A DNA stretch of 64,000 nucleotides from an uncultured Lachnospiraceae bacterium (lineage in GTDB: Bacteria; Bacillota; Clostridia; Lachnospirales; Lachnospiraceae), in assembly GCA_947565425.1 (NCBI GenBank), contig CANOFW010000002.1, positions 62,001-126,000 on the forward strand. The letters are read 5' to 3'. Made by a program: the position numbers and the translations under genes. Position 1 is the first letter of the stretch. Each line of letters starts with the position of its first letter. Shown here in pieces: positions 1 to 64,000 of the stretch. The notes under the pieces were generated by a model. It did no database searches. It was not told the DNA's origin and saw only the letters and a program-made list of their open reading frames with translations.

Positions 1-674
1 AAATCTATATACTCCTGCTTCTTATTTAGAAAATTCTCCTCGAGGCGCACCTCGGTTCCCTCTAACATCTTTTCCACCATTCTGGTATAGCCGCCGATAG
101 GAATTCCCTGGTAAGCGTCATCAAAATAATTATTGTCATAAGTGAATCGAACCGGCAAGCGTTTGATAATAAATGCTGGAAGTTCATCTGCACGTTTCCC
201 CCACTGTTTCTCCGTATACCCTTTCACCAGCCGCGAATACACATCCGGCCCTACTAGATTGATGGCCTGTTCCTCTAAATTCTTCGGGCATTCTACAGCA
301 TACTCACGCTTTTGCTGCTCAATCTTCTCCCATGCCTCCTTAGGTGTGACAACGCCCCACAGCTTATGGAAGGTGTTCATATTAAATGGCATATTATAAA
401 TTTCACCCTTGTAATTAGCAACCGGGGAATTGGTATAGCGGTTAAACTCCGCAAACTGATTGACATACTGCCAAACTTCTTTATTTGATGTGTGAAAAAT
501 ATGTGCCCCATACTCATGGACCTGAATTCCCTCTGTCTCTCTTGTGTAAATATTTCCGGCAATATGGCTGCGTTTGTCTATGACAAGACAATGTTTGCCA
601 GCTTTTTTCGCTTCCTGGGCAAACACTGCGCCAAACAGCCCCGCACCAACAATTAAATAATCATATTTTTTCAT
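1..674 (-). CDS. glf: UDP-galactopyranose mutase (partial, C-terminus beyond window)
   Basis: This FAD-dependent mutase interconverts UDP-galactopyranose and UDP-galactofuranose in the cytoplasm and supplies Galf for surface glycans. About 224 N-terminal residues are present; the 3' end lies outside the window. Reading from ATG at 674, the protein opens with a Rossmann dinucleotide-binding motif (YLIVGAGLFGAVFA), followed by HEYGAHIFHTSN near residue 60, typical of the family, and EKQWGKRADELP further on. A good Shine-Dalgarno (AAAGGAG) lies 7 bases upstream of the ATG. A promoter with an overlapping LacI/CcpA-type palindrome sits just upstream. The assignment is firm; the glycan it serves cannot be told from this fragment. 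Confidence 0.93.
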   Translation of the reverse strand, partial: MKKYDYLIVGAGLFGAVFAQEAKKAGKHCLVIDKRSHIAGNIYTRETEGIQVHEYGAHIFHTSNKEVWQYVNQFAEFNRYTNSPVANYKGEIYNMPFNMNTFHKLWGVVTPKEAWEKIEQQKREYAVECPKNLEEQAINLVGPDVYSRLVKGYTEKQWGKRADELPAFIIKRLPVRFTYDNNYFDDAYQGIPIGGYTRMVEKMLEGTEVRLEENFLNKKQEYID

Positions 675-694
675 TTATGGCTCCTTTTTTGCTA

Positions 695-741
695 TGAAAC
701 GATTACGTTTACAGTATAATATAACTATTTTTCTTACACAA
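695..741 (-). promoter_or_regulatory. glf promoter with LacI/CcpA-like operator
   Basis: On the minus strand a -35 TTGTGT (741-736) and a -10 TATACT (718-713) are separated by 17 bp. Immediately downstream, over the presumed transcription start, lies the imperfect palindrome TGTAAACGTAATCGTTTCA (713-695), which resembles a cre or LacI-family site. Its position would suit repression. No binding protein is encoded next to it. Confidence 0.5.
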
Positions 742-924
742 GCTGTTTTTGATTTCCTTCGACGGCAGACAGCGGCATTCTACATAAATTCCCGGCATTT
801 TGCCACGATTCTTTCCATTATCTTAGCACCTATTTTCAAGGGATTTTGATATAATATTTGTAGATATTATATGTGTAGAAACGCGCGCAGACTGTAATGT
901 CATTAATGATATCGAGGTGCATAA

Positions 925-1089
925 ATGGAGGTCAATCAAACATCAACAAATAGTACGTCAGATTCACTGGAAAGACTAAGGATGGAAAATGTTCTCTTAC
1001 TAGAAGAGAACAAAAAACTAACGGAAACCATAGACTGGATGCACGATACCATTTGGCGACTTGTACGCACACAACGCCCGGAAATCTAA
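925..1089 (+). CDS. small coiled-coil protein, 54 aa, function unknown
   Basis: This short ORF runs from ATG 925 to TAA 1089, with a GAGGTG ribosome binding site 5 bases upstream. The protein starts MEVNQTSTNS and contains a Leu/Glu/Lys-rich stretch (about residues 15-37, including RLRMENVLLLEENKKL) that should form a short amphipathic coiled coil. It ends with the segment DTIWRLVRTQRPEI. No domain is recognised. It lies between divergent glf and the tail of the NYN gene, and its stop is 7 bases from the NYN gene's stop, so the two are convergent. It could be a small regulatory or scaffold peptide. Reality as a gene rests on the ribosome site and heptad pattern only. Confidence 0.5.
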   Translation: MEVNQTSTNSTSDSLERLRMENVLLLEENKKLTETIDWMHDTIWRLVRTQRPEI

Positions 1090-1095
1090 TTCCTC

Positions 1096-1902
1096 TCAAT
1101 CTTCCCGCTTGCGCACCAGTACAATTTTGGTGATTCCATTGCTGGAATCATCTTTTCTGGTTTGCAACTCCGGAAATGATTCTATTAACTTTCCGAATTT
1201 CGCAAATCCATAATTCCGACAATCAAAGTCTGAATACATTCTCTGGATGATATTCCCTAATTCCGACAGGTACATCCAGCCATCTTCATCTGAATTCTCA
1301 TCTAACAAGGAAATCACGGTCTCCTTGATCGCTCGTAAATTTGTAATCGGCTGTGCGTCTTTTGCTTGCGCCTCCCTTGACGGAAGCGCTCTCTCTGCCG
1401 GTACACATTTGATTTCCTGTCTTCTCATCCGCTCCGCGATATTATTTTTCTGTACCGGATGATGATTTTTGTAAAGCACATCAAGCGTTTTAAACTGCTC
1501 GCATGCACGTACAAAAGGCGTCGGCGTCTTGCTTTCACCCATACCAATGACACGCTTGCCGGATTCTCTCAGACGCATAGCAAGCTTGGTAAAATCACTG
1601 TCGGAAGAGACGATTATAAATCCATCCACATCATTCGTATAGAGAATATCCATGGCATCTATAATCATTGCAGAATCAGAAGAATTCTTCCCTACCGTAT
1701 AGCTGTACTGTTGAATCGGCGACAAAGAATTCTCTAACAGGGAATCTTTCCAGGAATTCTTAGCAGTAGCAGTCCAGTCCCCATAAATCCTGCGGATTGT
1801 GATATTGCCAAGAGACTGCGCCTCCTTCGTCACTATGCCAATGTACTTAGAAGATACATTTTCTGCATCAATCAGCAGGGCATATTTATTTTCATCCCTC
1901 AT
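1096..1902 (-). CDS. NYN-domain RNase-like protein with C-terminal OST-HTH/LOTUS domain
   Basis: A predicted cytoplasmic RNA-binding or nuclease protein of 268 aa. Residues about 5-140 form a NYN (PIN-like) domain: ALLIDAENV carries the first catalytic aspartate, SDSAMIIDAMDIL the middle acidic residue, and GFIIVSSDSDFTKLA the DSDF motif typical of metal-dependent nucleases. After a charged linker, residues about 185-268 match an OST-HTH/LOTUS winged helix (WMYLSELGNIIQ... YGFAKFGKLIES). The start at 1902 is preferred over an in-frame ATG at 1965 because GGAAAGGAG lies 7 bases upstream, and because the promoter lies between the two. NYN-LOTUS fusions are known in bacteria, but their target RNAs are largely unknown. 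No partner gene is evident. Confidence 0.85.
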   Translation of the reverse strand: MRDENKYALLIDAENVSSKYIGIVTKEAQSLGNITIRRIYGDWTATAKNSWKDSLLENSLSPIQQYSYTVGKNSSDSAMIIDAMDILYTNDVDGFIIVSSDSDFTKLAMRLRESGKRVIGMGESKTPTPFVRACEQFKTLDVLYKNHHPVQKNNIAERMRRQEIKCVPAERALPSREAQAKDAQPITNLRAIKETVISLLDENSDEDGWMYLSELGNIIQRMYSDFDCRNYGFAKFGKLIESFPELQTRKDDSSNGITKIVLVRKRED

Positions 1903-1948
1903 TCTGTTACTCCTTTCCATTTTATCCACTATTTTATCCTTCGAGACA

Positions 1949-1977
1949 ATTATAATACTTTCCAATTACGAAAACAA
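1949..1977 (-). promoter_or_regulatory. sigma-A-type promoter of the NYN-LOTUS gene
   Basis: Minus strand: -35 TTGTTT (1977-1972), 17-bp spacer, -10 TATAAT (1954-1949). Transcription should begin near 1942, upstream of the chosen start at 1902. Confidence 0.6.
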
Positions 1978-2036
1978 CAAAAGAATTTTTCTCTTTTTTT
2001 TGCACATACTAGCGGAAAAGTGAAAGGAGAATTACT

Positions 2037-2282
2037 ATGACTGATAAAAACACTGGCAATTATCCAGGAAACACCTACGACGATGGTAATATCCCGGAAA
2101 TTGATTTACCTGGCCGCGCAGACGAACCTTCCGGGACAAACCGCTATGGAGATATGCCCATTGGCGACCCTGAAAATCATGGGGAAGATTCCTCCGGTGA
2201 AAGCAATCTGGTATGGGTCACCCCGCCGGTACTGCTGGCAGAAGCAAGGGAAGCCGTGCCAAATACCGTCGGCGGTATGTAA
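2037..2282 (+). CDS. small acidic, probably disordered protein, first gene of KDG operon
   Basis: An 81-residue ORF with a clear ribosome binding site (AAAGGAG, 7 bases before ATG 2037). The composition is rich in Gly, Asp, Glu, Pro and Asn, with no hydrophobic core, signal peptide or membrane segment. It looks intrinsically disordered until a short hydrophobic stretch (SNLVWVTPPVLLAEAREA) near the C-terminus. It ends 10 bases before the KDPG aldolase start, so it is very likely cotranscribed with eda and kdgK. No family is recognised. It could be an accessory or regulatory peptide for the pathway, or an unrelated passenger. Confidence 0.6.
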   Translation: MTDKNTGNYPGNTYDDGNIPEIDLPGRADEPSGTNRYGDMPIGDPENHGEDSSGESNLVWVTPPVLLAEAREAVPNTVGGM

Positions 2283-2292
2283 GGAGGTCATT

Positions 2293-2922
2293 ATGGATAA
2301 CATTATTGAACAATTAGAAAAGAAACGTATTATACCCGTGGTCGTCCTTCGCAATATTGCCGACGCCAAGCCACTTGCAAAGGCGCTCTGCGACGGCGGA
2401 CTACCTTGTGCGGAAATTACCTTCCGTACAGAAGCAGCTTTAGACTGCATCCAAATCATGTCCGAGGAATTCCCGGATATGCTCATCGGCGCCGGAACGG
2501 TCCTGACCACCGCACATGCTGATCAAGCAATAAAAGCAGGTGCAAAATTCATTGTCAGCCCTGGATTTAACCCCACGGTAGTCAAACATTGTATCAAAAA
2601 GAAATACCCCATTATTCCAGGCGTCAACAATCCCAGCGACATAGAAGCTGCTCTCTCTTTCGGACTAACTTTTGTAAAATTTTTCCCGGCAGAGGCATCG
2701 GGAGGATTGGAAATGATAAAAGCGCTGTCCGCCCCCTATCCACAGATGCGCTTCATGCCGACTGGCGGCATCACACCAGAAAACCTTCACACATACCTTG
2801 CTTTTGAAAAAGTTGCTGCCTGCGGCGGCACTTGGATGGTAAAGGACGAACTGCTCAAATTACAAAATTTTGAGGAAGTAAAGCGGCTAACTGAAGACGC
2901 GCTGAGAACCATTCGCAACTAA
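2293..2922 (+). CDS. eda: bifunctional KDPG / 4-hydroxy-2-oxoglutarate aldolase
   Basis: Class I aldolase (209 aa) that cleaves 2-keto-3-deoxy-6-phosphogluconate to pyruvate and glyceraldehyde-3-phosphate in uronate or Entner-Doudoroff catabolism. Family marks are IIPVVVLRN at the N-terminus, CAEITFRT with the catalytic Glu, LIGAGTVLT, FIVSPGFNP, IPGVNNPSD, and VKFFPAEASGG with the Schiff-base Lys, followed by FMPTGGI. Length is normal. The start at 2293 is set by AAGGAGG 5 bases upstream; a longer in-frame reading from 2083 would overlap the preceding small gene and is not supported. It is followed 29 bp later by KDG kinase, forming a compact two-enzyme module for 2-keto-3-deoxygluconate. 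Confidence 0.95.
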   Translation: MDNIIEQLEKKRIIPVVVLRNIADAKPLAKALCDGGLPCAEITFRTEAALDCIQIMSEEFPDMLIGAGTVLTTAHADQAIKAGAKFIVSPGFNPTVVKHCIKKKYPIIPGVNNPSDIEAALSFGLTFVKFFPAEASGGLEMIKALSAPYPQMRFMPTGGITPENLHTYLAFEKVAACGGTWMVKDELLKLQNFEEVKRLTEDALRTIRN

Positions 2923-2951
2923 AAGTGGGATATAAGAAAAGGAGAATTACT

Positions 2952-3980
2952 ATGACAGCAAAAAAAGTAGTTACTTTCGGCGAGCTGATGCTAAGGCTTG
3001 CACCGGAGGGCTATCAGCGTTTTGTGCAGGCAGATACCCTGGGAGCCACTTTCGGCGGCGGCGAGGCAAACGTCTGCGTCTCCCTGGCAAATTACGGCTT
3101 TCACGCCGTATTCGTCTCGCGCCTGCCCTCCCATGAACTTGGACAAGCAGGCGTAAATGCTCTTAGAAAATACGGTGTGGACACTTCCTACATTGCCAGA
3201 GGCGGCGACCGTGTAGGCATTTATTATTTGGAAAAAGGAGCTTCCCAACGCCCTTCCAAAGTAATCTACGACCGCGCCGGCTCTGCGCTCTATACTGCCT
3301 CGGCAGAAGATTTCTGTTGGAAAGAAATTTTTGCCGGCGCAGACTGGTTTCATTTCACCGGCATCACTCCAGCCCTTAACGACACACTTGCCGACCTGTG
3401 CCTTGCCGCGTGTCAAGCAGCGAAGGAAGCCGGGCTCACCGTCTCCTGTGATCTGAATTACAGAGGAAAATTGTGGAGCAGAGAGAAGGCCGGACAAGTA
3501 ATGGGAAAGCTCTGCCAATATGTAGATGTGTGCATTGCCAACGAAGAAGATGCAGCCGATGTTTTCGGTATTAAATCTTCCAATACAAATATTACCGCCG
3601 GAACGCTCAACCATGAAGGCTACAAGGATGTGGCGAGACAGTTAAAAGAGCGTTTCGACTTCACCAAAGTTGCTATTACCCTGCGGGAATCCATTTCCGC
3701 AAATGACAATGACTGGTCCGCCATGCTTTACGACGGCACGGACTGTTATTTCAGCAAAAAATATCATATGCATATCGTAGACCGCGTCGGCGGCGGAGAC
3801 AGTTTTGGCGGCGGTCTCATTGCTGCAACACTGATGGGTTATGATGCGCAAAAAACCATTGAGTTTGCCGTGGCAGCCTCCTGCCTCAAACACTCCATAG
3901 AAGGAGATTTCAATCTTGTCTCGATGGACGAAGTGCAAAAACTTGCTGGCGGCGACGCCTCCGGGCGGGTACAGCGGTAA
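2952..3980 (+). CDS. kdgK: 2-keto-3-deoxygluconate kinase (PfkB family)
   Basis: Phosphorylates 2-keto-3-deoxygluconate to KDPG, the substrate of the aldolase encoded just upstream. The 342-aa protein carries the PfkB N-terminal substrate motif (FGGGEANVCVSLANYG) and the C-terminal ATP-site/anion-hole motif DRVGGGDSFGGGLIAA, whose Asp is the catalytic base. The start at 2952 is chosen because AAAAGGAG lies 8 bases upstream. With eda it would feed uronate (pectin/glucuronide) breakdown; the dehydratase, isomerase and transporter genes are not in this window. The 3' end abuts a tandem repeat. Confidence 0.93.
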   Translation: MTAKKVVTFGELMLRLAPEGYQRFVQADTLGATFGGGEANVCVSLANYGFHAVFVSRLPSHELGQAGVNALRKYGVDTSYIARGGDRVGIYYLEKGASQRPSKVIYDRAGSALYTASAEDFCWKEIFAGADWFHFTGITPALNDTLADLCLAACQAAKEAGLTVSCDLNYRGKLWSREKAGQVMGKLCQYVDVCIANEEDAADVFGIKSSNTNITAGTLNHEGYKDVARQLKERFDFTKVAITLRESISANDNDWSAMLYDGTDCYFSKKYHMHIVDRVGGGDSFGGGLIAATLMGYDAQKTIEFAVAASCLKHSIEGDFNLVSMDEVQKLAGGDASGRVQR

Positions 3981-3984
3981 CATT

Positions 3985-4070
3985 CAGCGAACTATGTCCT
4001 GCTGAACATTTGAGTAAGGAGTCAGCGAACCATGTCCTGCTAAACATTTGGGTAAGGAGTCAGCTAACCA
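3985..4070. repeat. 38-bp tandem direct repeat reaching into the next gene's stop
   Basis: Two full 38-bp units (3985-4022 and 4023-4060) differ at only three positions. Each begins CAGCGAAC and ends GTAAGGAGT. A third copy begins at 4061 (CAGCTAACCAT) and breaks down after about 11 bases. That third start is the 3' end and stop codon of the convergent membrane-protein gene, so the array looks like slippage or duplication seeded from that gene end. Confidence 0.8.
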
Positions 4071-4470
4071 TACCTCCAATCATGCCGGATGCCGTACAGA
4101 GAATCAAGGTTGTAAAAAATCGGGATAATTCCATATTGATTCCCTTTTGAAATAGGATGGAGCCTAGGACCAAAATCAGGAAATAGGCTCCGCCCATAAC
4201 CATTCCCCAGAAAAACCGCCGTGTCTTCATTACCTTCCCACTCAAAAAGCCTCCCAAAAAACCGGAAAGCACATAGATTACTACAATGCCCACTGACACT
4301 ACCGTCTCGCTAAGCTGCATTTTATAGAGCATTGCTGACAACGCCAAAAGTAGCACGCCTGTCACCAGGTACATGGCAAGCAAAATTTTAAGAATTGTCA
4401 GTGGTGATACCCGCAATTTCTTTTCTCCCTGCGCCTGAACTTGTTTTTTTCTTGGATGATTCCTCTCCAT
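4060..4470 (-). CDS. TIGR04086-family four-helix membrane protein
   Basis: A 136-aa integral membrane protein with a basic cytoplasmic N-terminus (residues 1-25) and four hydrophobic segments at about 27-50, 57-77, 86-108 and 114-134. Glycine motifs such as SGFLGGFLSGKVM and ASGMIGGMVS match the TIGR04086 (YrzE-like) family of short Firmicute membrane proteins, whose function is unknown. The gene stands alone, convergent with kdgK and divergent from the CNNM transporter. Its stop codon coincides with the start of a truncated unit of the adjacent 38-bp tandem repeat. Confidence 0.8.
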   Translation of the reverse strand: MERNHPRKKQVQAQGEKKLRVSPLTILKILLAMYLVTGVLLLALSAMLYKMQLSETVVSVGIVVIYVLSGFLGGFLSGKVMKTRRFFWGMVMGGAYFLILVLGSILFQKGINMELSRFFTTLILCTASGMIGGMVS

Positions 4471-4683
4471 CTCCTCTTCCTCCCTTTTGATAGTCTATGA
4501 CAGAATGTCCATTGATACATTCTATTCTTCCCACTTTGAAACTATTCCTTGCAAAAATTCTCTTCTTCCTATATATTATTTATAACAGCCTCAGAGCACA
4601 GCATTGCGGCATATCTGTGGCCTGGTGGTATTACACCGCCAGAGATTTATAAATATTAATGCTGACCGAAAGGAGCGATATAC

Positions 4684-5958
4684 TTGGACTCAGGCGAAGC
4701 CATTCAACTATTATTTATTATTATCTTATTGATTTTATCTGCATTTTTCTCTTCTGCGGAGACATCTCTGACAACATTCAACAGAATCCGCATTGGCAAC
4801 CTTGCCAGCGAAGGCGACAAGCGTGCCAAGCGTGTACTGGAAGTCACCAGCAACCCTAACAAAATGCTCAGCGCCATCCTGATTGGCAACAATGTCGTAA
4901 ACCTGTCGGCGTCTTCCCTGGCAACTGCATTGGCAATCCAGATTTTCGGCAATGCCGGAGCCGGAATTGCTACCGGAGCTCTCACCGTTCTTGTTTTAAT
5001 TTTCGGTGAGATTTCTCCTAAGACGCTTGCCACCATTCATGCTGATAAGATCGCCCTTACTTATTCCGGCGTTATTCTGCTGCTGATGAAGATTCTCACT
5101 CCCGCAATTTTCATTATCAATAAATTATCCATGGGCTTTTTAGTATTGCTGCGGGTCAACGTAGCCGATGGACAAAATGCCCTCACAGAAGCAGAACTGC
5201 GAACGATTGTAGATGTTGGCCATAAAGAGGGCGTCATCGAGCACGAAGAACATGAAATGATTAATAATGTATTTGATTTTGGCGACTCCCAGGCAAAGGA
5301 AATCATGGTTCCCAGAATTGACATGACATTTGCGGATATCCATAGCAGCTATGATGAGCTCATAGAAATATTCCGCACAGACAAATTTACCCGTCTGCCA
5401 ATTTATGAAAACTCCACCGACAACGTCGTCGGCACAGTCAATATGAAAGACCTGCTTCTCTATGAGGCAAGCCGAGATAACTTTTCCGTGCGCGATATTT
5501 TACGTAAACCTTATTACACTTATGAGCATAAGAAAACCATTGACTTGCTTATCGAGATGAAGAAATCTTCTTTCAATATTGCTATCGTTTTAGATGAATA
5601 CGGCGCCACCGCCGGCCTGATTACACTGGAAGATATCTTAGAGGAAATTGTCGGTGAAATTCGCGACGAATACGATATGGACGAGGAAGACCCTATCCAG
5701 AAATTAGGTGAACGAGAATATCTGGTACAAGGTACGATGAACTTAGAGGACTTATGCAATTTACTGAACTTATCACTATCCTCTGAGGATTACGATACAG
5801 TAGGCGGTTACATGATTGAATTATTAGACCACCTTCCCGAAACTGGAGAATCCATCGTCACACCGGAAGATGTTTTTCTGCGCGTAGAAGACACAGATAA
5901 AAACCGCATCAACAAATTATTCCTCCGTCTGCCTGAGGATAAAGACGAAGAAAAATAA
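4684..5958 (+). CDS. CNNM/CorC-HlyC family transporter with CBS pair
   Basis: A 424-aa membrane protein of the CNNM (DUF21) family, linked to Mg2+ or Co2+ efflux. An N-terminal membrane domain (about 1-180; SSAETSLTTFNRIRIGNLA, IFGEISPKTLA) is followed by a CBS pair (about 200-330; KEIMVPRIDMTF, FTRLPIYE, VVGTVNMKDLL, GLITLEDILEEIVGEI) and a CorC/HlyC C-terminal domain (about 340-424). The start is TTG at 4684, set by AAAGGAG about 9 bases upstream; no in-frame ATG fits. A hairpin at about 4622-4642 lies in the presumed leader. The gene is monocistronic and ends at a strong bidirectional terminator shared with glgP. Confidence 0.9.
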   Translation: MDSGEAIQLLFIIILLILSAFFSSAETSLTTFNRIRIGNLASEGDKRAKRVLEVTSNPNKMLSAILIGNNVVNLSASSLATALAIQIFGNAGAGIATGALTVLVLIFGEISPKTLATIHADKIALTYSGVILLLMKILTPAIFIINKLSMGFLVLLRVNVADGQNALTEAELRTIVDVGHKEGVIEHEEHEMINNVFDFGDSQAKEIMVPRIDMTFADIHSSYDELIEIFRTDKFTRLPIYENSTDNVVGTVNMKDLLLYEASRDNFSVRDILRKPYYTYEHKKTIDLLIEMKKSSFNIAIVLDEYGATAGLITLEDILEEIVGEIRDEYDMDEEDPIQKLGEREYLVQGTMNLEDLCNLLNLSLSSEDYDTVGGYMIELLDHLPETGESIVTPEDVFLRVEDTDKNRINKLFLRLPEDKDEEK

Positions 5959-6039
5959 CAATGATTGCAAAATAAAAATACAAGTTTATTTTGTGTGTAA
6001 TTTCAGAGAAATTGCAAATGATTTCTAGATCAAAAAGGG

Positions 6040-6062
6040 AGGAGGCTCGCATGGAGCCTCCT
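6040..6062. terminator. bidirectional Rho-independent terminator
   Basis: GGAGGCTC (6041-6048) and GAGCCTCC (6054-6061) form an 8-bp GC-rich stem with a 5-base loop. AAAAAG lies on the left flank and TATCATTT on the right, so it can stop both the CNNM transcript and leftward glgP transcription. Confidence 0.75.
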
Positions 6063-6083
6063 TATCATTTATCTCTGTTTCCT

Positions 6084-8342
6084 TTATAGTTTCCAAATAT
6101 CTTTATCATACTCTGCAATTGTTCTGTCGGAAGAGAAGAATCCCGCCTTCGCTGTATTAACGAGCATTTTCTTTGCCCAGGCGCTACGGTTTTCATAATC
6201 CTTATAGATTTCCTCTTTCTTAGCCGCATAATCCTTGTAATCCAACAGCGTCATAAACCAGTCTTTGTTCAAAAGTTCCTTATAAAGACGTTCTAGATTT
6301 TCCTTCTGCCCAACTTTAAGCATCTCATCGCTAATGATAAAGTCAACTGCTTCCTTGATATCTTCGTCTTTCTCATAGTATTCTTTGGAGACATAGTCCG
6401 CTTTCTCATAATGCTCAATTACTGTATCAGAACTCTCGCCGAAAATATAGATATTGTCCTCTCCCACGAGGTCGGCAATTTCTACATTTGCGCCGTCCAT
6501 CGTTCCTAACGTCACCGCGCCGTTGAGCATAAACTTCATATTTCCAGTTCCAGACGCCTCTTTGCTTGCCAAGGAAATCTGTTCTGAAATATCACATGCA
6601 GGTATCAGCTTCTCCGCTTTCGTTACATTGTAGTTTTCCACCATAACTACTTTCAGATATGGGCTAACCTCAGGATCTTTGTTAATAATCTCCTGCAAGC
6701 AGAGAATCAGATGGATGATGTCTTTGGCAATCACGTATGCAGGAGCTGCTTTCGCGCCAAAAATTACTGTGATAGGCGTAGTAACCTTTTTGCCCTTCTT
6801 AATCTCTAAATACTTATGGATCACATACAACGCATTCATCTGCTGACGTTTATATTCATGAAGACGCTTAATCTGAATATCAAAGATGGAATTTTCATCA
6901 ATCTCTACGCCCTGGGTAGCCTTGAGATATGCAGCAAGGGCACGTTTATTTTCCTTTTTAATCTCTAACAATTTATTTAACACTTTATCATCGTCCGCAA
7001 ATTTCAACAGTTTTTCCAGTTCGTCCGCATCCTTATGCCAGCCAGTTCCGATTACTTCATCCAAATAGTGACTAAGACCTTTGTTACAGTGCATCAGCCA
7101 ACGGCGGAAAGTGATGCCATTCGTCTTATTATTGAATTTTTCAGGATATATTTTATAAAAATTATTTAACTCATTTTTCTTTAAAATTTCCGTATGAAGA
7201 TATGCCACGCCGTTGACACTATAACCATAATGAATATCCATATGCGCCATATGCACACGGTCTGCATCATCAATGATGGCAACTGATTTATCATCAAATT
7301 TCTCTTTGACAATCGTATCCAGTTCTCGGATAATCGGCATGATCTGGGGAACTACTTTATTGAGGTAGTCCATCGGCCATTTCTCTAACGCCTCAGCAAG
7401 AATCGTGTGGTTCGTATACGCACAAGTCTTAGACACAATATCAATTGCCTTTTCCATGCGGATTCCTCTTTCCATCAGCAGGCGAATCAATTCCGGAATC
7501 ACCATGCTGGGATGGGTATCATTGATCTGAATTGCCGCATAATCCGGCAAATCATAGAGTGTAGAGCCCTTCTGTTCACACTCTTCTAAAATCAAACGCG
7601 CCGCATTGCTCACCATGAAATACTGCTGGTACACACGCAGCAAACGTCCCGCATCATCAGAATCATCCGGGTATAAAAAGAGCGTAAGATTCTTACAAAT
7701 ATCCTCTTTATTAAAATCAATACCGCTTTGCACTAAACTCTCATCTACGCTCTCAATATCGAACAAGTGTAGTTTGTTCGTACGATTATCAAATCCCGTC
7801 ACGTCCAAATCGTACATCCTAGACTGCACCGTGAAACCGCCAAACTGAATAGGGTATGTCACGTCTGTCTTCGTCAGCCAGCTCTCTTTCTCGATCCAGG
7901 GATTCTTATTTTCTTTCTGTAAATGGTTCTCAAACGTCTGCAAAAACAGTCCAAAATGATAGTTGAGACCAATTCCATCCCCATTTAGGCCAAGCGTCGC
8001 CATAGAATCCAGAAAACATGCCGCCAAACGCCCCAGGCCGCCATTTCCCAATGACGGCTCCGGCTCTACCTGCTCAATCAAATTAATATCTTTGCCGTAC
8101 TGTGCCAACATCTTTGCCACTTCGTCGTAAATTCCCAGATTAATCAAATTATTGGACAGCAATTTGCCAATCAAAAATTCCGCAGAAATATAATAGATTT
8201 TCTTCTTGCCCTTATCGCTCTCCTTCTCTTTCGCCAAATCCTTAACAATTCCCAGCAGCCCATAATAGAGCTGTTCATCCGTACAGGCTGCAATATTATT
8301 GCAGCATTTCTTTTCTAGTAATTCCCTTACATTCAAGCTCAT
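6084..8342 (-). CDS. glgP: glycogen/starch phosphorylase
   Basis: Cytoplasmic PLP enzyme releasing glucose-1-phosphate from glycogen or maltodextrin. The 752-aa protein has family landmarks in order: [76 protein letters not shown], and near the C-terminus [17 protein letters not shown] with the pyridoxal-phosphate Lys, then [10 protein letters not shown]. It is slightly shorter than classical enzymes, as often in Clostridia. The ATG at 8342 is preferred over the one at 8354 because GGAGG lies 6 bases upstream. It is divergent from an AraC-type regulator, a natural candidate to control it, though this is not shown. Confidence 0.95.
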
Positions 8343-8453
8343 TTTTTCCTCCATTCTCCTAAAACAATTCGCCGGGAAGTATACTATGCCATAGTTATTA
8401 GCCTTCCCTCATTTCTGATATTTATTAGTATATAGCTTATTGCCATAATTTTC

Positions 8454-8493
8454 TTGCAATATGATAGCAAAAAGTAGTACAATACTATCATAT
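8454..8493 (+). promoter_or_regulatory. promoter and inverted repeat in the glgP/araC intergenic region
   Basis: A -35 TTGCAA (8454-8459) and -10 TACAAT (8478-8483) with an 18-bp spacer face the AraC gene. A 9-bp inverted repeat, ATATGATAG (8459-8467) and CTATCATAT (8485-8493), brackets the -10 region and could be an autoregulatory operator. Confidence 0.45.
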
Positions 8494-8509
8494 GACCTAA
8501 GGAGGACTC

Positions 8510-9379
8510 ATGAACATACACGAATACGAATGCTCCCAGGAGACAAAACCTCATGGGCACGACAATTTCCCTTTTGATATTTATCTGTGCAGCATTCCCA
8601 CTGATTTTACAATTGTGCCCACGCATTGGCACAATGCTATGGAAATAATTTATATCAAAAAAGGACGCGGCATCATCAATGTGGATCTATCTCCCTATCA
8701 AGTTTCGGAAGGAGATATTATTGTCGTGCCACCAGGACAACTGCATTCTATAGAGCAGCAATCTGATTATTCCATGGAATATGAAAATATTATTTTCAAG
8801 CTCTCTATGCTGATGGCTCCCCAGGAAGATATCTGCACGGAAGAGTTTTTTCAACCTTTAAAACATGGAAAATCTCTCCCAGACACCTTATATACAAGAA
8901 ACTCTCCCCTGTACCCCGCTTTGTCCGACTGCCTCAACACCATAGACAGTATTTGTCGGGATTTTCCTTATGGATATCAACTCGCTATCAAGGGACAACT
9001 GTTTTCTTTTTTCTATGAGTTATCTAAGTCCTTTCACAGCGCAGCATCCCACGGAAATCACAAATCCCTCGACCGCCTAAAAGGGCTTCTCAAATATGTA
9101 GAGACCAACTATCGGGAAAAAATTTCTATTGCAGACGCCGCCAGAATCTGTGGTTTTAGCCAGTCACATTTTATGAAATTTTTTAAAGCTAGTATTGGGG
9201 TATCTTTTACAGACTATTTAAACGATTACCGTATCACTATGGCCGCGCGGCTTTTGGGCTCATCTTCCGACACGGTAGTCAATATTGCTTCTGAGACAGG
9301 ATTTGAGAATCTCTCTTATTTTAACCGGGTATTTAAGCGAAAGTACCAGTGTACTCCTAGGGAGTTTCGCAAGAAATAG
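8510..9379 (+). CDS. AraC-family regulator with cupin sensor domain
   Basis: A 289-aa transcription factor. Residues about 20-105 form a cupin effector domain (THWHNAMEIIYIKKGRG... EGDIIVVPPGQLHSIEQ). Residues about 190-289 are the double helix-turn-helix AraC domain (ISIADAARICGFSQSHFMKFFK; YRITMAARLLGSSSDTVVNIA; GFENLSYFNRVFKRKYQCTPREFRKK). AAGGAGG lies 6 bases before ATG 8510. The ligand is unknown; members with this layout usually sense sugars. It is divergent from glgP, and its last 23 bp overlap the convergent RloB gene, an unusual tail-to-tail overlap. Confidence 0.9.
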   Translation: MNIHEYECSQETKPHGHDNFPFDIYLCSIPTDFTIVPTHWHNAMEIIYIKKGRGIINVDLSPYQVSEGDIIVVPPGQLHSIEQQSDYSMEYENIIFKLSMLMAPQEDICTEEFFQPLKHGKSLPDTLYTRNSPLYPALSDCLNTIDSICRDFPYGYQLAIKGQLFSFFYELSKSFHSAASHGNHKSLDRLKGLLKYVETNYREKISIADAARICGFSQSHFMKFFKASIGVSFTDYLNDYRITMAARLLGSSSDTVVNIASETGFENLSYFNRVFKRKYQCTPREFRKK

Positions 9380-10253
9380 AGGGGCGGGAATACATTTTTA
9401 AATCTTCCATGAGTTTCCACAAATTGCATCCTATATGGTCTACAAGTTCATTTTCATCCCCGGGGAATTTTTTTGCCTGCTCGATGGCCTTATCTATAAA
9501 AGGCATATATTTTCTGGCAAAACTTATATTACTTTTGCCATGATGCGCCCTGTCAGAGACCTCTTTACTCACAAACGTATGCTGTTTTGACATCACCCTG
9601 TTTTCTTTAATTTCATCCAACTGTTTCCCAAACTCTTCCTCTATATCAGCTAAATGCATGAGAAGCCAAAACTCAAAACATGGATTCGCAATATAACACT
9701 TATACCCCTTTTCTTTACAATGATTAATGCATTCATACATATTGGCTTCTGAATGTGTAAGCTTATCTCTGTCAATCAATACAGCAAATTCGTCCAATTC
9801 ACGGTTGTATTTTTTCAGATATTTCCGATAGTTAATGTCAAATCCAATCTTTCGTAATTCTGTAACAAACGCATTTCTCTGTCTTCTTGGTATATTTTGA
9901 GGATTCTCCATATATTGTTTTATGAACTCTACAGAATACGTCTCTCTAAATTGATTTGATATATCCTCTAAGAAGTCGTCTTCATTTTGTTCCCTAAGCC
10001 TGATATACTCCTCCAGCAATTCAACTACTTGTTGCGGCGCACTGTTCGTATCTTTTCTCCCTCTGCCCAAAACTTCAACGTCAATTTTACCATTGATGCC
10101 TATTTTAACTCTATTTTTTGACACGCCGTCAAAATATTCTTTCTCCGTTTCATTTCCTTCTACTGATAGAAAAATCCTTTTTTCTACAAGAACCCTCACA
10201 TCCTCTTCTTCTCGTTCATATGCTGTTGACATTAATCTAAATTGATTATGCAT
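9357..10253 (-). CDS. RloB-like (AbiLii-type) TOPRIM-fold protein
   Basis: A 298-aa cytoplasmic protein of the RloB family, often the second gene of RloAB/AbiL ATPase-nuclease defence modules. Recognisable parts are IFLSVEGNETEKEYF near the N-terminus (acidic residue of a TOPRIM-like fold), DEFAVLIDRDKLTHSE (the DxD-like motif), and YIANPCFEFWLLMHL followed by the SNISFARKYMPFIDKA region. The start at 10253 is set by TTGGAGG 6 bases upstream, inside the ATPase gene; the 8-bp overlap implies translational coupling. The 3' end runs 23 bp into the convergent AraC gene. A role as the effector nuclease of an abortive-infection system is inferred from the pairing. Confidence 0.85.
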   Translation of the reverse strand: MHNQFRLMSTAYEREEEDVRVLVEKRIFLSVEGNETEKEYFDGVSKNRVKIGINGKIDVEVLGRGRKDTNSAPQQVVELLEEYIRLREQNEDDFLEDISNQFRETYSVEFIKQYMENPQNIPRRQRNAFVTELRKIGFDINYRKYLKKYNRELDEFAVLIDRDKLTHSEANMYECINHCKEKGYKCYIANPCFEFWLLMHLADIEEEFGKQLDEIKENRVMSKQHTFVSKEVSDRAHHGKSNISFARKYMPFIDKAIEQAKKFPGDENELVDHIGCNLWKLMEDLKMYSRPSISCETP

Positions 10254-11619
10254 TTATGTCCTCCAAAATTTCATCATCAAATACAGGTATAGCATCGTAA
10301 CGCCCCAACAAATATTCTTTATTAATTACTTTATCATAACGTTCTTTGAAACGGTTTAACGAGTATATTTTAGAACTATGGTCCTCCATCCTTTTTACAA
10401 ACCAGATTTCATCCTGCCTGACCAATTCTAAATCCAGCAAATTGGAATCATGTGTCGTAGCAATGATCTGGCTGGTATCTCCTTCTGTCAATTCATAAAA
10501 CAATTCCAAAAATCTTCGGATAAGGTTCGTGTGAAGGCTCCGGTCAATCTCATCAATAAAAATTACTGCATTTCCATTGTGCTCATAAAATAGAGGTATA
10601 AGGTCAAACAGCCTTTGGGTTCCATCAGATTCCTCCTGATAATCAAAAAGCTCCTGATTATTACCATGATTTTGCACCATTTTCGTTGTAACAATATTCC
10701 CCTCCATATCTTTTCGTAACAGATACATTTGGTTATTCACTTTGAACATTACAGGCTCTTCTTGAATTTCATTAGAAACCCTGATTTTTAGCTTTTCTGC
10801 CTCTTCCCTCGGAATACCATCAAAAATTTTATCAAACTCTACATAGCCTAACTTTGATTCCACAGCCTCAATTCCCGTATCAAAATATTTTAATAGATGC
10901 GAAAATAATTCCCTGATAGCCTCGTCTTCCACCATCTGATTTAACCTACTGTATTGGCTGGTAGGAAATATTATGATCATACTTTGAAACCAAAGAAACA
11001 CATCAAAAATTTCTGAGAAAATACCCTGTTTTCCATTACTTCTTTCCGCAACATCACTCAAAATACTTTTTTTCTTCAGGGCATCAGAAATATTTCCACT
11101 AAAATCCTCCAAATAAAATTTCCATCTTGTTTCTTCTTCGATATTCTTTATTTTTATTTCAGTCTCTGTATAAGGCACGCCTTGTTCGTCAATATTCCTA
11201 TTAAAAATATAGGTCTCAGCGCCACTCTTCTCTATACGAATCAGCCATTCTGAAATTATCTTTTTTTCTACATAAGATATGGCAATCCCATAAGAATACT
11301 CTTTCCCCGACTGGGTAATCAGGCGATACTCAAAAACCGCCGGGTTTTTGTACCCATCGGTGCAAATACGAAAATATTTTTTATTTAAATCTACAGAATC
11401 CAGACCATCCAATATAATATCACTTGAAAAGTCAATTGCTCTGATTAAATTACTCTTCCCACCCGCATTGGCGCCATAAATAAGCCCTGTTTTTAAAATT
11501 CTTTTGCCATTACCATTTAGGATGTGTTCTTTGTGCCTGACTACTTTAGATGCCATCATAGAAATCGTCTGTGGCGTTTTAAAAGATAGATAATTACTTA
11601 CTGAAAAGCCTAAAAACAT
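10246..11619 (-). CDS. AAA/ABC-type ATPase, RloA/AbiLi-like defence ATPase
   Basis: A 457-aa soluble SMC/ABC-like ATPase of the AAA_15/AAA_21 group. It begins FLGFSVSNYLSFKTPQTISM, has a Walker A GANAGGKSNLIRA (about residue 50), a signature-like segment EESDGTQRLFDLIPLF, a Walker B AVIFIDEIDRSLH and a switch His in IIATTHDSNLLD. It is paired with RloB. The start at 11619 is a judgement: an ATG at 11643 also lies downstream of the promoter, but 11619 matches the usual family N-terminus. Longer readings begin upstream of the promoter and are excluded. The pair is best read as a phage-defence cassette; the trigger is unknown. Confidence 0.85.
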   Translation of the reverse strand: MFLGFSVSNYLSFKTPQTISMMASKVVRHKEHILNGNGKRILKTGLIYGANAGGKSNLIRAIDFSSDIILDGLDSVDLNKKYFRICTDGYKNPAVFEYRLITQSGKEYSYGIAISYVEKKIISEWLIRIEKSGAETYIFNRNIDEQGVPYTETEIKIKNIEEETRWKFYLEDFSGNISDALKKKSILSDVAERSNGKQGIFSEIFDVFLWFQSMIIIFPTSQYSRLNQMVEDEAIRELFSHLLKYFDTGIEAVESKLGYVEFDKIFDGIPREEAEKLKIRVSNEIQEEPVMFKVNNQMYLLRKDMEGNIVTTKMVQNHGNNQELFDYQEESDGTQRLFDLIPLFYEHNGNAVIFIDEIDRSLHTNLIRRFLELFYELTEGDTSQIIATTHDSNLLDLELVRQDEIWFVKRMEDHSSKIYSLNRFKERYDKVINKEYLLGRYDAIPVFDDEILEDINA

Positions 11620-11655
11620 TTTTCTGCTCTCTTTCTTTTTCATTATAATGAATTT

Positions 11656-11685
11656 ATTATATTGTGAATAATTCTCTTTTGTCAA
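11656..11685 (-). promoter_or_regulatory. consensus promoter of the RloA-RloB cassette
   Basis: Perfect TTGACA (11685-11680) and TATAAT (11661-11656) on the minus strand with an 18-bp spacer. A strong constitutive promoter is plausible and shows the cassette is transcribed independently of the glycolytic operon. Confidence 0.75.
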
Positions 11686-11778
11686 TATTTATATACATTC
11701 TTGCTTATCTTTTTATTTGTTATTTGAGATTTTTTCCGTTTTCCCTCTTCTCATCACCCTCTTTCCTACAAAACGCAA

Positions 11779-11822
11779 AACCCCACTTCCGTTATGTACA
11801 TTCCATAACTAGAAGTGAGGTT
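11779..11822 (-). terminator. terminator after tpiA
   Basis: AACCCCACTTC (11779-11789) pairs with GAAGTGAGGTT (11812-11822) with one mismatch, and an inner GTTATG/CATAAC extends the helix. On the minus strand it is followed by a T-rich tract (TTTTGCGTTTT), fitting termination of the gap-pgk-tpiA transcript. Confidence 0.6.
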
Positions 11823-11886
11823 CGGTGATAGTCATACTGTAAACAAATCTATTATTATGTTAAATAACTTTTTATCATACAACTAA

Positions 11887-12636
11887 TTATTTATAGCAAA
11901 CAATTTTGCCAAAATCAGCCTTGAGGGAAGCCCCGCCAACAAGTCCGCCGTCAATGTCCGGTTTAGAGAAAAGCTCTGCTGCATTGCCAGCATTCACAGA
12001 ACCGCCGTACTGAATACGGATAGATTCTGCGGTAGCCTCATCATAAACCTCTTTGATGCAGGCACGGATTGCCGCACAAACTTCTTCTGCCTGATCGGAA
12101 GTTGCTGTCTCACCGGTTCCGATTGCCCAGATTGGCTCATATGCAATGACTGCTGTCTTGGCCTGATCTGCGGTCACATTTTGGAATGCAATCTTAATTT
12201 GCATGCGAATCCAGTCAATATAAATACCCTGTTTTCTCTGTGTCAAAGTCTCTCCACAGCAGATAATTGGTGTAATACCATGCTCAAATGCCTTGAGCAC
12301 TTTCTTATTTACAGTCTCATCGGTCTCTGCAAAATATTCTCTTCTCTCAGAATGTCCGATAATGACATATTTGACACCAGCGTCAGTCAGCATATTGGGA
12401 GCAATTTCTCCTGTGTATGCGCCGCTCTCTTCGTAATACATATTCTCTGCACCAATATTGATGTTAGAGCCCTTTGCAGCTTCCATTGCCGGAATGATGT
12501 CGATTGCCGGTACACAGAATACTACGTCAACCTCATCATTGGCAACTAAGGGCTTTAATTCGTCTACCAAAGCTACTGCCTCGCTCGGCGTCTTATTCAT
12601 TTTCCAGTTTCCTGCAATAATTTTCTTTCTTGCCAT
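11887..12636 (-). CDS. tpiA: triosephosphate isomerase
   Basis: Interconverts dihydroxyacetone phosphate and glyceraldehyde-3-phosphate. The 249-aa TIM barrel has GNWKMNKT (substrate Lys), [13 protein letters not shown] (electrophilic His), [15 protein letters not shown] (catalytic Glu) and the phosphate-binding loops IQYGGSVN and [10 protein letters not shown]. Length is standard. It is the third gene of the leftward gap-pgk-tpiA cluster, 181 bp after pgk. That gap holds repeats, so tpiA could be cotranscribed with pgk or have its own promoter. Confidence 0.97.
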
Positions 12637-12670
12637 GTTCTTATCCTCTTTTTCTTATATTTATAATTTA

Positions 12671-12808
12671 CTTGCCAATCGCTAGTTATTTCTATAAGGA
12701 AGTTCTGTTCGCTAACCTCAATCTTCGCCTCTGGCTCGCTTTCGCTAATCTCACAGAACGACCTCGCAACACGCTCTGTCTGCGCCTTCGGCTTGCCAAT
12801 CGCTAGTT
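12671..12808. repeat. 17-bp direct repeats flanking structured pgk-tpiA spacer
   Basis: CTTGCCAATCGCTAGTT occurs exactly at 12671-12687 and 12792-12808. Between the copies is an inverted repeat GTTCTGT/ACAGAAC (12702-12708 and 12753-12759) enclosing smaller repeats of TTCGCTAA. No gene is seen. The block looks like a degenerate repeat element inserted between operon genes. Confidence 0.6.
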
Positions 12809-12817
12809 GCTTTCGGT

Positions 12818-14026
12818 CTATTTATTGGTTGCTGCCGCTACTCCCGGAAGCTCTTTACCCTCTAAGAATTCCAGAGAAGCTCCGCCGCCTGTAGAAATGT
12901 GGCTCATCTTATCGCCAAATCCTAACTGATTTACTGCTGCTGCGGAATCTCCACCGCCGATAATCGTGGTAGCGTCTGTCTCTGCCAATGCTTTGGCAAC
13001 TGCAATCGTTCCTGCTGCAAGTGTTGGGTTCTCAAATACACCCATCGGTCCGTTCCATACTACTGTCTTTGCAGATTTTACAGCGTCTGCAAACAACTCT
13101 GCCGTCTTCGGTCCGATATCGCATCCCTCACGGTCTGCCGGCATTTTGTCAGAATCATAAACTTCTACCTCAACCGGTGCGTCAATCGGATTCGGGAAAT
13201 CTGTGATCGTTGCAGAGTCAACCGGCAATAATAATTTCTTGCCAAGCTTCTCAGCCTTCGCAATCATTTCCTTACAATAGTCAAGCTTGCTGTCATCTAC
13301 CAAAGACTTTCCAATCTCATTTCCCTGTGCTTTTAAGAATGTATAAGCCATACCACCGCCGATAATCAGGGTGTCACATTTCTCCAGTAAGTTAGAAATT
13401 ACATTCAGCTTATCTGCAACTTTTGCTCCGCCTAAGATTGCTACGAATGGCCTTACCGGGTTCTCCACTGCATTACCCAGGAAATCAATCTCTTTCTGCA
13501 TCAGGTAACCTACAGCTGCTGTGTCAACCAATTCAGAAACACCAACGTTAGAACAATGTGCTCTGTGGGCTGTTCCGAATGCATCATTTACAAAAATGTC
13601 ACAAAGGGAAGCTAAATCCTTGGAGAAAGCCTCTCCATTCTTGGTCTCTTCTACTCTGTAACGTGTATTCTCAAGCAAGATAACCTCGCCGTCTTTCATA
13701 GCCTCTACTGCTGCCTTTGCATTCGGTCCTACTACTTCCGGATCAGCCGCAAATTTTACTTCCTGTCCTAACAGTTCTGTCAATCTTGCTGCCACAGGAG
13801 CAAGAGACAATTCCGGCTTAGGCTCTCCCTTAGGCTTGCCAAGATGAGAACAGAGAATTACTTTGCCGCCGTCTGCAATCAATTTCTTAATGGTAGGCAG
13901 CGCTGCAACCAAACGGTTCTCGTCTGTAATCTTACCTTCTTTTAAAGGTACATTGAAATCGCATCTGCAAAGTACGCGTTTTCCGCTTACATTAATATCA
14001 TCCACTGAAACTTTATTCAAAGCCAT
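12818..14026 (-). CDS. pgk: phosphoglycerate kinase
   Basis: Transfers phosphate from 1,3-bisphosphoglycerate to ADP in glycolysis. The 402-aa protein has the N-terminal substrate site [19 protein letters not shown], the [10 protein letters not shown] loop, [26 protein letters not shown], and the C-terminal nucleotide site [11 protein letters not shown] followed by [11 protein letters not shown] and [16 protein letters not shown] strong AGGAGG lies upstream of ATG 14026. It lies between gap and tpiA on the same strand. A dispersed hairpin element and tandem repeats separate it from gap. Confidence 0.97.
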
Positions 14027-14150
14027 CTTTATTTCCTCCTAAAAAATTTGTTAGTATTATCAAAGAAACGCCATACACATAGTATTTTTATTTTATAGAA
14101 AGATACTTTCACACTTCAACGTAACAAGGTCTCTCCCATAGACTAAAATA

Positions 14151-14177
14151 GGGCCCGGTCCAAAAAAGACCGGACCC
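14151..14177 (-). terminator. terminator-like hairpin in a dispersed intergenic element
   Basis: On the minus strand GGGTCCGGTC pairs with GACCGGGCCC (one G-U) around a T-rich loop and is followed by TATTTTAG. It would stop, or attenuate, transcription leaving gap. Sequence downstream of the hairpin matches the element at 21905-21992. Confidence 0.6.
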
Positions 14178-14373
14178 TTTCTGAGTCTTATCTGCACTTC
14201 TGGCAGCCTGTCGCCTCCAAAGGTAGTCTACCGTGCAGTTTATTATCCTTATCAATATAATAGAATAAGGTAGTTCCGCTCGACTAGCACGCCAGTGTCA
14301 CCTGCGGTTCACTGCCGTTAAGTCTCGGGAACGGCTATCACACTAACCTCAGGCTGCGCCAAAGGCTTGCCTT

Positions 14374-14411
14374 CGTTAAGTGTTCAATGCCTCGCTAAGT
14401 GTTCGATGCCT
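14374..14411. repeat. 19-bp tandem repeat just downstream of gap
   Basis: CGTTAAGTGTTCAATGCCT (14374-14392) is followed directly by CGCTAAGTGTTCGATGCCT (14393-14411), 17 of 19 identical, then a shorter echo CAATGCCTA. It begins within a few bases of the gap stop codon, as the 38-bp repeat does at the end of the 4060 gene. Confidence 0.7.
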
Positions 14412-14417
14412 CAATGC

Positions 14418-15434
14418 CTATGCTAACTCGCTGAAATACTTAATTGTACGAACCATCTGGCTGGTGTAGCTGTTCTCGTTGTCATACCAAGAAACAACCT
14501 GTACTTCATATAAGTCATCAGAAACCTTGGAAACCATGGTCTGAGTTGCATCGAACAGAGAACCAAATCTCATGCCTACGATATCGGAAGAAACGATCTC
14601 ATCCTCATTATAACCGAAGGACTCGTTAGCTGCTGCTTTCATAGCTGCGTTGATTCCGTCAACAGTTACATCATTGCCCTTAACAACTGCTGTTAAGATC
14701 GTAGTAGAACCTGTCGGGGTCGGTACACGCTGTGCAGAACCGATTAACTTGCCGTTCAATTCAGGAATAACCAAGCCGATTGCTTTTGCTGCACCTGTGC
14801 TGTTTGGAACGATATTAACTGCTGCTGCACGAGATCTTCTCAGATCGCCTTTTCTCTGCGGTCCGTCTAATGTCATCTGATCGCCTGTGTATGCATGGAT
14901 GGTGCACATGATACCAGACTGGATTGCTGCATATTTGTTCAGAGCATCAGCCATAGGAGCCAGGCAGTTTGTTGTACAGGAAGCTGCGGAAATGATAGTA
15001 TCATCAGCTTTCAATGTATCGTGGTTTGTATTGAAAACAATAGTAGGAAGGTCGTTGCCTGCCGGAGCAGAGATAACAACTTTACGAGCACCAGCGTTGA
15101 TGTGAGCCTGTGCTTTATCCTTGGAGGTGTAGAATCCGGAGCACTCCAGAACAACGTCAACCTTCAAATCTCCCCATGGGCAGTTATTTGCATCTGGGAA
15201 AGCGTAGATTTTGATTTCTTTTCCATCAACTGTAATGGAATCTTCACCTGCTGTTACCTTATCTGCTAATTCATACTTACCCTGAGATGAATCATACTTC
15301 AACAGATGTGCTAACATTTTCGGGCTTGTTAAATCGTTGATTGCTACTACTTCGTATCCCTCTGCACCAAACATCTGTCTGAATGCTAAACGGCCGATAC
15401 GTCCAAAACCATTAATTGCTACTCTTACTGACAT
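14418..15434 (-). CDS. gap: glyceraldehyde-3-phosphate dehydrogenase, type I
   Basis: NAD-dependent oxidation and phosphorylation of glyceraldehyde-3-phosphate. The 338-aa protein starts [20 protein letters not shown] (Rossmann motif), contains the catalytic Cys in [13 protein letters not shown], the His-containing [16 protein letters not shown] and, at the C-terminus, [15 protein letters not shown]. Family length. AGGAGGA lies about 6 bases before ATG 15434 and a good promoter sits at 15499-15527. It is the first gene of the leftward gap-pgk-tpiA group. The hairpin after it suggests gap mRNA may be made in excess of the distal genes. Confidence 0.97.
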
Positions 15435-15498
15435 GATAATTCCTCCTAATTTTGAATGAATTTAGTATTTCCTTGGATATATTACCCAACTTGTCTAT

Positions 15499-15527
15499 AT
15501 TCTAACTAATTTCAGGCAAAAATTCAA
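15499..15527 (-). promoter_or_regulatory. gap promoter
   Basis: Minus strand -35 TTGAAT (15527-15522), 17-bp spacer, -10 TAGAAT (15504-15499), 65 bp before the gap ATG. A short inverted repeat AACTTT-GTT-AAAGTT lies just upstream (about 15540-15554). Confidence 0.65.
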
Positions 15528-15633
15528 GGGGCTTTTTCAACTTTGTTAAAGTTTTAGCAACAGTTCCGCCATGTCACTTAGTTAAGCAGGCAAATACTGT
15601 TCACCTGTCGCTGTAAACTCTTCATGAAATTAA

Positions 15634-15975
15634 AAAATAAGAAGCTCCAATAAAAAAATAGTTACCGTGGAGAATGCGGACGGTTACGGTGACAATACAT
15701 TTTACATTACGCCCAAAAAAGCGGGGAAAACAAAAGTAACGTTTCAATACAAAAAAAAGACATACACGATTTCCGTACAGGTTAAGTATTGGGAAAATCC
15801 TTGCAAGACATTTCAGATAGGGAAAACGAATTATTCAAAATATTTTAATACTTCTAATAAGTATTCCCTGAGCCAGCAGAATAAGTCTAAAGTAACGATA
15901 CGCGGTGGCAAGAGAGCGCCCGGCATGCTTTCCGTTGTAGCACAGAGAAAACTGGTGCTTGGCAAGATAGCCTAG
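15634..15975 (+). pseudogene. relic of a secreted Ig-like/repeat surface protein
   Basis: An open frame with no proper start (only an internal GTG at 15667 without a ribosome site). It translates to FYITPKKAGKTKVTFQYKKK, then YTISVQVKYWENPCKTFQIG and NKYSLSQQNKSKVTI. This Lys/Tyr/Thr-rich beta pattern is typical of Ig-like domains in large Lachnospiraceae surface proteins. Similarity to any domain stops near 15905, and the last 20 residues look random. The fragment ends beside tRNA-Gly, a common site of integration and excision scars. It is probably the remnant of a much longer gene. Confidence 0.4.
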
Positions 15976-15996
15976 CACCAGTTTGTCTACAGTCTC

Positions 15997-16020
15997 AAAC
16001 CGCCTATTTCTAGGCGGTTT
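15997..16020 (-). terminator. terminator after tRNA-Gly
   Basis: AAACCGCCTA / TAGGCGGTTT form a perfect 10-bp stem with a 4-base loop, 6 bp past the tRNA 3' end on the minus strand. A second stem (AAACTGGTGCT / AGCACCAGTTT, 15949-15984) follows and ends in TTTTC. Confidence 0.65.
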
Positions 16021-16026
16021 CATAGC

Positions 16027-16097
16027 AGCAGATAACGGGAGTCGAACCCGCCTTTCCAGCTTGGGAAGCTGGTGTTCTACCGATGAACCATATCTGC
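16027..16097 (-). tRNA. tRNA-Gly (anticodon CCC)
   Basis: Complete 71-nt cloverleaf on the minus strand: acceptor stem GCAGATA/TATCTGC, D arm GTTC-ATCGGTA-GAAC, anticodon stem CCAGC/GCTGG with loop TTCCCAA (anticodon CCC), T arm with TTCGACT loop, discriminator T. The 3' CCA is not encoded. It is followed by two tandem hairpins. Confidence 0.95.
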
Positions 16098-16188
16098 GTG
16101 AATCAAGTTCATTATAACATATCCGCAAGAAAATGCAAGAAAAAATTTGCAACCATTGTCGTAAATTTTCTGCTTTCCAACGACCGGC

Positions 16189-16992
16189 TTATAGAGGGTA
16201 AAATACAGGTTTACGCTCGCGGAATACTGTAAAATACTGAAAGCCGGCGTCTTTTAAAATAGTGGTTACCTTTCCGAAATCGTATGCCACATGCTCCGGC
16301 TTGTGGGCGTCCGCTCCTATTGTAATAATTTCACCGCCCATTTCCCGGTAACGTTTGAGGATTGCTTCTGTCGGATTGGGGTGCCCAAGGCCGTATTTAA
16401 AGCCTCCCGTATTGATTTCAATGCCTTTTCCCCGTTCAATGAGTATTCGTAGAATTTCATCAATCACATCCGCAAATTTTTCGTAAGTGTAATAGCGGTT
16501 GGTGTTTGGACCGTAGCGCACAATATAATCAAGGTGTCCGTAAACATCAAAACAATCAAAGGCGGCAAGGTTTTCCAAAATGGATTCAAAGTACTCCCGG
16601 TAAGCTTCGTCCTCGATTTTGCCCACAAAATATTCTGGATAGTAAGGGTCCTCCCCATTTATCCAGTGAGAAGAGCCGATGACGAAGTCAAACGGATGTT
16701 GGCGGATGATTTCCGGCAACAAATCTTTCAAATAAGTTTGTAAACCAATTTCTACGCCGATATATATAGGAAATCTATCTTGCGACTGCGTCTGAAAATG
16801 TTTCATTTCCTTGAAATATGCGGGGATATCGAGAGGAAAGAGGTCAGGCGTGGTCTGTGTTTTTTCAAGGTCTAAGTGATCGGTAAAACAAATGCCGCCA
16901 ACACCGGCATTCATGGAAGCCGCTATCATTTCCGCGGTGTCTGCTTCGCTGTCAACAGAAAAATGCGTGTGCATATGTGTGTCCCAGAGCAT
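16189..16992 (-). CDS. PHP-domain histidinol-phosphatase family protein
   Basis: A 267-aa metal-dependent phosphoesterase of the PHP superfamily, closest in layout to HisJ/HisK histidinol phosphatases. Metal-ligand motifs are visible: DTHMHTHFSVDS at the N-terminus, GICFTDHLDLEK, GSSHWING, DVYGHLDYIVRYG, IEINTGGFKYGLGHPNP and ITIGADAHKPEHVAYDF near the C-terminus. The start at 16992 is fixed by GGGAGG 7 bases upstream; an ATG at 17007 is less suitable. No other histidine genes are nearby, so the physiological substrate is uncertain. Confidence 0.85.
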   Translation of the reverse strand: MLWDTHMHTHFSVDSEADTAEMIAASMNAGVGGICFTDHLDLEKTQTTPDLFPLDIPAYFKEMKHFQTQSQDRFPIYIGVEIGLQTYLKDLLPEIIRQHPFDFVIGSSHWINGEDPYYPEYFVGKIEDEAYREYFESILENLAAFDCFDVYGHLDYIVRYGPNTNRYYTYEKFADVIDEILRILIERGKGIEINTGGFKYGLGHPNPTEAILKRYREMGGEIITIGADAHKPEHVAYDFGKVTTILKDAGFQYFTVFRERKPVFYPL

Positions 16993-17124
16993 AAATATGC
17001 CTCCCATTCAAAATAGATATTTGTTCTTGAGGAATCTGAAAAGTTACCAAACAATCATAGAACAGAATTTCCACTTTGTCAAAAGAAATCTTCCTACTCC
17101 TTCACCTGTAATAATTTGAGCAGC

Positions 17125-20103
17125 CTACCTCTTGTCACTTGTATCGCCGCCACAGAAGCGCCGCAGACACATCCCCAAAAGGTACAACCCATAGCAGGCA
17201 ATAAACGTCTCTGCCCCCCTGGTAAACCGTCCCGGATCATACAAGGCAATCCCGGTTGCTACAAGCACAACCCCGGCAATACTGAGGATGACCTGTTCAA
17301 ATACCAGTATACAACGAGCGCGTTTCTTCGTTACACCAAGAATCCGCAGGAATGCCGCATCCATCGCCGATTGCAGGATAACTAACAGTGGACCGAACAA
17401 ACCAATCAGCACGGCGGCAGCCACAGCAATCGGAAACAACGATTCCAAAAGGCCGCGGATGCGCTCAATATTTGCAAGCCCGCCAGAATCAATATGATAG
17501 TCTGCCTTTTGTGAATACATGACGCTGCCACCCTGCATGCTAGCTAACAGACCCTCCAGTTCGTCAAGCCTATCGTTATCAACTAAGGTAAATTCACAGT
17601 GTTCTACCGGGAAATCCATAGAAAATAGTCTTGTCAGATCGCTCCTTATCCCAGTAAAAATACTTCCTCTAACATTTACATCTGTGGATTCAGCCACACC
17701 TATGACCTTATACGTCTTAAATCCCTTCGATACTGCCTCTTTCCCGCCCTGATCCTTTAGCGCGGAATATAAAAGGTCTGACAGTATACCAATCTCATCT
17801 CCGGGAGAAATCCCAAACTTATTTGCAATCTCCCTCCCAACCAAACATACCTGAGCGGTTCCGGCAAAATCAGAAAGAGCATATCCTTCGGCAAAGTTTA
17901 TTCTACAGTCATCCCCCATATTCCGAACAAGGTCACTGGTAACCGTCATGGGAATGTTATCCTCTACCCCCTCGACGCGCACGCCAAAACTGTCATAACA
18001 GTAAAAATCTTTTGCCAAAGAAGAGTTTGACAGTTCGCTAACATATTTAAATATAAGATCAGACGCCGTGCCTTTTACACCAAGTTGATAAAAAGCATCC
18101 TCATACGTAATCCTCGCCAAGACAAATGTTCCAATACCGCAAGCAAGCACAACCGCCAGAACCAGCGAAACTGCTGTTTTTCCAGTGGCACGCCGCATGT
18201 GACGCCAGATATAGGCAATCACGTGACGGACGGAACCGTAATTTCTCTGCGGTGCCCATGCTCCGACGGCAGAAATCTTTTCCATATGAAACGCCACCCG
18301 GACATGAGAATCCTCCGGGACATCTATGGGCTCTTGCAAAGCCTCTGCCTTCCTTTTAAATGTCGCACCTTCCTGCAATAATTCGAGCGGCGGCGCCGCT
18401 TTCATATTCCGCAGGAAGAAATAGCAAATTAATGAGACAAATAACAATTCGGAAAGCAGACAAAAAATTATCACACGAATCGGAAGTTCCGTATTGGGAA
18501 CATATCCCAAAGGAGCGCTGTCCGCCATACGAAGAAGCGCCGTATTTGCCGCTCTCTGCGCATAAAACAATCCCGCTATACCGCCAATGGACACCGCCAA
18601 TGCCGACACCAGCACAAAAGGCAATAAGACAAAGTTCCCCGCCTCCTTTCCGGGAACACCGAGCATACGCATAATAGCGTATGACTTTTTATTGCGCCCG
18701 ATATAAAGATACACCGCCAAAAACAAAGCCAGAGCCGCCCCCGCAATATACAATACCGTAGTCAACAGAGACGCCAGCGCCCCCATTCCAAGGCTATCCT
18801 TCACATCCAGCCATCCCCTATCGGAAAATTCCAATTCCAGGTCCAATTTATCCGCAAACTGCCTGGCTGCCTCATGAAACGCCTCTATATCATGCGCGTC
18901 CTCCACAAAAACACTAAACTCATCCGGCTTTACCTCATAGTCTTTGGGAACTTCTACCGGCAAAAGGACAGATGGCACATAAATAGTTTCCGGTGAATAT
19001 GTATGTGCAGAATCCGCATTTGCGCCAGCGTATGCGCCAACAATGGATAGTTCCACCGGCTCCAAAAATTCAGGCAGCTCCTTCCCTTCCATAACCTTAG
19101 TACTTCCATGCCAAAGAGCATTTCCTAACCGTAGGCTAAGGCTGTCGCCGACAGACAAGCTGTATGCCCTCAAGAAGTCTTCGCTTACCACACAAACGTT
19201 TGTATCTTTCACCGTTAGAGAGCGCCCTTTGGTAACTGCTAACCTCTGGTCATTAAACCGGGGAATCGCACGCATATCTGAGGTATACACGATATCGTAA
19301 ACATGATTGTTATAGTCGATTGCCTCTGCCCATCCCTTCTGACGCGCAAATGATTCCATCTGCAAATAATTGTCCGGCAAACCATCTATGACACGCAGGG
19401 CATCCTGTCCCAGCGAATCCAAAAAGCAAATACCCGATTCTGCGCCTCCTTTGGCATTAACGCTCGCAAAAACAAGACAACGGCTCCCTATTTTCAGACT
19501 GTCGTAAAAGGCACGCGTACAAGAAGACCTGGCATAGTGCATATCCCCCAAAGGCACATCTTCCATGATGATAGATTTGCCTATGTCAAGCGCCTCATCA
19601 CCGGCAACTACTTTGATGTCATCAAATTTTAAACGCACATGATCTTCCATGACAGATACATCTTTATCATCAATATATCCATGATAAGTTCCTTCAAACA
19701 AAAACTCTCCGCTTCCCAACAGACGTTTACAATCTTCGACCATTCCGGCTGTCAGATACCTCGTATCAGCTAATGTCACGCCTGGCAGAGATGTGAATTC
19801 TGTCAGTTCCTCCTCTGTCGGCCACGGCTTGTCTTGCATTTCATAATCAATGCCATAACCTGTCATTACAGAACCGTCCGCTGATTGAACAGCCTTCGTC
19901 TCAATCCAAATATCTGCCACTTCATTGTCCAAAGATGCAACAGCGTGGTAGAGGCTCTTCGCATTCTCCGCCTCCCGCGTGGTGACGGCGTAATCCGTAA
20001 TGCGCGAAAACAGCGCAAAGGATGACGCTGCAAGCAAAAGAAAGGTCAGCAGTGTTTTCAACGGAGCGCGCAGTAATGTTTTTAGAGCAATCGTTTTTCT
20101 CAT
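17125..20103 (-). CDS. large FtsX-family ABC transporter permease without adjacent ATPase
   Basis: A 992-aa membrane protein with duplicated MacB/FtsX architecture. It has an N-terminal helix (about 12-32), a long extracytoplasmic domain (about 35-440), three helices near 450-580 (LYIAGAALALFLAVYLYIG and following), a cytoplasmic linker, another helix near 640 (TGKTAVSLVLAVVLACGIG), a second extracytoplasmic domain and three C-terminal helices (IAVAAAVLIGLFGPLLVILQ). GGAGA precedes ATG 20103. It lies 58 bp after an M56 peptidase gene and probably belongs to a blaI-M56-permease operon. No ABC ATP-binding gene adjoins it, which is unusual. Confidence 0.85.
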   Translation of the reverse strand: MRKTIALKTLLRAPLKTLLTFLLLAASSFALFSRITDYAVTTREAENAKSLYHAVASLDNEVADIWIETKAVQSADGSVMTGYGIDYEMQDKPWPTEEELTEFTSLPGVTLADTRYLTAGMVEDCKRLLGSGEFLFEGTYHGYIDDKDVSVMEDHVRLKFDDIKVVAGDEALDIGKSIIMEDVPLGDMHYARSSCTRAFYDSLKIGSRCLVFASVNAKGGAESGICFLDSLGQDALRVIDGLPDNYLQMESFARQKGWAEAIDYNNHVYDIVYTSDMRAIPRFNDQRLAVTKGRSLTVKDTNVCVVSEDFLRAYSLSVGDSLSLRLGNALWHGSTKVMEGKELPEFLEPVELSIVGAYAGANADSAHTYSPETIYVPSVLLPVEVPKDYEVKPDEFSVFVEDAHDIEAFHEAARQFADKLDLELEFSDRGWLDVKDSLGMGALASLLTTVLYIAGAALALFLAVYLYIGRNKKSYAIMRMLGVPGKEAGNFVLLPFVLVSALAVSIGGIAGLFYAQRAANTALLRMADSAPLGYVPNTELPIRVIIFCLLSELLFVSLICYFFLRNMKAAPPLELLQEGATFKRKAEALQEPIDVPEDSHVRVAFHMEKISAVGAWAPQRNYGSVRHVIAYIWRHMRRATGKTAVSLVLAVVLACGIGTFVLARITYEDAFYQLGVKGTASDLIFKYVSELSNSSLAKDFYCYDSFGVRVEGVEDNIPMTVTSDLVRNMGDDCRINFAEGYALSDFAGTAQVCLVGREIANKFGISPGDEIGILSDLLYSALKDQGGKEAVSKGFKTYKVIGVAESTDVNVRGSIFTGIRSDLTRLFSMDFPVEHCEFTLVDNDRLDELEGLLASMQGGSVMYSQKADYHIDSGGLANIERIRGLLESLFPIAVAAAVLIGLFGPLLVILQSAMDAAFLRILGVTKKRARCILVFEQVILSIAGVVLVATGIALYDPGRFTRGAETFIACYGLYLLGMCLRRFCGGDTSDKR

Positions 20104-20161
20104 AAGCTATCTCCTATCTAAGTTCTTCATTTATGACATAAAGAAGTCATTGGCATTTGAT

Positions 20162-21292
20162 TTACTGATACCGCAATGCTTGATCCCCACGATAAATCTT
20201 AATATCTGCAAGCGGTTCCGAAATTTCCAATGCTTCACCCACAAATTCACCATCTACATAAATCAAATAGCCAACCTCTTTTCTGACCAAATAAGCATTC
20301 TCTGGCGTCGGGCAATCAAAGGTTCCCGGAATATCAGCATCATAATCAGGCTCCATAACAACTGAAATCGTCATCAAAAACAGCAGGCACGAACATATCG
20401 TCAAAAAAGTGTGTTTCCAACTTTTCCTCTGCCAATGGTTCTCACATATGCAACGAAATCTCTGCTTCATTACCTCCTCTTTCTGTGCAGCAAATGTAAT
20501 CATAAGTTCTTTCTTTTCCTGTTTCCCCGCCCGCATCGACTTGACGATGCACTCCAAATAGCTTGTCTTCTCACACTCACTAAACCTCGATGTCAGGATA
20601 GCATCCACTCTTATTTCCAGCACTCTTGCAATTAACTGATTTAGCAGGAATACGACCGGGTTCCACCAATAAATAATACCGATAAATTCGCATAGTATTT
20701 TCACCAGCATATCGTGATGGTAATAATGCAACATCTCATGTTTCAAAATATAATACATCTCTTCTTCCGAATAATTGATCATCGGCATCAGTATCTTGGG
20801 ATACGCCAAGCCAAACACAGCCGGCGTTTGAATGCCGGGAAGAAGCAATACCTGAAATCTTCCTTTCTTGCCACATTCCCTGTTTATCTGGGCAATCATC
20901 GCTTCCACATCATATTTAAAATAGCCGGGACATTTCCCAATCACACGAGAAAGGTGAATATATCTCCCTACATAAATAACAAATTTGCATACCGCTCCCA
21001 ATACCCAAAGAACCAGCAGCGCCTGCCCTACCGTTATCTCAATTCCCCCAATTTCTAACTCTAAACGCATCAAATCTTGCAGCCTTGTCAAAATATATCT
21101 GCTACGAAGCGTTACCGTGAAATTAAACTCAACAGGAAGCAGTATTCGCGCAATAATAAGAGCAAGAAAAATGCCAATTTGCTTCCCTGCCATCTTCAAC
21201 GCTGAATCATATTTTAGAATCACCCACGCGAAAACTGTGAGCAAAACGCTACTCACCAGGCTGGACAACAAAGATAGCGGCGTTACCGTCAT
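20162..21292 (-). CDS. M56-family (BlaR1/MecR1-like) membrane metallopeptidase
   Basis: A 376-aa integral membrane protease. Four hydrophobic segments (about 5-25, 35-55, 85-107 and 300-320) surround the zinc motif HEMLHYYHHD (HExxH; about residue 182), followed by WWNPVVFLLNQ, characteristic of BlaR1/MecR1 peptidase domains. The C-terminal extracellular part is only about 55 residues (DADIPGTFDCPTPENAYLV...), so it lacks the penicillin-binding sensor of BlaR1. It follows a BlaI-type repressor gene by 16 bp; the family paradigm is that the peptidase inactivates the partner repressor on sensing a signal. The downstream permease would be the controlled output. Confidence 0.88.
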   Translation of the reverse strand: MTVTPLSLLSSLVSSVLLTVFAWVILKYDSALKMAGKQIGIFLALIIARILLPVEFNFTVTLRSRYILTRLQDLMRLELEIGGIEITVGQALLVLWVLGAVCKFVIYVGRYIHLSRVIGKCPGYFKYDVEAMIAQINRECGKKGRFQVLLLPGIQTPAVFGLAYPKILMPMINYSEEEMYYILKHEMLHYYHHDMLVKILCEFIGIIYWWNPVVFLLNQLIARVLEIRVDAILTSRFSECEKTSYLECIVKSMRAGKQEKKELMITFAAQKEEVMKQRFRCICENHWQRKSWKHTFLTICSCLLFLMTISVVMEPDYDADIPGTFDCPTPENAYLVRKEVGYLIYVDGEFVGEALEISEPLADIKIYRGDQALRYQ

Positions 21293-21308
21293 AAATGCCC
21301 CTCCCCTC

Positions 21309-21704
21309 TTACTTCTGCTTTCTTTCCTTTATAACCTTCTCTAATTCCTCCAGCAATTCCCCATCATCTCCTATGCTATCAAACAACGTATTGAAGTACC
21401 GCATTTTTGATTCAAGCTTATCCAGTGGAAAAATTTCAGATGTTACATATTTTACAGCATATTCTTCCGGCGTAATCAACGGGGCATAACTTCTCGACAA
21501 AACGGTTCCGCTTTGGACAATCTGGGCAACTTCTATAAATCCTCTTTGAAGCAGCTTCTTCAATACGCCCTGCACCGTATTAAGGCTTAACTCCGGCTGC
21601 CTTTCCGGAATTTCCGACGCTATCAGCGGCTTTCCCTCCGCCCAAAGCACGTTCATTACCTCAAGTTCTCTTCTACTTAATGCTATTCTTTCTCTTTTAC
21701 TCAT
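21309..21704 (-). CDS. BlaI/MecI/CopY-family repressor
   Basis: A 131-aa winged-helix repressor. ISRRELEVMNVLWAEGKPLI-like helices (RIALSRRELEVMNVLWAEGK), SEIPERQPELSLNTVQGVLK and LLQRGFIEVAQIV match the BlaI DNA-binding domain; the C-terminal acidic helices would dimerise. The start at 21704 is chosen because the promoter at 21756-21784 excludes the longer reading from 21809, and GAGGAG lies directly upstream (a tight 3-base spacing). The adjoining M56 peptidase is the expected partner. It is likely autoregulatory. Confidence 0.88.
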   Translation of the reverse strand: MSKRERIALSRRELEVMNVLWAEGKPLIASEIPERQPELSLNTVQGVLKKLLQRGFIEVAQIVQSGTVLSRSYAPLITPEEYAVKYVTSEIFPLDKLESKMRYFNTLFDSIGDDGELLEELEKVIKERKQK

Positions 21705-21755
21705 AATCTCCTCACTGTCCTCTAGCTGTTTTGCAATATTTTCTCTATTATTTTC

Positions 21756-21784
21756 ATTATATAATTCACTTTCTGTCTTGTCAA
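21756..21784 (-). promoter_or_regulatory. consensus promoter of the blaI-M56-permease operon
   Basis: Minus strand TTGACA (21784-21779), 17-bp spacer, TATAAT (21761-21756). The -10 and +1 region is AT-rich. A TACAnnTGTA-type BlaI operator is not obvious, so the operator is unresolved. Confidence 0.75.
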
Positions 21785-21904
21785 TATTTACTCTGTCCTG
21801 ATATAACACATTGTATATTTAAATAGCTTTTATTATATTTTATTACTATAATAGCATTCTATTGAGTCCTCTTGTGCGAGTGCACATAATTGTTTTTCTC
21901 TTAT

Positions 21905-21992
21905 CGGAAATATACTTTCCGCCTTAGTGTAACAAGATGTTTCCTATTAAGAGAAAAATAGGGACCTGACAGCAGAATCTGCCGCCAGGCCC
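21905..21992 (-). other. dispersed hairpin-plus-motif intergenic element (second copy)
   Basis: In the 408-bp gap between the beta-propeller gene and blaI, a long stem (21961-21992, about 15 bp with one bulge) ends in CCCTATTTTT on the minus strand and should terminate the beta-propeller transcript. About 25 bases later comes CTTGTTAC and the near-palindrome GGAAAGTATATTTCC. The same order (hairpin, CCCTATTTT, CTTGTTAC, GAAAGTATCTTTC) occurs at 14095-14177. The remainder of the gap (22000-22110) shows only a weak CCCGTG/CGCGGG stem. Confidence 0.55.
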
Positions 21993-22112
21993 TTTTAGAT
22001 GATAGTCAAATACCCATATAAACATGGCTACTTTCTTAATTACCCCGTGGGTGCATTGCTCGCGGGAATAAAAACTGTAAACGCCCAGAGAAACTTCCGC
22101 CTATCTGCGCCG

Positions 22113-24425
22113 TCACGGTTCCAACGTAGCAACTTTGCTGCCGTCCGTTAGACTGTACTCTTCCACTAGTCCACTCTCCAGAAACAGGAAGAATCTTTCT
22201 CCTATATAAGTCCCTCTGACCTCATAACCATACCGCTCATAATCGCTGCAATCAATTTCCATAACCTTAGCAAACGCATCGTCCTTAAACGTAAAAAGCA
22301 TATATACCGTCTTGCTGTCATCTGCAAAATAATCATCTGCACAAAAACCAAACAGGTTCTTTTTCGTATCAATCAATACTGCTTTATAGTTATAAAGCGC
22401 TTCCGAATACTCAAAGTTTGATAAGAGCAGCTTCGACTGTTCTTTCACATCTTTGGGATCTGAAATATCAAACATGGACAATTTCATGCATTCTGTTGCT
22501 CCAGTCTTCTCGTCAGCTTCCATACCAATTCCAAGGAGTAGATTATCTTCATAGAAATGAAGATATTCGGAAAATCCACTAATCTTCAATTCCCCCAAAA
22601 CCTTAGGCTCCTTAGGGTCGGACAAATCTACGGAAAACAACGGGTCTGTCTCCCGAAATGTGACAAAGTAACCGGAATCTCCCATAAATCTTGCCGAATA
22701 TATGCGCTCGTCTGGCGCAAGGTCCTCAATCTTGCCTACCGTTTTCAAATTAGAATCCAAGACATAAAGACTATTCGTCATCTTAGTACTTGATTCATCA
22801 TACCCAAGAAACTGCTCCGATATATCATCTATAACTTTCGTGATAACCTGGGACTGCACCGTAGTAACCATACGCAGATGACCGCGGTACTCATTCATCG
22901 CCATATCATCTCGAAGCGTTCCTTTGACCTTGCCCATCGCTTCCTTGCGCATTTGTCCGTCTTTGTATGAGAAACGATAGATGGTCGTACTATCCGACTG
23001 TTCCCCCTCCTCGTTGTAAGAAGCATACTGCGTATCTGCCAGATAAATATTCTCCTGACTAACATAAAGTTTATCTGCCGACGCCACCAATGCCTGCGTA
23101 TCTGCAAATGTATCAGGATGCGCCATATCTACAGACGCCATCACCAGATAAGAAGCCGTATTGCTTCCATCCGGAAGCGTAATCTTATCCTCCGGCATAG
23201 GCTTGCCGTCCATCATAGGAATATACGCCTCTAAATCATCTGCTGTTTTCGGCTTACTGGTATCACAGAGGGCAAAATAGTACAAATACCCATCGGAAAT
23301 CCTGGAATCAAGATAGTTTCCCTTCACCGTAAACGTGTGATATTCCTTAGGAGCAGTGCGGTCTGAAATATCATAAACATGAATTCTGCAATAAGGATAA
23401 CCGGAACCCCAAGCAATATCGTCAACTTTTCCAACCTCGCTCTGTCCCTCCGCTTCTGCGTCGCTGCCCATCGCCCACTTATTCTCCATAACAACCAGTT
23501 TATCTTCCCAGACATAAATATTCTGGACAATTTCAAAGTTACCGACCATGGATGCTTCTTTCAGTCCGTCTTTGGTATCCACAATCCTGACAGAGTAGTC
23601 CATATTACTCTCCAACCGTTCGACTACGCGGTAAAGATATCTTCCATCATTTTTGATAATATCCGCTTCCTCTACGGACTCTTCCTGCTGGTTCGTCTTC
23701 CCATAATCCTCCGTACCTTCTTCTTTCTGCCCGCTCTCTCCCCCAGTAACTATATCGTCAGACATATACGAATCATCGCCGCCCTTATCATAATGAACAT
23801 TCTCCGTCTCTCCTGCGGAATATGATGTGTCATCTGCGGCTGCATCATCTACGGCTGCATCCTCTGCGGCTGCATCATCTGCGGCTGCATCATCTGCGGC
23901 TGCGTCATCCCAAACAGCATCTGCGACTTCCGCACTCTCTGCAACCTCCATCCGGTAAAGCTCTTCCTGCTCTTGCCAATACTTGTCAAACGACTGATAC
24001 AGTTTGGCATACGTTGTTCCTTCCTGAAATTCACCCTCCTCTGTACCAGCTGCATCCATTGCTTCATCTGCGGCTGCATCCTCTGCAACTTCATCCGCCA
24101 TTTCCAAGGAATCCCCTGTGCGGAAGGTATCTCCTGCTCCCATATTTCTTGCTACTGCAAACAAAACCATGATCACACATGCAGCCTCCACAAATATGCT
24201 GCTCCACCAAACGATATATTTTACACGCTTTCTAGTTGGCGTCCCTTTCGTCTCATTCTCCTGATCGCCTACAAACTCCTCCTTTTCTGTCTGCTGTTGC
24301 AGCCATTCTTTCATTTTACCCGGGTGCAGGCTCTCCGGAATTGTTTCTTCCCCGGCGCTATCCCGCAAAAACTGTCTGATATCCTCTTCCTTCCATTCAT
24401 TTTTCATTTTGCCCTTACGCATCAT
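22113..24425 (-). CDS. membrane-anchored beta-propeller protein, probable ECF anti-sigma/sensor
   Basis: About 770 aa. The N-terminal ~70 residues are cytoplasmic (EWKEEDIRQFLRDSAGEE), one membrane helix lies near 75-97 (IVWWSSIFVEAACVIMVLFA), then a low-complexity Ala/Asp linker made of AADDA repeats (about 170-200). A large extracellular beta-propeller domain (about 240-770; family PF09826-like) follows, with motifs such as EESVEEADIIKNDGRYLYRV and YSARFMGDSGYFVTFRETDP. The start codon overlaps the stop of the upstream ECF sigma gene (TGATG); an ATG three bases later has the better spacing from GGAGG. The coupling suggests it is the sigma factor's regulator. That role is inferred, not shown. 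Confidence 0.8.
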   Translation of the reverse strand: MMRKGKMKNEWKEEDIRQFLRDSAGEETIPESLHPGKMKEWLQQQTEKEEFVGDQENETKGTPTRKRVKYIVWWSSIFVEAACVIMVLFAVARNMGAGDTFRTGDSLEMADEVAEDAAADEAMDAAGTEEGEFQEGTTYAKLYQSFDKYWQEQEELYRMEVAESAEVADAVWDDAAADDAAADDAAAEDAAVDDAAADDTSYSAGETENVHYDKGGDDSYMSDDIVTGGESGQKEEGTEDYGKTNQQEESVEEADIIKNDGRYLYRVVERLESNMDYSVRIVDTKDGLKEASMVGNFEIVQNIYVWEDKLVVMENKWAMGSDAEAEGQSEVGKVDDIAWGSGYPYCRIHVYDISDRTAPKEYHTFTVKGNYLDSRISDGYLYYFALCDTSKPKTADDLEAYIPMMDGKPMPEDKITLPDGSNTASYLVMASVDMAHPDTFADTQALVASADKLYVSQENIYLADTQYASYNEEGEQSDSTTIYRFSYKDGQMRKEAMGKVKGTLRDDMAMNEYRGHLRMVTTVQSQVITKVIDDISEQFLGYDESSTKMTNSLYVLDSNLKTVGKIEDLAPDERIYSARFMGDSGYFVTFRETDPLFSVDLSDPKEPKVLGELKISGFSEYLHFYEDNLLLGIGMEADEKTGATECMKLSMFDISDPKDVKEQSKLLLSNFEYSEALYNYKAVLIDTKKNLFGFCADDYFADDSKTVYMLFTFKDDAFAKVMEIDCSDYERYGYEVRGTYIGERFFLFLESGLVEEYSLTDGSKVATLEP
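23831..23910. repeat. 15-bp in-frame tandem repeat encoding AADDA
   Basis: Five 15-bp units based on CATCTGCGGCTGCAT (23831-23905) plus a partial sixth. Because the unit is a multiple of three, copy-number changes would lengthen or shorten the Ala/Asp linker without a frameshift. Degenerate copies recur at about 24062-24095 in the same gene. Confidence 0.85.
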
Positions 24426-24883
24426 CACACCTCCAGTTTCTTTCTCATTTTTTGAAGTGCCCGCCGATACTTAGAACGAACGGTACTGTGATTTTTATTA
24501 AGAATCCCGGCGATTTCCTCGCTGGTATATCCGCCGAACACAAACAACCCTACTATGAGCCGTTCCTCCTCTTTCAATTCCCAATACACCTGCCTGACCG
24601 CAGATGCCGTGGCAAGATCTGTTTCCCGGGATACGGAGAGTTGCTCAATGTCCTCCTCCTTGCGAAACCATTCCCGCATTCTACGTCTGCACCTATTCAC
24701 CAATATCTGCATAATCCAAGGTGCAAACTTTTCTTTATCCCTGAGCTGGTAAAACTTTTCGTAAGCAGCCAGTACTGCGTCCTGCACCGCATCTTCCGCC
24801 TCCTGGCGGTTCCTCATATAGTACAGGGCGATTCGGTATAACTGCGGATAAACTTTTTCATAACACTGCATAAACTCTTCCAT
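24425..24883 (-). CDS. ECF-type RNA polymerase sigma factor
   Basis: A 152-aa extracytoplasmic-function sigma factor. Region 2 is residues about 5-70 (QLYRIALYYMRNRQEAEDAV, FAPWIMQILVNRCR). Region 4 is residues about 95-150 (LKEEERLIVGLFVFGGYTSE, EIAGILNKNHSTVRSKYRRA). It is translationally coupled to the beta-propeller membrane protein. Upstream on the minus strand lie TGCAAC (24951-24946) and CGGTATA (24925-24919), which might be an autoregulated ECF promoter, although the 20-bp spacing is long. Conditions sensed are unknown. Confidence 0.92.
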   Translation of the reverse strand: MEEFMQCYEKVYPQLYRIALYYMRNRQEAEDAVQDAVLAAYEKFYQLRDKEKFAPWIMQILVNRCRRRMREWFRKEEDIEQLSVSRETDLATASAVRQVYWELKEEERLIVGLFVFGGYTSEEIAGILNKNHSTVRSKYRRALQKMRKKLEV

Positions 24884-24980
24884 ATTCTCCTCAACCTCCC
24901 TTTGAAATGCATTTCATCTATACCGAGTCAAAAAATTGACAAAATGTTGCATTTTTTATTTTACATCTGATATTTGCCAG

Positions 24981-25026
24981 AAAAAAGGAAGCACCATTCA
25001 TGAATACCTTCTGAATGGATGCTTCC
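24981..25026 (-). terminator. terminator after the chemotaxis receptor gene
   Basis: GGAAGCA..ATTCA and TGAAT..TGCTTCC (24987-25026) form a long stem, followed on the minus strand by TTTTTT (24986-24981). Confidence 0.85.
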
Positions 25027-25049
25027 TGTCGTCTCTCCAACTTAAAACG

Positions 25050-26360
25050 CTATAACATCTCTTTTACTTCTTTTTTCAAATCATTTACGTTAAATTTCTT
25101 AATGTTCTCCACCAAACCGTCAGACACTGTCTTGACCTGTTCTGTAGACTCCTTGCACTCTGTCACAATCTCTCCAAAAAGATCCATTGCCTGTAACGTC
25201 TCCTGCGCGCTTGTAGAGTTTGCCTGCGCCGCCTCTGTCAAAGTCGTAATTTCACTGTCAATAATCTCTTTGACTTCCTGTAACTCCTTAACCTCCTCGT
25301 CAATTCCTCCAATTGCACCGCTCACCTGCTCAATTTCATAATTCAAGGAAGCAAATACCTTTTCCGTCTTGCCAATCTGTTCCGTTTGTCTATCAAATGC
25401 TTCTGAAACTTTTTGTGTAATGCTCACGCTGACATTGGAATTCTCAATTAACTCATTGACAATAGCATTAATCTTCTCCGAAGATTCACGCGACTGGTCC
25501 GCCAATGCACGTATCTCTTCCGCCACAACTGCAAAACCTTTTCCCATGTCACCCGCGCGCGCCGCCTCAATACTGGCATTGAGAGCAAGCAGATTCGTCT
25601 GGCTGGAAATTCCTGTGATAATCTCCGTAACCGTGCGAATCTGCATCGCAGACTGGTTGGTCACGTCCGTCTGCACCCGTACATCCGCAATCGCCTTGCT
25701 GCTCGCCTCATTGATAGATACCAGCTCATTCATAATATCTTCTGCCGTCTCACTGCATTCCCTCATTTTATCTGCACTGTTGCTTAAGGTATCTACATTC
25801 TGTACAATTGCATCAACCGCATGACTCATATCTATAATCTGCGTTCCAATCTCGTTCGTCCGCTCAGACTGGGAAATCGTATTCATACCGATAGAATTGA
25901 CTTCCTTTCCCACCTGGTGCATGGATGATTCCATCTCACGGAATGAATGAGTGAAATCCTCCGAAACTTTTACCAACGATCCCGTGGCATTCTTCACACT
26001 CGTAATAATCCGTGCAAACGAAACCATCATTCTATTGACGGAGCGCATCATCTGTCCAATCTCATCGTTGCGCTCAGAGAGCTTATTTTCTTTCAAAGAA
26101 AGCGTGCCATCCGCAATCTGATCCAAATTCCCCACCAAGTTATGTATACGGCTCAGTAATTGTCGTACCATAAAAAAGATTACTATGAGGACAATCACTA
26201 ATACCGCCACCAAGCATACCGTCCCCTGAAATACGGTCATCTCTCCATTGGCAACCAGCCGCAGTACGATTGATGATATAAGTCCGGTCAGTACCAATGG
26301 TACAGCCAGCACAAACAGCGCCGTCAGTAACATTCTCCTGCTCTTTCGATTTTCTTTCAC
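25050..26360 (-). CDS. methyl-accepting chemotaxis protein lacking an ectodomain
   Basis: A 436-aa chemoreceptor. Two membrane helices (about 10-32 and 40-64) are separated by only about 8 residues (ANGEMTVF), so there is no periplasmic sensor domain. A HAMP domain (about 62-115, [20 protein letters not shown]) and a signalling coiled coil follow, with the conserved hairpin tip [20 protein letters not shown] (about residue 260) and [15 protein letters not shown]. The start is GTG 26360, with AAGGAGG 8 bases upstream. It may sense membrane state or an intracellular cue. It fits a motile organism, as the flagellin gene implies. Confidence 0.92.
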
Positions 26361-26395
26361 AGCAGATTCCTCCTTAGAAATTTCATACTAAAAAT

Positions 26396-26424
26396 ATTAT
26401 ACGACACTTTTTCCGGTATTGCCA
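26396..26424 (-). promoter_or_regulatory. promoter of the chemoreceptor gene
   Basis: Minus strand -35 TGGCAA (26424-26419), 17-bp spacer, -10 TATAAT (26401-26396). A sigma-A type site; no flagellar sigma motif is seen here. Confidence 0.5.
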
Positions 26425-26680
26425 CTGGAAATTTTGCCGGGAACATTCATAACTTACAGTTCTATTTATCGAACAAAAATTCCCACAGGGAAAAAATCTG
26501 CCCCATATTTTCTTTAACAAATGAAATCGCTTTCCGCACGGACAAGAATATTCCCGCTTTTCTTCCCTGTCCGAAACAGCCAACTGTTATTTAAAAGCGC
26601 CCTGATTTCGTTAAATTCTGGTCTGATCTGCAATTGTTTTTTTATGTAAACGAAAAAGTACTTACCAACCTCTCTCCTTC

Positions 26681-26740
26681 AAAATATACGTATATTTTAT
26701 GCGTAAACCTGTTTACATACATTTAACAACAGCGTATAAT
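26681..26740 (+). promoter_or_regulatory. hicAB promoter with palindromic operators
   Basis: -35 TTTACA (26712-26717), 17-bp spacer, -10 TATAAT (26735-26740). The palindrome GTAAACCTGTTTAC (26703-26716) overlaps the -35. A perfect 18-bp palindrome AAAATATACGTATATTTT lies at 26681-26698. Both are suited to HicB autorepression. The rest of 26425-26680 shows no gene. Confidence 0.7.
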
Positions 26741-26762
26741 ATTTTTATAAGGAGGACACCAC

Positions 26763-26945
26763 ACGACGGTTCGGGAAATACTAAAAAAACTCCACAAAGA
26801 TGGATGGTACGAAATGAATCAAGAATGTTCTCATATAAGCCTAAAACATCCATCTAAACCCGGAAAGGTTACCGTGCCAAACCACAGCGGAGACCTGAAA
26901 CCTGGAACGCTGAACAGTATTTAAAAACAAGCCGGGCTTAAATAG
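26763..26945 (+). pseudogene. hicA: HicA toxin gene, apparently inactivated (no start codon, late stop)
   Basis: The translated frame reads TVREILKKLHKDGWYEMNQE, then CSHISLKHPSKPGKVTVPNH, then SGDLKPGTLNSI-stop-KQAGLK. This is a HicA mRNA interferase with the catalytic His in CSHISLKHP. Two lesions are visible. Where ATG is expected, 7 bases after AAGGAGG, the codon is ACG (26763-26765), and no in-frame start exists before the stop at 26748. Codon TTA of the usual NSILKQAGLK end is TAA (26922-26924), removing the last seven residues. The HicB gene downstream is intact. ACG initiation cannot be excluded, but together the changes suggest a disarmed toxin. Confidence 0.8.
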
Positions 26946-26986
26946 CCCTACTATCTGTGTTTCTACAGAATAAAAGGAGATTATTT

Positions 26987-27400
26987 ATGCAGAATCTAAC
27001 ATACTTTGCAGTTTTTGAGCCAACGAAAGACGGCTCGTACAGCATTTACTTTCCCGATTTACCCGGATGTATCAGCTTTGGAAATACCCTTGAAGAAGCT
27101 GCACACATGGCAGCAGAAGCTGCCAACCTTCATATATACAGCATGGAATGTGAGCATGAAGAAATTCCTACCCCCTCTGACACCCTGTCCAAACAAGATA
27201 TTGAGGGCAATATTATAATGCCAATTACCATTCATCCAGATTTATTCCGCATGAAAAAAGACAACGAACGTATTAAAACAAATATCACACTCCCAGCGTG
27301 GCTAAAGAGACTAGCCGAAGAAAAAAAGGTAAACTATTCCAGACTTTTAGAATCTGCTCTTATGGAATATTTGCAAATCCCTATGTCTAGAAGGCAATAA
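26987..27400 (+). CDS. hicB: HicB antitoxin
   Basis: A 137-aa antitoxin. The N-terminal HicB fold (YFAVFEPTKDGSYSIYFPDL, PGCISFGNTLEEAAHMAAEA) would bind HicA. The C-terminal ribbon-helix-helix segment (IKTNITLPAWLKRLAEEKKV, then NYSRLLESALMEYLQI) would bind the operator upstream of hicA. The start at 26987 is set by AAAAGGAG 8 bases upstream; a longer reading from 26957 is unlikely. With HicA degraded, it may persist as a free-standing regulator or simply be on its way to loss. Confidence 0.9.
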   Translation: MQNLTYFAVFEPTKDGSYSIYFPDLPGCISFGNTLEEAAHMAAEAANLHIYSMECEHEEIPTPSDTLSKQDIEGNIIMPITIHPDLFRMKKDNERIKTNITLPAWLKRLAEEKKVNYSRLLESALMEYLQIPMSRRQ

Positions 27401-27454
27401 TTAAACGCTCTGCTGTTCTATATCAATCTCTCAAGAACAGTAGTTACATACCAT

Positions 27455-28534
27455 TTAACGAATCACCCCTCCACCAACCACCATATCCCCATCATAAAAC
27501 ACCACTGCCTGCCCAGGCGTGATGGCGCGCACCGGCTCATGGAACTGGCAAATAACCCTGTCCTGATCCGCCTTATGGATGGTACAGGGTGCTCCCTTAT
27601 GGCTATAACGAATCTTGGCGGTAACTTCCATTTCCCCCTGTAAATCAGGAATCGACATGAAATTCAAACTGTCTGCGCAAAGTATGTCGCCAAAAACTTG
27701 TTCATTACTGCCCAGCACGACTTCATTCGTCTCTGGGCGTATTTCTGTGACAAAGACAGGGGTTCCTAAGGCGATGCCCAGACCCTTGCGCTGCCCGATC
27801 GTGTAATGGGTAATTCCTTTATGCTGCCCTAGAATCTGACCGTCTACGGTCACAAAATTTCCCGCTGGCGGAACTTCTTCTTTTGCTTCCCGCTCAATAA
27901 ATCCGGCATAATCATTATCCGGGATAAAGCAAATTTCCTGGCTGTCCGGCTTATTTGCTGTGCGAAGTCCAATTTGCTCCGCTAGAGCACGAATTTCTTC
28001 TTTCGTATAGTCTCCCACCGGCATCAACGTGTGCGCAAGCTGATACTGCGTCAGATTATACAACGCATATGTCTGGTCTTTCGCCGCAGTTGCAGATGTG
28101 CGCAGCGTATATCTGCCGTTTGCAAGCTGTATAATCCTTGCATAATGTCCAGTAGCGATATATTCTGCTCCGATGTCCATGCTGCGCTTTAACAGCGATT
28201 CCCACTTCACATAACGATTACAGGCAATACAGGGATTGGGTGTACGCCCATGCAAATACTCCGCCACGAAATAGTCCATAACATTTTTCTTAAATTCTGT
28301 CTTAAAATTCATCACATAGTATGGAATGTCAAGCATCTGTGCAACGCGCCTGGCGTCCTCTACCGCTGATAAGCCGCAACATCCGCCGTTTTCTTCCAGC
28401 ACGTCTTCTTCCTCATCCTGCCAAATCTGCATGGTTACGCCAATGACCTCGTAACCCTGTTCTTTTAAAAGCCAGGCTGCCACCGAGGAATCTACGCCGC
28501 CAGACATTCCTACTACTACTTTCTTTTTATTCAT
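27455..28534 (-). CDS. mnmA: tRNA-specific 2-thiouridylase
   Basis: Thiolates U34 of Lys, Glu and Gln tRNAs using sulfur passed from the cysteine desulfurase. The 359-aa protein starts [20 protein letters not shown] (PP-loop), has the first catalytic Cys in [35 protein letters not shown], the second Cys in [12 protein letters not shown], and a C-terminal barrel with [11 protein letters not shown] 28534 has GGAG 8 bases upstream. It is the last gene of iscR-iscS-iscU-mnmA, coupling sulfur mobilisation to tRNA modification. Confidence 0.96.
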
Positions 28535-28591
28535 GATATCGGCTCCAGTACAAGGATCTCCTCCCTATCTACTTTTTGGGCTCATATACGA

Positions 28592-28635
28592 GACCTCAGG
28601 ACTCTCCCCAACTTCGTTGGGTCCCCCCTCAGGTC
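28592..28635 (-). other. stem-loop between iscU and mnmA
   Basis: GACCTCAGG (28592-28600) pairs with CCTCAGGTC (28627-28635) with one mismatch, and an inner CCCAAC/GTTGGG hairpin extends it. No T-run follows on the minus strand, so it may be an mRNA processing or stability element rather than a terminator. Confidence 0.4.
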
Positions 28636-28637
28636 AA

Positions 28638-29075
28638 TTAATAATCTTCCTCTTCTTCTTCCTCGCTGATATCGTTCTTGGGCTTTTCCAATCCTTCGAT
28701 TGTAATTCCGTTTTTCTCAGCATAGTCCCAGAGCGCAGCATGAATCGCTTCCTCCGCCAAGAGAGAACAGTGAACTTTTACAGGCGGAAGCCCGTCTAAC
28801 GCTTCCATAACCGCCTTGTTGGTGACCTTTAACGCCTCCTGCACGGTCTTGCCCTTAACGAGTTCCGTCGCCATAGAACTGGTTGCCACGGCAGCTCCAC
28901 AGCCAAAGGTTTTAAATTTCACGTCTTGAATGATTCCATCCTCATCAATGTCCAGAAAAATGCGCATGATGTCTCCGCATTTGGCATTGCCAACAGTGCC
29001 TACGCCGCTGGCATTTTCTATCTCTCCAACATTTCTGGGATTTTTGAAATGATCCATTACTTTTTCACTATACAT
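28638..29075 (-). CDS. iscU: Fe-S cluster assembly scaffold IscU/NifU-like
   Basis: A 145-aa scaffold on which [2Fe-2S] and [4Fe-4S] clusters are built from sulfur delivered by IscS. The three ligand cysteines sit in the standard places: VGNAKCGDIMRIFLD, FKTFGCGAAVATSS and PPVKVHCSLLAEEAIHAA. The N-terminus YSEKVMDHFKNPRNVGEIE is diagnostic. The C-terminus ends in a run of Glu (EEEEEEDY), typical of clostridial versions. It lies 64 bp after iscS in the iscR-iscS-iscU-mnmA order. Confidence 0.96.
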   Translation of the reverse strand: MYSEKVMDHFKNPRNVGEIENASGVGTVGNAKCGDIMRIFLDIDEDGIIQDVKFKTFGCGAAVATSSMATELVKGKTVQEALKVTNKAVMEALDGLPPVKVHCSLLAEEAIHAALWDYAEKNGITIEGLEKPKNDISEEEEEEDY

Positions 29076-29139
29076 TTGTTTTCCTCCATTTTACAGCATT
29101 GTATCTTAACATTTAAACGCTCTCACCATTCTCATGAGG

Positions 29140-30324
29140 TTATGAATTGTTCTTTTTCATATAATCCTCATACAACGGGGACATTTCCCGCAGTTGGGTA
29201 ACAATTTCCTTGATTGCATCCACCGTATAATCAATATCTTCTAATGTAGTGTCCGCCCCAAGTGTCAGACGCAAGGAGCCGTGGGCAATCTCATGCGGAA
29301 GCCCGATGGCAAGCAATACATGGGACGGATCCAGAGAACCGGATGTGCAGGCAGAACCTGAAGAACCACAAATCCCTTTCATATCCAGCATAATCAGCAA
29401 TGATTCTCCCTCTACAAATTGGAAACAGAGGTTCACATTGTTTGGCAGACGGTTCGTCCTGTCACCGTTGACCCGGGTAAAAGGAATCTCTTTGAGCACA
29501 CGCTCCATCAAATGATCCCTGAGCTGGCGCTCTTTTTCTGTACGCTCCGCCATTGTAGAAAGGGCAAGTTCGGTTGCTTTACCAAATCCTACAATGCCAG
29601 GAACATTTTCTGTCCCTGCGCGTCGTTTCCTCTCCTGCGCCCCTCCGTGAAGGAAGGAGCGAATCTTTACACCTTTGCGGATGTAGAGAAAACCAATTCC
29701 TTTGGGCCCGTTTAACTTGTGCCCGCTGCTGCTAAGCATGTCGATATTCAGCTCATCTACGTTGATAGGCACCTGCCCAAAAGCCTGAACTGCGTCTGTA
29801 TGGAATAATACACCATGCTCCTTGGCAATCTTACCAATCTCCGCCACCGGCTCAATCGTGCCAATCTCATTGTTGGCAAACATAATAGAAATAAGTATCG
29901 TATCCGAACGGATCGCCTTCTTTAATTCTTCCAGTTTCACCACGCCAAATTCATCCACATCGAGATATGTCACTTCAAATCCATTCTTCTCTAACCACTC
30001 GCAGGTATGAAGAATTGCATGATGCTCAATCTTGCTGGTAATGATGTGCTTTCCTTTGTCTTTATATGCCTCGGCTGTGGCCTTCAGCGCCCAGTTATCC
30101 GACTCGCTGCCCCCTGCCGTAAAATAAATTTCGTTATCCTTGGCCCCGATAGCGCGTGCAATGATTTCCCTCGCCTCAGTGACGGCCTCCTTGCTCTTTG
30201 CTCCGAACTCATACACCGTAGAAGCATTCCCGTATAATTCGCTAAAATACGGAAGCATCGCCTCCACTACTTCCGGTGACGTCCGGGTCGTTGCCGCATT
30301 ATCCAGATATATCATTTTCTCCAT
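29140..30324 (-). CDS. iscS: cysteine desulfurase
   Basis: PLP enzyme (394 aa) releasing sulfur from cysteine for Fe-S clusters and tRNA thiolation. Marks include YLDNAATTRTSPEV at the N-terminus, TAGGSESDNWALK, FHTDAVQAFGQ, the PLP Lys in SSSGHKLNGPKGIGFLYI, and the active-site Cys in the mobile loop GICGSSGSACTSGSLDPSHV. It is 15 bp downstream of iscR and upstream of iscU, so it belongs to the same operon. The gene name nifS is used equally for Clostridia. Confidence 0.96.
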   Translation of the reverse strand: MEKMIYLDNAATTRTSPEVVEAMLPYFSELYGNASTVYEFGAKSKEAVTEAREIIARAIGAKDNEIYFTAGGSESDNWALKATAEAYKDKGKHIITSKIEHHAILHTCEWLEKNGFEVTYLDVDEFGVVKLEELKKAIRSDTILISIMFANNEIGTIEPVAEIGKIAKEHGVLFHTDAVQAFGQVPINVDELNIDMLSSSGHKLNGPKGIGFLYIRKGVKIRSFLHGGAQERKRRAGTENVPGIVGFGKATELALSTMAERTEKERQLRDHLMERVLKEIPFTRVNGDRTNRLPNNVNLCFQFVEGESLLIMLDMKGICGSSGSACTSGSLDPSHVLLAIGLPHEIAHGSLRLTLGADTTLEDIDYTVDAIKEIVTQLREMSPLYEDYMKKNNS

Positions 30325-30339
30325 ATTCTTACACCTCTG

Positions 30340-30768
30340 CTATTGAATTGTTTTGCTCTCTCGCACAAGCTCACCGATATAAATACTATCCACGGTATCA
30401 TTGATGCTGTCATTGATCCGCTTCCAGACAATTTTACTTACACACTGTGAAGAACCGTTACAATGCGTGGCATTATCATTGTCAATACCCGCGCACTCCA
30501 CCGGAATCAAATCACCTTCCAATGCCCTCAGAACATCTCCCACAGAAATCTCGTCTGCTGGCCGGGCAATGCTGTAACCGCCGTTCACGCCGCGGACACT
30601 CCTCACAAGACCCGCTTTCTTCAGCTTCGCCATAAGCTGTTCCAGATAGCTGACAGAAATCTCCTGTCTCTGTGCAATCGTCGCCAGAGACACCGGTTGG
30701 CTCTCCCCACAGACGGCAAGGTCAATAAAAGCTCTCAGCCCATATCTTCCCTTCGTAGATAATTTCAA
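30340..30768 (-). CDS. iscR: Rrf2-family Fe-S regulator IscR
   Basis: A 142-aa winged-helix regulator that represses isc genes when it carries a cluster. KLSTKGRYGLRAFIDLAV and QRQEISVSYLEQLMAKLKKA form the DNA-binding part. Cluster ligands are the three cysteines in VECAGIDNDNATHCNGSSQC, with C-x10-C-x5-C spacing, wider than in E. coli. The start is taken as TTG 30768 because the family starts MKLSTKGRYG and AAGGTGG is close upstream; ATG 30783 is the alternative. A perfect 6-bp-armed palindrome about 100 bp upstream is a likely operator. Confidence 0.9.
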   Translation of the reverse strand: MKLSTKGRYGLRAFIDLAVCGESQPVSLATIAQRQEISVSYLEQLMAKLKKAGLVRSVRGVNGGYSIARPADEISVGDVLRALEGDLIPVECAGIDNDNATHCNGSSQCVSKIVWKRINDSINDTVDSIYIGELVRESKTIQ

Positions 30769-30867
30769 ATTCCCACCTTCCATCTGCTTTCTGTACGGCA
30801 AATATAGGCATAGCATTCCTTGTGCCTATTTTACCTTGCTTCTTCCTTTTTAGGCTTCCTTTTCAAT

Positions 30868-30888
30868 ATCCGAGTATTTTAGTCGGAT
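30868..30888 (-). promoter_or_regulatory. putative IscR/Rrf2 operator
   Basis: Inverted repeat ATCCGA (30868-30873) and TCGGAT (30883-30888) with a 9-bp AT-rich centre containing TATTTTA. This form, CCGACTAnnnTnnTCGG-like, is typical of Rrf2-family sites, and it lies upstream of iscR. Confidence 0.6.
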
Positions 30889-31047
30889 TTCATTACAAAC
30901 GCATAGTATCATGGTTTTATTCTGCTGTCAAGTTGATTTTTTATGCATGACGGAGATTTTCTGTTTACTGATTTTTTATGACCGTGAATAGTAGCCGTTT
31001 TTTTCACATATGTTTTATATAACTCTTTTGATAACTTTGGAGCATTT

Positions 31048-32493
31048 ATGAATTCTGACTCTCTACGCAAGCATCCGCTAATTGCGGGCACAATGCTCTT
31101 AACCCTCGCCGGGGTTCTTTCCCGGGTCATTGGCTTTTTCTATAGAATATTCCTCTCACAGAAGATTGGTGCCGAGGGAATGGGCATTTACCAACTTACC
31201 GTCCCTATTTATATCCTCACGATTTCCTTAACTTCCTCCGCCATACAGACGGCTATCTCACGTTTTGTAGCACAAGCTGCCGTTGCTGCCATCCCCGGCT
31301 GCTGCACGCCCTCGAAAGGAAGCGGATGTACATTTTCCAATATGGACAGCCGCCCATCCTTCTCTTGGAGAAATTTAAGCTTACACAGGCACACGAGAAA
31401 AGATTACTGCAATGAAAGCTGTTACCTATGCGCTGGGCTCATTCTCTCATTGTCTCTGTCCTTCCTGTGCACCTATTTTCTCTATCAATTTGCCGAGCCG
31501 ATCGCCGTACACTTTTTAGAGGAGCCAAGATGTACCTCCCTCTTGCAGATTATTGCGCTCTCCATTCCCTTTGGAGCTGTCCATTCCTGTATCAATGGAT
31601 ATTTCTATGGTTTGAAAAAAACCTTCGTGCCCGCCGCCTCCCAATTGTTGGAACAGGTTGTCCGCGTGGCAGGCGTTTGGCTGTTTTTTGAAATTTCTAT
31701 GGAAAAATACCACGCCATTTCCCTTAATCTCGTGGTCTGGGGACTGGTTGCCGGGGAAGCTGCCGCCATGCTGTTTTCCATAAGCTTTGTGCGCCTGAAA
31801 AAAAGCCGCGGCAGCAAGATGCAGGCAATGCAGCAGATTTTTTTCCTGTCCCTGCCTCTGACGGCAAACCGGGTAATGGTGAATCTTTTACAAAGCATGG
31901 AAGCCGTAATGCTTCCGGGACAGCTCAGGCTGTACGGCTATTCCGCTTCCGAAGCGTTAAGCGTATATGGCATCCTTACCGGAATGGCGCTGCCTATGGT
32001 ACTGTTCCCATCCGTGCTGACAAACTCCGTCTCCGTCATGCTGCTGCCCCTCATTGCGGAAGCACAGGAAAAACAAGAAAGACGCTACATCATCAATGCT
32101 ATCAAGAAAACATGCTTCTACAGCCTTCTTTTAGGATTCCTCTGCACCGTGTTCTTCCTGATTACCGGAAAATGGATAGGCTCCGTACTGTTCTCCAATG
32201 AGCTTGCCGGAACCTTTATCGTAATCCTGGGATGGATTTGCCCCTTCCTCTATCTGTCCACAACGCTGCACAGCATTTTAAACGGCCTCGGCAAGACGAC
32301 CTCCACCTTCTTCTTGAATATCATAGGGCTTGGCATCCGCATCGCCTTTGTCCTGTTCGTAATTCCCCTTGCCGGAATCAAGGGCTACCTTTGGGGAACG
32401 CTGCTTAGCCAAATCTGTATGGCAGGCGGCGCGCTGCTGATGCTGATGCTTAACTCCGGTGGAGCCAAGAAATATCTAAAAATCAAACATTAG
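31048..32493 (+). CDS. MOP-superfamily flippase, SpoVB/MATE-like polysaccharide exporter
   Basis: A 481-aa membrane protein with about 12-14 helices, related to SpoVB/MurJ/Wzx lipid-linked sugar flippases. The start is typical: LIAGTMLLTLAGVLSRVIGF, FYRIFLSQKIGAEGMGIYQL, then TSSAIQTAISRFVAQ. Residues about 75-118 (containing GCCTPSKGSGCTFSNMDSRP and LHRHTRKDYCNESCY) are Cys-rich and polar, unlike the roughly 20-residue loop usual between helices here; this could be an insertion. The remainder (AGLILSLSLSFLCTYFLYQF onward) is normal. GGAG lies 5 bases before ATG 31048. It is monocistronic and ends at a strong terminator. Confidence 0.82.
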   Translation: MNSDSLRKHPLIAGTMLLTLAGVLSRVIGFFYRIFLSQKIGAEGMGIYQLTVPIYILTISLTSSAIQTAISRFVAQAAVAAIPGCCTPSKGSGCTFSNMDSRPSFSWRNLSLHRHTRKDYCNESCYLCAGLILSLSLSFLCTYFLYQFAEPIAVHFLEEPRCTSLLQIIALSIPFGAVHSCINGYFYGLKKTFVPAASQLLEQVVRVAGVWLFFEISMEKYHAISLNLVVWGLVAGEAAAMLFSISFVRLKKSRGSKMQAMQQIFFLSLPLTANRVMVNLLQSMEAVMLPGQLRLYGYSASEALSVYGILTGMALPMVLFPSVLTNSVSVMLLPLIAEAQEKQERRYIINAIKKTCFYSLLLGFLCTVFFLITGKWIGSVLFSNELAGTFIVILGWICPFLYLSTTLHSILNGLGKTTSTFFLNIIGLGIRIAFVLFVIPLAGIKGYLWGTLLSQICMAGGALLMLMLNSGGAKKYLKIKH

Positions 32494-32514
32494 ACGCTTG
32501 CTATGAACATAAAA

Positions 32515-32552
32515 AACATACCAGCTCCTGTTTTTCTTAAAGCTGGTATGTT
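32515..32552. terminator. bidirectional terminator
   Basis: AACATACCAGCT (32515-32526) and AGCTGGTATGTT (32541-32552) form a perfect 12-bp stem, with A-tract upstream and TTTTTA downstream. It serves both the flippase gene and the leftward GH43 operon. Confidence 0.9.
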
Positions 32553-32605
32553 TTTATTGATCATTTTAAAAATCTATCCGATAATCATCCCTAATAGATA
32601 TTTTA

Positions 32606-35600
32606 CTATTTTACTGTAATCGTTATCTTTGCTTTCCTGTTATTGAAAGTCTTCACCACTATGTTTGCCTTACCTCTCTTCTTTGCCTTTACTTTGCCGG
32701 ATTTCGATACCGTCACAACCTTCTTATTATTAGAGGTATAGGTTATCTTATTGCTGGCGGCATTCTTGGGTCTCATCTTAACCTTAATTTGATAAGATTT
32801 ACCCTTTTTCAAACTCTTTTTCGCAGCATTGAGCGTTATCTTTACGGGAGCCGCTTTGACCGTTACTTTACAGGTTGCTTTCTTGCCGCCTGCCTTTGCA
32901 GTAATCGTCACGCTACCCTTTTTCTTTGCCTTTACCACGCCCTTGGAAGATACCGTAACAATTCCTTTCTTACTCATGCTCCATGACACTTTTCTGTTGA
33001 CCGCATTCTTTGGCGTTACGACTGCGCTTAAAGTAAACGATTCTTTTACGCCCAGAGTCAGCTTCGTCTTATTAAGCTTTACCTTAGATACAGATGGGTT
33101 TGTGCTCACTGGTTTCTGCTTTATGATAATTTTCGCCGTTACCCGTCTGTTTTCCTCTGCCAGTTCTTCCTCATAACTCATTTTCAATATCGGCGTGCCG
33201 TCTATGGCCCAATGCACACGTTTGAGCCTTGCCTGGCGGCAGGGGTCATACAGGGAATCTGAACTTGCCCACTGGCACTTGTTCTGATAGCATTCTTCAC
33301 TCCTGGCATGGTACACGAAAATGGGGTTTCCCTCTTCATCTACGGTAAAGGAGTTATGTCCAGGGCCGTACTCCCCCGGGACATCGGAAGAAGTCAGAAC
33401 AGGGTATGCCTGTTTCTTCCACGCAGACGCATCCAGAAGGTTCGCATTTTCATCTATGGAAAGCAGCCCCACGCAGTATTCCGGTCCCGTACCGGAGGCA
33501 GAATATGCCACATAAATTTTTCCATTATTCTTAATCACGGATGGTCCTTCATTTACATTTACGACCTGACGCTCCCAGGCATATTCCGGTTTGGTTATCA
33601 AAACAGAATCTGAAATGCATTCTACGGGGTTATCGGGATTGATTTCCGCCATCAGCAAAGAAGAATTTCCTACTGTCTGCGCCCAAATCACATACCATCG
33701 CCCCTGATTCTCAAAAACCGTCATATCTAAAGAAAAATTGGAAAATGCGGTTCTGTCCGTTGCTTTTGCCTGCATGATGCCCATAGGCGTCCAGCTCGCC
33801 GGATTCATAATATCATCCGGATTAGTGCATTTCAGCACATGGGGACGGATTCCCCAACTGCTTCCTCTCTCAATACTGGATGTATAGAATACATAGTAAT
33901 TATCTTTGACCAAACGGATTTCCGGAGCCCAGATATAACGGAATTCGTCATCTGAATTCTTGCATTCCCAAATCGCAATTTCCTCCGCATTCTGAAGCCC
34001 TTCAATGGTCTTAGAACGCCGCATGGCAATCCTGTCATATCCGATTCCCTGTCGTTCCTCTTCCGCTCCGCATACGGGATAAGACGCCGTAAAATAATAA
34101 TACCCATCGTTCCCCTTTAAGATACAGGGGTCCGCCCGCTGTTCGATAAACGGGTTGGGATACTGCATCTGCTTTACCGTTCCTTTTACGGTATAAGTCC
34201 CCGGCTTTTTCACATCTATTTTGGCAATGTCCCGGCTGTCCCAATCCACTGACATGTCTTTTTCCGTCCCATCGCTGTAGAGAGCTGTGACCTTTTGGGA
34301 AGCCATCAGAGAAGCCGCATTGTTCCCATCCTTTAATTCCAGATCAATTGATTTCATGCCAATATTCTTCACCACGTCAAACTTACCTGTCACGCGCTCA
34401 TATTCCGCTTGGCCTAAGCTGATAATATTCCCAATCTCAGTTCCTTCCGGCAGGCTGCCGGAAGCGTCCTTATTCTCCTGTTGATATACGGCTGGCGCCT
34501 GCTCTAAAACTCTTGCAAAATCTTTCGTTACTGCACGGTAAGTCTTACTGCCGTCACTCCAATAAATTTCATACCGGATATCATCCGCATCATAGCTTAC
34601 CGCTTTCACCTGAAGCCCGCCTGCCACCGCATAATCCAATGACAGCCTTCTCTCATTCGTAAATTCTGTCAAATCCTCAGAGTCATATACATAAATATAT
34701 TTTTCACTGTTTCCTACATTTTTAGCAACCAGCCCATAAGAGCCATCCGCTTTACGGAACAGGTACATATCACGCAGTCCGTTGGGGCTGGAATTTCCTC
34801 TTCCATCAGCATTATTGGCAAAACATACGCCCGTATTAGAATTTAATGCCGTATAATTGCTCCCATCTTTGCTGTATGCCAAATGCAGGCTGTTGCCCAA
34901 AGAAGCGTTTTCTTTCCAGTTTGTATAAGACATTAAATAGCCATAAGCTTTTGCCGGCACGATTACAGGGTAAGTTCTTGTTACTTCTTTGCGCCCTGTG
35001 CTGCTGTCATATACAATCTGCACTGTCAAATTCAATTTTTGCTCTTTATCGGAATGGACAACCGTACCCTTAACACTTGCACCTTCTTCTTTCAGTGCGA
35101 TTGCCTTCGGATTACTGCTGGTCCAGGACACTGTAATATCAACGGCTGGGGAACCAGGCAGCTCTATGTCGCCCATAACAATGGCATCGACAGAAAGGCC
35201 AGCTAAAAGTTCCTCATAAAGATTATCTTTGGACGCGCCCTTCACCTTTACCTTAAATTCTTTCGTATCCGACTGTTTCCCGATAGTAATCCTGGCTGTC
35301 AATATTACATCCACATCTCTGGAGCTGTCCCTGTGCACTTCCCCTTCATTGGATATTACGGAAGGCTGGCTGCTTTCCCAGCTAATGGACGCTCCATTGC
35401 TTCCCTCCGCAGGTAACTGCAAATCAGTGGTCACCCCAGAAATATCGCCTAAATCCAAATCAGCCTTTGCGCTTTGTATGCCTGCACTGATAATGCCTGT
35501 CTGGTCCGCCTCAGACGGCATGTCGCCGTAATACGCTTCCCATATTTCCCTCTGGGTCAGGGCAGTTTGATAGACCTTTACTCCATACACACCGCCTTTG

Positions 35601-36328
35601 TAAAAGATATCGTTATAGCCGGAACGCCCGATATAAGACACCAGCCCAGTCCCAAAATCCTCTGTGGACTTGCTCTTGCTGTTGCTGCATACCTCTGCCC
35701 CATTGTAATATCCGATAATTTTATTCGGCGTAATTACCGTTGTATACATGGCCCATTCTGCCCCCGTTTTTGTGCCGGACACCGGCGTTTCCGTACTATA
35801 TGGAGCGCCCTCATTATTGCTGTCCGTCCAGACAGACTTAAAATAACCGTCTGGCTGAGCCGGATTCAATAACCAGTAATTCAGCGGCATATCTGACGTA
35901 CCCCCGCCGATATGTCTGCTGGGCGTCCCAAAAAACATTCCTGCATAATTACCGGATCCTGTTTGGTTCTTCAGCCAAACAGTGACCGTCAGCGTATTGC
36001 GACCTTCAAATACCTCTCCGGGAATTGATACATAGGCCGCCGACGAACCTGCCGCCCCGCCCGGAAGCGTCAGCATCCCATTGGAAACAGACGCCCCAAC
36101 ACCCTCTAACGTTGCATCAAATCCATTTCCGGACGTGTCTGCAATTGTTTTATCAGTGACATCGCCTTCTTCAAAAACATAGGATGCAACCAGCTCCTTT
36201 TCTGTCTCCTTTGCACCGACTGTTTCCTCATTCGCTCCCCATGCTTTCATTAAGGCAGACGGCGTCAAGGTGATTAACATAGCTGCCGCTGTTGCCGCTG
36301 CCATACACCGTTTCATATACTGTTTCAT
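32606..36328 (-). CDS. secreted multidomain GH43 glycosidase (probable arabinan/arabinoxylan-active)
   Basis: A 1240-aa extracellular enzyme. A signal peptide (1-32; CMAAATAAAMLITLTPSALM) is followed by a LamG/concanavalin-like domain (about 45-270, VFEEGDVTDKTIADTSGNGF) and two atrophied Ig-like domains (about 290-460). A non-catalytic GH43-like propeller (about 465-640) and a Big_4-like domain follow. The GH43 catalytic five-blade propeller (about 722-1075) has the base Asp in QRADPCILKGNDGYYYFTAS, SLDMTVFENQGRWYVIWAQ, and the acid Glu in NEGPSVIKNNGKIYVAYSAS. Two Lys-rich Big_2 repeats end it (KAKKKGSVTITAK, KAKKRGKANIVVK). AAGGAGA precedes ATG 36328. It lies 15 bp after the larger GH43 gene, in one operon. 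Confidence 0.85.
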   Translation of the reverse strand: MKQYMKRCMAAATAAAMLITLTPSALMKAWGANEETVGAKETEKELVASYVFEEGDVTDKTIADTSGNGFDATLEGVGASVSNGMLTLPGGAAGSSAAYVSIPGEVFEGRNTLTVTVWLKNQTGSGNYAGMFFGTPSRHIGGGTSDMPLNYWLLNPAQPDGYFKSVWTDSNNEGAPYSTETPVSGTKTGAEWAMYTTVITPNKIIGYYNGAEVCSNSKSKSTEDFGTGLVSYIGRSGYNDIFYKGGVYGVKVYQTALTQREIWEAYYGDMPSEADQTGIISAGIQSAKADLDLGDISGVTTDLQLPAEGSNGASISWESSQPSVISNEGEVHRDSSRDVDVILTARITIGKQSDTKEFKVKVKGASKDNLYEELLAGLSVDAIVMGDIELPGSPAVDITVSWTSSNPKAIALKEEGASVKGTVVHSDKEQKLNLTVQIVYDSSTGRKEVTRTYPVIVPAKAYGYLMSYTNWKENASLGNSLHLAYSKDGSNYTALNSNTGVCFANNADGRGNSSPNGLRDMYLFRKADGSYGLVAKNVGNSEKYIYVYDSEDLTEFTNERRLSLDYAVAGGLQVKAVSYDADDIRYEIYWSDGSKTYRAVTKDFARVLEQAPAVYQQENKDASGSLPEGTEIGNIISLGQAEYERVTGKFDVVKNIGMKSIDLELKDGNNAASLMASQKVTALYSDGTEKDMSVDWDSRDIAKIDVKKPGTYTVKGTVKQMQYPNPFIEQRADPCILKGNDGYYYFTASYPVCGAEEERQGIGYDRIAMRRSKTIEGLQNAEEIAIWECKNSDDEFRYIWAPEIRLVKDNYYVFYTSSIERGSSWGIRPHVLKCTNPDDIMNPASWTPMGIMQAKATDRTAFSNFSLDMTVFENQGRWYVIWAQTVGNSSLLMAEINPDNPVECISDSVLITKPEYAWERQVVNVNEGPSVIKNNGKIYVAYSASGTGPEYCVGLLSIDENANLLDASAWKKQAYPVLTSSDVPGEYGPGHNSFTVDEEGNPIFVYHARSEECYQNKCQWASSDSLYDPCRQARLKRVHWAIDGTPILKMSYEEELAEENRRVTAKIIIKQKPVSTNPSVSKVKLNKTKLTLGVKESFTLSAVVTPKNAVNRKVSWSMSKKGIVTVSSKGVVKAKKKGSVTITAKAGGKKATCKVTVKAAPVKITLNAAKKSLKKGKSYQIKVKMRPKNAASNKITYTSNNKKVVTVSKSGKVKAKKRGKANIVVKTFNNRKAKITITVK

Positions 36329-36343
36329 ACAATTTTCTCCTTT

Positions 36344-39300
36344 TTATTTTACCGTTACTTTCACTCTTTTATAGATGCCATTCTGGGTATACAGATAGAC
36401 ATAACATTTTCCTTTCTTTTTCGCCTTAACCTTACCTTTCTTACTTACCGTCGCAATTTTAGGATTGGACGATTCATAGCGGAACTTCGCAATATGGGTC
36501 TTCACTTTCTTTTTTGACTTACATTGGGGCTTGAACGTGAAAGTTTTCCCCTTCTTGAGCGTCACTTTTGATTTCTTATATGCAATAGAGGATGGATTCG
36601 CATACTTTCCGCCGTTGGTGCAGGCATGGACAGACACAGAAGTCGCTATCGTGCGTTTCTCCTTGTAAATTACTTTGTAGGCAACAACCATATACTTATA
36701 ATATTTTCCCTTTTTCAGCTTTGCTGCCTTATAAGATTTCTTGGAAGCCGGAAGCGTCTTTAAAAGCTTCATTTTTTTACCGCACTGCGCCCCATATACC
36801 ATATAGCCGGAAGCTCCCTTCACCTTGCTCCAGGAAATTTTGACAGATTTACTGCCCCCTATCGCCTTTACCTTCATAGCTGCAAAAGCGCTACCTTTTA
36901 CATCGCCTTTATCTGTATTCGCTGTGGTAATGGCTTTTTGGGTCTTTGAGATAGCAACGGTGCCGGCCTGTGCTTTCTTCTTTTCTTCCTCTTCCTTTTT
37001 CTTCTTCTCCTGCTCCGCTTCATTTTTCAGGCGGGCATAATCCCTCTCTGCATCCGTCAGTTTCTTTAATGTTTCCGGTGAAACCAGCTTCTTCTGCTCA
37101 TCGCTCAAAGCATTGTACGCCTTTCTTGCCGCGTCAATCTCCTTCTTGCTGGCGGAATTATAGCCTGCTTTTCCAATCTTATTAATCAATGCGACAACAC
37201 GCTCTGCCGCTTCCTGATTCGCCGCCCCTGTGCCGGGTTTCGCGACTGTAAAAGAACAGGATGACAAGGAAACAGGCTTTGCCGTAACAAGTTTCCCACC
37301 CGCAAATGCAAGATATCTGCCCGGAAAGGCCACGCTCTCAAACGATACGCCGCCTGAACCATCCAAAGCCTTCACTGTCTTGTAGCTCATCATAGCGCTC
37401 ATGGTATCCATGTTATCCGATGCAAGTTTGGTCTGTGCAGCTTCCGTCTTGATAAAATACCCTGTCACGTTGGCCGATTGGATGGAGACATAATGATCGC
37501 TGTTCTCACCGTCTGGAACGTACCTTGCCGGCACGATCTCCCACTGTGTATCGTAGCCCTTCTCCTTAATGAATCCCTTCACATCCATCTTGTATTCGCC
37601 CTGGCCCAGCCCTCCGTCTGCGCCTACCACAAATCTCTGTGTATTGCCCAAAGTCACATGCCCAAGGTAACGATTGTCAGAGGTTCGTATCTCACTGGCA
37701 GATCCGCCAAGCCCTAAGGACATATCTTCCATCATTTCAATGCTGCCATCTTCACGGAATGTCAGCTCCTGGATGCAGACGCTGCGGTTTCCGCCGTTGC
37801 CGCCCGGAAGCGAACCGTTATGATAGATAAAATACGTCTTGCCCTTAAAATCAATGACCGCCGGATGGTTCGTATTCGAGGTCAGCGTGTTCTCCATGAT
37901 GATATCCTGGAACGTCCACGGACCCCAAGGGTTATCGGCTGTTGCGTAGCCCATTTTCTCTGCCCATCCCCAGGCTGCGAACATATAATATTTTCCATAA
38001 TAATTGCCGTTTTCGTCCTGCCTGCGATAGAGCCATGGAGCCTCTGTAAATCCCTGCCCGGGCAGTGTGTTTTCAAATTTGATGTATTTTATGTCGTGAT
38101 CATTGCTCCCCGTATGGTCTACGGTAATCTTCCCATCTTTGTTTACGTCCTTGATGCTTATCATATCCTCGTTCAGTTCTGCAAGGTAACATGTCGTATT
38201 TCCCCACATGAGATAACGATGCTCTTCGCCTTTTTCATCCGTATCAATCCAGACTGTGGGGTCGATGTCAAAATGACCTGCATCACCAATTCCTTCCGCC
38301 CATGTTTCTTTGCCTTTTACGAGCGGAGCCGATGTCGCCCTGTAAGGTCCTCCCGGATTGTCGGCAACTGCCACGCCGATGCCTTGCCATCCACCATCGT
38401 ATGTAGTACAGAAATAGAAATAATATTTCGTCTCTCCGGTAGTTTTATTCGTATAAGGCGTCATCTGGCTTGCCCATGCGACATTCGACTGTGATTTCCA
38501 CGGAATGTCAGCCTGATCCATGAACTGCCCCTTATGCGTCCAGGTCTTCATATCTGTGGAGGTATAATACTGCCAGTCTGGCATATTATAATAATTCTCA
38601 TTGTTGTTACCCTTGTGCCCATTATCATGGCCAATCACCAGGTATACTTCATCCCCGATGACAACTGCCGCCGGGTCTCCGCCATAGATGCGGTTTCCAT
38701 CTTTGTCCGTGTGCAGAATCGGATTTCCTCCAGCGCTCTTCTCAAGAACAATTGGCTCTGTGGTAATCACAGCGGAGAGTTCTCCTCCTGAGACAGATGC
38801 GCTGCTCTTTGACGCAAATGCCGCACCGCCGTCTTTCAGCACAACCGCGCCATTTTCTATAACCGCCGTCAGCGTTTTATTTCCTACGGTTACCTTCGCG
38901 CCGTTCACATCACCCACGAAAACAACCACCTGCGTGCCGTCCTGCGCCTGATAAGTTCCGGCTATCATCTGTGCCGTCAATGCATTTCCTACCGGAAGCC
39001 AGCCTGCGTCAAATTCCTGCGTGCGTCCTGCATCTGTGATATCTTTCACAGTCAGCTCGTAATAAGCCGTGCCAGATTTTGCCTTGATATCTTTGGTGAA
39101 GACTGCGGTTCCCAAGGATTTGACCTTTACTGTCCCTCCGGCCTGCTGCGCCTTTTCCGTGACAGTTCCATTTGATGCATGGCCTGTTACATAATAAGCA
39201 AGATCACGGCTACCCTTGCTATAGTTTGTAACCTTCGTCTTAATCTCCACATTTCCCTGTGCTGCCGCCGACCAGACTGCTTTTCCATTTTGGGAAAAAG

Positions 39301-42115
39301 TTGTTTCCATCAACAGACGGTTGGATTCTGAAGACAGAACCTCATTGCTTTTTGCAATTGCGGCGACTTCATCCGCGTTTAATGCCCTCCCATAGATGCG
39401 GAAATCATCCATCATTCCCGAAAAACCTTCGCCGTCGCCCCAGTTTGCATGTCCAATCCAAGTAATAGCTCCTTCTGTCAGCAGCTGGCTGATATCAATC
39501 TGGTGCGTGTCGGAAGCAGCCAGTTCGCCATCCAAATATACTTTCGTGCCGCCAGACTCATATACCACGGCAACATTTCTCCACCTGGAAAAATCATCCT
39601 CCACTTTCAATATGCTTTTCCTGGAAGAATCATTGTGCCGTTCCGCCTCAATCTGGCTTTCTTTCACACCTCCTACTCCCAAATACTTCTCTCTGCCAAA
39701 TTCCTGCCTGCCATCATACAGCGGCGTTGTCATAAATGCCCAGGTAAAATCACCCGTATTCGACGTCTTGAGCATAAAGGTATAAGTTGCCGCCTCTTTC
39801 CCTGCCAGGATTCCTTTGGGGAGTTCTAAGTAATTGCCCGCTGCATTCTCCGTGATCGAGAGCGCCTTCGTGCCGTTCGCACCGTCCGCATATGCAACTT
39901 TTCCATGCTCCGTAACCGTTCCGCCTTTGACGGCAGTAAACGTGCCTGTTCCCGTATTCGCCTCGTCAAAGGTGACGCGCATAAGCAGATCGTTATCCTC
40001 CGTCAGCGCAGGCGCATTCACAGGCGGTTTGACCGGCTCCTCCTGCTGTATGTTTCCCGTCTGGCTGGCAAATATTTTCAGGGAACCGTAATACTGCCTT
40101 TCAAGCGTCTGGATTGCGCCGATTCCGTTAAATGAGCCAGAATAACTCTCCGTGCTCACATGCTTGCCGCCAATATAAACGGAAACCGTATAGCCGTTTT
40201 CCCCATTTTGGAAAAGCAGCGTACACAGGTCGCCCTGATTGTTCGTCCCCTGTCCGGTATTGTCCGCTTGCGAACACGGTCCGATTTCTGTGCCTTCATA
40301 AGTGGAAAGCCTCTTTATCCCATACTTATCAATAAGCGACCCGCCAAAACTCCTCTCGCCATGACCTGCCCAGAATCCTGTATTGGCATAACAATAGCCG
40401 AAGACATTATTTCCTCTGATATCTTTTATTATGGCGTCTCCAGCAGAATTACCCGCCATCAAAAATTGGACTGCCACCCAGTCTTTGCCTTTCCCATAAC
40501 CATTCCCCATAGAAAGGTTTCCATTGATGCCGAGATACTTCCTTGTATCATCATCAAACGTTGTGCCGGACGGCAGCGTCCAGCCTTCTTCCTGTAATCC
40601 TGCCAGATTATTTGCCGCCGTATAGCGGTCTGTTGCGTCAAATACTTTCCGCTCCTCACTGGTATAGGAAGAGAGATCTACCTCCGGGGCATACTTATAT
40701 GCCTTATTAACCCGCTCATACTCTTCCTGGGTCAGGGACATGATCCCTCCATGCTTCGCCCAGGTACGCATCTTGGCTCCTTCGAGCTTAGTAAAGTTTG
40801 CTTTTGCGCCCACCCCGGTATTCAAATCCTCAATTACCGTAGGGAAAAACCCAACGCCGGCATTCTTGCCGTTATAGCCGTCCAGCATGAGACAGTATTT
40901 GTATCCCGTCCGCTCGGCATCGTCCTTATTATACCTGAACCATCCCGGTCCCTCTACGCCGTCAAAAGCGTCTTCTGATAAATTCGTCTCCACCCGGGTA
41001 TACTCACCCATCGGATATTTTGCCACGTCCATAAATACCTTTGTGCCGCAGTTCCATTTACTTGGCATATCCTCAAATTTCGTGACCCTGTAATACAGAC
41101 CGTCCGAGCCCTCTATTATCGTAGTGTCAATATAGCTGTCGCTGGTCCCATGTACAGTCCCATCCGTCCCGTTAGGGTAGACAAATTTCTGCTGCTCAGA
41201 AAAGGAATAGAAATCGCGGGTACGCGACACATATACGACCTTTTTGTTATAGCTGTCGCTGCCCGAATGCAAATCCTGCCCGGACCAATATACAATATAT
41301 TCACCGGTCACCTCATCATAGATTGTCTCTGGCGCCCAGGCACAGCCCGTCATGTCATCGGCAATCTTTACCATCCTCTGCTCCGACCAGTTCACGAGAT
41401 CATCAGATTCCCATATCATCAGGTATTTACTTCCATTTGATGCAAATTCCCCCCACTTGCCGCTTGTACAGTCAAGATCCGTTGCAATCAGATAGAATCT
41501 GTCCCCCTCCGGGGCGCGCAGTATGTAATGATCCCTCGTCGCCTTCGTCCCCAGTTTCGATTCCAGAACAGGCTTGTTTTGGTTCAGGTCGTCCCAATGG
41601 ACGCCGTCATTGGATGAGGCAAAATATACCTGCTGACGGTACGCGCTGACCTCCGGCTCCACAAAGGATGCATAGAGATAGCCCGTGAAATCTCCATCCT
41701 CATACATCTGCTGCGCATTCTTCTCCGGTTTTGCCTTAACCGTCACCTGGAAATTCTTTGTGTCGTTTCCAACCTTTGCGGTCAGCGTAACAGAAGTATC
41801 TTCTGCCTGGCGCGTCACTACGCCTGCCGGAATTTCCTCATAACGCTCGCCGTACTCCTGCTTCTGCTCCGCCGTAAATTCCTGTTTCTCCGTGTTGATT
41901 ACAGTCTCATTACTAGACGACCAGTCAATCTCGGTGACACCGTCCTCAAGCGTCTCCGGGAGCGTGATATTCCCCGCAATCTTGTAGCCCTCGGCCGTGT
42001 AGGGGAGCGTCAGCCCCGCTAAGGGATCCTCTGACGCAGTCGCATCCACAGCGGGAAATAGCCCTACTGCCATAACCACCGCCATGGCAATACTCAAAAC
42101 CCTTTTCCTTCCCAT
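36344..42115 (-). CDS. giant secreted protein with two GH43 modules, LamG and AbfB-like domains
   Basis: A 1923-aa extracellular protein. Signal peptide 1-27 (SIAMAVVMAVGLFPAVDATA); atrophied Ig (about 30-128); first GH43-like propeller (about 137-490; DHYILRAPEGDRFYLIATDL, GCAWAPETIYDEVTGEYIVY); linker; LamG (about 705-920; GMMDDFRIYGRALNADEVAA). The second GH43 module (about 1145-1500) has YGGDPAAVVIGDEVYLVIGH, DIDPTVWID and GFTEAPWLYRRQD. An AbfB/CBM42-like arabinose-binding domain (about 1510-1640; HYVSIQSANVTGYFIKT) follows, then a Lys/Glu coiled segment (about 1650-1740) and two C-terminal Lys-rich repeats. No sortase motif is seen. AGGAGGAGG precedes ATG 42115; a -10 TATAAT lies at 42159-42154. 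Confidence 0.85.
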   Translation of the reverse strand: MGRKRVLSIAMAVVMAVGLFPAVDATASEDPLAGLTLPYTAEGYKIAGNITLPETLEDGVTEIDWSSSNETVINTEKQEFTAEQKQEYGERYEEIPAGVVTRQAEDTSVTLTAKVGNDTKNFQVTVKAKPEKNAQQMYEDGDFTGYLYASFVEPEVSAYRQQVYFASSNDGVHWDDLNQNKPVLESKLGTKATRDHYILRAPEGDRFYLIATDLDCTSGKWGEFASNGSKYLMIWESDDLVNWSEQRMVKIADDMTGCAWAPETIYDEVTGEYIVYWSGQDLHSGSDSYNKKVVYVSRTRDFYSFSEQQKFVYPNGTDGTVHGTSDSYIDTTIIEGSDGLYYRVTKFEDMPSKWNCGTKVFMDVAKYPMGEYTRVETNLSEDAFDGVEGPGWFRYNKDDAERTGYKYCLMLDGYNGKNAGVGFFPTVIEDLNTGVGAKANFTKLEGAKMRTWAKHGGIMSLTQEEYERVNKAYKYAPEVDLSSYTSEERKVFDATDRYTAANNLAGLQEEGWTLPSGTTFDDDTRKYLGINGNLSMGNGYGKGKDWVAVQFLMAGNSAGDAIIKDIRGNNVFGYCYANTGFWAGHGERSFGGSLIDKYGIKRLSTYEGTEIGPCSQADNTGQGTNNQGDLCTLLFQNGENGYTVSVYIGGKHVSTESYSGSFNGIGAIQTLERQYYGSLKIFASQTGNIQQEEPVKPPVNAPALTEDNDLLMRVTFDEANTGTGTFTAVKGGTVTEHGKVAYADGANGTKALSITENAAGNYLELPKGILAGKEAATYTFMLKTSNTGDFTWAFMTTPLYDGRQEFGREKYLGVGGVKESQIEAERHNDSSRKSILKVEDDFSRWRNVAVVYESGGTKVYLDGELAASDTHQIDISQLLTEGAITWIGHANWGDGEGFSGMMDDFRIYGRALNADEVAAIAKSNEVLSSESNRLLMETTFSQNGKAVWSAAAQGNVEIKTKVTNYSKGSRDLAYYVTGHASNGTVTEKAQQAGGTVKVKSLGTAVFTKDIKAKSGTAYYELTVKDITDAGRTQEFDAGWLPVGNALTAQMIAGTYQAQDGTQVVVFVGDVNGAKVTVGNKTLTAVIENGAVVLKDGGAAFASKSSASVSGGELSAVITTEPIVLEKSAGGNPILHTDKDGNRIYGGDPAAVVIGDEVYLVIGHDNGHKGNNNENYYNMPDWQYYTSTDMKTWTHKGQFMDQADIPWKSQSNVAWASQMTPYTNKTTGETKYYFYFCTTYDGGWQGIGVAVADNPGGPYRATSAPLVKGKETWAEGIGDAGHFDIDPTVWIDTDEKGEEHRYLMWGNTTCYLAELNEDMISIKDVNKDGKITVDHTGSNDHDIKYIKFENTLPGQGFTEAPWLYRRQDENGNYYGKYYMFAAWGWAEKMGYATADNPWGPWTFQDIIMENTLTSNTNHPAVIDFKGKTYFIYHNGSLPGGNGGNRSVCIQELTFREDGSIEMMEDMSLGLGGSASEIRTSDNRYLGHVTLGNTQRFVVGADGGLGQGEYKMDVKGFIKEKGYDTQWEIVPARYVPDGENSDHYVSIQSANVTGYFIKTEAAQTKLASDNMDTMSAMMSYKTVKALDGSGGVSFESVAFPGRYLAFAGGKLVTAKPVSLSSCSFTVAKPGTGAANQEAAERVVALINKIGKAGYNSASKKEIDAARKAYNALSDEQKKLVSPETLKKLTDAERDYARLKNEAEQEKKKKEEEEKKKAQAGTVAISKTQKAITTANTDKGDVKGSAFAAMKVKAIGGSKSVKISWSKVKGASGYMVYGAQCGKKMKLLKTLPASKKSYKAAKLKKGKYYKYMVVAYKVIYKEKRTIATSVSVHACTNGGKYANPSSIAYKKSKVTLKKGKTFTFKPQCKSKKKVKTHIAKFRYESSNPKIATVSKKGKVKAKKKGKCYVYLYTQNGIYKRVKVTVK

Positions 42116-42277
42116 TTGGGTTCCTCCTCCTTCTTTAATAAAATGGTATCTTTATTATATCCTAATATTTTCGCTATAAGTGTTCAATTTCAATCCTCTT
42201 TTTTGCATTTTTGATTCTATCAATTTCCACACTTTCTCTCCCTTTACCTTACGCTATGCGCGCACCCTTACATAATT

Positions 42278-42308
42278 AAATACCCCGGCAGCTTGCTGCG
42301 GGGTATTT
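42278..42308 (-). terminator. terminator of the sugar-sensor/GGDEF gene
   Basis: AAATACCCCGGCAGC (42278-42292) pairs with GCTGCGGGGTATTT (42295-42308) apart from one bulge, forming a very stable stem directly after the gene on the minus strand. Confidence 0.8.
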
Positions 42309-42326
42309 AACTTGCATCTTCTATCA

Positions 42327-44669
42327 TTATAAAGCCTTTTGCTCTTTCTTCACACTCTTCCTGCGCTTCACCTTTGCCTGGTACAAAAGCTCGTCCGATT
42401 TCTGAATCAGTTCATTGAGATCCGTTTCCTTGCTGCATCGGAATTCGTAAATCCCAATGGAGATTTCCACATAATATGGTTTCTTACTGGAACGGTTAAA
42501 CCGCTCGCTGACAATGTGTAAATCCTCCATCGCCGCGCGCTTAAAATCTTCTTTGTCCGAAAATACCAGAGAAATAAACTCGTCTCCTCCGATACGTGCT
42601 GTAATTGCATCCGCCGGCAAGATTTCTCTTAGCTGATTTGCCACGCCGCGGATTGCAAAATCTCCGGCTGCATGGCCATAACAATCATTGATTTCTTTGA
42701 GATGGTCCAAATCTCCAAAAATGAGAAACGCTTTCTTCCCTTCTCCTTGCTGACAACTGCGAATAGAGCGCTCCATAAACCCACGGCGGTTTAAAAGCTG
42801 CGTTAATTCATCGTACTCTGAGACAAAACTTAAAATATCGTTCTGTTCCTGGATGGTACGCAAACTTTTCTGCAATTCCTTCTGGGATTCGCGCTCCATC
42901 TGATTGAGTTCCAAAAACCGCAGCAACGGACCCACTTGTAGACTGCAAAGCTGTAAAAAAGGAATATCCTGCTGCGCAGCCTCACAGAGCATCATGCCAT
43001 ATTGCTTATCTCCAGAAAAAAGTACAACCGCTGTCAAAGCCATGGGATTCTCTGAATTGATAAAGGAGGTAAACCCATTTTTCATCGTCACACAAGGGCG
43101 TTCTTCCTTCTTATAACAAACCATTTCTTCCCCCAGAAACCAGGCGCTGAGATAAATCTTCTCAGGAAAATCCGGGCTCATGCCGCCTTTATGGATAATC
43201 GGCGTATCGTAAAGATAAATATAACAGCTCTTAATCTGCATTGTGCGAAAACGTTTCATGATATAAATGAGCGCTTTCGTAAATCCATCCTCTGTGGCTA
43301 TGCTGGTTAAATCCTGTACTAACGTAGGCACAAACCAGTTCTTGCGGTTGGAATCAATGACTTCCTCCTCCAGTTTGGAAACGTTTGCAAAATGAATATA
43401 CTGCCGCGTAGTGTCCAGCACCATCAAAAGATGTTCCTGTTCCTTCACATTCTCCGCATTGGTAATGAGCACTTGCAACAAATTCGTCAAATTTTCCAGC
43501 AACAGCGAAATCGACATATGGTCAAAATCTGTCAGCTCTTCTAAAATATCCATAAGATATTCCAGATTGACTTCCTCGCCACTCTGACAGCAAATCGTCT
43601 TATAGATATGATTAAAATAGTCTAATATCAATTCCGAATAATGATTTCTCTCCTCCTGATACGGAATGGAAGAAAACAGCTCCGTAGATATTACGCTCAT
43701 CGCTCTAATGATATAATGCTCTTTTTCTTTACGGTCTGCAAACACAAGAGACTTTTTCTTACCATAATCGCACCCGCAGGATTCTCTGATATGTATATCT
43801 ACCGGCAGGCGCTGCTCAAACATCACACGCTTTTCGCAGAGCGTAATAGCGTTCCTGAGCGCAGCGTAACTAAACTGAAAACCATTTTGTGAAACACTGG
43901 TAAGAAGCGGATCCATCGTCCGCGCCAGTTCCACATCGTCGAATCCGGTAATAGCTATATCCTTCCCCACGCGAAGGCTTCTCGCAGAACATACCTGGTA
44001 ACAGCATTTTGCCATATTATCATTTGCGCAGACAATCGCCTCAAGTCCCGGATTGTTATCTAGCAGATACTTTACCTGTCTTTTTACATGTACCGAATAA
44101 TCCCCATAGGCAATCATCGTATCGCTCACTGGCAGATTATGCTCCTCCATTACATCACAATATGCCTGTATGCGCTCCACAGCATCCATGTTCGTCTTCG
44201 GCCCGCTCAAAAAAGCAATCTTGCGATATCCATGGTCCACTACTAAATGCTCGATACAGGTACACATCCCTTTATAATTATCCGACATCATATAAGGCGC
44301 CGGGTAACCATCCAGCTTCTCTCCAATCAACAGATACGGAATATCCGCATATTGATTGAGAAACGCCTCTTTCTCCTCCCTTGTGTTATAATACGCAAGC
44401 GCTGCATATGTAATAATCAGTGCGTCCGGCTTCGTAAAATGCGCGTACGCATAAACAGTATCAAACTGATAGCTGTAGTCTCCTTCCGAATCTGTAGCGA
44501 ACACATTTGTACAATACTGCGGAATACGAGGTCCCATCAGAAATACAATATTCACATCTTCCTTTTGCGCACAGGTATAAAATCCTCTAAGGAGCTCCCC
44601 CGAATAGTCAGACTGCATATCGCCCAACATAATTGCAATTGTATATCGTTTCTTCTGATACTCCCTCAT
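42327..44669 (-). CDS. cytoplasmic LacI-type sugar-binding domain fused to GGDEF diguanylate cyclase
   Basis: A 780-aa soluble protein without signal peptide or membrane helix. Residues about 8-295 match the periplasmic-binding-like effector domain of LacI regulators (TIAIMLGDMQSDYSGELLRG, YRKIAFLSGPKTNMDAVERI, GLEAIVCANDNMAKCCY, DIAITGFDDVELARTMDPLL) but the HTH is absent. A central helical region (about 320-600) follows, then GGDEF (about 620-775): FLIFGDLDHLKEINDCYGHA and the intact active site ARIGGDEFISLVF. It should make c-di-GMP in response to a sugar or nucleoside. It lies just upstream of the GH43 operon on the same strand, with its own promoter and terminator. Confidence 0.88.
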   Translation of the reverse strand: MREYQKKRYTIAIMLGDMQSDYSGELLRGFYTCAQKEDVNIVFLMGPRIPQYCTNVFATDSEGDYSYQFDTVYAYAHFTKPDALIITYAALAYYNTREEKEAFLNQYADIPYLLIGEKLDGYPAPYMMSDNYKGMCTCIEHLVVDHGYRKIAFLSGPKTNMDAVERIQAYCDVMEEHNLPVSDTMIAYGDYSVHVKRQVKYLLDNNPGLEAIVCANDNMAKCCYQVCSARSLRVGKDIAITGFDDVELARTMDPLLTSVSQNGFQFSYAALRNAITLCEKRVMFEQRLPVDIHIRESCGCDYGKKKSLVFADRKEKEHYIIRAMSVISTELFSSIPYQEERNHYSELILDYFNHIYKTICCQSGEEVNLEYLMDILEELTDFDHMSISLLLENLTNLLQVLITNAENVKEQEHLLMVLDTTRQYIHFANVSKLEEEVIDSNRKNWFVPTLVQDLTSIATEDGFTKALIYIMKRFRTMQIKSCYIYLYDTPIIHKGGMSPDFPEKIYLSAWFLGEEMVCYKKEERPCVTMKNGFTSFINSENPMALTAVVLFSGDKQYGMMLCEAAQQDIPFLQLCSLQVGPLLRFLELNQMERESQKELQKSLRTIQEQNDILSFVSEYDELTQLLNRRGFMERSIRSCQQGEGKKAFLIFGDLDHLKEINDCYGHAAGDFAIRGVANQLREILPADAITARIGGDEFISLVFSDKEDFKRAAMEDLHIVSERFNRSSKKPYYVEISIGIYEFRCSKETDLNELIQKSDELLYQAKVKRRKSVKKEQKAL

Positions 44670-44741
44670 AGCAGCAATCCTTTCTCAGCTAGATTACTTT
44701 TATTGTATACTTATTTGCATTTCATTACAAGTTGTTCCTTT

Positions 44742-44770
44742 TGTATATATTACACGAAAAATTTTGTCAA
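44742..44770 (-). promoter_or_regulatory. promoter of the sugar-sensor/GGDEF gene
   Basis: Minus strand TTGACA (44770-44765), 17-bp spacer, TATACA (44747-44742), about 70 bp before ATG 44669. Confidence 0.7.
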
Positions 44771-44847
44771 AAAATAGCAATTTTCACCATATCCCTCTTT
44801 ATCAAACCACAAATACTATAGCAAAATGCCCAATACATCGCCATCCG

Positions 44848-45969
44848 CTAAAACTTTCGGAATTTGTTAATGTCCGCCACAAGTTCCCGAATACAGCGGA
44901 TTTGATTGTCAAAAACCCCCGCCTGATAAAGATTAATCACAATCATCCCCACCGGCACCGCTATAATCATACCGATCACACTGCTGATTTTATAACCGAT
45001 ATACATGAAAATCAACGTGGCAAGAGGATTCATACCAATCGTATCACCAACAATCTTAGGCTGAATCACTTGGCGCACGATCTGGGTAACAGCATAAAGG
45101 ATAACAAGCCCCACCGCAATCTCATAATCCGCAGACAATAATTTGATAACCGCCCAGGGAATCAACACCGTTCCCGTGCCAAAGAACGGCAACGCGTCCA
45201 GAAATGCCACTACAAACGCCACCAGAGGCGAGTAGCCCACCCGCATAATCAACAGGCCAATCAGCAAAATCACATAAACGACACCCATAATCTTAAACTG
45301 CGCTTTGAAATAGCCGCCGACCACACGTTTGAGCTCTGTAATAACCGAAGACACCCTGTCCCATATTTCACTAGGCACATACTTTCTCAAACCTTGCAAT
45401 ATCTCATGACGCTCCGCGGTAAAAAAGTATGCTGAGAGAATGCACATGATTACAGCTATCAACGCGCTGGGCACATTTTTTACAAAATTTCCGGTTGCTG
45501 CAACGGTAGGCTCCCCAATTGTCTGCACTAACCCGCTCAAGTACCCGGAGAGGTTAGACGTAAGCTGCTCAATATGCAATTGGGTGTCCCTGGGAAGCCT
45601 GTTATATACAATTTCAAGATTCTCCCCGATTTCCTGGAAATCACTCTGCCAGTTCTCATAGATTTGCGGCAAATTCTCAATTAAATTTCCAGTCTCAGCT
45701 ACGAGCTTGCTGACGCCGAGATAGCCCAACAGAATAACAACGGCCAGAACTGCAATGATAATCATCATAGAGCCATGCTTACGCACAATTTTCAACTTCT
45801 TCTCCAGCAATCGCACCAGGGGATTGGCAATCATAGAGATAATCCAGCCAACCACAAACGGCATAAAAAACGTAATCAGCTTGGGAAAAATTACGCACAG
45901 AAATACAATAACAAGCGCCGCTACCAGTAGATTTACCAGTATTTTCAGATACTTCGTAGACTGTTTCAT
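44848..45969 (-). CDS. AI-2E family transporter (YtvI/PerM-like)
   Basis: A 373-aa membrane protein of the AI-2E exporter/PerM family with about 8 helices: two near the N-terminus (LKILVNLLVAALVIVFLCVI, FFMPFVVGWIISMIANPLVR), a large soluble loop (about 95-150), and a C-terminal block with VGYSPLVAFVVAFLDALPFF, GTGTVLIPWAVIKLL and the conserved TQIVRQVIQPKIVGDTIGMN region. Substrates of this family vary (AI-2, Na+, others), and none can be named here. ATG 45969 is chosen over 45975 since AGGAGG lies 8 bases from it. It is downstream of the Zn/Mn ABC permease, 17 bp after its stop, and probably cotranscribed. Confidence 0.85.
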   Translation of the reverse strand: MKQSTKYLKILVNLLVAALVIVFLCVIFPKLITFFMPFVVGWIISMIANPLVRLLEKKLKIVRKHGSMMIIIAVLAVVILLGYLGVSKLVAETGNLIENLPQIYENWQSDFQEIGENLEIVYNRLPRDTQLHIEQLTSNLSGYLSGLVQTIGEPTVAATGNFVKNVPSALIAVIMCILSAYFFTAERHEILQGLRKYVPSEIWDRVSSVITELKRVVGGYFKAQFKIMGVVYVILLIGLLIMRVGYSPLVAFVVAFLDALPFFGTGTVLIPWAVIKLLSADYEIAVGLVILYAVTQIVRQVIQPKIVGDTIGMNPLATLIFMYIGYKISSVIGMIIAVPVGMIVINLYQAGVFDNQIRCIRELVADINKFRKF

Positions 45970-45986
45970 ATTCATTACCTCCTAAA

Positions 45987-46799
45987 TTATACATTGTACC
46001 GGCTGCCCCACCAATAAGTGGCAAAATAGATAAAGGATGCCAATATAACAATCGTCGGCCCCGTCGCCACATTGGTATAATAAGAGATCACCAGCCCCAA
46101 TACTCCAGAAAACACGGAAAAAAGAATCGAAAAAAAATGATATTCCCGCATATTCTCTGAAATATTCTTCGCCGCTGCTGCTGGAAGGATTAAAAGTGCA
46201 TTGATAATCAAAATACCGATCCACTTGATAGATACCATGACAATCAGCGCTGTCAGCACTGCAAAGAGATTCTCCAACCAGACGGCAGAAATGTGCAGGC
46301 TCCCGGCCAGCGTCCGGTTAAGGCTCACTGCCAGCAGCTTATTAAATCCAAACAGCCAGAATGCCAGAGCAGCTAACAATATCACAAAGAGATACCAAAT
46401 CTCCCTGGGCGTGATACTCAAAATATCACCCACCAATATGCTGGAATATTTACTGAAATTGCCCCCCTGTGACAAAATAGCAAGACCCAAAGCGATGCTG
46501 CAAGAAGAAAACACTGAGATTACCGTGTCCGTAGACGATGAGACCTTACCGCTAATCAAATTTAACAACAACGCAAATACAATCGCAAACACGACCATGG
46601 AAATACTGGTATTGTTCACGCCGAGCACTACCCCCACAGCAATTCCTGTCAATGCGGAATGACCTAACGCGTCTGAAAAAAACGCCATCTTCCGATTGAC
46701 AATCATCGTTCCCATCAGACCGAACAACGGCGTAATAATCAGGATAGCCAAAAATGCATACTTCATAAAATCATATTGCAGCCAGGAGAAAAAATTCAT
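45987..46799 (-). CDS. znuB: zinc/manganese ABC transporter permease
   Basis: A 270-aa ABC-3 family permease with about 8 helices (FFSWLQYDFMKYAFLAILII, PLFGLMGTMIVNRKMAFFSD and following). The conserved ALGHSALTGIAVGVVLG near residue 40 is the coupling region seen in ZnuB/MntB/PsaC. It starts directly at the stop of the ATP-binding gene (adjacent bases 46800/46799), so they are translationally linked. Zn versus Mn cannot be decided from the permease; the symbol is provisional. Confidence 0.92.
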   Translation of the reverse strand: MNFFSWLQYDFMKYAFLAILIITPLFGLMGTMIVNRKMAFFSDALGHSALTGIAVGVVLGVNNTSISMVVFAIVFALLLNLISGKVSSSTDTVISVFSSCSIALGLAILSQGGNFSKYSSILVGDILSITPREIWYLFVILLAALAFWLFGFNKLLAVSLNRTLAGSLHISAVWLENLFAVLTALIVMVSIKWIGILIINALLILPAAAAKNISENMREYHFFSILFSVFSGVLGLVISYYTNVATGPTIVILASFIYFATYWWGSRYNV

Positions 46800-47546
46800 C
46801 TATGCTTCCTCCTTCCTGCTCTCAAAAACCTGAGCAAATTCCGCACTCTTAAACACCTCGCGCGCGCTACCTTGCCTGAGCACACTCCGATCTAAAAGCA
46901 CTACTTTATCTGCATATTGCTTCACATATTCCAAATCATGAGAAATTAAAATTACCGCCAGATCATAATTCTTTTTCAGATTATAGATTGTTCGGTAAAA
47001 CAGTTCCATGCCATTTTTATCAATCCCGGATACCGGCTCGTCCAACAACAATAAGTTCGGAGAATTCATCAATGCCATTGATAAAAGTACCCGCTGCAAT
47101 TCCCCGCCAGATAAATTGCAGACTTGTTTGTCAATCAGATGACCCGCCTCAAAGATTTCTAAATGCTCCTCAATCTCACGGCGGACTTTTTTGCCGCGCA
47201 TCAAAAATACCGGAACGTTACTCTGATAGGAAGCAATCATATCATAAACGCTGACCGGCGTTTGCTTTTCCACATTCATAGACTGCGGTACATAACCGAT
47301 CTTCAGCTTTTGGATATGTCCGTTTTCTCGATCCTTAAACTCAATATTCCCCGTGTGCGCAATATCCCCCAAAATAGCGCGAATCAGCGTGGACTTGCCG
47401 GCGCCGTTGCGCCCGATCACAACGTTCAAACTGCCGCAATGAATATGGAGATTGATGTCCTTGAGGATTTCCTGTCCGCCCAAGGTAACGCCAAGATGAT
47501 TTACTTTGATACAATGCAGCCCACAGGGCATGATAATTTTTCGCAA
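46800..47546 (-). CDS. znuC: zinc/manganese ABC transporter ATP-binding protein
   Basis: A 248-aa ABC ATPase: Walker A VIGRNGAGKSTLIRAI, Q-loop IGYVPQSM, signature NLSGGELQRVLLSMAL, Walker B NLLLLDEPVSGID and switch His ILISHDLEYVKQY. The start is TTG 47546, with GAGG 4 bases upstream; the ATG five codons later lacks a good site. It powers the permease encoded immediately downstream. It is separated from the substrate-binding protein gene by 124 bp with no clear gene or terminator. Confidence 0.92.
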   Translation of the reverse strand: MRKIIMPCGLHCIKVNHLGVTLGGQEILKDINLHIHCGSLNVVIGRNGAGKSTLIRAILGDIAHTGNIEFKDRENGHIQKLKIGYVPQSMNVEKQTPVSVYDMIASYQSNVPVFLMRGKKVRREIEEHLEIFEAGHLIDKQVCNLSGGELQRVLLSMALMNSPNLLLLDEPVSGIDKNGMELFYRTIYNLKKNYDLAVILISHDLEYVKQYADKVVLLDRSVLRQGSAREVFKSAEFAQVFESRKEEA

Positions 47547-47670
47547 ACAACCTCATCCTTTTCCAACTCTAATTAATATGCTGATGTTTTTCCAAACGTT
47601 TACTAACAGTTATCAAACAATGTACGAAGCCGCGTTCTTGTGATAATCCTGCGCGAATGTATACCCTGGC

Positions 47671-48579
47671 TTACTTATCAGCAGAACGAAACGCCCGTTT
47701 TAACACATCAATATTTGCCTGCATCGCTGATAAATAACTGTCCGCACGATAGTCTCCCCGCACCAGGGCGTCCAGGTAACAAACCCTTGCCTGCGTCTCC
47801 GTCTCCACAGTATCTCCCATATCTTTGCCATACAATTCCTCCGCAAAGACTACCGATACCTCACCTTGCGCGATCTCTTCTATCACCTCCGCCACCTCAT
47901 GGGCGCTGATCTGGCGCTCTTCATCCAAATCCAGACAGTACACGATGTTCATGCCAAGTTCTTCTGCCACATATTCGTACGCTTCATGAAAAATTACTAC
48001 CGGTTTCCCTTCTGTTTCCACACGTAATTCTTCCATCTCCTCTGTCAGCTTGCCAATCTTCTCACAATAATCTTTGGCATTCGTCTGGTAAAGCTCAGCA
48101 TTTGCCGGGTCAACCTGCTTCAACGCCTCCGCAATATTGCGCACCATCGCTGCATAATTGCGCGTGTCCATCCAGACATGGGCATTCTCTCCACCCGACA
48201 ATTCTAAACCGTCCGAAGCTTTGACAATGGCAAGCTGTGGATATGACTTCCCCACGTCGCTAAGAAAGCTCTCAATTCCGCCGCCATTTACCAAAAACAA
48301 ATCCGCCTTCGATAAGAGAATCATATCCTGCGGCGTCAATTGATAATCATGCATACACCCGGACTGCGGCTCACTCAAATTCTCTAGAACAACGCCTGAA
48401 CTTCCCTTCGTCACATTGAGCGCTGCAATATACACCGGATAAAAAGAGGTCACCACATAAATTCCCTTCTGTTGCTGCCGCTCCCCATCCACATGGATAT
48501 ATGCCCCTGTAAAAATACCGCCTGCCAGTGTAATGGCAAGCAGCATCAAAAGTACAAACATATATTTATTTCTTTTCAT
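47671..48579 (-). CDS. znuA: zinc/manganese ABC transporter substrate-binding protein
   Basis: A 302-aa extracytoplasmic binding protein of cluster A-I. An N-terminal hydrophobic segment (NKYMFVLLMLLAITLAGGIF) acts as signal or anchor; no lipobox Cys is seen. Metal-site residues lie in SGCMHDYQLTPQDM, NAHVWMDTRNYAAM and PVVIFHEAYEYVAEEL, and the acidic fourth ligand is likely in the FAEELYGKDMGDTVETET region. The His-rich loop typical of zinc-specific ZnuA is absent, so Mn is equally possible. Its ATG lies inside the 3' end of engB (14-bp overlap), with GGGAGG upstream. Confidence 0.88.
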   Translation of the reverse strand: MKRNKYMFVLLMLLAITLAGGIFTGAYIHVDGERQQQKGIYVVTSFYPVYIAALNVTKGSSGVVLENLSEPQSGCMHDYQLTPQDMILLSKADLFLVNGGGIESFLSDVGKSYPQLAIVKASDGLELSGGENAHVWMDTRNYAAMVRNIAEALKQVDPANAELYQTNAKDYCEKIGKLTEEMEELRVETEGKPVVIFHEAYEYVAEELGMNIVYCLDLDEERQISAHEVAEVIEEIAQGEVSVVFAEELYGKDMGDTVETETQARVCYLDALVRGDYRADSYLSAMQANIDVLKRAFRSADK

Positions 48580-49213
48580 GACTTCCTCCCTGAAAAGTCT
48601 CGGAAGATATATTGGAAACAGCTTCCTCTAATCCCAATAATTCCTCCAACAGATTCCAGATATCCTCTCTCCCCTGCTTTGTCTGTGCGGAATAGGGGAG
48701 TACGATCGTCTTAGGCTTCGCCCGCAGCCCTTCTTTGATCATTTTTATATGTTTTGCCACCTGGCTGCGCTTAATCTTATCCAACTTAGTGGCAATAATA
48801 ATCGGGTCATACCCTTGATAAACAATCCACTCATACATCTGTCTGTCGTTTGCGGAAGGCTCATGGCGAATATCAACCAACAAAAATACTGCTTTAAGCT
48901 GCTTGGAGACGTGAAGATAATTCTCAATCATCTTCCCCCATTTTTCTTTCTCTCTGACGGATGCTTTGGCATAACCATAGCCGGGCAAATCTACCAGATA
49001 CATACAGTTATTAATATTATAGTAATTGATCGTCTGCGTCTTTCCCGGCTGAGAGGATGTGTGCGCCAACGCTTTACGGTTCATTAAACCATTAATCAGC
49101 GAAGATTTACCGACATTTGACTTACCTGCAAACGCTACCTCCGGCTTGTCCGTATCTGGTACTTTGCTGGTTATACCGCAGACAATCTCTAATTCTACTG
49201 ATTTGATTACCAT
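48566..49213 (-). CDS. engB: ribosome biogenesis GTPase EngB/YsxC
   Basis: A 215-aa essential GTPase for large ribosomal subunit assembly. Motifs: G1 EVAFAGKSNVGKSSLINGLM, G2 region SQPGKTQTINYY, G3 LVDLPGYGYAKAS, G4 IIATKLDKIKRSQ and G5 LPYSAQTKQG. It follows lon (72 bp) in the conserved clostridial order tig-clpP-clpX-lon-engB. The end overlaps the start of the znuA-like gene. Confidence 0.95.
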   Translation of the reverse strand: MVIKSVELEIVCGITSKVPDTDKPEVAFAGKSNVGKSSLINGLMNRKALAHTSSQPGKTQTINYYNINNCMYLVDLPGYGYAKASVREKEKWGKMIENYLHVSKQLKAVFLLVDIRHEPSANDRQMYEWIVYQGYDPIIIATKLDKIKRSQVAKHIKMIKEGLRAKPKTIVLPYSAQTKQGREDIWNLLEELLGLEEAVSNISSETFQGGSHEKK

Positions 49214-49284
49214 AATATATTGCTCCTCTTCTAATGGATATAGCGCTTAGAAATCTGCTCTGCTTGAGCGTTTGCCGCTCAAAA

Positions 49285-51669
49285 TTATGATTCCTTAACC
49301 AGCGCCGTCTCTAAAACCTGCTCCATATTTTCCACGAAAACAATTTCTAAGCCTTTCTTAATTTCCTGGGAAATCTCTTCAATGTCCGGCTCATTCTTCT
49401 TGGGAACGCAAATTGTCTTAATTCCAGCATTCTTTGCCGCCAAAGTTTTTTCCTTTAATCCGCCGATAGGCAAAACTCTGCCGCGCAGCGTGATTTCTCC
49501 TGTCATTGCCACATCTTTTCGCACCTTACGTTTTGTAATCGCCGACAACATCGCGGTCGCCATGGTAATTCCAGCAGAAGGACCATCCTTAGGCACTGCT
49601 CCCTCTGGAATATGAATATGGATGTCATATTCCTTGAAAAACTCTTTGTCAATATTGTACTGTTCACTGACGGAACGAATATAGCTAATACCCGCCTGCG
49701 CAGACTCTTTCATCACATCCCCCAACTGTCCGGTAAGTTGGAACTCTCCTTTGCCGGGCATAAGGTTGACCTCAATCTGCAAGGTATCTCCACCTACGCT
49801 TGTCCAGGCAAGACCGCGCACAATACCAACTTCATCGTTCTCATTTATCACATCAAAATTATATTTTTCTTTTCCAAGCAGTTTTTCTAATCTATTCTCT
49901 GTAACTTTAATACTTTTTTTCTTTTTCCGTTCCCGTCTTTCCGGCTTACTTTCCTCACCCTTATCTTGTTGCCCTGCCGGATATTCCTCGTTATACAATT
50001 CTCTTGCTGCTTTGCGGCAGATTTCGCCAATCTTTCGCTCCAGATTACGCACGCCCGCTTCTCTTGTATAACCACGAATTAATTTCTCAAGAGCTCGATC
50101 GCTAATTGATAATTGCCCTGGTCTCAATCCATTCTTTTCCATCTGTTTGGCAATCAAATGCTCTCTGGCAATATGCGCCTTCTCATTTTCCGTATAACTG
50201 CTAACTTCAATAATCTCCATGCGGTCGAGCAACGGCCTTTGAATATCCTGCAAAGAGTTGGCAGTAGCGATAAACAATACCTCCGACAAATCTATTGGCA
50301 ATTCTACATAATGGTCGCGAAATTTGCTGTTCTGCTCGCTATCTAACACCTCAAGCAATGCCGACGCCGTGTCTCCCTTGTAATCACTGCTAATCTTATC
50401 AATCTCGTCCAGCAGCATCAGCGGGTTTTTCACACCAGAATTCTTTAACCCATTGGCAATACGCCCCGGCATAGCGCCAACATATGTCTTCCTGTGGCCG
50501 CGGATTTCCGCCTCATCACGGACCCCTCCCAGGCTAATGCGCACATATTGCTTGTCCAATGCGCGCGCCACAGAACGCGCAATACTCGTCTTACCAGTTC
50601 CCGGCGGGCCGACCAAACAGATAATAGGGCTGTCTCCCTTCTCCGTCAAGTTGCGCACAGCAAGAAATTCCAGCATACGCTCCTTAACCTTCTCCATGCC
50701 ATAATGATCTTCATCGAGAATCCGCTCGGCGTCCCCAAGATTTTTATTATCCTTAGAGGTTTTATTCCAAGGAAGCTCTAGTAAGGTCTCGATATATCCC
50801 CGGATAACTGCGCTCTCGGAAGAATTGCTCGAAACATTTTTAAACCGCTCAATTTCTTTTTTCAGCTTATCCTTTACTTCCTGTTCCGCGTCAAGTTTCT
50901 CTGTTTCTTCCAGAAAATGATCGGCCTCCGATACGGTGTTGTCTTCACCAAGTTCCTCACGAATTAAACGCATTTGCTCCCTGAGGATATATTCTTTCTG
51001 ATTCTTATCAACTTTTTCCTTGACTTTACTCTGAAATTCCGTCTTAATCTGAATAATATTGATTTCATTCAACAATATGATCATTAACGTCTCATAGCGT
51101 TCCTGAATTGTACCCGCTTCCAACAGTCTCTGCTTCTCTTCAAAATTTACGGGAAGATTATTGCCAATATCGTCTAAAAGCCTCGCCAAATCATGAATAT
51201 CCTGCATTTGCTTGGCAAGTTCCTTGCCTGGTTTGGGATTCAATATACAATAACGGCCAAATGTCTCTTTCACGCCACGAATCATCGCCTCTTTGATATC
51301 CTCAGACAATCCCTCCTCGTCTTCTTCCTGCAAAAGCTCTATCTCTGCAAACAAGCATTCTTCCGCAGACAGATTTACCAGATATCCACGTTTTTCACCC
51401 TCAATCAATACCCGTACAACATTATTTTGGAGCTTGATCACCTGTTTAATCACAGCAAGTACCCCGACGGAGAATAAATCTTCTGCCGTCGGGTCTTCAA
51501 TATTAATATTCTTCTGTGTAACCAGAAAAACCATCTGGTCTTCTACCATGGCATTTTCGATTGCCTTAATCGACTTACTTCTGCTCACATCAAAATGCGC
51601 CACCATCCCTGGAAGAATCGTCATCCCCCTAAGCGCCACTGCCGGAATTCTCCTGTATTCTTCGCTCAT
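49285..51669 (-). CDS. lon: ATP-dependent protease Lon
   Basis: A 794-aa serine protease that degrades misfolded and regulatory proteins. The LAN N-terminal domain (about 8-205), a coiled coil (about 215-270), the AAA+ module (Walker A CLVGPPGTGKTSIARSVARA near 360; Walker B PLMLLDEIDKIS) and the protease domain (about 600-794) are present. The catalytic Ser is in KDGPSAGITMATAML and the Lys in LPIGGLKEKTLAAKNAG. A Lys/Arg/Glu-rich insert (GQQDKGEESKPERRERKKKK, about 575-600) separates the ATPase and protease parts. It lies 11 bp after clpX and is probably cotranscribed. Confidence 0.96.
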   Translation of the reverse strand: MSEEYRRIPAVALRGMTILPGMVAHFDVSRSKSIKAIENAMVEDQMVFLVTQKNINIEDPTAEDLFSVGVLAVIKQVIKLQNNVVRVLIEGEKRGYLVNLSAEECLFAEIELLQEEDEEGLSEDIKEAMIRGVKETFGRYCILNPKPGKELAKQMQDIHDLARLLDDIGNNLPVNFEEKQRLLEAGTIQERYETLMIILLNEINIIQIKTEFQSKVKEKVDKNQKEYILREQMRLIREELGEDNTVSEADHFLEETEKLDAEQEVKDKLKKEIERFKNVSSNSSESAVIRGYIETLLELPWNKTSKDNKNLGDAERILDEDHYGMEKVKERMLEFLAVRNLTEKGDSPIICLVGPPGTGKTSIARSVARALDKQYVRISLGGVRDEAEIRGHRKTYVGAMPGRIANGLKNSGVKNPLMLLDEIDKISSDYKGDTASALLEVLDSEQNSKFRDHYVELPIDLSEVLFIATANSLQDIQRPLLDRMEIIEVSSYTENEKAHIAREHLIAKQMEKNGLRPGQLSISDRALEKLIRGYTREAGVRNLERKIGEICRKAARELYNEEYPAGQQDKGEESKPERRERKKKKSIKVTENRLEKLLGKEKYNFDVINENDEVGIVRGLAWTSVGGDTLQIEVNLMPGKGEFQLTGQLGDVMKESAQAGISYIRSVSEQYNIDKEFFKEYDIHIHIPEGAVPKDGPSAGITMATAMLSAITKRKVRKDVAMTGEITLRGRVLPIGGLKEKTLAAKNAGIKTICVPKKNEPDIEEISQEIKKGLEIVFVENMEQVLETALVKES

Positions 51670-51680
51670 AAATTATCTCC

Positions 51681-52943
51681 TCAGGCAGATTTACTCTCGT
51701 TATGGTATATGACCTGCACGTCCTCCTGCTCCTCGACGACAGCTTTCGTTATTCTACAAACAGCAATCGTCTCATCCGAAGGCACACGGAACATCAAGTC
51801 CATCAACACCTTCTCCACAATAGCGCGCAATCCTCTGGCTCCTGTCTTGCGCTTCAATGTCTTATCGGCAATTGCCTCCACAGCATCTTCATCGAAGACG
51901 AGTTCTACGCCATCCAGTTCAAACAAAGCTTGGTATTGACGGATCAAAGAGTTCCTCGGTTCCTTGAGAATACGCACTAACGCTTCCCTATCCAAAGATT
52001 CCAGCGAAACGCTTACCGGCACACGTCCCACAAATTCCGGTATTAGTCCAAATTTCACAAGGTCCTGCGGAAGTACATGTTTCAAAATTAAACCTATATC
52101 CCGCTCCCTCTTGTCGGCAATCTCCGCATTAAATCCCATAGATTTCTGATCCATCCTGGTCTCCACAATCTTATCTAGTCCTTCAAATGCGCCTCCACAG
52201 ATGAAGAGAATGTTTGTAGTATCAATCTGAATCAATTCCTGCTGCGGATGTTTCCTGCCGCCTTGGGGGGGAACGCTTGCCACCGTGCCCTCCAATATTT
52301 TCAGAAGCGCCTGCTGCACACCTTCGCCTGATACATCCCTGGTAATGGAGGGATTTTCAGACTTCCTGGTAATCTTATCGATCTCATCCACATAGATAAT
52401 ACCCATCTGTGCACGCTCAATATCGCCTTCTGCCGCCTGGATAATCTTCAGCAAGATATTCTCAACATCCTCGCCCACATATCCTGCCTCTGTCAGCGCT
52501 GTAGCGTCTGCAATGGCAAAAGGAACATTGATAATACGCGCCAACGTCTGCGCCAATAGCGTTTTGCCACAGCCTGTTGGCCCCAACATCAGTATGTTGC
52601 TCTTTTGTAATTCCACGCCCATATTCCTTGGCGCAAGAATTCTCTTATAATGGTTATACACTGCAACCGACAGAACCTTTTTTGCCTCCTCCTGCCCAAT
52701 TACATACTCATCCAGGAACTTCTTAATCTCTTCCGGCTTCAACAGATTGATCTCCTCAACCTCCGGTTCTGACAAAATTTCTGCTTCCTCTTCTAACAAT
52801 TCTTCTTCGATAATCTCCGCGCAGATATCCACGCACTCGTCACAGATATATGCCCCGTTTGGGCCTGCAATCATTTTACGCACCTGCCCATCTGTCTTGC
52901 CACAGAAAGAACAGCGAATTTTCTCTTCAAACCTTCCAGCCAT
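51681..52943 (-). CDS. clpX: ClpX unfoldase, ATP-binding subunit of Clp protease
   Basis: A 420-aa AAA+ hexamer that unfolds substrates for ClpP. The N-terminal zinc-binding domain has two CxxC pairs ([11 protein letters not shown] and [10 protein letters not shown]). Walker A is [17 protein letters not shown], Walker [11 protein letters not shown], the pore loop GYVGEDVEN and sensor 2 in [10 protein letters not shown]. It is 72 bp after clpP on the same strand. Normal length and no anomalies. Confidence 0.97.
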
Positions 52944-53015
52944 ATTTCTATTTCCACCTCTTCCATTTCAGATTTCTCAAAAGGGACAGTGGCATATGCA
53001 CGCTGTCCCCACTCT

Positions 53016-53600
53016 TTATTTTCTGTTTGTAATCACGCCGTCAATCAGGCCATATTCCTTTGCTTCTTCCGCCGACATATAATTGTCGCGCTCTGTGTCC
53101 TCAGCAATCACCTCATACGGTTTGCCCGTATTTTCCGACAAAATAGTATTCAGACGTTTCTTTGTCTTCAATATATTGTCTGCTGCAATCTGAATATCCG
53201 TCGCCTGTCCTTTTGCTCCACCTGAGGGCTGATGAATCATAATCTCCGCGTTAGGAAGCGCAAAACGCTTACCCTTCGTACCTCCGGCAAGCAAAAATGC
53301 TCCCATGCTCGCTGCCAGCCCTATACAAATTGTTTCCACATCGCACTTAATGTAATTCATCGTATCATAAATCGCAAGTCCAGCCGTTACCACGCCCCCT
53401 GGAGAATTGATATACAAATGAATATCCTTGCCAGGATCTTCCGATTCCAGGAACAAAAGCTGTGCCACCACAAGGCCCGCTGTCGTCTCATTGACTTCCT
53501 CGCCCAAAAATATAATCCTATCCTTTAACAGTCTGGAATAAATATCGTAAGACCGTTCTCCTCTGCTGGTTTGCTCAACGACATAAGGTACTAAACTCAT
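53016..53600 (-). CDS. clpP: ClpP protease proteolytic subunit
   Basis: A 194-aa serine peptidase that assembles as a tetradecamer with ClpX. The catalytic triad is recognisable: Ser in [19 protein letters not shown], His in [18 protein letters not shown] and Asp in the [14 protein letters not shown] region. The N-terminus [20 protein letters not shown] is the usual one. It lies 12 bp after tig, as in many Clostridia. Confidence 0.97.
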
Positions 53601-53612
53601 GCAATTCCCTCC

Positions 53613-54914
53613 TTATTCTGGATCTGCATCCTTTTCCACTACATGCTCCATAATCAACGCTACGGCTTTCTGTACGGCAAGCTCTATCTTCATGGATTCC
53701 TTCTCAGACTCTCCCATAAATTCTTTCAACTGGTCTGCCTCCATACCATACATTTTTGCCATTTTATCAAGTTCTGCATCTATATCTTCCTCAGTTACCT
53801 GGATATCTTCTTTCTTGGCAATCTCCTCCAATACTAAGGAAGACTGGATGCGCTTCAATGCCTCCGGCTTCGTCTGCTCTAACATCTGCTCCATGGTCGT
53901 ACCACTGAACTGCATATACTGCTCCATGGACAAGCCCTGCTGAGAAATTCTGTTTGCAAAATCTTCCACCATCGACTGCGCCTGCGTCTCTATCATGACA
54001 TCTGGAATCTCCATCTGGGAAGCTTCCACGATACTATCCACTGCCTCAATCTCCTGCGCGCGCTTTCCTTCCTCCTGTTTGCGTTCCACAAGCATCTTCT
54101 CAACGCTCTCTTTATATTCAGCAAGCGTATCGAATTCCGATACATCCTGCGCAAATTCATCATCTAATTCCGGCATTTCTTCCATTTTGATTTCATTAAT
54201 CTTTACCTTAAATACAGCAGGCTTACCGGCAAGCTCCTGCGCATGATATTCTTCCGGGAACGTCACGTTGACGTCAAGCTCTTCTCCTGTTTTCCTGCCA
54301 ACAAGCTGTTCCTCGAAGCCTTCGATAAAAGAATGGGAGCCAATTACCAATGAGTGATTCTCACCTTTGCCGCCCTCAAATGCAACGCCGTCTGTAAATC
54401 CTTCAAAATCAATAACTGCAATATCTCCCTCTTCAATTGCACGATCCTCGACTGTGATGGTTCTTGCATTGCTCTTTCTCTCTTTGTCTATCTCTACATT
54501 CAACTCTTCTTCAGATACAGTGGTATCAATCTTGGTAACGGAAATGCCTTTGTATTCTCCGAGCATCACTTCCGGTCTCACAGCTACTTCCGCAGTGAAG
54601 ATGAACGGCTTACCTTTTTCCAACTGTGCAATATCAATTTCCGGTCTGGAGACTACATCTGTCCCGGACTCATCCACAGCCTTAGGGTATTCCTGGGTAA
54701 TCAGCATGTTTGCCGCATCCTCAAAGAAAATCTCCACTCCGTACATTTTCTCAATCATAGCTCTCGGTACCTTGCCCTTGCGGAATCCCGGCAGGCTGAT
54801 CCTGCTCTTCTCTTTCAAATAAGCAGCTTGAATCGCTTTCTCCAACTCCTCTGCCGATACCTCAATGGTAAGTTTGACCATATTCTTTTCTAAATTTTCC
54901 ACCTGTACGCTCAT
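53613..54914 (-). CDS. tig: trigger factor
   Basis: A 433-aa ribosome-associated chaperone and prolyl isomerase. The N-terminal ribosome-binding domain carries the signature LPGFRKGKVPRAMIEKMYG. An FKBP-type PPIase domain (about 150-240; GDIAVIDFEGFTDGVAFEGG) and a SurA-like C-terminal helical domain follow. GGAGG lies upstream of ATG 54914. It is the first gene of the proteostasis block; the 308-bp region upstream, between flagellin and tig, has no other gene. Confidence 0.96.
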   Translation of the reverse strand: MSVQVENLEKNMVKLTIEVSAEELEKAIQAAYLKEKSRISLPGFRKGKVPRAMIEKMYGVEIFFEDAANMLITQEYPKAVDESGTDVVSRPEIDIAQLEKGKPFIFTAEVAVRPEVMLGEYKGISVTKIDTTVSEEELNVEIDKERKSNARTITVEDRAIEEGDIAVIDFEGFTDGVAFEGGKGENHSLVIGSHSFIEGFEEQLVGRKTGEELDVNVTFPEEYHAQELAGKPAVFKVKINEIKMEEMPELDDEFAQDVSEFDTLAEYKESVEKMLVERKQEEGKRAQEIEAVDSIVEASQMEIPDVMIETQAQSMVEDFANRISQQGLSMEQYMQFSGTTMEQMLEQTKPEALKRIQSSLVLEEIAKKEDIQVTEEDIDAELDKMAKMYGMEADQLKEFMGESEKESMKIELAVQKAVALIMEHVVEKDADPE

Positions 54915-55113
54915 GATAGCTATTTCCTCCTTAAATATATATCACCCTGTAACATTTTTATACAGATATATCTCATTTTGTATCTTGTCGGTAAACTAAA
55001 TTACACAATTATTCTAGAAGTATAGCATATTTACCGAGAAAATGCCAGAACTTTTTTATTTTGATTTTCAGATGTAAAAAAGAGTGTCGCACGAATTTAG
55101 TTCCTCGTTCAAA

Positions 55114-55193
55114 AGGTCTTGCCGCTTATGCGGCAAAGACAGAATGCACAAAAATTATCTTGGGAAGCTGGCTTCCCAAGATAATCTTTGTGC
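55114..55193 (-). terminator. double hairpin after flagellin in the tig-flagellin spacer
   Basis: A very long stem lies 30 bp past the flagellin stop: arms at 55145-55168 and 55172-55193, with core ATTATCTTGGGAAGC/GCTTCCCAAGATAAT. It is followed by a second stem CTTGCCGC/GCGGCAAG (around 55118-55136). It should terminate or protect the abundant flagellin mRNA. The rest of 54915-55113 holds the tig upstream region and an AAAAAGAGTGTCGCAC word similar to one at 58.0 kb. Confidence 0.8.
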
Positions 55194-55222
55194 ATATTGT
55201 GTTTCTTTCCAACCAACTAACA

Positions 55223-56662
55223 TTATCCAAGCAGGGAAAGTACGCCCTGTGTGGACTGATTTGCCTGTGCAAGCATAGACTGTCCAGCCTGTGCAAGAAT
55301 ATTGTTCTTGGAGTATTCCACCATCTCCTCTGCCATGTCGACATCACGGATGCGGGATTCGGCAGCGGTGGTATTCTCTACAACATTATCCAGGTTGGCA
55401 ATCGTGTGCTCCAGACGATTCTGGATAGCTCCCAGGGCAGAACGCTGCTCAGACACTTTGGCAATGGCATTAGAAATCGTGTCAATTGCTGCCGTTGCAT
55501 CATCCTGAGTCATCAGACCCTTTCCTGTCAAGATATCCACGCCAATTCCACTTGCAGACATAGATTCAATCTTAACGCCAATCTTATTGTCCGGCGCAGA
55601 CTCAGAACCTACATGAAGTTTGAACTCTAAAGCATTATCATTGCTCTTGCTTGTGATCTCAGTGCTATCCACCTTTACAAATTTACTGATTTCTTCTGCA
55701 CCAATCTCTACAGAGGTTCCAGTTGAGTCTTTTCTAAAGATTCCGCCTATGTAGGCGCCATCCTCAAAATATGCGGACAAATCGGTGATCTTCGTCGTGC
55801 CGTCAGCTTCTGTCAGCGGATTTCCACTGGTTTCAAAATATTGGCTTAAATCCGCCTCTGCAACTGCCGTAGCCGCTAACTGATCGCCGTACTCGCCTGG
55901 ATTTGACGGCGCTGTATAGAGCATTTGACCGTCTTTGTACTTAATGTTTCCAGCATCGTCCATCTCTACATACAGATCAAGGTCGCCTTTGCCTGCTGTA
56001 GTCTTAGGCGTGCCAGTAATCCAACCGTCAGCCACTACCTCTGCCGCCGTCTTAATTCCTGCCGCCGCACCGCCTGCTGCCGCTGCATCCACGGTATCGC
56101 CTGCCACCGCAGTCGTTTTTCCTGCACCATATACATCCCCTGGAGCGCCTGCCTTGAGAGAGAGTTCACCTTTTTCTGCCGCTTTTGCAGCCTCCGTCAA
56201 TTCATAACTATATGTGGTCTTAGTCTCGCTCTTTGCTGTTGCAGGATCTCCCTTGAGCAGATAAATTTCATTGAACTTCGTGGTCTCAGATACACGGTCA
56301 ATTTCTGTTACAAGCTGGTCGATTTCGTCCTGGGTAGCTTTTCTGTCATCCTCGGACATGGTTCCGTTTGCCGCCTGTACTGCAAGCTCATTCATACGCT
56401 GCAACATGGAATGCACTTCTGTTAAAGCGCCCTCCGCTGTCTGTACGCAGGAAATACCGTCCTGTGCGTTTGTAGATGCACGATCTAAGCCGCGAATCTG
56501 CTTTCTCATTTTCTCAGAAATTGTCAATCCCGCTGCATCGTCTGCCGCACGATTAATCCGGTAACCGGATGATAATTTCTCTGTTGATTTAGACTGCTGC
56601 CCTGTGGTGATTCCTAACATTCTGTTGGCGTTCATTGCCTGCATATTGTGTTGTACTACCAT
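55223..56662 (-). CDS. hag: flagellin
   Basis: Filament subunit, 479 aa, exported by the flagellar type III system. The N-terminal D0/D1 region (about 1-140; VVQHNMQAMNANRMLGITTG, SSGYRINRAADDAAGLTISE) and C-terminal D1/D0 region (about 390-479; ESRIRDVDMAEEMVEYSKNN, LAQANQSTQGVLSLLG) are conserved. The centre (about 145-385) is hypervariable, Ala/Gly/Asp-rich and would be surface exposed. The start has a strong AAGGAGG that also matches a CsrA-binding site. It lies 122 bp after csrA. No promoter is evident in that gap, so it probably depends on transcription entering from the invertible segment upstream. hag and fliC are both used as names. Confidence 0.95.
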   Translation of the reverse strand: MVVQHNMQAMNANRMLGITTGQQSKSTEKLSSGYRINRAADDAAGLTISEKMRKQIRGLDRASTNAQDGISCVQTAEGALTEVHSMLQRMNELAVQAANGTMSEDDRKATQDEIDQLVTEIDRVSETTKFNEIYLLKGDPATAKSETKTTYSYELTEAAKAAEKGELSLKAGAPGDVYGAGKTTAVAGDTVDAAAAGGAAAGIKTAAEVVADGWITGTPKTTAGKGDLDLYVEMDDAGNIKYKDGQMLYTAPSNPGEYGDQLAATAVAEADLSQYFETSGNPLTEADGTTKITDLSAYFEDGAYIGGIFRKDSTGTSVEIGAEEISKFVKVDSTEITSKSNDNALEFKLHVGSESAPDNKIGVKIESMSASGIGVDILTGKGLMTQDDATAAIDTISNAIAKVSEQRSALGAIQNRLEHTIANLDNVVENTTAAESRIRDVDMAEEMVEYSKNNILAQAGQSMLAQANQSTQGVLSLLG

Positions 56663-56669
56663 AATTTTT

Positions 56670-56745
56670 TCCTCCTTGTTTCCCTATGGTATTTCCCTCC
56701 CCCTTCATGGAGGAGGGACATGGCGCTGCAAATCCGTTTGCGCGC
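56670..56745 (-). promoter_or_regulatory. flagellin leader with two putative CsrA-binding sites
   Basis: In RNA sense (minus strand), site 1 is a hairpin (56745-56723) with stem GCGC-GCAAA / TTTGC-A-GCGC presenting CGGA in its loop, an ideal CsrA target. Site 2, ACAAGGAGGA (56679-56670), overlaps the flagellin Shine-Dalgarno. The pair mirrors the BS1/BS2 arrangement known in the Bacillus hag leader. A further stem CCCTCC/GGAGGG lies between them (about 56695-56719). Confidence 0.65.
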
Positions 56746-56784
56746 ATTTATAATAAGCAAAGCCCCTAGGTTAGCCTTGCATTA

Positions 56785-57081
56785 TTACCGATTCGTCGCT
56801 GCTCTCTCTTCCCGGCGAATTCTCTTGCGTTCAGCCATGAGAATTGATTTGATCTTCTCCTGCGCCTCGAGCGATATTTCCTTTTCGGGATAATACTTGA
56901 CTTCATTTCCAGGATCTGCCGCCATTCCATAACGTGCCAGCGCTTCGCTCCTCACAATGTTGTACTGTTTGGGTGCATCTATGAGAATCCTCAGATTCTT
57001 GGAACTGCCCCCGGAAAACACCAGCTTAATGTCATCGCCAATCAGCAGATATTCCCCTGGCTTTACTGTCAATTTGAGCAT
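56785..57081 (-). CDS. csrA: CsrA-family RNA-binding translational regulator (extended)
   Basis: A 98-aa homodimeric RNA-binding protein that blocks translation by covering GGA motifs. Residues 1-48 follow the CsrA pattern (LKLTVKPGEYLLIGDDIKLV, then KNLRILIDAPKQYNIVRSEA), including the conserved Arg in the VRSE element. The protein is longer than the usual 60-75 residues, with a charged helical C-terminal extension (ISLEAQEKIKSILMAERKRI). GGAGG lies 6 bases before ATG 57081. It is upstream of flagellin on the same strand, the usual csrA-hag neighbourhood; fliW, the CsrA antagonist, is not in the window. Its only credible sigma-D promoter is on the invertible segment, 42 bp upstream. Confidence 0.85.
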   Translation of the reverse strand: MLKLTVKPGEYLLIGDDIKLVFSGGSSKNLRILIDAPKQYNIVRSEALARYGMAADPGNEVKYYPEKEISLEAQEKIKSILMAERKRIRREERAATNR

Positions 57082-57122
57082 TTTTAACCTCCTGTTTTCT
57101 CTTCATCTCCTAATGAGCGCCT

Positions 57123-57152
57123 TGCAACACTTTGCTGACAAATGTTACATTT
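57123..57152 (-). repeat. left inverted repeat (IR-L) of the invertible segment
   Basis: A 30-bp site starting TGCAACAC and ending GTTACATTT, whose reverse complement matches 57866-57895 at 28 of 30 positions, including an identical asymmetric centre (GCTGAC here, GTCAGC there). Each site also has internal dyad symmetry, as expected of a tyrosine-recombinase core site. It lies 42 bp upstream of csrA. Confidence 0.88.
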
Positions 57153-57198
57153 AAGCAAAGTGGGCAAGCCCGCTTCAACTACCATGGAGGAATATCAT

Positions 57199-57777
57199 AT
57201 GAGCAAAACAGAACCGATCCGCAAGAACTGGCAATTAACTGAATTTAAAAATTATTACCGGAAAACACATCCCAACCCCCGAAATTATGCGCTAATTATA
57301 TTCGGGCTTAATACGGCGCTGCGCATCAGCGACATTCTAAATACCACCTGGGGCATGGTATATGACTTTGAAAACAGCCATTATCTGGAACACTTATATT
57401 TACAGGAACAAAAAACCGGGAAAAATACAGTTGTACCGCTAAACAACGCAGTCACCGAAGCGCTGGAACTTTTGAGAACCGTCGGCAACTGTCGGGAAGC
57501 AGACTTCCTTTTTCCCAGTCAGAAAGCGCCCCAAAAACCTATCAGCCGCTGTCAGGCATACCGCATTGTGAAAAAAGCTGCTATCGAAACGCAACTGCCA
57601 GAGCACATTAGCTGTCATTCCCTGCGCAAGACTTTCGGCTATCATGCCTGGAAAAACGGTACGCCCCCCGCTCTTATCATGGATATTTTCAATCACTCAT
57701 CCTATCAGATTACGAAACGATATCTTTGCATTGAACAAGACGAAAAGGATGATGTATTTCTGGGGATAGATTTATGA
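57199..57777 (+). CDS. FimB/FimE-like tyrosine recombinase (DNA invertase candidate)
   Basis: A 192-aa catalytic-domain-only tyrosine recombinase, the size of FimB/FimE (about 200 aa), lacking the N-terminal core-binding domain of phage integrases. Catalytic residues are visible: Arg I in NTALRISDILNTTW, Lys in LQEQKTGKNTVVPL, His-x-x-Arg in ISCHSLRKTFGYHAW, the second His-type position in IFNHSSYQITKRYLCI, and the nucleophilic Tyr in the same segment (KRYL). The start at 57199 is set by GGAGG 8 bases upstream; an earlier in-frame ATG at 57142 lies inside the left repeat. No phage or conjugative genes surround it. It lies inside a pair of inverted repeats next to csrA-flagellin, so flagellar phase variation is the likely role. 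Confidence 0.92.
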   Translation: MSKTEPIRKNWQLTEFKNYYRKTHPNPRNYALIIFGLNTALRISDILNTTWGMVYDFENSHYLEHLYLQEQKTGKNTVVPLNNAVTEALELLRTVGNCREADFLFPSQKAPQKPISRCQAYRIVKKAAIETQLPEHISCHSLRKTFGYHAWKNGTPPALIMDIFNHSSYQITKRYLCIEQDEKDDVFLGIDL

Positions 57778-57822
57778 AATTGAGAGATAAAGAAAAAACT
57801 CAGAAAAATTTATAATTTGCTA

Positions 57823-57849
57823 TAAAGAATTCAAAATTTGTACCGATAT
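57823..57849 (+). promoter_or_regulatory. sigma-D/sigma-28 flagellar promoter facing out of the invertible segment
   Basis: TAAA (57823-57826), 16-bp spacer, CCGATAT (57843-57849), an exact match to the Bacillus sigma-D consensus TAAA-N15/16-CCGATAT. Transcription would start about 57857 and cross the right inverted repeat away from csrA. After inversion it would read towards csrA-flagellin. Confidence 0.8.
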
Positions 57850-57865
57850 AGATTGTGTAATTAAA

Positions 57866-57895
57866 AAATGCAACATTTGTCAGCAAAATGTTGCA
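57866..57895 (+). repeat. right inverted repeat (IR-R), also a terminator-like hairpin
   Basis: Partner of 57123-57152 in inverted orientation. Arms ATGCAACATTT (57868-57878) and AAATGTTGCAT (57886-57896) are exact complements around the 7-bp asymmetric centre GTCAGCA. Flanking A and T runs extend the stem to 57863-57901, so it can also act as an intrinsic terminator for the recombinase gene. Confidence 0.88.
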
Positions 57896-58019
57896 TTTTT
57901 TGTGTTGAAAACGTGAATTCTAATTGGGAAATTTGCGGATTGTATTTTTTCGTAATCCCCTTTCCCGCATTGATATTTTGCAACAGCCTTCCACAAAATA
58001 TACTCAGACTCTAAAAAAG

Positions 58020-58063
58020 GCTGTCGCACTAACATAAATTACAAGTTATGTCAGTGCGACAGC
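58020..58063. terminator. strong terminator after the aldolase-domain gene
   Basis: GCTGTCGCACTAACATAA (58020-58037) pairs with TTATGTCAGTGCGACAGC (58046-58063) with one mismatch. On the minus strand TTTTTTAG follows; on the plus strand TCGTCTTGATTTTTTAG follows. It also blocks rightward transcription from the flagellar promoter in the present orientation. Nothing else is seen in 57902-58019. Confidence 0.85.
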
Positions 58064-58107
58064 TCGTCTTGATTTTTTAGTCAAATTTTCCAATGTCTAT
58101 CACATGA

Positions 58108-59091
58108 TTATTCAAGATCCATCAATTCCTGCATCAGCCTTGTGTAATCCGTGCGCTTATCCTTAATGAATTTGATGGCTGTCGAAGGATGGCTATTTAA
58201 GATGCCTGTCAGCAGATAGGGAATATCGTACCCCCAGACTGCTCCCTCCTCTTTCAGCTTGAGCATGTGCTTTTCTACAAAACGAATCGTGGGAATTTCG
58301 TCATACTTTGGATTCTTGAGAAAACTAAGCAATGCTTCTAAGAAACAATTGCCTGCGCCGCGCCCCATGCCATTTACCGTCGCATCCAATAGACATACAC
58401 CCATTCGACAAGCCTCAATCGTATTCGCAAACGCAAGCTGCTGATTGTTGTGTGCATGAATGCCCACAATCTTGCCGGAGGCGTCGGCAATCTCCACATA
58501 TTTCTTGGAAAGCTTGGTAATTTGCTCTGGATAGAAGGAACCAAAGCTATCCACCAGGTAAATAGCATCCACGGAACTGTTGGCAAGAATTTGTAATGCC
58601 GCATCCAAATCATCACTGTTGACCTTGGACACCGCCATAATATTTACGGTTACCTCATAACCCTTTTTCTTGATATCCTCTATCATCTTAACTGCCGCGG
58701 GAATCTGATGTATGTAAGTTGCCACCCGCACAAGATCTATCACGCTGTCCTTCCCCGGCAAAATATCCTTCTTATAATCACAGCGTCCCACATCCGCCAT
58801 GACAGATATTTTCAAAGGAGATTTATTATCCCCCACAATCGCACGGATGTCTTTCTCATCACAAAACTTCCATTTCCCGAAATCCTTAGGGTCAAATACC
58901 TCTTTGGACGCTTTATAGCCGAACTCCATATAATCAACGCCCGCCTTTATGTTTGCCTGGTATAAATCACGGACAAATTCATCTGTAAATGCAAAATTAT
59001 TTACAAGTCCTCCATCTCTCATCGTACAGTCCAATACTTTGATATCCGGGCTGTAATCCATCAATGTCCTCTGATTGTAATTCTCTGACAT
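58108..59091 (-). CDS. HMGL-like/DRE-TIM aldolase-domain protein
   Basis: A 327-aa TIM-barrel protein of the HMG-CoA lyase/4-hydroxy-2-oxovalerate aldolase superfamily. DCTMRDGGLVNNFAFTDEFV carries the D..RDG motif, VSKVNSDDLDAALQILAN and YLVDSFGSFYPEQITKLS follow, then IHAHNNQQLAFAN with the metal His-x-His, and NGMGRGAGNCFLEALL. Members are often annotated only as aldolase catalytic-domain protein; some sit in nucleotide-sugar or surface-polysaccharide loci. The start at 59091 is set by GGAGG 8 bases upstream. An imperfect CTTGCCA/TGGCAAG stem lies upstream (59116-59150). The reaction cannot be named. Confidence 0.85.
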   Translation of the reverse strand: MSENYNQRTLMDYSPDIKVLDCTMRDGGLVNNFAFTDEFVRDLYQANIKAGVDYMEFGYKASKEVFDPKDFGKWKFCDEKDIRAIVGDNKSPLKISVMADVGRCDYKKDILPGKDSVIDLVRVATYIHQIPAAVKMIEDIKKKGYEVTVNIMAVSKVNSDDLDAALQILANSSVDAIYLVDSFGSFYPEQITKLSKKYVEIADASGKIVGIHAHNNQQLAFANTIEACRMGVCLLDATVNGMGRGAGNCFLEALLSFLKNPKYDEIPTIRFVEKHMLKLKEEGAVWGYDIPYLLTGILNSHPSTAIKFIKDKRTDYTRLMQELMDLE

Positions 59092-59285
59092 CCCTATTTC
59101 CTCCATTCCATTGCGCTTGCCAATGATATACGATTGCCGGATGGCAAGCTGCTCTTTTGCTATTTTGCATTCGCACTTTAAACCGTTAAAGTATAAGTAT
59201 CATACAAAATATTTTTCTATTTGTCAATCCCCACAAGACAATTTTTTATTTCTCCTGTAACTATTCAGCTTTAATTACTTTCTTC

Positions 59286-59346
59286 TTGACATATACAGTT
59301 CAACTGTATATAATACAAATATATAGTTTAAGTATATATTTAAACT
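59286..59346 (+). promoter_or_regulatory. padR promoter with two palindromic operators
   Basis: TTGACA (59286-59291), 17-bp spacer, TATAAT (59309-59314). The spacer is the perfect palindrome TATACAGTTCAACTGTATA (59292-59310). A second palindrome with arms AGTTTAA (59325-59331) and TTAAACT (59340-59346) follows the start site. Both fit autorepression by the encoded PadR. Confidence 0.8.
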
Positions 59347-59370
59347 GAATAAATTAAAAGGAGACACATT

Positions 59371-59682
59371 ATGAATTTAAGCAGTTACCTACCACTTACC
59401 GAGACTACCTGGTATATCCTGGTAGCCCTGCTGGAACCGGGACATGGCTATTACATTATGCAAAAAGTGGAAGCATTAAGTGATGGAAATGTACGGATTG
59501 CCGCCGGAACCATGTACGGCGCCATTGAAAATCTGCGAAAGCAAAAGCTCATCTGCTCTGTCAAAAGTGAGGATAAGAGGCGGAAAGTCTACCAGACAAC
59601 CGCACTCGGCAGAGAAGTGTTAAGCCTGGAAGCAAAACGCCTGCGCTATCTGGTACAGGTAGCAGAAGATCATAACTTATAG
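59371..59682 (+). CDS. PadR-family transcriptional repressor
   Basis: A 103-aa winged-helix regulator. PLTETTWYILVALLEPGHGY, IMQKVEALSDGNVRIAAGTM and YGAIENLRKQKLICSVKSED follow the PadR fold; KVYQTTALGREVL is the wing. The long C-terminal dimerisation helix is short here (PadR-s1 type). AAAAGGAG precedes ATG 59371. It is followed 14 bp later by a DUF2812 membrane protein, a recurrent pairing in Clostridia, and preceded by a textbook promoter containing palindromes, so it is probably autoregulated. The inducer is unknown. Confidence 0.92.
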   Translation: MNLSSYLPLTETTWYILVALLEPGHGYYIMQKVEALSDGNVRIAAGTMYGAIENLRKQKLICSVKSEDKRRKVYQTTALGREVLSLEAKRLRYLVQVAEDHNL

Positions 59683-59696
59683 AAAGGAGTATCTCA

Positions 59697-60398
59697 ATGA
59701 CAAAGTTCAGAATGTTTTTAAATATTGACAAAGAAGAGGCGTGGATTAACAAGATTATTGCACAAGGCTATCGCCTGAGGAATGTATCTTGGGGACAGTA
59801 TACATTTGAAAAATTTCCTCCTGCCAGCAATTTAGAAAAGGAGGATTATAAGACTGCACAAACAAATTATCCCCACGCAGAAAACCAGAACACAAAACTG
59901 TTCCTGCCTCTGGTGAGGATGGATTTTCGTATTTTTTCCAAAAAGGAAGATTTCAATGAGTACTTAACGTTATTTGAAGATTACGGTTGGCATCATGTCG
60001 CTGGTAAAAAATCAGACGGAAACCAGTATTTTGAAAGAATGCGCCCGGACTGCCCGCAAGAAATCTTTTCCGATTCCCCTTCCAAAGCAGCCCGCTACCG
60101 CCGGATTTCCAACAATTGGCTGATGATGTTTGCCCTATATCTGCCGTTACTTGTCATCTATTGGAACAATTTTCATTTTCCATTTGCCTCTGGCTGGAAA
60201 GAGCTCTTCTACACGCCTGGACTGTGGGACATGAGCGGCGTTGCATTCCTGGCAGCATTCCTGTTTGAACTGCCTTTTGCGCTGGGCAGAATTGTTGGCG
60301 GCATCTTTCCTCTCATGCTGTTCGTAATTGCCATAGGTTATGGCTATTTTAGCATAAAGACGCTTTATTGGTATCGGAAGGAAACCAGCAAGCATTAG
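59697..60398 (+). CDS. DUF2812 membrane protein, partner of PadR
   Basis: A 233-aa protein. The cytoplasmic N-terminal DUF2812 domain (about 1-130) includes FLNIDKEEAWINKIIAQGYR, VSWGQYTFEKF and DYGWHHVAGKKSDGNQYFER. Two or three membrane helices follow (about 139-157, 178-200, 203-224). AGAAAGGAG precedes ATG 59697. The function of the family is unknown, but it is regularly cotranscribed with PadR regulators, which suggests an envelope stress or antimicrobial response module. Its stop codon overlaps the end of the convergent deacetylase gene by 4 bp. Confidence 0.85.
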   Translation: MTKFRMFLNIDKEEAWINKIIAQGYRLRNVSWGQYTFEKFPPASNLEKEDYKTAQTNYPHAENQNTKLFLPLVRMDFRIFSKKEDFNEYLTLFEDYGWHHVAGKKSDGNQYFERMRPDCPQEIFSDSPSKAARYRRISNNWLMMFALYLPLLVIYWNNFHFPFASGWKELFYTPGLWDMSGVAFLAAFLFELPFALGRIVGGIFPLMLFVIAIGYGYFSIKTLYWYRKETSKH

Positions 60399-61201
60399 CC
60401 CGCCAATTCATCGAGGGATTTGAATGTATAACCCATCTCCTCCCATTTAGTCAAAAGTTCATCGAGAATCTCACCATTGGTCTTAGAGGTGTTATGTAAA
60501 AGAACAATTGCCCCCGGGTGCACCCGGCTCAACAATTTATCAAAAGCTTCCTCATGTGTGGGCTGGCTGTCTTGATTCCAGTCCACATAGGCAAGACTCC
60601 AGAAAAAGGTTTTGTAACCCAAATCTTTGGCAACTTGCAGGCTGTTGTCGCTGTATTTCCCCTGGGGCGGGCGGTAATATTTCGTCATCGGCGTGCCAAT
60701 TGTCTGCTCATACAACGTCTCCAATTCCCCCAGCTCCGCTGAAAACTCCTCTGTGCCCATCGCGGACATATCGGGGTGGTGGTAACTGTGGTTGCCCACA
60801 ATATGCCCTTCTTCGACCATACGTTTTACCAGATCAGGACTTGTGGTGAGATAATTTCCCACGATAAAAAAGGTGCCTTTGGCATTGTGCTTTTTCAGCG
60901 CGTCTAAAATTGCCGGCGTATTGCCATTCTCAAAGCCACAGTCAAACGTCAGATACAGCACTTTATCCGGTGTGTCCTCGGCATAAAAGGCGTCGTATTT
61001 CGCAAGCTCCTCAAAAGTTGCGTTACCAACCGGCGGCTTGCCCTCCTCCTGAAAGCTCAACCCCCAGTTGCCGTCTGCCCCCGATTGGATTGCTGTTGTC
61101 GCAGCCGGTACAATCTGGGCTGCCAGGCGCCCCAGAAAAAAAGCCCCCACAAATATACCCAGTACTAAAATGAAAGATGTTGCTTTTATATTTTTCAGCA
61201 T
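60395..61201 (-). CDS. polysaccharide deacetylase, PdaA-like
   Basis: A 268-aa membrane-anchored NodB-domain (CE4) enzyme. The N-terminal helix (about 6-30; ATSFILVLGIFVGAFFLGRL) acts as signal anchor. Catalytic motifs: LYLTFDCGFENGNTPAILDA (motif 1), IVGNHSYHHPDMS with the metal His-x3-His, YRPPQGKYSDNSL (motif 3) and IVLLHNTS (motif 5). The CGFENG variant resembles PdaA, which makes muramic-delta-lactam in spore cortex, consistent with a spore former. The start at 61201 is chosen since AGGAG lies 8 bases upstream; longer readings from 61282 lack a site and would hide the anchor. Confidence 0.87.
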   Translation of the reverse strand: MLKNIKATSFILVLGIFVGAFFLGRLAAQIVPAATTAIQSGADGNWGLSFQEEGKPPVGNATFEELAKYDAFYAEDTPDKVLYLTFDCGFENGNTPAILDALKKHNAKGTFFIVGNYLTTSPDLVKRMVEEGHIVGNHSYHHPDMSAMGTEEFSAELGELETLYEQTIGTPMTKYYRPPQGKYSDNSLQVAKDLGYKTFFWSLAYVDWNQDSQPTHEEAFDKLLSRVHPGAIVLLHNTSKTNGEILDELLTKWEEMGYTFKSLDELAG

Positions 61202-61284
61202 TATCATCACTCCTGCCCTTTCCATTAGGGCATTTCTCTTTTGTACCATGTATATTTGTAATTGGGGCTTTTCATTACACAAAA

Positions 61285-61836
61285 TTACTGACGATAAATA
61301 ATTTTCTCTGCCAATTCCTGTGCCTTATCCTCACCTGCCAAAAATGCTGTAATGCGCAGTGCAAAAGCAATAGTCGTTCCCATTCCCCGGCTGGTGATAA
61401 TATTTCCGGCTTCTGCCACCTCGTCATACACTACCTCTGCTCCGGTTAGCTTATCCTCATATCCCGGATAGCAGGTAGCCTTCTTGCCCTGTAAGAGTCC
61501 CGCCTGCCCCAGCACGCTGGGAGCGGCACAGACAGCGGCCACCAATTTGCCCTCCGCTGCAAACGATTGAATCGTTTGATTGACGCCTGCATGGGCGCCT
61601 AGATTCAGCGTGCCCGGCATACCACCCGGCAGCACAACTGCGTCCAGTTCCCCGAAATTAACATCCTCATATTGTACATCCGCCTGCACGCAAATCTGAT
61701 GAGAACCACAAATCTCTTTTCTTCCCATAATGGAAATCATCTTTGCTTCCATCCCCGCACGGCGCAGGATATCTACCACTGTAAGCCCTTCGATTTCCTC
61801 AAACCCATCTGCTAAAAAAATGCCAATCTTTTTCAT
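61285..61836 (-). CDS. DJ-1/PfpI (YajL/ThiJ-like) family protein
   Basis: A 183-aa protein of the DJ-1 superfamily. The nucleophile elbow is GKLVAAVCAAPSVLGQAGLL, with the reactive Cys, and the conserved Glu lies in FLADGFEEIEGLTVVDILRR. LPGGMPGTLNLGAHAGV is also typical. Proteins of this type act as glyoxalase, deglycase or redox chaperones; the specific activity is unresolved. The start overlaps the stop of the preceding nuclease-fold gene by 4 bp, so the two are translationally coupled. Confidence 0.9.
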   Translation of the reverse strand: MKKIGIFLADGFEEIEGLTVVDILRRAGMEAKMISIMGRKEICGSHQICVQADVQYEDVNFGELDAVVLPGGMPGTLNLGAHAGVNQTIQSFAAEGKLVAAVCAAPSVLGQAGLLQGKKATCYPGYEDKLTGAEVVYDEVAEAGNIITSRGMGTTIAFALRITAFLAGEDKAQELAEKIIYRQ

Positions 61837-62432
61837 TTCTTATTACCTCCATTTCTTTTTCTGTACGCTCTAATATCTTCTGCAATTTTCGTATAATCCC
61901 GTTCAAACAGCTCCTGGCTGATTTGCCCATACAGCTTGTCCTTGGGAACTTTCAGAAGAATTTTCTCAATTACAAACTGCTTGCTCTTTTCTTTGTAGCG
62001 GGGCATCTGATTCAACTCCTGGATATGCACAAGCTCCGGTCTCCATAGCAGACTCATCTTTTTCTGCCAATCCACCTTGGGATTAGCCCCCGGCTTACGC
62101 AAAACATAGAAGTCCGGTCTGCCTTCCTCCAGCTCTGCCGTAATGATCCCCCACCAATTTGGCACATGTTCCGCCACATGATGCGCGTGACGTGTGCCGG
62201 CAACAATATAATTGCAATCGCAATACTGATCGTAATCTTGCACCTGGCGACTTAACCTGGCATAAGTATCAGCATCACTCTTAATCTCTATGCCGCAGAC
62301 GGCATTCGATAAAACCATCACCACATCCGCCCTTGACCTGCCTATTCTTTTCTCTTCTATAATGCGTATTTTTCCATAATACTCTTCCAGAAATTCAAAC
62401 AATGGTTCCCGAATGTCTCTGTCGTACATCAT
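61833..62432 (-). CDS. sce7726/MmcB-like PD-(D/E)XK nuclease-fold protein
   Basis: A 199-aa protein that begins DRDIREPLFEFLEEYYGKIR and carries SRADVVMVLSNAVCGIEIKS, with the Asp...Glu-x-Lys arrangement of PD-(D/E)XK nucleases, then DADTYARLSRQVQDYDQYCD. This is the pattern of the sce7726 family. The C-terminal half (about 120-199) is charged and uncharacterised. A modest AGGAT site precedes ATG 62432. It lies between the Uma2 gene and DJ-1 on the same strand. A DNA-repair or defence role is possible, but no partner is present. Confidence 0.75.
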   Translation of the reverse strand: MMYDRDIREPLFEFLEEYYGKIRIIEEKRIGRSRADVVMVLSNAVCGIEIKSDADTYARLSRQVQDYDQYCDCNYIVAGTRHAHHVAEHVPNWWGIITAELEEGRPDFYVLRKPGANPKVDWQKKMSLLWRPELVHIQELNQMPRYKEKSKQFVIEKILLKVPKDKLYGQISQELFERDYTKIAEDIRAYRKRNGGNKK

Positions 62433-62450
62433 CTTCTGTAATCCTACTGC

Positions 62451-62999
62451 CTATCCTATATCTATCTCAGAAAAATCAATTTCCAAATCTTCAAATATTG
62501 CGGCTTTAACTTTGTCAGAAAACATATAATCCGTCATTTCTTCCTGTTCAAAATTATAAGTCGTAATACGATTACGCTCATAATCAACTATCCAATACTC
62601 ACGAACGCCCGCCGTACGGTATTTAAACAATTTCTTTGCGTAATCCATCGAACGGCTTGAGGGCAAGACAGCCTCAATCACCCAGTCCGGCACTCCATTG
62701 CAGCCCTTCTCTGTAATCTTGTTTTTGTCGCAAATCACCGATATATCAGGCTCTAAATAAATCTCATTATTCGCGTTTAAAAATACGGCAAATGGAGATG
62801 GGAATACTTCACATGTGCCTTTTTTCCTTCCAATATAATCTCTTATGCGAAAAGAAATTTCCATGACAAGCCTCTGATGTACCATTCCAGGCGTTGCCAT
62901 CATATACAGTTCGCCGTCAATCAATTCTGCCCTCTGCCCATCCGGTAAATTGTAAATATCGTCAATCGTATAACATTCTAACTGTCTTACTGCATCCAT
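62451..62999 (-). CDS. Uma2 (DUF820) family PD-(D/E)XK nuclease-fold protein
   Basis: A 182-aa protein of the Uma2 family. Motifs: YTIDDIYNLPDGQRAELIDG, LYMMATPGMVHQRLVMEI, the catalytic-like EIYLEPDISVICD, PDWVIEAVLPSSRSMDYAKK and AGVREYWIVDYERNRI. The fold is that of restriction endonucleases, but the biological role is unknown. The start at 62999 is set by AAAGGAG 9 bases upstream; readings from 63044 lack a site. It is followed 18 bp later by a second PD-(D/E)XK-fold gene. Confidence 0.88.
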   Translation of the reverse strand: MDAVRQLECYTIDDIYNLPDGQRAELIDGELYMMATPGMVHQRLVMEISFRIRDYIGRKKGTCEVFPSPFAVFLNANNEIYLEPDISVICDKNKITEKGCNGVPDWVIEAVLPSSRSMDYAKKLFKYRTAGVREYWIVDYERNRITTYNFEQEEMTDYMFSDKVKAAIFEDLEIDFSEIDIG

Positions 63000-63242
63000 T
63001 ATATCACGCTCCTTTTTCATATTATATACGATAATACTGCACATAACAAGGCTGCTTTACGCCCGACATGAAAATCAATGTAACAAAAATTTCCATTCAT
63101 ATTATTTCTTCCATGACAAATAATAACACCATGATAAGCGACAAAGTTTCGAGGCGGACATCATTCCAGGGAATGAAGCCCTTCGGAATGATGCCCTTAT
63201 CAGCAAAACAACAAAAAAGAAAAACATTTGGAGGTGAATCAA

Positions 63243-63464
63243 ATGACAAGCAATTCTGGTTCTAACACAAGTAAGATGGCAGTACCTCAGGCAAAAGAGG
63301 CTATGAACCGTTTTAAACAGGAAGTTGCATCTGAAATCGGAGTACCTTTAAAGGAGGGTTACAACGGTGACTTAACTTCTGCTCAGGCTGGTTCTATCGG
63401 CGGCGAAATGGTTAAGAAGATGATTATGAAACAGGAACAGCAGATGTCTGGCGGACAGCAGTAA
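63243..63464 (+). CDS. alpha/beta-type small acid-soluble spore protein
   Basis: A 73-aa DNA-binding spore protein that saturates forespore DNA and protects it from UV. It matches the family: MAVPQAKEAMNRFKQEVASE, containing the germination-protease site around EVASEIGV, then GYNGDLTSAQAGSIGGEMVK. GGAGG lies 6 bases before ATG 63243. A stem CATCATTCC/GGAATGATG (63159-63193) lies in the upstream leader. A clear sigma-G promoter was not resolved. The gene shows that the organism is, or recently was, a spore former. Confidence 0.95.
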   Translation: MTSNSGSNTSKMAVPQAKEAMNRFKQEVASEIGVPLKEGYNGDLTSAQAGSIGGEMVKKMIMKQEQQMSGGQQ

Positions 63465-63515
63465 TCAGCAATCCGCAAGAATCAAGCATCAAGAATATTG
63501 AAATTTGTAATATAG

Positions 63516-63561
63516 AAATCCCTCTGCTTGGGCAATGTGCCAGGCGGAGGGATTTGTTTTT
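63516..63561 (+). terminator. terminator after the SASP gene
   Basis: AAATCCCTCTGC (63516-63527) and GCGGAGGGATTT (63544-63555) form a 12-bp stem with one G-U-type mismatch, followed by GTTTTTG. Confidence 0.88.
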
Positions 63562-63611
63562 GCTCGTTTCTACCACCTGTATTCCTAAAATAACCGTCTG
63601 TCGCAAATCTA

Positions 63612-63640
63612 TTGAAAGCAGAAATCTTTTTCCCTATAAT
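63612..63640 (+). promoter_or_regulatory. promoter of the LytTR gene
   Basis: TTGAAA (63612-63617), 17-bp spacer, TATAAT (63635-63640), 25 bp before ATG 63665. Confidence 0.7.
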
Positions 63641-63664
63641 GAGGTCACACAAGGAGGTGAGCCC

Positions 63665-64000
63665 ATGCAGGTAGAAATAAAAATCGACAGTTGCTACACC
63701 GAGCCTAAGGTCATTATCATGACTTCCTCGGTGACAGAAGAAGTCAATAACGTCCTAAAAAAATTATCAGAAGACACGTCGCAAATTATTTCCGGCAGTA
63801 AACATGGAAAAATTATGTTACTGGAACAGGCTGATGTGATTCGGATTTACGCGAACGATAAAAAAGTCTTTGCCGTGACCGGGGAAGGAGAATACGTCTT
63901 GCGCCAACGGCTGTATGAGCTGGAAGAACGTTTAGACGCGCGCTGGTTTGTACGGATTTCCAATTCAGAGATTATCAATCTGAAAAAAGCCAGCCATTTT
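63665..64000 (+). CDS. LytTR-domain DNA-binding regulator (partial, runs off window)
   Basis: The first 112 residues are present. EIKIDSCYTEPKVIIMTSSV at the N-terminus is followed by the start of a LytTR DNA-binding domain: KIMLLEQADVIRIYANDKKV, FAVTGEGEYVLRQRLYELEE, RWFVRISNSEIINLKKASHF. There is no receiver domain ahead of it, so this is the stand-alone LytTR type that often precedes a DUF3021 membrane protein. AAGGAGG lies 8 bases before the ATG. The downstream partner would be beyond the window. Confidence 0.85.
   Translation, partial: MQVEIKIDSCYTEPKVIIMTSSVTEEVNNVLKKLSEDTSQIISGSKHGKIMLLEQADVIRIYANDKKVFAVTGEGEYVLRQRLYELEERLDARWFVRISNSEIINLKKASHF

Follow-up and report, generated by a model that had tools for sequence, protein, structure and literature searches.

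A csrA-flagellin pair of an uncultured Lachnospiraceae bacterium is preceded by a recombinase gene and a flagellar-type promoter lying between inverted repeats, which raises the question of whether this segment inverts and, if so, what its inversion would switch. The locus was analysed within a stretch of 64,000 nucleotides (contig CANOFW010000002.1, assembly GCA_947565425.1), hereafter the window. An earlier note on this DNA had proposed that a tyrosine recombinase operates a promoter switch laid out like that of Hin, with the recombinase and promoter inside the segment and the flagellin and a regulator outside, and this layout was recovered. From sequence comparison, the locus is very probably a self-contained phase-variation cassette comprising a tyrosine recombinase, a promoter inverton, and an extra flagellin with a second CsrA, termed CsrA2 (Table 1).

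Table 1. Features of the flagellin cassette (positions counted from the first nucleotide of the window).
Feature	Position	Strand	Basis and remarks
Invertible segment	57123..57895		OFF orientation; 0.77 kb; bounded by paired sites; equivalents in L043 and L235 run opposite to those of sister loci
Proximal recombination site (csrA side)	57123..57152	+	25-nt core 57124-57148; arms GCAAC/GTTRC; centre the same as in the distal site
Distal recombination site, inverted copy	57866..57895	-	Arm pairing; arms-only site comparison
Tyrosine recombinase, 192 aa	57199..57777	+	PF00589, E 1e-26
Sigma-28 (FliA/SigD)-type promoter, TAAAGAATTCAAAATTTGTACCGATA	57823..57848	+	Just inside the right arm; directed away from csrA2-flagellin
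Distal site with flanking T-run, terminator-like hairpin	57863..57901	+	Predicted to be read in the OFF orientation only; fold -17.9 kcal/mol
csrA2, divergent CsrA, 98 aa	56785..57081	-	PF02599, E 1.8e-16; basic C-terminal extension
CsrA-type hairpin GCAAA-CGGA-UUUGC in flagellin leader	56728..56741	-	GGA-loop hairpin scan
Terminator-like hairpin with AACCUAGG loop, csrA2/flagellin gap	56757..56780	-	Fold; related sequence in other leaders
Alternative flagellin under the switch, 479 aa	55223..56662	-	PF00669, PF00700

The two arms are 30 nt long, agree at 28 of 30 positions (93%), are separated by 713 nt, and stand first among the 18 inverted pairs listed in 5 kb; each is also a palindromic site on its own (arm-centre-arm). 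The recombinase reported between them in the earlier note is confirmed by its PF00589 match. Its start is likely 57199, where GGAGGA lies directly 5' and where relatives also start, and an alternative in-frame ATG at 57142 (211 aa) falls within the arm. To the left of the segment, csrA2 starts at a distance of 41 bp and is followed by the flagellin on the same strand. The promoter, also seen earlier, fits the sigma-28 consensus of Butyrivibrio (TAAA N16-17 MCGATAa; PMC3720852), and one FliA gene over the cut-off was found in the window's genome. A sigma-70 scan returned five weak matches (2.6 expected), none of them on the csrA2 strand inside the segment or before it on the csrA2 side. Sigma-28 would presumably drive the segment promoter. 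Because this promoter lies within the segment and is directed away from csrA2 and the flagellin, the locus had correctly been read as OFF; by computation, inversion would place the promoter at 57170-57195 on the minus strand, about 90 bp before csrA2.

To place the locus in a family, 29 genomes of the genus, which includes Eubacterium sp. 14-2 and Petralouisia muris, were searched for csrA2. The search gave 49 matches in 21 genomes, and the genomic context of all 49, and of 14 further rows found outside the genus, was examined. Leaving out the second csrA copy of three tandem arrangements (L041, L043, L045; csrA2-flagellin-csrA2-flagellin behind one switch) yielded 60 cassettes. A single genome carries up to seven csrA2 genes (G025, six of them with a called switch), and others carry six (G018) or four (G013, one of them ON). 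In some cassettes the segment is a mini-inverton spanning 0.18-0.45 kb, and the recombinase lies outside it (L119, L120, L132, L135) or is absent from the fetched stretch (e.g. L228-L230, L232, L234, L240).

Comparison of the recombination sites points to site-specific exchange within each cassette. The 27-nt core occurs exactly twice, at no more than three mismatches, in the 3.36-Mb genome of the window, and a reversed control gave no copies. Across the family, the sites consist of conserved arms (GCAAC...GTTGC) flanking a centre of 6-8 nt, and the proximal site was found by its arms alone in 43/60 cassettes, with the duplicate entries of two tandem rows left out. The centres showed zero mismatches in all 40 pairs with arms of at least 12/16; the remaining three pairs (L227, L236, L238) have poor arms. 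In this test, both sites were picked by arms only, since an earlier selection had demanded identical centres and had thereby partly built in the absence of mismatches; the arms-only repeat gave the stronger result. Between loci, centres were identical in 3% of comparisons, with 23 different centres among 33 loci, and wherever a genus genome has at least two 25-nt pairs (seven genomes), all its cassettes differ in centre. On the sequences compared, identity within pairs combined with difference between cassettes is the signature of recombinase crossover sites, and such private centres would prevent recombination between cassettes.

The orientation of 56 of the 60 cassettes was assignable, and for 53 of these a site pair was found as well; the repeats described in the earlier note are conserved as a pair. 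The calls comprise 54 OFF cassettes (Petralouisia muris and Eubacterium sp. 14-2 are represented among them) and two ON cassettes (L235 and L043), at one assembly per species and with many of the assemblies being metagenome bins; four cassettes have no call (L139, L227, L231 at a contig edge, and L238). Three OFF calls (L134, L147, L236) were based on the promoter, with no full site pair found, L150 was called with an additional weak promoter match in the other direction, and L124 and L125 are near-identical. The opposite orientations among relatives that the earlier note had suggested looking for therefore exist. The ON segment of L043 (786-791 bp; 0.79 kb) aligns in minus to four OFF relatives at 73-75% identity, while its csrA-flagellin and a stretch of 33-43 bp containing the distal site match the same four in plus. 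In L235, the promoter end (about 90-110 bp) aligns in minus to L237, L144, L133, L138 and others, and the csrA-flagellin aligns in plus; for this cassette, the 5 kb fetched contain no recombinase, and the promoter match carries two mismatches. Both orientations thus occur, with the comparison lying between species, as both ON cases belong to species other than that of the window. The OFF bias could mean rare or one-way switching, and would fit a default OFF state, an ON-to-OFF bias, or growth conditions alike.

The promoter is a regular component of these segments, as expected of an inverton whose inverted sites bound a promoter. A match was found in all 43 segments with a 25-nt pair (22 perfect, 10 with one mismatch, and 11 with two mismatches of 10), compared with 2/43 equal-length csrA-side stretches taken from the csrA start and 137/860 shuffled segments. 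In the shuffles, the best match had one mismatch in 25 cases and two in 112, and the two-mismatch class is therefore weak on its own. The two sites also differ in what lies behind them: at least six T occur within 10 nt beyond the distal site in 39/43 pairs and beyond the proximal site in 2/43. In the window, the distal hairpin has a z of -4.8, with 0/200 shuffles as good, versus -9.5 kcal/mol, z -1.7 and 13/200 for the proximal hairpin; a consensus terminator scan did not list the distal one. The stronger distal fold and the T-run asymmetry suggest that one site could end transcription in the OFF orientation and let it through in the ON orientation, and we infer that the distal hairpin with its T-run acts as a terminator in OFF only. 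According to this scheme, the internal recombinase would recombine the two flanking sites and invert the 0.77-kb segment. When OFF, the promoter would fire outward into the distal site, where an RNA hairpin and U-run would stop the transcript; when ON, the same promoter would read through the proximal site, with no U-run behind it, into csrA2 and the flagellin.

The enzyme is a PF00589 tyrosine recombinase and not the serine recombinase of a Hin-type switch. K75, H140, R143, H166 and Y175 are kept in 76/76 aligned rows and R42 in 74/76 (a gap in two), so that the conserved catalytic residues R-K-H-R-H-Y of tyrosine recombinases are present; the protein was also aligned with the XerA-like 4a8e. 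With the NCBIfam "tyrosine-type DNA invertase" models PRK09870 and PRK09871, which we take to be FimB/FimE-type invertase models, it reached 36.2 and 49.7 bits, below their cut-offs (221 and 222). At E<1e-55, a threshold chosen after seeing the data, a close recombinase occurs in 21/21 genus genomes with csrA2 and in 0/8 without. Its position and this co-occurrence suggest that the recombinase within the segment is what inverts it. Several OFF cassettes have no recombinase in the fetched stretch (e.g. L228-L230, L232-L234, L237, L240), which indicates that the pairing of enzyme and site is not strict.

Relatives of the recombinase were also observed in other settings. The gene is represented by two ORFs overlapping by 4 nt in L165:3975-4555 (the L081 locus), L166:3694-4274 and L080:116-696, at the same place in different genomes, with split matches also in G017; this may reflect a frameshift or a split protein. 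Further relatives lie between long inverted repeats (L049:343-1160, L057:3841-4776, L058:3884-4721), with no csrA, flagellin or sigma-28 match found nearby, and are possibly switches of other loci; L049 adjoins ORFs judged by eye to be NusG-like and export-like. Additionally, a sister switch with the same recombinase family but a different site, AATGTAACC..GGTTACATT, was found at L113:3926-4756, L115:4042-4837, L165:3871-4690 and L166:3595-4562. Together with a sigma-28-type promoter, this switch is flanked by two divergent ORFs whose starts resemble signal peptides. On one side, a polysaccharide deacetylase with choline-binding repeats is encoded at all four loci; the other side, at the three loci where it was examined, carries Big_2 (L113, L166) or a weak transglutaminase-like match (L165), and inversion could choose between two surface proteins.

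What the cassette would switch depends on the other flagellins of the genome. The window's genome has nine PF00669 matches, one of them a FlgL-like gene and two of them genes with internal stops (G000:C37:3358-3765 and G000:C2:200255-200668; L102, L103). A flagellar cluster elsewhere contains a FlgL-like gene, fliW, csrA1 and fliD; it also encodes a flagellin of 270 aa, served by its own sigma-28 promoter in the correct orientation, and csrA1 and csrA2 are the two csrA genes of the genome. Given this ordinary flagellin with fliW and csrA1, the window locus is best read as an alternative flagellin with a second CsrA and not as a motility switch.

The CsrA domain of CsrA2 scores 60.3 bits against a Pfam cut-off of 27, while the NCBIfam CsrA equivalog models gave 31.9 and 26.4 bits, under their cut-offs of 73 and 70.1; by these scores, CsrA2 is a divergent CsrA paralogue. 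Among 59 aligned proteins, L4 and R44 are invariant, and position 6 is V, L or I in all 59 versus R in CsrA1, a change that might alter RNA binding; the basic C-terminal extension is common to most relatives. A GGA-loop hairpin, mostly GCAAA-CGGA-UUUGC, is present in 56/59 cassette leaders compared with 540/2950 shuffles; four rows without a flagellin start (L127, L236, L238, L239) are excluded, and covariation was counted on hairpins already selected for pairing. When 38 flagellin leaders were sorted, 24 carried GCAGC-AUGGAN-GCUGC, the main class, 12 carried the cassette hairpin, and two carried neither (L225, L252). As GGA hairpins occur in both classes, flagellin translation is probably CsrA-controlled in both. 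Assigning a target to CsrA2 from leader motifs was abandoned, because both flagellin classes carry such hairpins and the main one occurs also in genomes without csrA2. In the gap between csrA2 and the flagellin, the AACCUAGG-loop hairpin has related sequence in some main-flagellin leaders and is a possible attenuator or riboswitch-like element; Rfam gave no family at gathering score in seven loci with leaders, and sub-threshold matches only in the window stretch.

The role of CsrA2 is where an alternative reading has the most weight. CsrA2 may be a homeostatic partner of its own flagellin only, leaving the main flagellin untouched, so that ON cells make mixed filaments; we put its chances somewhat short of even. 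The conserved GGA hairpin of the cassette leaders differs from that of the main flagellins, and csrA2-flagellin pairs have been duplicated as a unit (L041, L043, L045), as this reading would have it. However, the main leader also has an AUGGAA hairpin, and in Salmonella the alternative flagellin is paired with a repressor of the resident one, FljA accompanying FljB. Moreover, in the related csrA-tldR loci, OspCsrA enriches the 5'UTR of another fliC, with a GGA-type motif in a flagellin leader (PMC13418256), and by analogy with this case it is plausible that CsrA2 silences the main flagellin. Most likely, CsrA2 would bind GGA hairpins in flagellin leaders, damping the main flagellin and/or balancing its own. 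Building on the self-contained cassette, we tentatively propose a fuller account whose chances are appreciably below even: in Lachnospiraceae of this genus, a repertoire of up to seven default-OFF flagellin cassettes with private centres, in which turning ON would bring a new flagellin together with CsrA2 silencing the main one. The outcome would be serial, mutually exclusive filament swapping, convergent with Salmonella fljBA but relying on a tyrosine recombinase and on a CsrA-family translational repressor, with a recombination site doubling as an orientation-dependent terminator.

The earlier note had expected ON/OFF motility, with the cassette flagellin decisive and OFF cells non-motile. 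In its favour, both the N and the C domain of the cassette flagellin are typical, and the gene has a sigma-28-type promoter of its own. Nevertheless, other uninterrupted flagellins exist, one of them in the flagellar cluster beside fliW, csrA1 and fliD, where a sigma-28 promoter faces it correctly; moreover, 54/56 called cassettes are OFF, those of the named strains Petralouisia muris and Eubacterium sp. 14-2 among them. This expectation is therefore quite unlikely to hold, and the switch would instead select an extra flagellin alongside the ordinary one. The same predominance of OFF calls (54/56) would be explained if the recombinase and sites were relics of a dead switch frozen in OFF. Such a fixed state appears quite improbable in view of centres that are identical within pairs yet diverge between loci, of catalytic residues and promoters that are kept, and of two ON cases. 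Finally, a mobile element with ends beside flagellin genes by chance, suggested by the integrase family, several copies per genome and recombinase copies away from csrA2 (e.g. L108, L116, L131), is very improbable, as a promoter switch was called upstream of 45/49 genus csrA2 matches, the sites are inverted and not direct, and the close recombinase accompanies csrA2 (21/21 vs 0/8).

The phase-variation cassette combines traits of several known systems. Salmonella Hin is a serine recombinase with an enhancer, encoded inside the inverting segment together with the promoter of the alternative flagellin; in fljBA, the flagellin comes first in the operon, and the co-transcribed post-transcriptional regulator, FljA, is not a CsrA. 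The cassette shares with it the recombinase in the segment, the alternative-flagellin promoter and a co-transcribed post-transcriptional regulator, but it has a tyrosine recombinase, a CsrA as regulator, and csrA2 before the flagellin. E. coli FimB and FimE are tyrosine recombinases of about 200 aa that invert the fimS promoter segment, with their genes outside it, and serve fimbriae; the size and type of enzyme and the inverted promoter segment are alike, whereas here the recombinase gene lies within the segment and the target is a flagellin. The inversion directions of FimB and FimE are stated in PMC5386303. According to the same paper, the RecV switch of C. difficile, located upstream of the early flagellar operon, measures 154 bp, has repeats of 21 bp and acts after transcription initiation, and RecV also inverts the cwpV switch (PMC5386303). 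The two share a tyrosine recombinase, inverted repeats and flagellar phase variation in Clostridia, but the RecV switch, as presented there, governs motility as a whole and not an extra flagellin. Bacteroides fragilis Mpi, as cited there, is one recombinase acting on several invertible capsule promoters that have a core consensus in common; in both cases, one genome has several such promoters serving alternative surface structures, while the crossover centres here differ between cassettes of one genome.

The closest described system is the hin-csrA-tldR-fliC locus of Oscillibacter and Flavonifractor (PMC13418256, 2026), in which a FliA-dependent promoter lies on an inverted stretch upstream of csrA loci linked to flagellin; in Flavonifractor plautii, the inversions span about 120 bp and hold this promoter. 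Both systems place an invertible FliA-type promoter before csrA and flagellin in gut bacteria. There, however, a serine hin lies beside the stretch of about 120 bp and there is an RNA-guided TldR repressor, whereas here a tyrosine recombinase lies inside a 0.77-kb segment; the PF07282 (TnpB-type) profile found no match in the window's genome, which is 92.9% complete, and would miss a TldR without that domain. The comparison suggests that an alternative flagellin with its own CsrA is a recurring theme. The view in the earlier note that no described system matches thus gives way for the csrA-flagellin promoter switch as such, which is already known with serine hin, and stands for its tyrosine-recombinase version. 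Among open-licence PMC papers, a set outside which most subscription papers and all preprints lie, no tyrosine-recombinase csrA-flagellin switch or multi-cassette repertoire was found. What appears to be new is the tyrosine-recombinase form and the multi-cassette repertoire.

Flagellins of gut Lachnospiraceae are immune targets, and antibodies to gut flagellins in Crohn's disease are a topic of the literature. Genomes in which promoter inversion keeps nearly all of several flagellin genes OFF would account for silent flagellin genes and would change how flagellin content is read from metagenomes. They would also make it possible to test cleanly whether commensals use flagellin variation to handle phages or host antibodies. 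The cassette would be a case of the well-known Hin layout realised with a tyrosine recombinase.
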